Shown piece after piece: positions 1 through 10,938 of a stretch of DNA of 10,938 bases. The stretch lies in NCBI GenBank assembly GCA_003545655.1, contig DODJ01000036.1, forward strand, positions 1 to 10,938. Reading direction: 5' to 3'. Source of the DNA: Candidatus Saccharimonadota bacterium (GTDB lineage: Bacteria > Patescibacteriota > Saccharimonadia > Saccharimonadales > Saccharimonadaceae). The notes under the pieces were generated by a model. It saw nothing but the letters and a program-made list of their open reading frames with translations, made no database searches and had not been told where the DNA came from. Each line of letters begins with the position of its first letter. The first letter of the stretch is position 1. The position numbers and the translations under genes are program-made.

Positions 1-236
1 GTACGAGAGGACCGGGGTGAACGTACCTCTGGTGTATCGATTGTGGCCACCTGCTGCATTGTCGAGTAGCTATGTACGGTTTTAGATAAGCGCTGAAAGC
101 ATATTAAGCGCGAAACTGACCTCAAGATTAGATTTCCCTACGAGGACACAGAAAGAATATCTGTTTGATAGGTGCAAGGTAGAAGTGCAGTAATGCATGC
201 AGCTGAAGCATACTAATAGTCCCATCGCCTTTTTAT
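1..236 (+). rRNA. rrl: 23S ribosomal RNA, 3' end (partial)
   Basis: This is the last part (domain VI) of large-subunit rRNA. The window opens inside the sarcin-ricin loop, whose universal sequence GTACGAGAGGACC is at 1-13; this loop binds elongation factors. The conserved 3' segment TACTAAT is at 211-217, and the mature end is expected about 20 bases later. The exact 3' end is estimated, because the 5' strand of the closing helix lies outside the window. The gene is followed on the same strand by 5S rRNA, the usual bacterial order. No break or intron is visible in the part seen. Confidence 0.95.
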
Positions 237-243
237 GTCCTTA

Positions 244-294
244 TCATCAATGTGAATTCCTTCCGTTACAGGGTGAAATTCACGGCGGTGATGA
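244..294 (+). other. Hairpin in the 23S-5S spacer (likely processing stem)
   Basis: An outer stem TCATCA (244-249) with TGATGA (289-294) encloses an inner stem GTGAATT (252-258) with AATTCAC (277-283). Because it starts a few bases after the 23S end, a role in pre-rRNA folding or RNase cleavage is plausible; that role is inferred. No tRNA gene is visible in the spacer. Confidence 0.5.
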
Positions 295-405
295 GGTAGA
301 CTTAACGAGTAATTGGTGAGAATCAATAATTTTCATCAGAGAGCGTCAATTTTTAAGCGTTCTTACAGCAAGCATCGATACAATAGTGATATTGGCATCG
401 AAGCA

Positions 406-458
406 AGGTTTTAGACCCACTGATTTTGTTATATCAGCGCAAAGCGTCTTTAAAACCT
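406..458 (+). other. Hairpin immediately upstream of 5S rRNA
   Basis: AGGTTTTA (406-413) pairs with TAAAACCT (451-458). GAC (414-416) then pairs with GTC (446-448) after a two-base bulge, and a small inner stem CTGAT (420-424) with ATCAG (433-437) sits at the tip. It ends about three bases before the 5S gene, so a 5S-maturation stem is the likely role (inference). Confidence 0.5.
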
Positions 459-461
459 TAC

Positions 462-570
462 TTCGGTGCCCATGGCGCTGAGGAAATACCTGTTCCCATT
501 CCGAACACAGAAGTCAAGCTCAGTAGCGGCGATTATACTGCCACAAGTGGGAAACTAGCACGGTGCCGAA
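462..570 (+). rRNA. rrf: 5S ribosomal RNA
   Basis: This encodes the small RNA of the large ribosomal subunit. The core CCATTCCGAACACAGAAGTC (496-515) is the characteristic 5S loop region, and GTGGGAAACTAG (547-558) matches the usual 3' arm. The ends were set by the closing helix: TTCGGTGCC at 462-470 pairs over nine positions, two of them G-U, with GGTGCCGAA at 562-570. The resulting length of about 109 bases is slightly short but within the bacterial range. It is co-transcribed with the upstream 23S gene and followed at once by a terminator. Confidence 0.95.
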
Positions 571-574
571 TTAT

Positions 575-611
575 AAAAAGGACTTCCGAATAGGAGGTCC
601 TTTTTCTTTTT
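575..611 (+). terminator. Intrinsic terminator of the rRNA operon
   Basis: A 13-bp stem runs from 575-587 (AAAAAGGACTTCC) to 593-605 (GGAGGTCCTTTTT), with one T-G pair and a five-base loop GAATA. A T-rich run continues to 611. This is a textbook Rho-independent terminator five bases after the 5S gene, and it separates rRNA transcription from the ATPase operon. Confidence 0.93.
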
Positions 612-639
612 AATTCTATAAAGCAAGTCCCTAAAATAC

Positions 640-668
640 TTTCTATTTTTAGGCGTAAGCGCTATACT
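640..668 (+). promoter_or_regulatory. Putative promoter of the F1-ATPase operon
   Basis: A -10 element TATACT is at 663-668. Seventeen bases upstream is a weak -35-like TTTCTA (640-645, three of six consensus positions). It lies after the rRNA terminator and before the first gene, where a promoter is needed. Transcription would begin near 675 and give a leader of about 58 bases. The strength and exact -35 are uncertain. Confidence 0.45.
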
Positions 669-680
669 AATAGTGGTTAC

Positions 681-724
681 AGGGGGCACTCCCCTTGAAG
701 TAAATGGAAACAAAAGAGTGAGGA
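681..724 (+). promoter_or_regulatory. Leader hairpin and ribosome binding site of the ATPase operon
   Basis: In the leader, AGGGG (681-685) pairs with CCCCT (691-695) around a five-base loop. Further on, AGGA (721-724) lies eight bases before the GTG start at 733 and supports that start. The hairpin has no T-run, so it is not a terminator. Any regulatory role is unproven. Confidence 0.4.
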
Positions 725-732
725 AATAAAGG

Positions 733-1398
733 GTGGTCGAATATCTGCTTGCGATTGTATTAGTTATAGGTGCGGTACTTATTACCTCGGCTGGATATTT
801 TGCGGTTCGCAAACTCATTATTGATCATACCGAACTCCTTCAAAATCAAGCTCAAGTTCTTGCCGAGGCGAAGCAGGAGGTTCGCGCTGAATTACACCAG
901 AAAGCAAGCGAACACTTCGAGAAAACAGTCGAGCAGAATGTAGAATATATCAAGAAAGACCTTCGCCAGACAAGTGAGGCGCTTAACGGGTATGTACGGG
1001 CTCAGTTCGACTCGGCGCTCCATCACGAAATACGCACTTTTAAGGATTCATCAGAAGATATCGGCAAGGTGTCTCGTGGTGCACTTTCGAAATTGCACGA
1101 TGATATTGCCGCTGAACAATCGGCGGTTATCAACTCGTTCAAAGAGGAACAAAAAGCCATCTTGGATGATTTGAAAAAGCAACATGCGGTGCTCGCCGAG
1201 TCTATCGAACACCTCGTAGCTAAAGAGGCCGATCGTCGTATTGAGCAATTTCAAGCCGAGATGGCGCGTATCGTCACCGCCTATGTACATGAAGCTCTTG
1301 CAGACACTCTTGATGTAGAGGCTCAGATGCCATATATACTTGACTCACTTGAAGAGAATAAGCCGGCAATTATAGAGGATATTCGTCGTGTCGCATAG
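733..1398 (+). CDS. atpF: F-type ATPase subunit b-like peripheral stalk protein
   Basis: This is the likely peripheral-stalk (stator) subunit, which holds the alpha3-beta3 head against rotation. What is visible: one hydrophobic N-terminal membrane helix (about residues 3-24), a basic Arg-Lys just after it (26-27), then a long, charged, almost proline-free helix to about residue 200, as expected for a b-subunit coiled coil. The 221-residue length is well above the roughly 156-170 of classical b subunits, so the stalk may be longer. Sequence similarity to known b is weak; the call rests on shape and on its place before delta and alpha. The start is GTG at 733 with AGGA eight bases upstream. The a and c genes that usually precede it are missing. 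Its 3' end overlaps the delta gene by 11 bases. Confidence 0.8.
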   Translation: MVEYLLAIVLVIGAVLITSAGYFAVRKLIIDHTELLQNQAQVLAEAKQEVRAELHQKASEHFEKTVEQNVEYIKKDLRQTSEALNGYVRAQFDSALHHEIRTFKDSSEDIGKVSRGALSKLHDDIAAEQSAVINSFKEEQKAILDDLKKQHAVLAESIEHLVAKEADRRIEQFQAEMARIVTAYVHEALADTLDVEAQMPYILDSLEENKPAIIEDIRRVA

Positions 1399-1870
1399 TG
1401 ATACTGTAGCACTTCCTGAATCGGTAGTAACAAAGGCAGATCTGTCTCGTCTTATCCGTGAGGTTGAAGAATACAGCGAGGTGGCGTATCAGGCGGAAGT
1501 GCGTGGTAGTACAGCTCCAAGTGTCCACTATGCAAGCCCAGCCCTTCAATTTCTTGCTCGCCAACAGGAGGGTATACTTAACTCAAGGCAAGCGCGACAT
1601 ACCCTACTCGACCAACTCCATACACTTCAAGGGGTGGTTATACCAGTTCATGTAGGGTTTGCATCGCAACCGTCTATAAAAGCACTACAGCAACTTGTTG
1701 TTTGGTTTCGAAAGAATGTAGATCCTAGTATCGTTGTTCAAGTAGGGGTTGACCCTTCTATTATTGGTGGGTGTGTTGTGCGCACTACAAATAGGGTATT
1801 TACCTTTACCCTTGCCGAAGCTCTTCGTTCGTCGCAGACGGCACTTGCAAAAGAGGTGGCTGCACTATGA
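1388..1870 (+). CDS. atpH: F-type ATPase subunit delta-like protein
   Basis: This is the likely subunit that links the top of the F1 head to the peripheral stalk. The clearest family feature is near the C-terminus: Asp-Pro-Ser-Ile-Ile-Gly-Gly followed by a Val-Val-Arg strand (about residues 122-132), matching the D-x-S-[LIV]-[LIVMA]-G-G-x-x-[LIV]-R pattern of delta/OSCP proteins. The N-terminal helical domain is poorly conserved, and the protein (160 aa) is slightly shorter than the usual 175-180. The GTG start at 1388 lies inside the end of the b gene, with GAGGAT at 1375-1380 as ribosome binding site. The TGA stop overlaps the alpha start in an ATGA, indicating translational coupling. Confidence 0.8.
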   Translation: MSHSDTVALPESVVTKADLSRLIREVEEYSEVAYQAEVRGSTAPSVHYASPALQFLARQQEGILNSRQARHTLLDQLHTLQGVVIPVHVGFASQPSIKALQQLVVWFRKNVDPSIVVQVGVDPSIIGGCVVRTTNRVFTFTLAEALRSSQTALAKEVAAL

Positions 1871-3300
1871 GTATAACCAGTCAATTTCAAGAACTCGTTA
1901 GCGATGGGCGCCCAGTCGGGGAGGTGATCGCTGTTGATAAATTCTTCGTTAAAGTAAAGGGCCTTCATCCTATAAGTGCACAGTCGCTCATTTTATTTGA
2001 GGATGGGACGACAGGGTATGTACGTGCGACAAATAGCGAATACGTTTCCGTGTTTTCCATGGGAACAACTCCGCCTCGGGTGGGCACCGTTGCGGTTCGC
2101 TATAGCGATGAGCTTACCACCGGGGTGGGTGAACCATTGCTTGGACGCGTACTTTCGCCAACAGGACAACCCCTTGACGGCAAGGGTCCTGTAAAAAACA
2201 CAACAGAGTGGCCAGTATTTAAAGATGCGCCAGCGATTCATGAGCGATTAGGACTATCTGACTTACTAGAAACAGGGGTTACGATGGTTGATTCACTGTT
2301 CCCAGTTGTAAAAGGTCAGCGACTCGCGATTATTGGTGATATGAAAGTGGGTAAGTCGACGCTTGTTGCCCAAGTAGGCCTCAATCAAAAAGACACAGAC
2401 ACTGTTGTAATTTATGCACTAATAGCTAAGCGTCAGGCGGATATCGACGAACTCGTATCGACACTTGATAAAAACGGTGCCCTAAAAACCTCAATTGTAA
2501 TTGCTACAACAATATTTGACTCTCTCGTAACGAGTTACCTCGCCCCGTATATTGCCTGTGCGATAGGCGAATATTTTTGGCAAGAGGCTGGTCGCGATGC
2601 AGTTGTAGTATACGATGACCTTACTTCGCACGCACAAATTTATCGGGAAATATCCTTAGTGGCGGGTACAAATCCCGGCCGTGATTCATACCCTGGTGAT
2701 ATCTTTTATATTCACTCAAGCCTCCTCGAACGTGCCGGCCGCCTCCATGTAAACAAGAAGACCCTTACGGCGTTACCAGTAGTACTTGCTGCAGGGGGTG
2801 ATATTACCGCCTACATGCCAACAAACATCATTTCTATCACCGATGGGCAGTGGATTCTTGACAGTGAAGTCTTTAAGGATGGCTTACGACCTGCTGTAAG
2901 CTCTTCCCTGAGCGTTACGCGTGTAGGTGGGCGCGGGCTTGATAATAGGCAGAAAGACGTCACAGGACGCGTCTTACGGGCTCTTACGGCATATCGGCAG
3001 GCCCTAGAGTATTCCCACTTCGGTGCTGAGCTTTCTGAGGCAACACGTAATGATCTTCGAATCGGTACGCAACTAAAGGCGGCGCTTAACCAGCTCCCAG
3101 GTGAAACGATGCCGTTGTACGCACAACAACTGCTGCTCGAACTCATTCTTGACTCTCCATCAACAGAGACATTACCTCCCATGGATGTTCTAAAACAACA
3201 GTCAATTCATCTTGCAAGCAAACTCACCGATAAGCGGTTAAAGTACGAAGATATATTGAAGACTTTTAAACAACACCATACTAATAAGGGGGCGAAATAA
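1867..3300 (+). CDS. atpA: F-type ATPase subunit alpha
   Basis: This is the non-catalytic nucleotide-binding subunit of the F1 hexamer, which supplies the arginine finger to the catalytic site. Domains in order: N-terminal beta barrel (about 15-85), nucleotide-binding domain with the P-loop GDMKVGKS (157-164), Walker B YDDLTSHA (249-256), the SYPGD-x-FY-x-HS stretch (274-284), and the helical C-terminal domain from about 365. The finger Arg352 is present in SVTRVG (349-354). Changes from typical alpha: Lys160 where most have Gln in GDRQTGKT, Lys188 in place of the usual Gln of the IGQK segment, and a changed loop before PGRDSYPGD. At 477 aa it is shorter than the usual 500-510; the N-terminus that binds delta is about ten residues short. 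It overlaps the delta gene by four bases. Confidence 0.97.
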   Translation: MSITSQFQELVSDGRPVGEVIAVDKFFVKVKGLHPISAQSLILFEDGTTGYVRATNSEYVSVFSMGTTPPRVGTVAVRYSDELTTGVGEPLLGRVLSPTGQPLDGKGPVKNTTEWPVFKDAPAIHERLGLSDLLETGVTMVDSLFPVVKGQRLAIIGDMKVGKSTLVAQVGLNQKDTDTVVIYALIAKRQADIDELVSTLDKNGALKTSIVIATTIFDSLVTSYLAPYIACAIGEYFWQEAGRDAVVVYDDLTSHAQIYREISLVAGTNPGRDSYPGDIFYIHSSLLERAGRLHVNKKTLTALPVVLAAGGDITAYMPTNIISITDGQWILDSEVFKDGLRPAVSSSLSVTRVGGRGLDNRQKDVTGRVLRALTAYRQALEYSHFGAELSEATRNDLRIGTQLKAALNQLPGETMPLYAQQLLLELILDSPSTETLPPMDVLKQQSIHLASKLTDKRLKYEDILKTFKQHHTNKGAK

Positions 3301-3302
3301 CC

Positions 3303-5487
<2,185 letters not shown>

Positions 5488-5488
<1 letters not shown>

Positions 5489-5766
5489 TGAGTCAGGCAC
5501 AAGATATCACCGAATCGGAGAAATCCATGGCCGTAAAAGTGTTTTCACCTCGCGAAGTGTACTACGACGGGGTAGCCGAGAGCTTTACGGCTGCAAACGA
5601 GACAGGTCGATTTGATATTCTTCCGCTTCACCATAGTTTCATTACCCTTCTTACACCAGGGGTAATTAGCATAGGCATAGAAAAAAACAAGAAAAAAGAG
5701 ATCGAAATTAGCAAGGGTCTGTTACGAGTAAAGAACAATCAAGTGGTTGTGTTTCTTGATGTGTAA
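5488..5766 (+). CDS. atpC: F-type ATPase subunit epsilon, N-terminal domain only
   Basis: This is the likely rotor-foot subunit that sits with gamma on the membrane ring. About 79 residues match the epsilon beta-sandwich: a V-F-S-P-R-E-V-Y-Y-D-G opening, then G-R-F-D-I-L-P-x-H-H-S-F, which corresponds to the usual G-E-x-G-I-x-P-x-H-A-P-L, and TLLTPGVISI. The C-terminal helical hairpin that can inhibit the enzyme is absent (92 aa against about 130-140), as in some other phyla. The GTG at 5488 overlaps the beta stop (TAGTG). An internal ATG at 5527 has its own good ribosome binding site and fits the family start better, giving 79 aa. No clear intrinsic terminator follows. Confidence 0.87.
5517..5529 (+). 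promoter_or_regulatory. Internal ribosome binding site and alternative ATG of epsilon
   Basis: GGAG (5517-5520) lies six bases before ATG 5527. Starting here gives a protein opening MAVKVFSPREV, which lines up with typical epsilon N-termini. The upstream GTG 5488 would add 13 mostly polar residues (SQAQDITESEKS) not normal for the family, although GGGAG at 5475-5479 could serve it. The true start cannot be settled from sequence alone. Confidence 0.5.
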
Positions 5767-5894
5767 TAAACATCATTACTTTATTCGTAAGCAGCCTTCC
5801 ATCTGTTATTATTTACGATAGTTCGATCGTACGATGCAAATATTTGATGATATAAAAACAACGAGTATTCTGCAGGTGTAGAGCAACAAAAAAG

Positions 5895-5903
5895 TTATCC
5901 ACA
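5895..5903 (+). promoter_or_regulatory. Consensus DnaA-box sequence
   Basis: TTATCCACA is an exact match to the strongest DnaA binding box. It is single: no second perfect box was seen in the gap, so an origin of replication is not supported. It lies about 40 bases upstream of the -35 of the next promoter, where it could be a regulatory site, or it could be chance. Confidence 0.4.
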
Positions 5904-5911
5904 GGTTTGTA

Positions 5912-5940
5912 TATTTTGTGTTCATTTATTGTTCAAAATA
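5912..5940. promoter_or_regulatory. Inverted repeat abutting the -35 (possible operator)
   Basis: TATTTTG (5912-5918) and CAAAATA (5934-5940) form a 7-bp inverted repeat with a 15-base spacer, ending one base before the -35 hexamer. Two direct copies of GTTCA (5920-5924 and 5931-5935) lie inside it, 11 bases apart, about one helical turn. This is a plausible protein-binding site; AT-richness makes chance possible. Confidence 0.35.
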
Positions 5941-5941
5941 C

Positions 5942-5970
5942 TTGTGCTTATAGAGGTGACTGAGTATAAT
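5942..5970 (+). promoter_or_regulatory. Putative promoter of the surface-protein unit
   Basis: A perfect -10 TATAAT is at 5965-5970. The -35-like TTGTGC at 5942-5947 is at the ideal 17-base spacing. Transcription would start near 5977, giving a leader of about 45 bases before the GTG at 6022. It would drive both the 259-aa protein and the fibre gene. Confidence 0.65.
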
Positions 5971-6021
5971 TTTACCTAGAAGTGACTTGAAACAAACACG
6001 TCATAGAAAACAGGTAGCATT

Positions 6022-6801
6022 GTGGTAAATGGATATCGACAAATTAGGCTAGGAGTGTACTCCGCTGTAAGCGCGGGAGTACTCCTTTTGCTATCGGTAA
6101 CTACTCCGATTGCTGCCGCCTACACCGGGGCTGAGTACCCCACGACCGCTACTTGGTCGACGGGAAGTGTTGTCTCGGTTAACGATTCGGGAGATGTCGT
6201 GGCCGCATCGCTTGCAGCAACTAACTATCTTGGCGTGGTAACTCAACAGATAGATGCTACGACAGTGGAAGTGGCGGATAGCGGCGCTGTCTCAGTCCTT
6301 GTTACTGATGCGGCTGGCGAGATAGCAAGTGGGACACGCTTAGGGCTTTCCGAAATTGCTGGTATAGCCGGTGCCTGGACAGGTGGGGTAGCTATAGGGG
6401 TAGCTCAAGCAACTCCGACAGATTGGCGGGAAGCAACGCTTAGTAACCAAGCTTCAGCTAAAGTGACGACGGTGCAAGTACAACTGCTCACCGACGGCGC
6501 TGCCAGCGACACCTCAGCAATAAGCGCATTCTTTGCTGCGGTCGACCGAACCGCCGCTGGTATAGCAGGCAAGCCGGTGGATACGTGGCGTGTCGTGACG
6601 GCGCTGCTTATTGGGCTTGGCGGTCTTATTCTTTCATTCGGACTACTATTTGTTTCAAGTAGAGAAAGCTTTTTCTCTATGGGGCGTAACCCAATGGCAA
6701 GCAGGATTATTATGGGTGGGTTATGGAAGATAGTATTTTTAGCTGTGGGTATTATGCTTATTACGCTTGCCGCTGCGTACCTGATTGTGAGGATAGGGTA
6801 G
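6022..6801 (+). CDS. Secreted/membrane protein with a C-terminal c-subunit-like hairpin
   Basis: I do not recognise a named family for the whole protein. It has a signal peptide (basic start, hydrophobic 12-33, Ala-Ala-Ala before a possible cut at 33/34), then an external, Ala/Thr/Val-rich, probably beta domain to about residue 190. Two membrane helices follow (191-212 and 237-256), joined by a short loop with GRNP at 221-224. Arg214, Arg222, Arg228 and Lys236 place that loop in the cytoplasm. Helix, cytoplasmic R-[NQ]-P loop, helix is the plan of F0 subunit c, but no Asp or Glu lies in the second helix; Val242 is about where the ion-binding residue would be. The start is GTG with AGGTAG at 6012-6017. 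It stands upstream of the fibre gene with one base between them, so the two are probably co-translated and work together, for example as anchor and fibre (inference). Confidence 0.85.
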   Translation: MVNGYRQIRLGVYSAVSAGVLLLLSVTTPIAAAYTGAEYPTTATWSTGSVVSVNDSGDVVAASLAATNYLGVVTQQIDATTVEVADSGAVSVLVTDAAGEIASGTRLGLSEIAGIAGAWTGGVAIGVAQATPTDWREATLSNQASAKVTTVQVQLLTDGAASDTSAISAFFAAVDRTAAGIAGKPVDTWRVVTALLIGLGGLILSFGLLFVSSRESFFSMGRNPMASRIIMGGLWKIVFLAVGIMLITLAAAYLIVRIG

Positions 6802-6802
6802 C

Positions 6803-9800
6803 ATGAACCGTAAAGCCCTGCTTCCAATCGCTATCTCCTTAGGAGTTTTTACGGTTATTTTTGCCGTGGTTGCATTGTTCTTGTGGAATGCTAGTCAGAA
6901 CACCGTATCAAATGCGCCATCGTCACAAACGAGTGTGTCGACGGTTGCCGAACTTCCGGAACTTGAGGTCGATGATACGCCACTTGCAACGGGACGTCAG
7001 GTAATTGGTGGAGACCTTCGTGTAAGTGGAAACGTTTCAATTATTGATGGGTTGACGAGTTCGTCTTTACAGCTTACGCCACTTTCTAGTCAAACTACCT
7101 TGCAGGCGGGACAGCTTTATACGAGTAATGACAATAACCTGTATTACTACAATGGGCAAACGAGTGCGAATATTAGTGGCGGCTTGTCGGCGGCGCAAGT
7201 AGATATTGCCCAGCTACAGGCAGACACAGCGCAGCTACTTACGCAGCCCGAGGCTGTAGTGACACTCCAAGGACAATCAGGAAATGTAGTGCTCACGGGC
7301 ACTTCGGGTATTACCATTTCAGGTACAACTATTAGTAACAGTGGAGTGCTTACTGTCCAGGGTCGTGCGGGCAATGTGCAGTTTGTTGGTGCAAACGGTA
7401 TATCGGTTTCGGGAACTACTATCACAAACACGGGAGTGACAAGCCTTGGGGGTGAATCGGGCGCACTTGCTGTCGGAAATGGGCTTTCGGTAAGCGGCGG
7501 TACATTAGTGAACACAGGAATTACTCAGATTATTTCTAACAGCGCTGACCTCATTGTCTCGAATACAGGCGGTGGGGTATATACCATTAGTTATGCGGGC
7601 TCGGGTGCAGGGGGCACGGTCGCGTTAGCGCCACTTGTTGCGCAGGAGGATTCTAGTGATAATGCCTCGATCGCATTTAACAAAACGGGTGCGGGAAACC
7701 TTATACAGCTATCTACCGGCACGAGTGCGAGTAATAAATTTGTCGTTGATCAAACGGGTACCATTATTAATGGAAGTATTAACTTTAGCCAAGTAACGGG
7801 TGTGCCAAGTTTAGTAAATTCCATTGCCGGCTTAACAGGTACTATTGGGCTAGGAGCGGGCTTGTCGGTAAGCGCCGGACAGCTTGTAGCTACAACATCT
7901 GTAAACAATTTAGTGGGTACAGCCAACCAAATAAATGTTACCGGTAGTGGTACACTTACACTTTCGTTGCCACAAAACATTGCGACAACTTCATCGCCAA
8001 CTTTTGCTGGCCTAACACTTACAAATGCACTTTCAATTGCCAATGGTGGTACAGGTGCTGTTACACCGGGTGGCGCTCGTACCAACCTTGGTGCAGCGGC
8101 AAGTGGGGCAAACAGCGATATTACTTCATTATCGGGGCTTACTACAGCACTCTCGGTTGCTCAGGGGGGTACGGGCACAACAAGCTTAACGCAAAATGGG
8201 GTACTTATTGGGAATGGTACATCTGCGGTAACAGCGCTGACATCCTCAGCGCCAAACCAATGTCTTGTTTCTAGCGCTTTGGGTGAGCTAAGCTTTTCAT
8301 CATGTCCGGGTGCTGGTGGAGTGACAAGCCTTAATAGTAAAACAGGCGCAGTTACAATTGCCGGTCTTGATCCAACAAGTATTGATTCTACGGGTGCGTC
8401 AATTATTATTAGGGACGCATCAGCAAGCGTAAAAGGTCTTGCGTCATTTAACGGCACTAACTTCGCAGTCCTGAATGGAAGTGTAAACACTGTACAGGAT
8501 ATTAATATCGGTGCGGCGCCAACTTTTGCGGGCCTTACCCTAACGTCTGCGCTTAGCGTTGCTAATGGTGGTACGGGGCGAACCTCTTTTGCGACAAATG
8601 GGGTGCTTTTGGGGCAAGGAACAGGGGCGCTTACTTCTGTAAGTACAACTACTGCCGGCCTTTGTCTAGTGTCGGGTACCGGAGGTAGTCTTAGCTTCTC
8701 TACCTGTCCAGGTGCCACGGGCGTAACAAGTCTTAACGGGCTTACCGGGGGGCTAACACTCGGCGTTGTAACGGCTTCAAGCCTTTCGCAGGTGGGAAGT
8801 ACGATCACTATTAATGATGCAAGCGAGGTAATTAAGGGGCTTGCGGCATTTAACGAGGAAAATCTCACAGTGACAAATGGGGTAGTAAATACTATTCAGG
8901 ATATTAACACGGGCGCTACGCCAACCTTCGCTGGTCTTACCTTAACCAGTGCGCTAGATGTAGCAAGCGGTGGTACCGGACTTAGCACAATATCTGCTAA
9001 CAGTCTTCTTATAGGAAATGGTACAAATGCGCTATCTACTCTCAGTACAACCGTAGCTGGTCAATGTCTTGCTTCGGGAGTTGGTGGGGTGCTATCGTTT
9101 GTTACGTGTCCAGGGGCTGAGGTGGTAAATACCTTAAACGGCCAATCGGGCGCGGTGTCAGTTACCGCTGTAGACCCAACGAGCATTGATACAGCCAGCG
9201 GCGTAATTACTATTAAAGATGCATCGTACACTACAAAAGGTCTCGCGTCATTTAATGGAAGTAACTTTAGCGTGCTTGACGGTGCAGTAAATACGGTGCA
9301 GAACATCGGTACGACAGCAAGCCCAACCTTTGAAGGGCTTTCGTTGACGACTGCCTTAGGGGTTGCCAATGGGGGTACTGGAGCGACAAACTTCGCAGCA
9401 AACGGAGTGCTTGTTGGGCAAGGCGCATCTGCGGTTACAACGGTGGGGGCTTCTGCGGAAGGCCAGTGTCTTATTTCTGGAAGCGGTGGGTACCTTTCCT
9501 TTGCGACCTGTCCTGGTTCAACAGGGGTAGTAAGCGTGAACGGCCTTGTAGGCGCATTGACGGTACGTGGGGTAAGCGCTGCAAGTGTACTATCTTCGGG
9601 TACTACGGTAACTATTCAAGATGCTTCAGATACCGTTAAAGGTCTGGCCTCATTTAACACTACTAACTTCACCGTTACGAATGGTGCAGTGAATACTGTT
9701 CAGGATATTACTATAGACGCAACACCAACCTTTGCAGGCCTATCGCTTTCAAGCCCGCTTGCGGTAAGTAGTGGGGGTACGGGGCGTTCAAGCTTCACGC

Positions 9801-10938
9801 TGAATGGTGTGGTGGTTGGTAATGGTGCGTCAGGCCTATTGACCGTAGCTGCTACAGACGCGAATCAGTGTCTTGTTTCGGCTGGCGACGGGTCGCTTAG
9901 TTTTGTAACCTGTCCTGGGGCCACCGGGGTAAACAGTCTAAATAGCCTTACTGGTGCAATCACCCTTAATGCCGCTGATCCAAACAGTATTTCGAGTAGC
10001 GGTACTACCATCACGCTACGCGATGCTACGAATGTGCGCAAGGGGCTTGCATCGTTCGATGCTGCTAACTTTACGGTAGCGAGTGGTGCAGTAAACACGG
10101 TGCAAGATATCGGTACGGGTGCCACCCCAACCTTTGCAAGTATTAACTTAACCGCCCCGCTTAACGTAAATAATGGGGGTACGGGTGCTACTACTGCTGT
10201 TGGTGCGCGCGCCAACCTTGGTGCGGCAGCAAGTGGTGTGAATACCGATATTACTTCACTCGGTTCAGTTACTGACCTTGCTTCATCGGCAGATCTTACT
10301 ATTTCGGCAACAAGCGGTACGGTAAGCTTACAGGGAGCGGCTATGGTATTGGCGCGTGATAACGGGGTAAATAGCACGCAACTTGTATTTGCCGATCCAT
10401 CAGCAGATGTAATCTATACCCTGCAAACCGCGGCCGCTGGTACGTACGATGTATGTACGACAGCCGGAAACTGTGTCGGTGTGGGCGGTGGCGTTACTAC
10501 CGAAGGTGGTACGGTAGGGCGGCTTTCTCGCTTTGTGTCAGGTTCGGCGATAGGCGACTCTATCATTACCGATAATGGCTCAACAGTATCTATTGCTGGG
10601 GCGTTGAGCGTAAATACTATTACTCCAACTGCCGCAGCGGTGATTGGTGCGGTAACACAATCGCTTACGCTGCAAGGCTCGACTACTGCCATTACAGCTA
10701 CTGACGACACAACCACAAACACGCTTACGTTTGCGACACCGTCGGGCGCTAATAAAACCATCACTATTCCAAACGCTAGCGGTACAATTGCTATTTCAGC
10801 AACAGGGCCATTGGTGCTTGATTCAAACGGAAACCTCACCTGTCCTACGTGTCTTACCAGTGGCGGAGGTGGTGGTGGTGCGACGGGTGTTTCCACCGTA
10901 AACGGCATTACGGGTGATATTACTATTACCGCATCGGA
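6803..10938 (+). CDS. Giant repeat-rich surface fibre protein (partial, open at window end)
   Basis: One frame is open from ATG 6803 to the window edge: 1378 codons with no stop. Residues 5-27 form an uncleaved membrane anchor after a basic MNRK, so the rest should lie outside the cell. Then come a polar linker (about 30-60), a LYTSNDNNLYYYNG element (105-118), a short possible coiled coil (128-146), three 28-30-residue repeats (152-239), a beta-rich stretch, and five 134-residue repeats (455-1124). After these are a region with Cys1218/Cys1224 and a glycine run (about 1354-1359). Composition is Gly, Thr, Ser, Val and Ala-rich with few charges, as in beta-strand adhesins and phage tail fibres. 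All 14 cysteines come in close pairs. The role is inferred: surface appendage or adhesin, perhaps for host attachment. AGG at 6790-6792 may be the ribosome binding site. Confidence 0.9.
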   Translation, partial: MNRKALLPIAISLGVFTVIFAVVALFLWNASQNTVSNAPSSQTSVSTVAELPELEVDDTPLATGRQVIGGDLRVSGNVSIIDGLTSSSLQLTPLSSQTTLQAGQLYTSNDNNLYYYNGQTSANISGGLSAAQVDIAQLQADTAQLLTQPEAVVTLQGQSGNVVLTGTSGITISGTTISNSGVLTVQGRAGNVQFVGANGISVSGTTITNTGVTSLGGESGALAVGNGLSVSGGTLVNTGITQIISNSADLIVSNTGGGVYTISYAGSGAGGTVALAPLVAQEDSSDNASIAFNKTGAGNLIQLSTGTSASNKFVVDQTGTIINGSINFSQVTGVPSLVNSIAGLTGTIGLGAGLSVSAGQLVATTSVNNLVGTANQINVTGSGTLTLSLPQNIATTSSPTFAGLTLTNALSIANGGTGAVTPGGARTNLGAAASGANSDITSLSGLTTALSVAQGGTGTTSLTQNGVLIGNGTSAVTALTSSAPNQCLVSSALGELSFSSCPGAGGVTSLNSKTGAVTIAGLDPTSIDSTGASIIIRDASASVKGLASFNGTNFAVLNGSVNTVQDINIGAAPTFAGLTLTSALSVANGGTGRTSFATNGVLLGQGTGALTSVSTTTAGLCLVSGTGGSLSFSTCPGATGVTSLNGLTGGLTLGVVTASSLSQVGSTITINDASEVIKGLAAFNEENLTVTNGVVNTIQDINTGATPTFAGLTLTSALDVASGGTGLSTISANSLLIGNGTNALSTLSTTVAGQCLASGVGGVLSFVTCPGAEVVNTLNGQSGAVSVTAVDPTSIDTASGVITIKDASYTTKGLASFNGSNFSVLDGAVNTVQNIGTTASPTFEGLSLTTALGVANGGTGATNFAANGVLVGQGASAVTTVGASAEGQCLISGSGGYLSFATCPGSTGVVSVNGLVGALTVRGVSAASVLSSGTTVTIQDASDTVKGLASFNTTNFTVTNGAVNTVQDITIDATPTFAGLSLSSPLAVSSGGTGRSSFTLNGVVVGNGASGLLTVAATDANQCLVSAGDGSLSFVTCPGATGVNSLNSLTGAITLNAADPNSISSSGTTITLRDATNVRKGLASFDAANFTVASGAVNTVQDIGTGATPTFASINLTAPLNVNNGGTGATTAVGARANLGAAASGVNTDITSLGSVTDLASSADLTISATSGTVSLQGAAMVLARDNGVNSTQLVFADPSADVIYTLQTAAAGTYDVCTTAGNCVGVGGGVTTEGGTVGRLSRFVSGSAIGDSIITDNGSTVSIAGALSVNTITPTAAAVIGAVTQSLTLQGSTTAITATDDTTTNTLTFATPSGANKTITIPNASGTIAISATGPLVLDSNGNLTCPTCLTSGGGGGGATGVSTVNGITGDITITAS
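7256..7519 (+). repeat. Three short tandem repeats in the fibre (30, 30, 28 residues)
   Basis: The units are 7256-7345, 7346-7435 and 7436-7519 (residues 152-181, 182-211, 212-239). Each has a core like V-x-x-L/V-x-G-x-x-G-x-V, then G-I/L-x-[IV]-S-G-[TG]-T, and ends N-[ST]-G. The same core recurs once per long repeat downstream, so these look like a minimal building block of the fibre. Confidence 0.75.
8045..8131 (+). repeat. Tail-fibre-like 29-residue motif, copy 1
   Basis: The encoded segment begins GGTGAVTPGGARTNLGAAAS and ends DITSL (residues 415-443). The GGTG...GAR-x-NLG pattern is common in phage tail-fibre proteins. A near-identical copy lies at 10175-10261, so the two bracket the five long repeats. 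Confidence 0.75.
8165..10174 (+). repeat. Five tandem 402-bp (134-residue) repeats in the fibre
   Basis: Taking the GGTG codons as anchor, units begin at 8165, 8567, 8969, 9371 and 9773, and the next GGTG is at 10175: every step is exactly 402 bases. Each unit runs GGTG, NGV/SLL-[ILV]-G-x-G, a Cys-x13-Cys pair with LSF before the second Cys, CPG, an L-N/V-N-G core, a DAS/DAT strand, KGLA[SA]F, [NS]-T-[VI]-Q-[DN]-I, and P-T-F-x-[GS]-[LI]. Protein sequence is well kept but DNA differs at many silent sites, so the copies are old and under selection. The constant length suggests a fixed structural module, probably a stacked beta domain. Confidence 0.92.
10175..10261 (+). repeat. Tail-fibre-like 29-residue motif, copy 2
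   Basis: The segment begins GGTGATTAVGARANLGAAAS and ends DITSL (residues 1125-1153). It closes the long-repeat array and closely matches the copy at 8045-8131. After it the 134-residue period stops and the sequence becomes different. Confidence 0.75.

What the first reader, a model, noticed from the sequence alone, without database searches (positions are those of the whole stretch)
733..10938. Possible F1-driven surface-fibre machine: F1 operon without a/c, next to a c-like membrane protein and a giant fibre
Seen: six F1/stalk genes with no a or c. Then, on the same strand, a protein whose C-terminal hairpin has the c-subunit plan (helix, cytoplasmic GRNP loop, helix) fused to a secreted domain, then a fibre gene one base later. 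Known: in F-type ATPases the cytoplasmic R-[QN]-P loop of c binds gamma and epsilon, and mycoplasmas use F1-like ATPases for non-proton work such as gliding. Inference: the 259-aa protein could form a ring that couples F1 to an external domain and fibre, so ATP hydrolysis would turn or move an appendage. The two units have separate promoters, so linkage could be coincidental.
Basis: partly seen in the sequence, partly recalled or inferred. Interest (0 to 1): 0.85.

Follow-up and report, generated by a model that had tools for sequence, protein, structure and literature searches.

The report
Rotary ATPase wired to surface proteins
In tiny host-dependent bacteria of the Saccharibacteria and their relatives, a second copy of the ATP-synthase motor head is paired with a rotor-like piece that lacks the usual ion-binding site and instead carries a domain outside the cell, so the motor probably turns something on the cell surface rather than making ATP.

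Summary
The window's F1 set is a second, divergent F1; relatives carry it beside an ordinary ATP synthase with a and c. The 259-aa hairpin protein belongs to a phylum-wide family. Among 61 genomes (own plus 60 relatives), 36 of 36 with the hairpin protein have the second F1 and 0 of 25 without it do. In 54 of 82 stretches it lies upstream of the F1 genes, usually in the slot of the c gene. Its modelled hairpin superposes on F-type c subunits. In other Patescibacteria, proteins of about 500-2600 aa end in a hairpin of this kind; five of seven scanned pass Pfam's c-subunit cut-off. The ion-binding carboxylate is missing from 78 hairpins and 9 fusions examined, while F1 catalytic residues are intact. 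Best reading: a non-pumping F-type motor whose c-like ring carries an extracellular domain, rotated by ATP hydrolysis. Ring, rotation and partners are not shown. Non-respiratory F1-like ATPases were known from mycoplasmas and Omnitrophota, and the latter paper noted Saccharimonadia homologues; I recognised no description of the c-like rotor in ten paper searches. The isolate TM7i, of the window's own genus, carries the module.

The parts
1..237 (+). 3' end of 23S rRNA (contig starts inside it); context only
   Evidence: Rfam RF02541, 178.1 bits
462..571 (+). 5S rRNA, followed by a terminator-like hairpin 575-605; context only
   Evidence: Rfam RF00001, 83.3 bits; terminator scan
733..1398 (+). 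b-like peripheral stalk: N-terminal hydrophobic stretch plus long coiled-coil-like part (by eye)
   Evidence: position before delta; member of a cluster found in 35 loci; no Pfam match above cut-off
1388..1870 (+). delta (OSCP)-like stalk subunit
   Evidence: PF00213 25.3 bits, cut-off 22.3
1867..3300 (+). F1 alpha of the second type; arginine finger kept
   Evidence: PF00006 E 6.9e-65; Arg in 65 of 65 non-canonical alphas; below the NCBIfam cut-offs shown (best 25 of 35 families)
3303..4184 (+). F1 gamma of the second type
   Evidence: PF00231 E 3.2e-28
4181..5488 (+). F1 beta of the second type; Walker A, catalytic Glu and Walker B kept
   Evidence: PF00006 E 7.8e-64; each 64 of 64 non-canonical betas (63 second-type plus L115)
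5488..5766 (+). epsilon, N-terminal sandwich only (92 aa)
   Evidence: PF02823 E 7.4e-16; epsilon-model hits 82-132 aa, n = 63
5767..6021 (+). 255-bp gap between F1 genes and rotor gene
   Evidence: gaps of about 70-175 bp in the four other loci of this order
6022..6801 (+). c-like rotor protein: N-terminal helix 3-25 (likely signal peptide), beta domain about 34-160, helix 166-182, c-type hairpin 188-258 with GRNP loop, no ion-binding carboxylate
6803..10938 (+). giant fibre, N-terminal hydrophobic anchor, repeat of about 134 residues (PTFAG/NGGTG phrases); runs off the contig
   Evidence: homologous ORFs of 1690 (cut), 2604 (cut) and 3172 aa in G012, G013, G009

Best explanation
The locus encodes an F-type rotary motor that has lost ion pumping and gained an outside payload. 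Alpha3beta3 hydrolyses ATP and turns gamma-epsilon; b and delta hold the head. Gamma-epsilon grips the cytoplasmic GRNP loops of a ring made of the C-terminal hairpins of the 259-aa protein. Each ring subunit carries its beta domain outside, so a crown of these domains turns relative to the stator and acts on, or drives, the neighbouring membrane-anchored fibre. The likely use is attachment to, or movement on, a host cell. SHOWN: conserved linkage, c-like fold and homology through intermediates, intact catalytic residues, missing carboxylate, separate ATP synthase in relatives. INFERRED: export by a signal peptide, ring formation, loop-gamma/epsilon contact, rotation, fibre as the driven part, use in host contact.
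Confidence: 0.6

Rival explanations
1. Assembly or export machine: the F1 and hairpin ring power secretion, folding or retraction of the surface proteins (as FliI-type ATPases assist export), with no sustained rotation outside.
For: Large proteins are frequent neighbours: an ORF of 600 aa or more lies within two genes of the block in 31 of 63 loci, while none of 20 canonical ATP synthase stretches (about 8-11 kb each) holds one. Several of the 31 are housekeeping or MerR-headed. The giant-fusion module L115 has an ABC ATPase and a MacB/FtsX-like permease by eye, and L330 has ORFs of matching size and order.
Against: b and delta are kept, which is easiest to understand if torque against a ring matters. 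The payload is covalently part of the hairpin protein and changes freely (beta domain, Ig-like, NHL propeller), which fits a carried load better than an exported substrate. Signal-like N-termini, by eye, suggest ordinary Sec export.
Confidence: 0.2
2. Sensor or regulator: the outside domains bind a host surface and change F1 activity or gene expression.
For: In nine loci outside the window's class the neighbour starts with a MerR-like DNA-binding head and has a hydrophobic stretch further on; of six scanned all match MerR, five above a Pfam cut-off. One payload is an NHL beta-propeller.
Against: A complete, catalytically intact F1 with stalk is a costly sensor. The MerR proteins are separate genes, and none of the Saccharimonadia N-termini listed shows such a head (not searched systematically).
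Confidence: 0.1
3. Ordinary split ATP synthase: the window's F1 works with the a/c genes on contig C22, and the neighbouring hairpin and fibre are unrelated.
For: An a gene and the first codons of a likely c gene exist on C22; the own genome shows only one F1.
Against: The own genome is 80.66% complete. Relatives, some in one contig (G012, G013), have both a canonical a-c-b-delta-alpha-gamma-beta-epsilon operon and the second F1. The two kinds of beta fall on different sides of well-supported branches. Linkage to the hairpin gene is phylum-wide.
Confidence: 0.05

Closest known systems
Mycoplasma Type 2 and Type 3 F1-like (X0) ATPases (PMC3369863, PMC11864180, PMC12994834)
   Same: Second, divergent F1 beside a normal ATP synthase; no recognised a or c; tied to surface functions. 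[quoted passage not shown] sequences not compared).
   Different: Here delta and a b-like protein are kept, no extra gene of the size of the 12-TM protein lies inside the F1 runs, the membrane partner is recognisable as a c homologue, and alpha/beta fall below the NCBIfam cut-offs for MSC_0618, MSC_0619 and the gliding proteins.
Omnitrophota 'symbiotic' F-type ATPases (PMC10066038)
   Same: Non-respiratory F-type ATPase; the paper places its beta subunit with those of other Omnitrophota, 'Ca. Saccharimonadia' and AB1_lowgc, and proposes attachment and motility on hosts.
   Different: There it lies beside type-4a pilus genes (57 of 66 contigs, as the paper states); the passages and the one section read mention no c-like protein with an outside domain.
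Bacterial F1Fo ATP synthase
   Same: All F1 subunits, b-like and delta, and the c hairpin fold and loop; the rotor gene usually sits in the slot of the c gene.
   Different: No a subunit in the locus, no ion-binding carboxylate in the rotor, shortened epsilon, an outside domain on the rotor.
Phage decoration / head-fibre-base / appendage fold (phi29 gp12 C-terminal fragment 3gqh; HFTV1, Sf11 and TW1 capsid proteins)
   Different: Joined to a c-type membrane hairpin; 14-18% identity in the top phage rows.

Membership tests
F1Fo ATP synthase | intact F1 catalytic site | tested here: met
   64 of 64 non-canonical betas and 65 of 65 alphas keep the key catalytic residues
F1Fo ATP synthase | subunit a in the locus | tested here: not met
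   none in the window; one a gene per genome in the 50 that have one, beside the canonical c where that is detected
F1Fo ATP synthase | c subunit with ion-binding carboxylate | tested here: not met
   no acid at +15 to +29 in 78 hairpins, none at +10 to +29 in 9 fusions; canonical c 28 of 28 at +19 or +20
c-subunit (ATP-synt_C) family | two-helix hairpin fold of c | tested here: met
   the shown VIA rows that start at 183-191 of the model are ATP synthase chains of 68-86 residues (c subunits, by title and length)
c-subunit (ATP-synt_C) family | polar R-[NQ]-P loop | tested here: met
   78 of 79; the other reads GSNP
c-subunit (ATP-synt_C) family | Pfam PF00137 cut-off | tested here: inconclusive
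   no match for the window protein; 5 of 7 fusions scanned pass 24 bits, L330 has 21.8, L336 none
c-subunit (ATP-synt_C) family | forms a ring contacting gamma and epsilon | not testable with these tools
   no multimer prediction available
Mycoplasma Type 2/3 F1-like ATPase | NCBIfam curated cut-offs for its alpha and beta | tested here: not met
   Type 3 beta 400.9 of 570, alpha 241 of 520; gliding alpha 302.3 of 600, beta 342.4 of 850
Mycoplasma Type 2/3 F1-like ATPase | no peripheral-stalk genes | tested here: not met
   delta by Pfam, b by plan and position; the mycoplasma feature is from PMC11864180
Omnitrophota symbiotic F-ATPase | beta clusters with that clade | not tested
   stated for Saccharimonadia homologues in PMC10066038; Omnitrophota sequences were not compared
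Omnitrophota symbiotic F-ATPase | next to type-4a pilus genes | tested here: inconclusive
   none in the window or among 9 proteins from three loci scanned; not scanned systematically

The most novel reading that the evidence does not exclude
Across the Patescibacteria an F-type ATPase has been turned into an outward-acting rotary motor. Its c ring lost the ion site and became a turntable whose subunits carry interchangeable extracellular domains (phage-fibre-base-like, Ig-like, beta-propeller, or giant proteins of about 2600 aa). ATP hydrolysis inside the cell thus spins proteins outside it, and the unknown X0 part of the mycoplasma gliding and antibody-cleaving ATPases may be built on the same plan.
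Probability: 0.5. Interest if true: 0.96.

Novelty: new variant of a known kind. Interest (0 to 1): 0.88.

Why it matters
How non-pumping F1-like ATPases couple to the membrane is an open question in mycoplasmas (PMC11864180 names two TM proteins only as potential partners). Here the membrane partner is recognisable as a c-subunit homologue with an outside domain. That gives a concrete coupling model, offers a reason why many Patescibacteria keep a second F1, and makes it testable in an isolate (TM7i) of the window's own genus. It also warns that counting atpA/atpD genes overstates ATP synthase capacity: G060 has an F1 set but no detected a, c or canonical F1.

Tried and rejected
Tried and rejected: (1) A split ATP synthase: rejected by two F1 sets in relatives. 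(2) Type IV pilus genes next to the module, suspected from gene sizes: nine proteins from L138, L139 and L005 gave no pilus family, only one TPR-like match; not systematic. (3) The hairpin profile against solved-structure sequences gave one unrelated weak match, E 0.35; only fold comparison found c. (4) Hairpin similarity resting on the GRNP motif alone: motif-keeping shuffles, masking and decoys were run. The Saccharimonadia profile on its own is weak (3 of 28); the intermediate families carry the argument. L194, a hairpin protein with GSNP, had fallen into the decoy set and was removed. (5) Large neighbours as proof of a fibre partner: three are Leu-tRNA-synthetase-like by eye and several MerR-headed, so one search is weak support. 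(6) Promoter scan: 15 sites against 12.7 expected, none in the 255-bp gap; no tandem repeats by TRF. (7) The second AlphaFold model (fusion L334; hairpin pLDDT about 50-60) was too weak for a fold search. (8) The fusion proteins against NCBIfam hit ATP synthase c models but no mycoplasma X0 model; whether such a model exists for the two-TM protein I recall only, so this says little.

Corrected were the statement on what the CPR papers say about F-type ATPases, the position of the fibre's domain, the Ig-like cut-offs, and several counts.
Full report
WHAT IS IN THE WINDOW. The window is a whole contig (C55) of a 657-kb, 80.66%-complete draft genome. It starts inside a 23S rRNA gene and has a 5S gene. 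Six genes follow: b-like, delta, alpha, gamma, beta and a short epsilon, then a 255-bp gap, the 259-aa hairpin protein, and one base later a fibre that runs off the contig. The organism is very probably a saccharibacterium.

THE F1 IS A SECOND ONE. The own genome has an a gene (PF00119) on contig C22, and that contig ends in the first codons of what matches same-genus c genes. In 60 relatives plus the own genome, c (PF00137) is found in 49 of 61, a in 50 of 61 and alpha/beta (PF00006) in 52 of 61, one of these only below the cut-off. The PF00006 matches fall into two score groups: canonical sets beside a and c, and a divergent set like the window's; the list is capped, so some second-type betas are not shown. 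A tree of 84 beta proteins (20 canonical, 63 second-type, one special case, L115) puts the second type on one side of a branch with SH-aLRT 98 and the canonical ones on one side with 100 (quick method, unrooted, several long branches). Alpha and beta of the window stay below every NCBIfam cut-off in the 25 best families shown for each, including ordinary ATP synthase (beta 448.1 of 462.85), alternate F1F0, the mycoplasma Type 3 models and the gliding models.

THE HAIRPIN PROTEIN GOES WITH IT. A search with the 259-aa protein finds relatives in 36 of 61 genomes. All 36 have the second F1 (35 from the PF00006 rows; G011 from a partial alpha in L151). Of the 25 without it, none shows a second F1; one search showed that the extra matches of G001 and G021 lie below the cut-off. 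The naive probability of that split is 1e-17, not corrected for shared ancestry. In 33 of the 36 genomes the two lie within about 5 kb; the exceptions are G037, G043 and G054. Of 82 stretches analysed, 54 have the hairpin gene upstream of the F1 genes on the same strand. Where the next labelled gene is b, the gap is 44 bp or less in 36 of 40. Five have it downstream (window, G012, G013, G009, G125), 4 on the other strand, 13 have a hairpin gene without F1, and 6 have no hairpin gene. These stretches were chosen because they carried one or the other (plus L001 and L005 of the own genome), so the proportions are not a random sample. The usual order, hairpin-b-delta-alpha-gamma-beta-epsilon, puts the hairpin gene in the slot of the c gene of a canonical operon. 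In a separate scan of named genomes with ten Saccharimonadia hairpins, 91 places were confirmed and the best 80 kept; 76 of 80 carry alpha or gamma on the same locus, and two of the other four still show b and delta. 58 of the 80 titles name Saccharibacteria or Saccharimonadia/-ales/-monas. The TM7i locus is among them; papers seen in passages call TM7i a strain or isolate (PMC12281837, PMC12206443). A phylum-wide search of 379 genomes gives hairpin-profile matches in 149, many of them only to the outside domain inside long proteins. I fetched 39 stretches with full-length matches from it; 31 of 39 carry hairpin and F1 genes together, many in families outside the window's class. Names seen for such proteins include WWE3, Daviesbacteria and Howlettbacteria, and database pipelines call several of them 'subunit c'.

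IT CANNOT PUMP BY THE KNOWN SITE, BUT THE HEAD SHOULD HYDROLYSE ATP. All 28 canonical c sequences have the carboxylate at +19 or +20 after the loop Arg. Among 78 hairpins, acids in the +10 to +29 stretch occur in 17 and only at +10, +11 or +14; nine fusion hairpins have none. No a gene goes with the module. G060 (95% complete, 80 contigs) has the module but no detected a, c or canonical F1. Key catalytic residues are kept in every non-canonical beta (64 of 64) and the arginine finger in every non-canonical alpha (65 of 65); both sets include L115, whose alpha is the one row without the Walker lysine. Epsilon-model hits are 82-132 aa (n = 63). The ORFs in the epsilon position of canonical operons are mostly 136-147 aa, by position only.

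NEIGHBOURS. In the window's lineage (4 of 4 loci: window, G012, G013, G009) the hairpin gene is followed by a giant fibre with an N-terminal hydrophobic anchor. In 22 other loci a protein of 320-375 aa lies next to epsilon on the opposite strand. By eye it has a TM and beta repeats, and its C-terminal part matches a giant neighbour in L199 (E 4.8e-29). In the own genome's second hairpin locus (C42), the fibre before the hairpin gene contains, near its end, a domain like the hairpin protein's own outside domain (E 6.1e-26). In nine loci outside the class a MerR-like DNA-binding head starts a large neighbour.

WHAT IS KNOWN. Mycoplasma Type 2/3 F1-like ATPases are established. Seen: abstract and outline of PMC3369863; abstract, outline and section 2.1 of PMC12994834; discussion and passages of PMC11864180; listing only of PMC8406192. 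The closest precedent is PMC10066038 (section 'Predatory or parasitic lifestyles' and passages seen): Omnitrophota have non-respiratory F-type ATPases by type-4a pili, and their beta subunits cluster with Saccharimonadia homologues; attachment and motility are proposed. So this F1 clade has been glimpsed. PMC12592800 (passages) repeats that prediction and reports F-type ATPases in most Saccharimonadia bins; PMC10469934 (passages) counts ATPases beside symbiosis genes; PMC8672522, PMC11452946 and PMC12281837 (passages) treat them as energy enzymes; PMC10656485 (passages) gives presence in 20 of 33 CPR. None of these passages mentions a c-like protein with an outside domain. The paper searches were (32 was rejected); most returned papers were seen only as listings, and the library lacks most subscription journals and bioRxiv, so this is weak evidence of absence.

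MECHANISM AND VERDICT. The simplest working model is an ATP-driven rotor whose ring carries an outside domain. Keeping b and delta argues for torque against a stator, and changing payloads on a constant hairpin argue that the payload is the load. Ring formation, rotation, the stator partner in the membrane and the role of the fibre are inference. Because non-pumping F1-like motors are known, I file it as a new variant of a known kind; if rotation outside the cell were shown, the case for a new class of machine would be strong.

Noticed in passing
L179, L180, L181, L186, L189, L191, L193, L214, L215: Large proteins (about 760-2870 aa, some cut) beside the module begin with a MerR-like DNA-binding head and have a hydrophobic stretch further on: perhaps a transcription factor attached to a surface protein. 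Six of the nine were scanned with Pfam, all six match MerR, five above a cut-off; the other three were seen by eye.
   Followed up: partly
L115 (G012:C1:450000-469500) and L330 (G067:C8:42000-61500): A third kind of F1 module: a giant protein of about 2580-2590 aa with a C-terminal c hairpin, a second giant of about 2400 aa, an ABC ATPase and a MacB/FtsX-like permease (by eye in L115, by size in L330), then b-delta-alpha-gamma-beta-epsilon. The L115 beta groups with the canonical ones.
   Followed up: partly
L336 (G097:C112): A c-like hairpin fused to NHL beta-propeller repeats just upstream of delta.
   Followed up: no
L179:3769-9165 (-): The MerR-headed giant also has a Peptidase_S74 (endosialidase chaperone) domain and a below-cut-off match to a capsule-lyase C-terminal domain, as in phage tail spikes.
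   Followed up: no
window 5895-5903: A DnaA-box-like TTATCCACA (consensus recalled) in the gap before the rotor gene; mean 0.09 expected by chance in the window.
   Followed up: no
G060: A 95%-complete genome with the module but no detected a, c or canonical F1: an F1 set without an ATP synthase.
   Followed up: partly
L005 (own genome, C42): A second hairpin protein without F1 on the stretch, directly after a fibre end that contains a domain like the hairpin protein's own outside domain.
   Followed up: partly
L258, L295; G414:C81: Records titled Chlamydiae and Chloroflexi carry the Saccharimonadia-type module, and a protein matching G414's fusion in length and contig size is named Verrucomicrobiae; labels and placement conflict, perhaps mislabelled bins.
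   Followed up: no
L055 (G009:C19): An extra, ordinary-looking alpha/beta-family gene in the 1.3-Mb genome G009 (3% contamination estimate), the best PF00006 score; possibly a contaminant contig.
   Followed up: no
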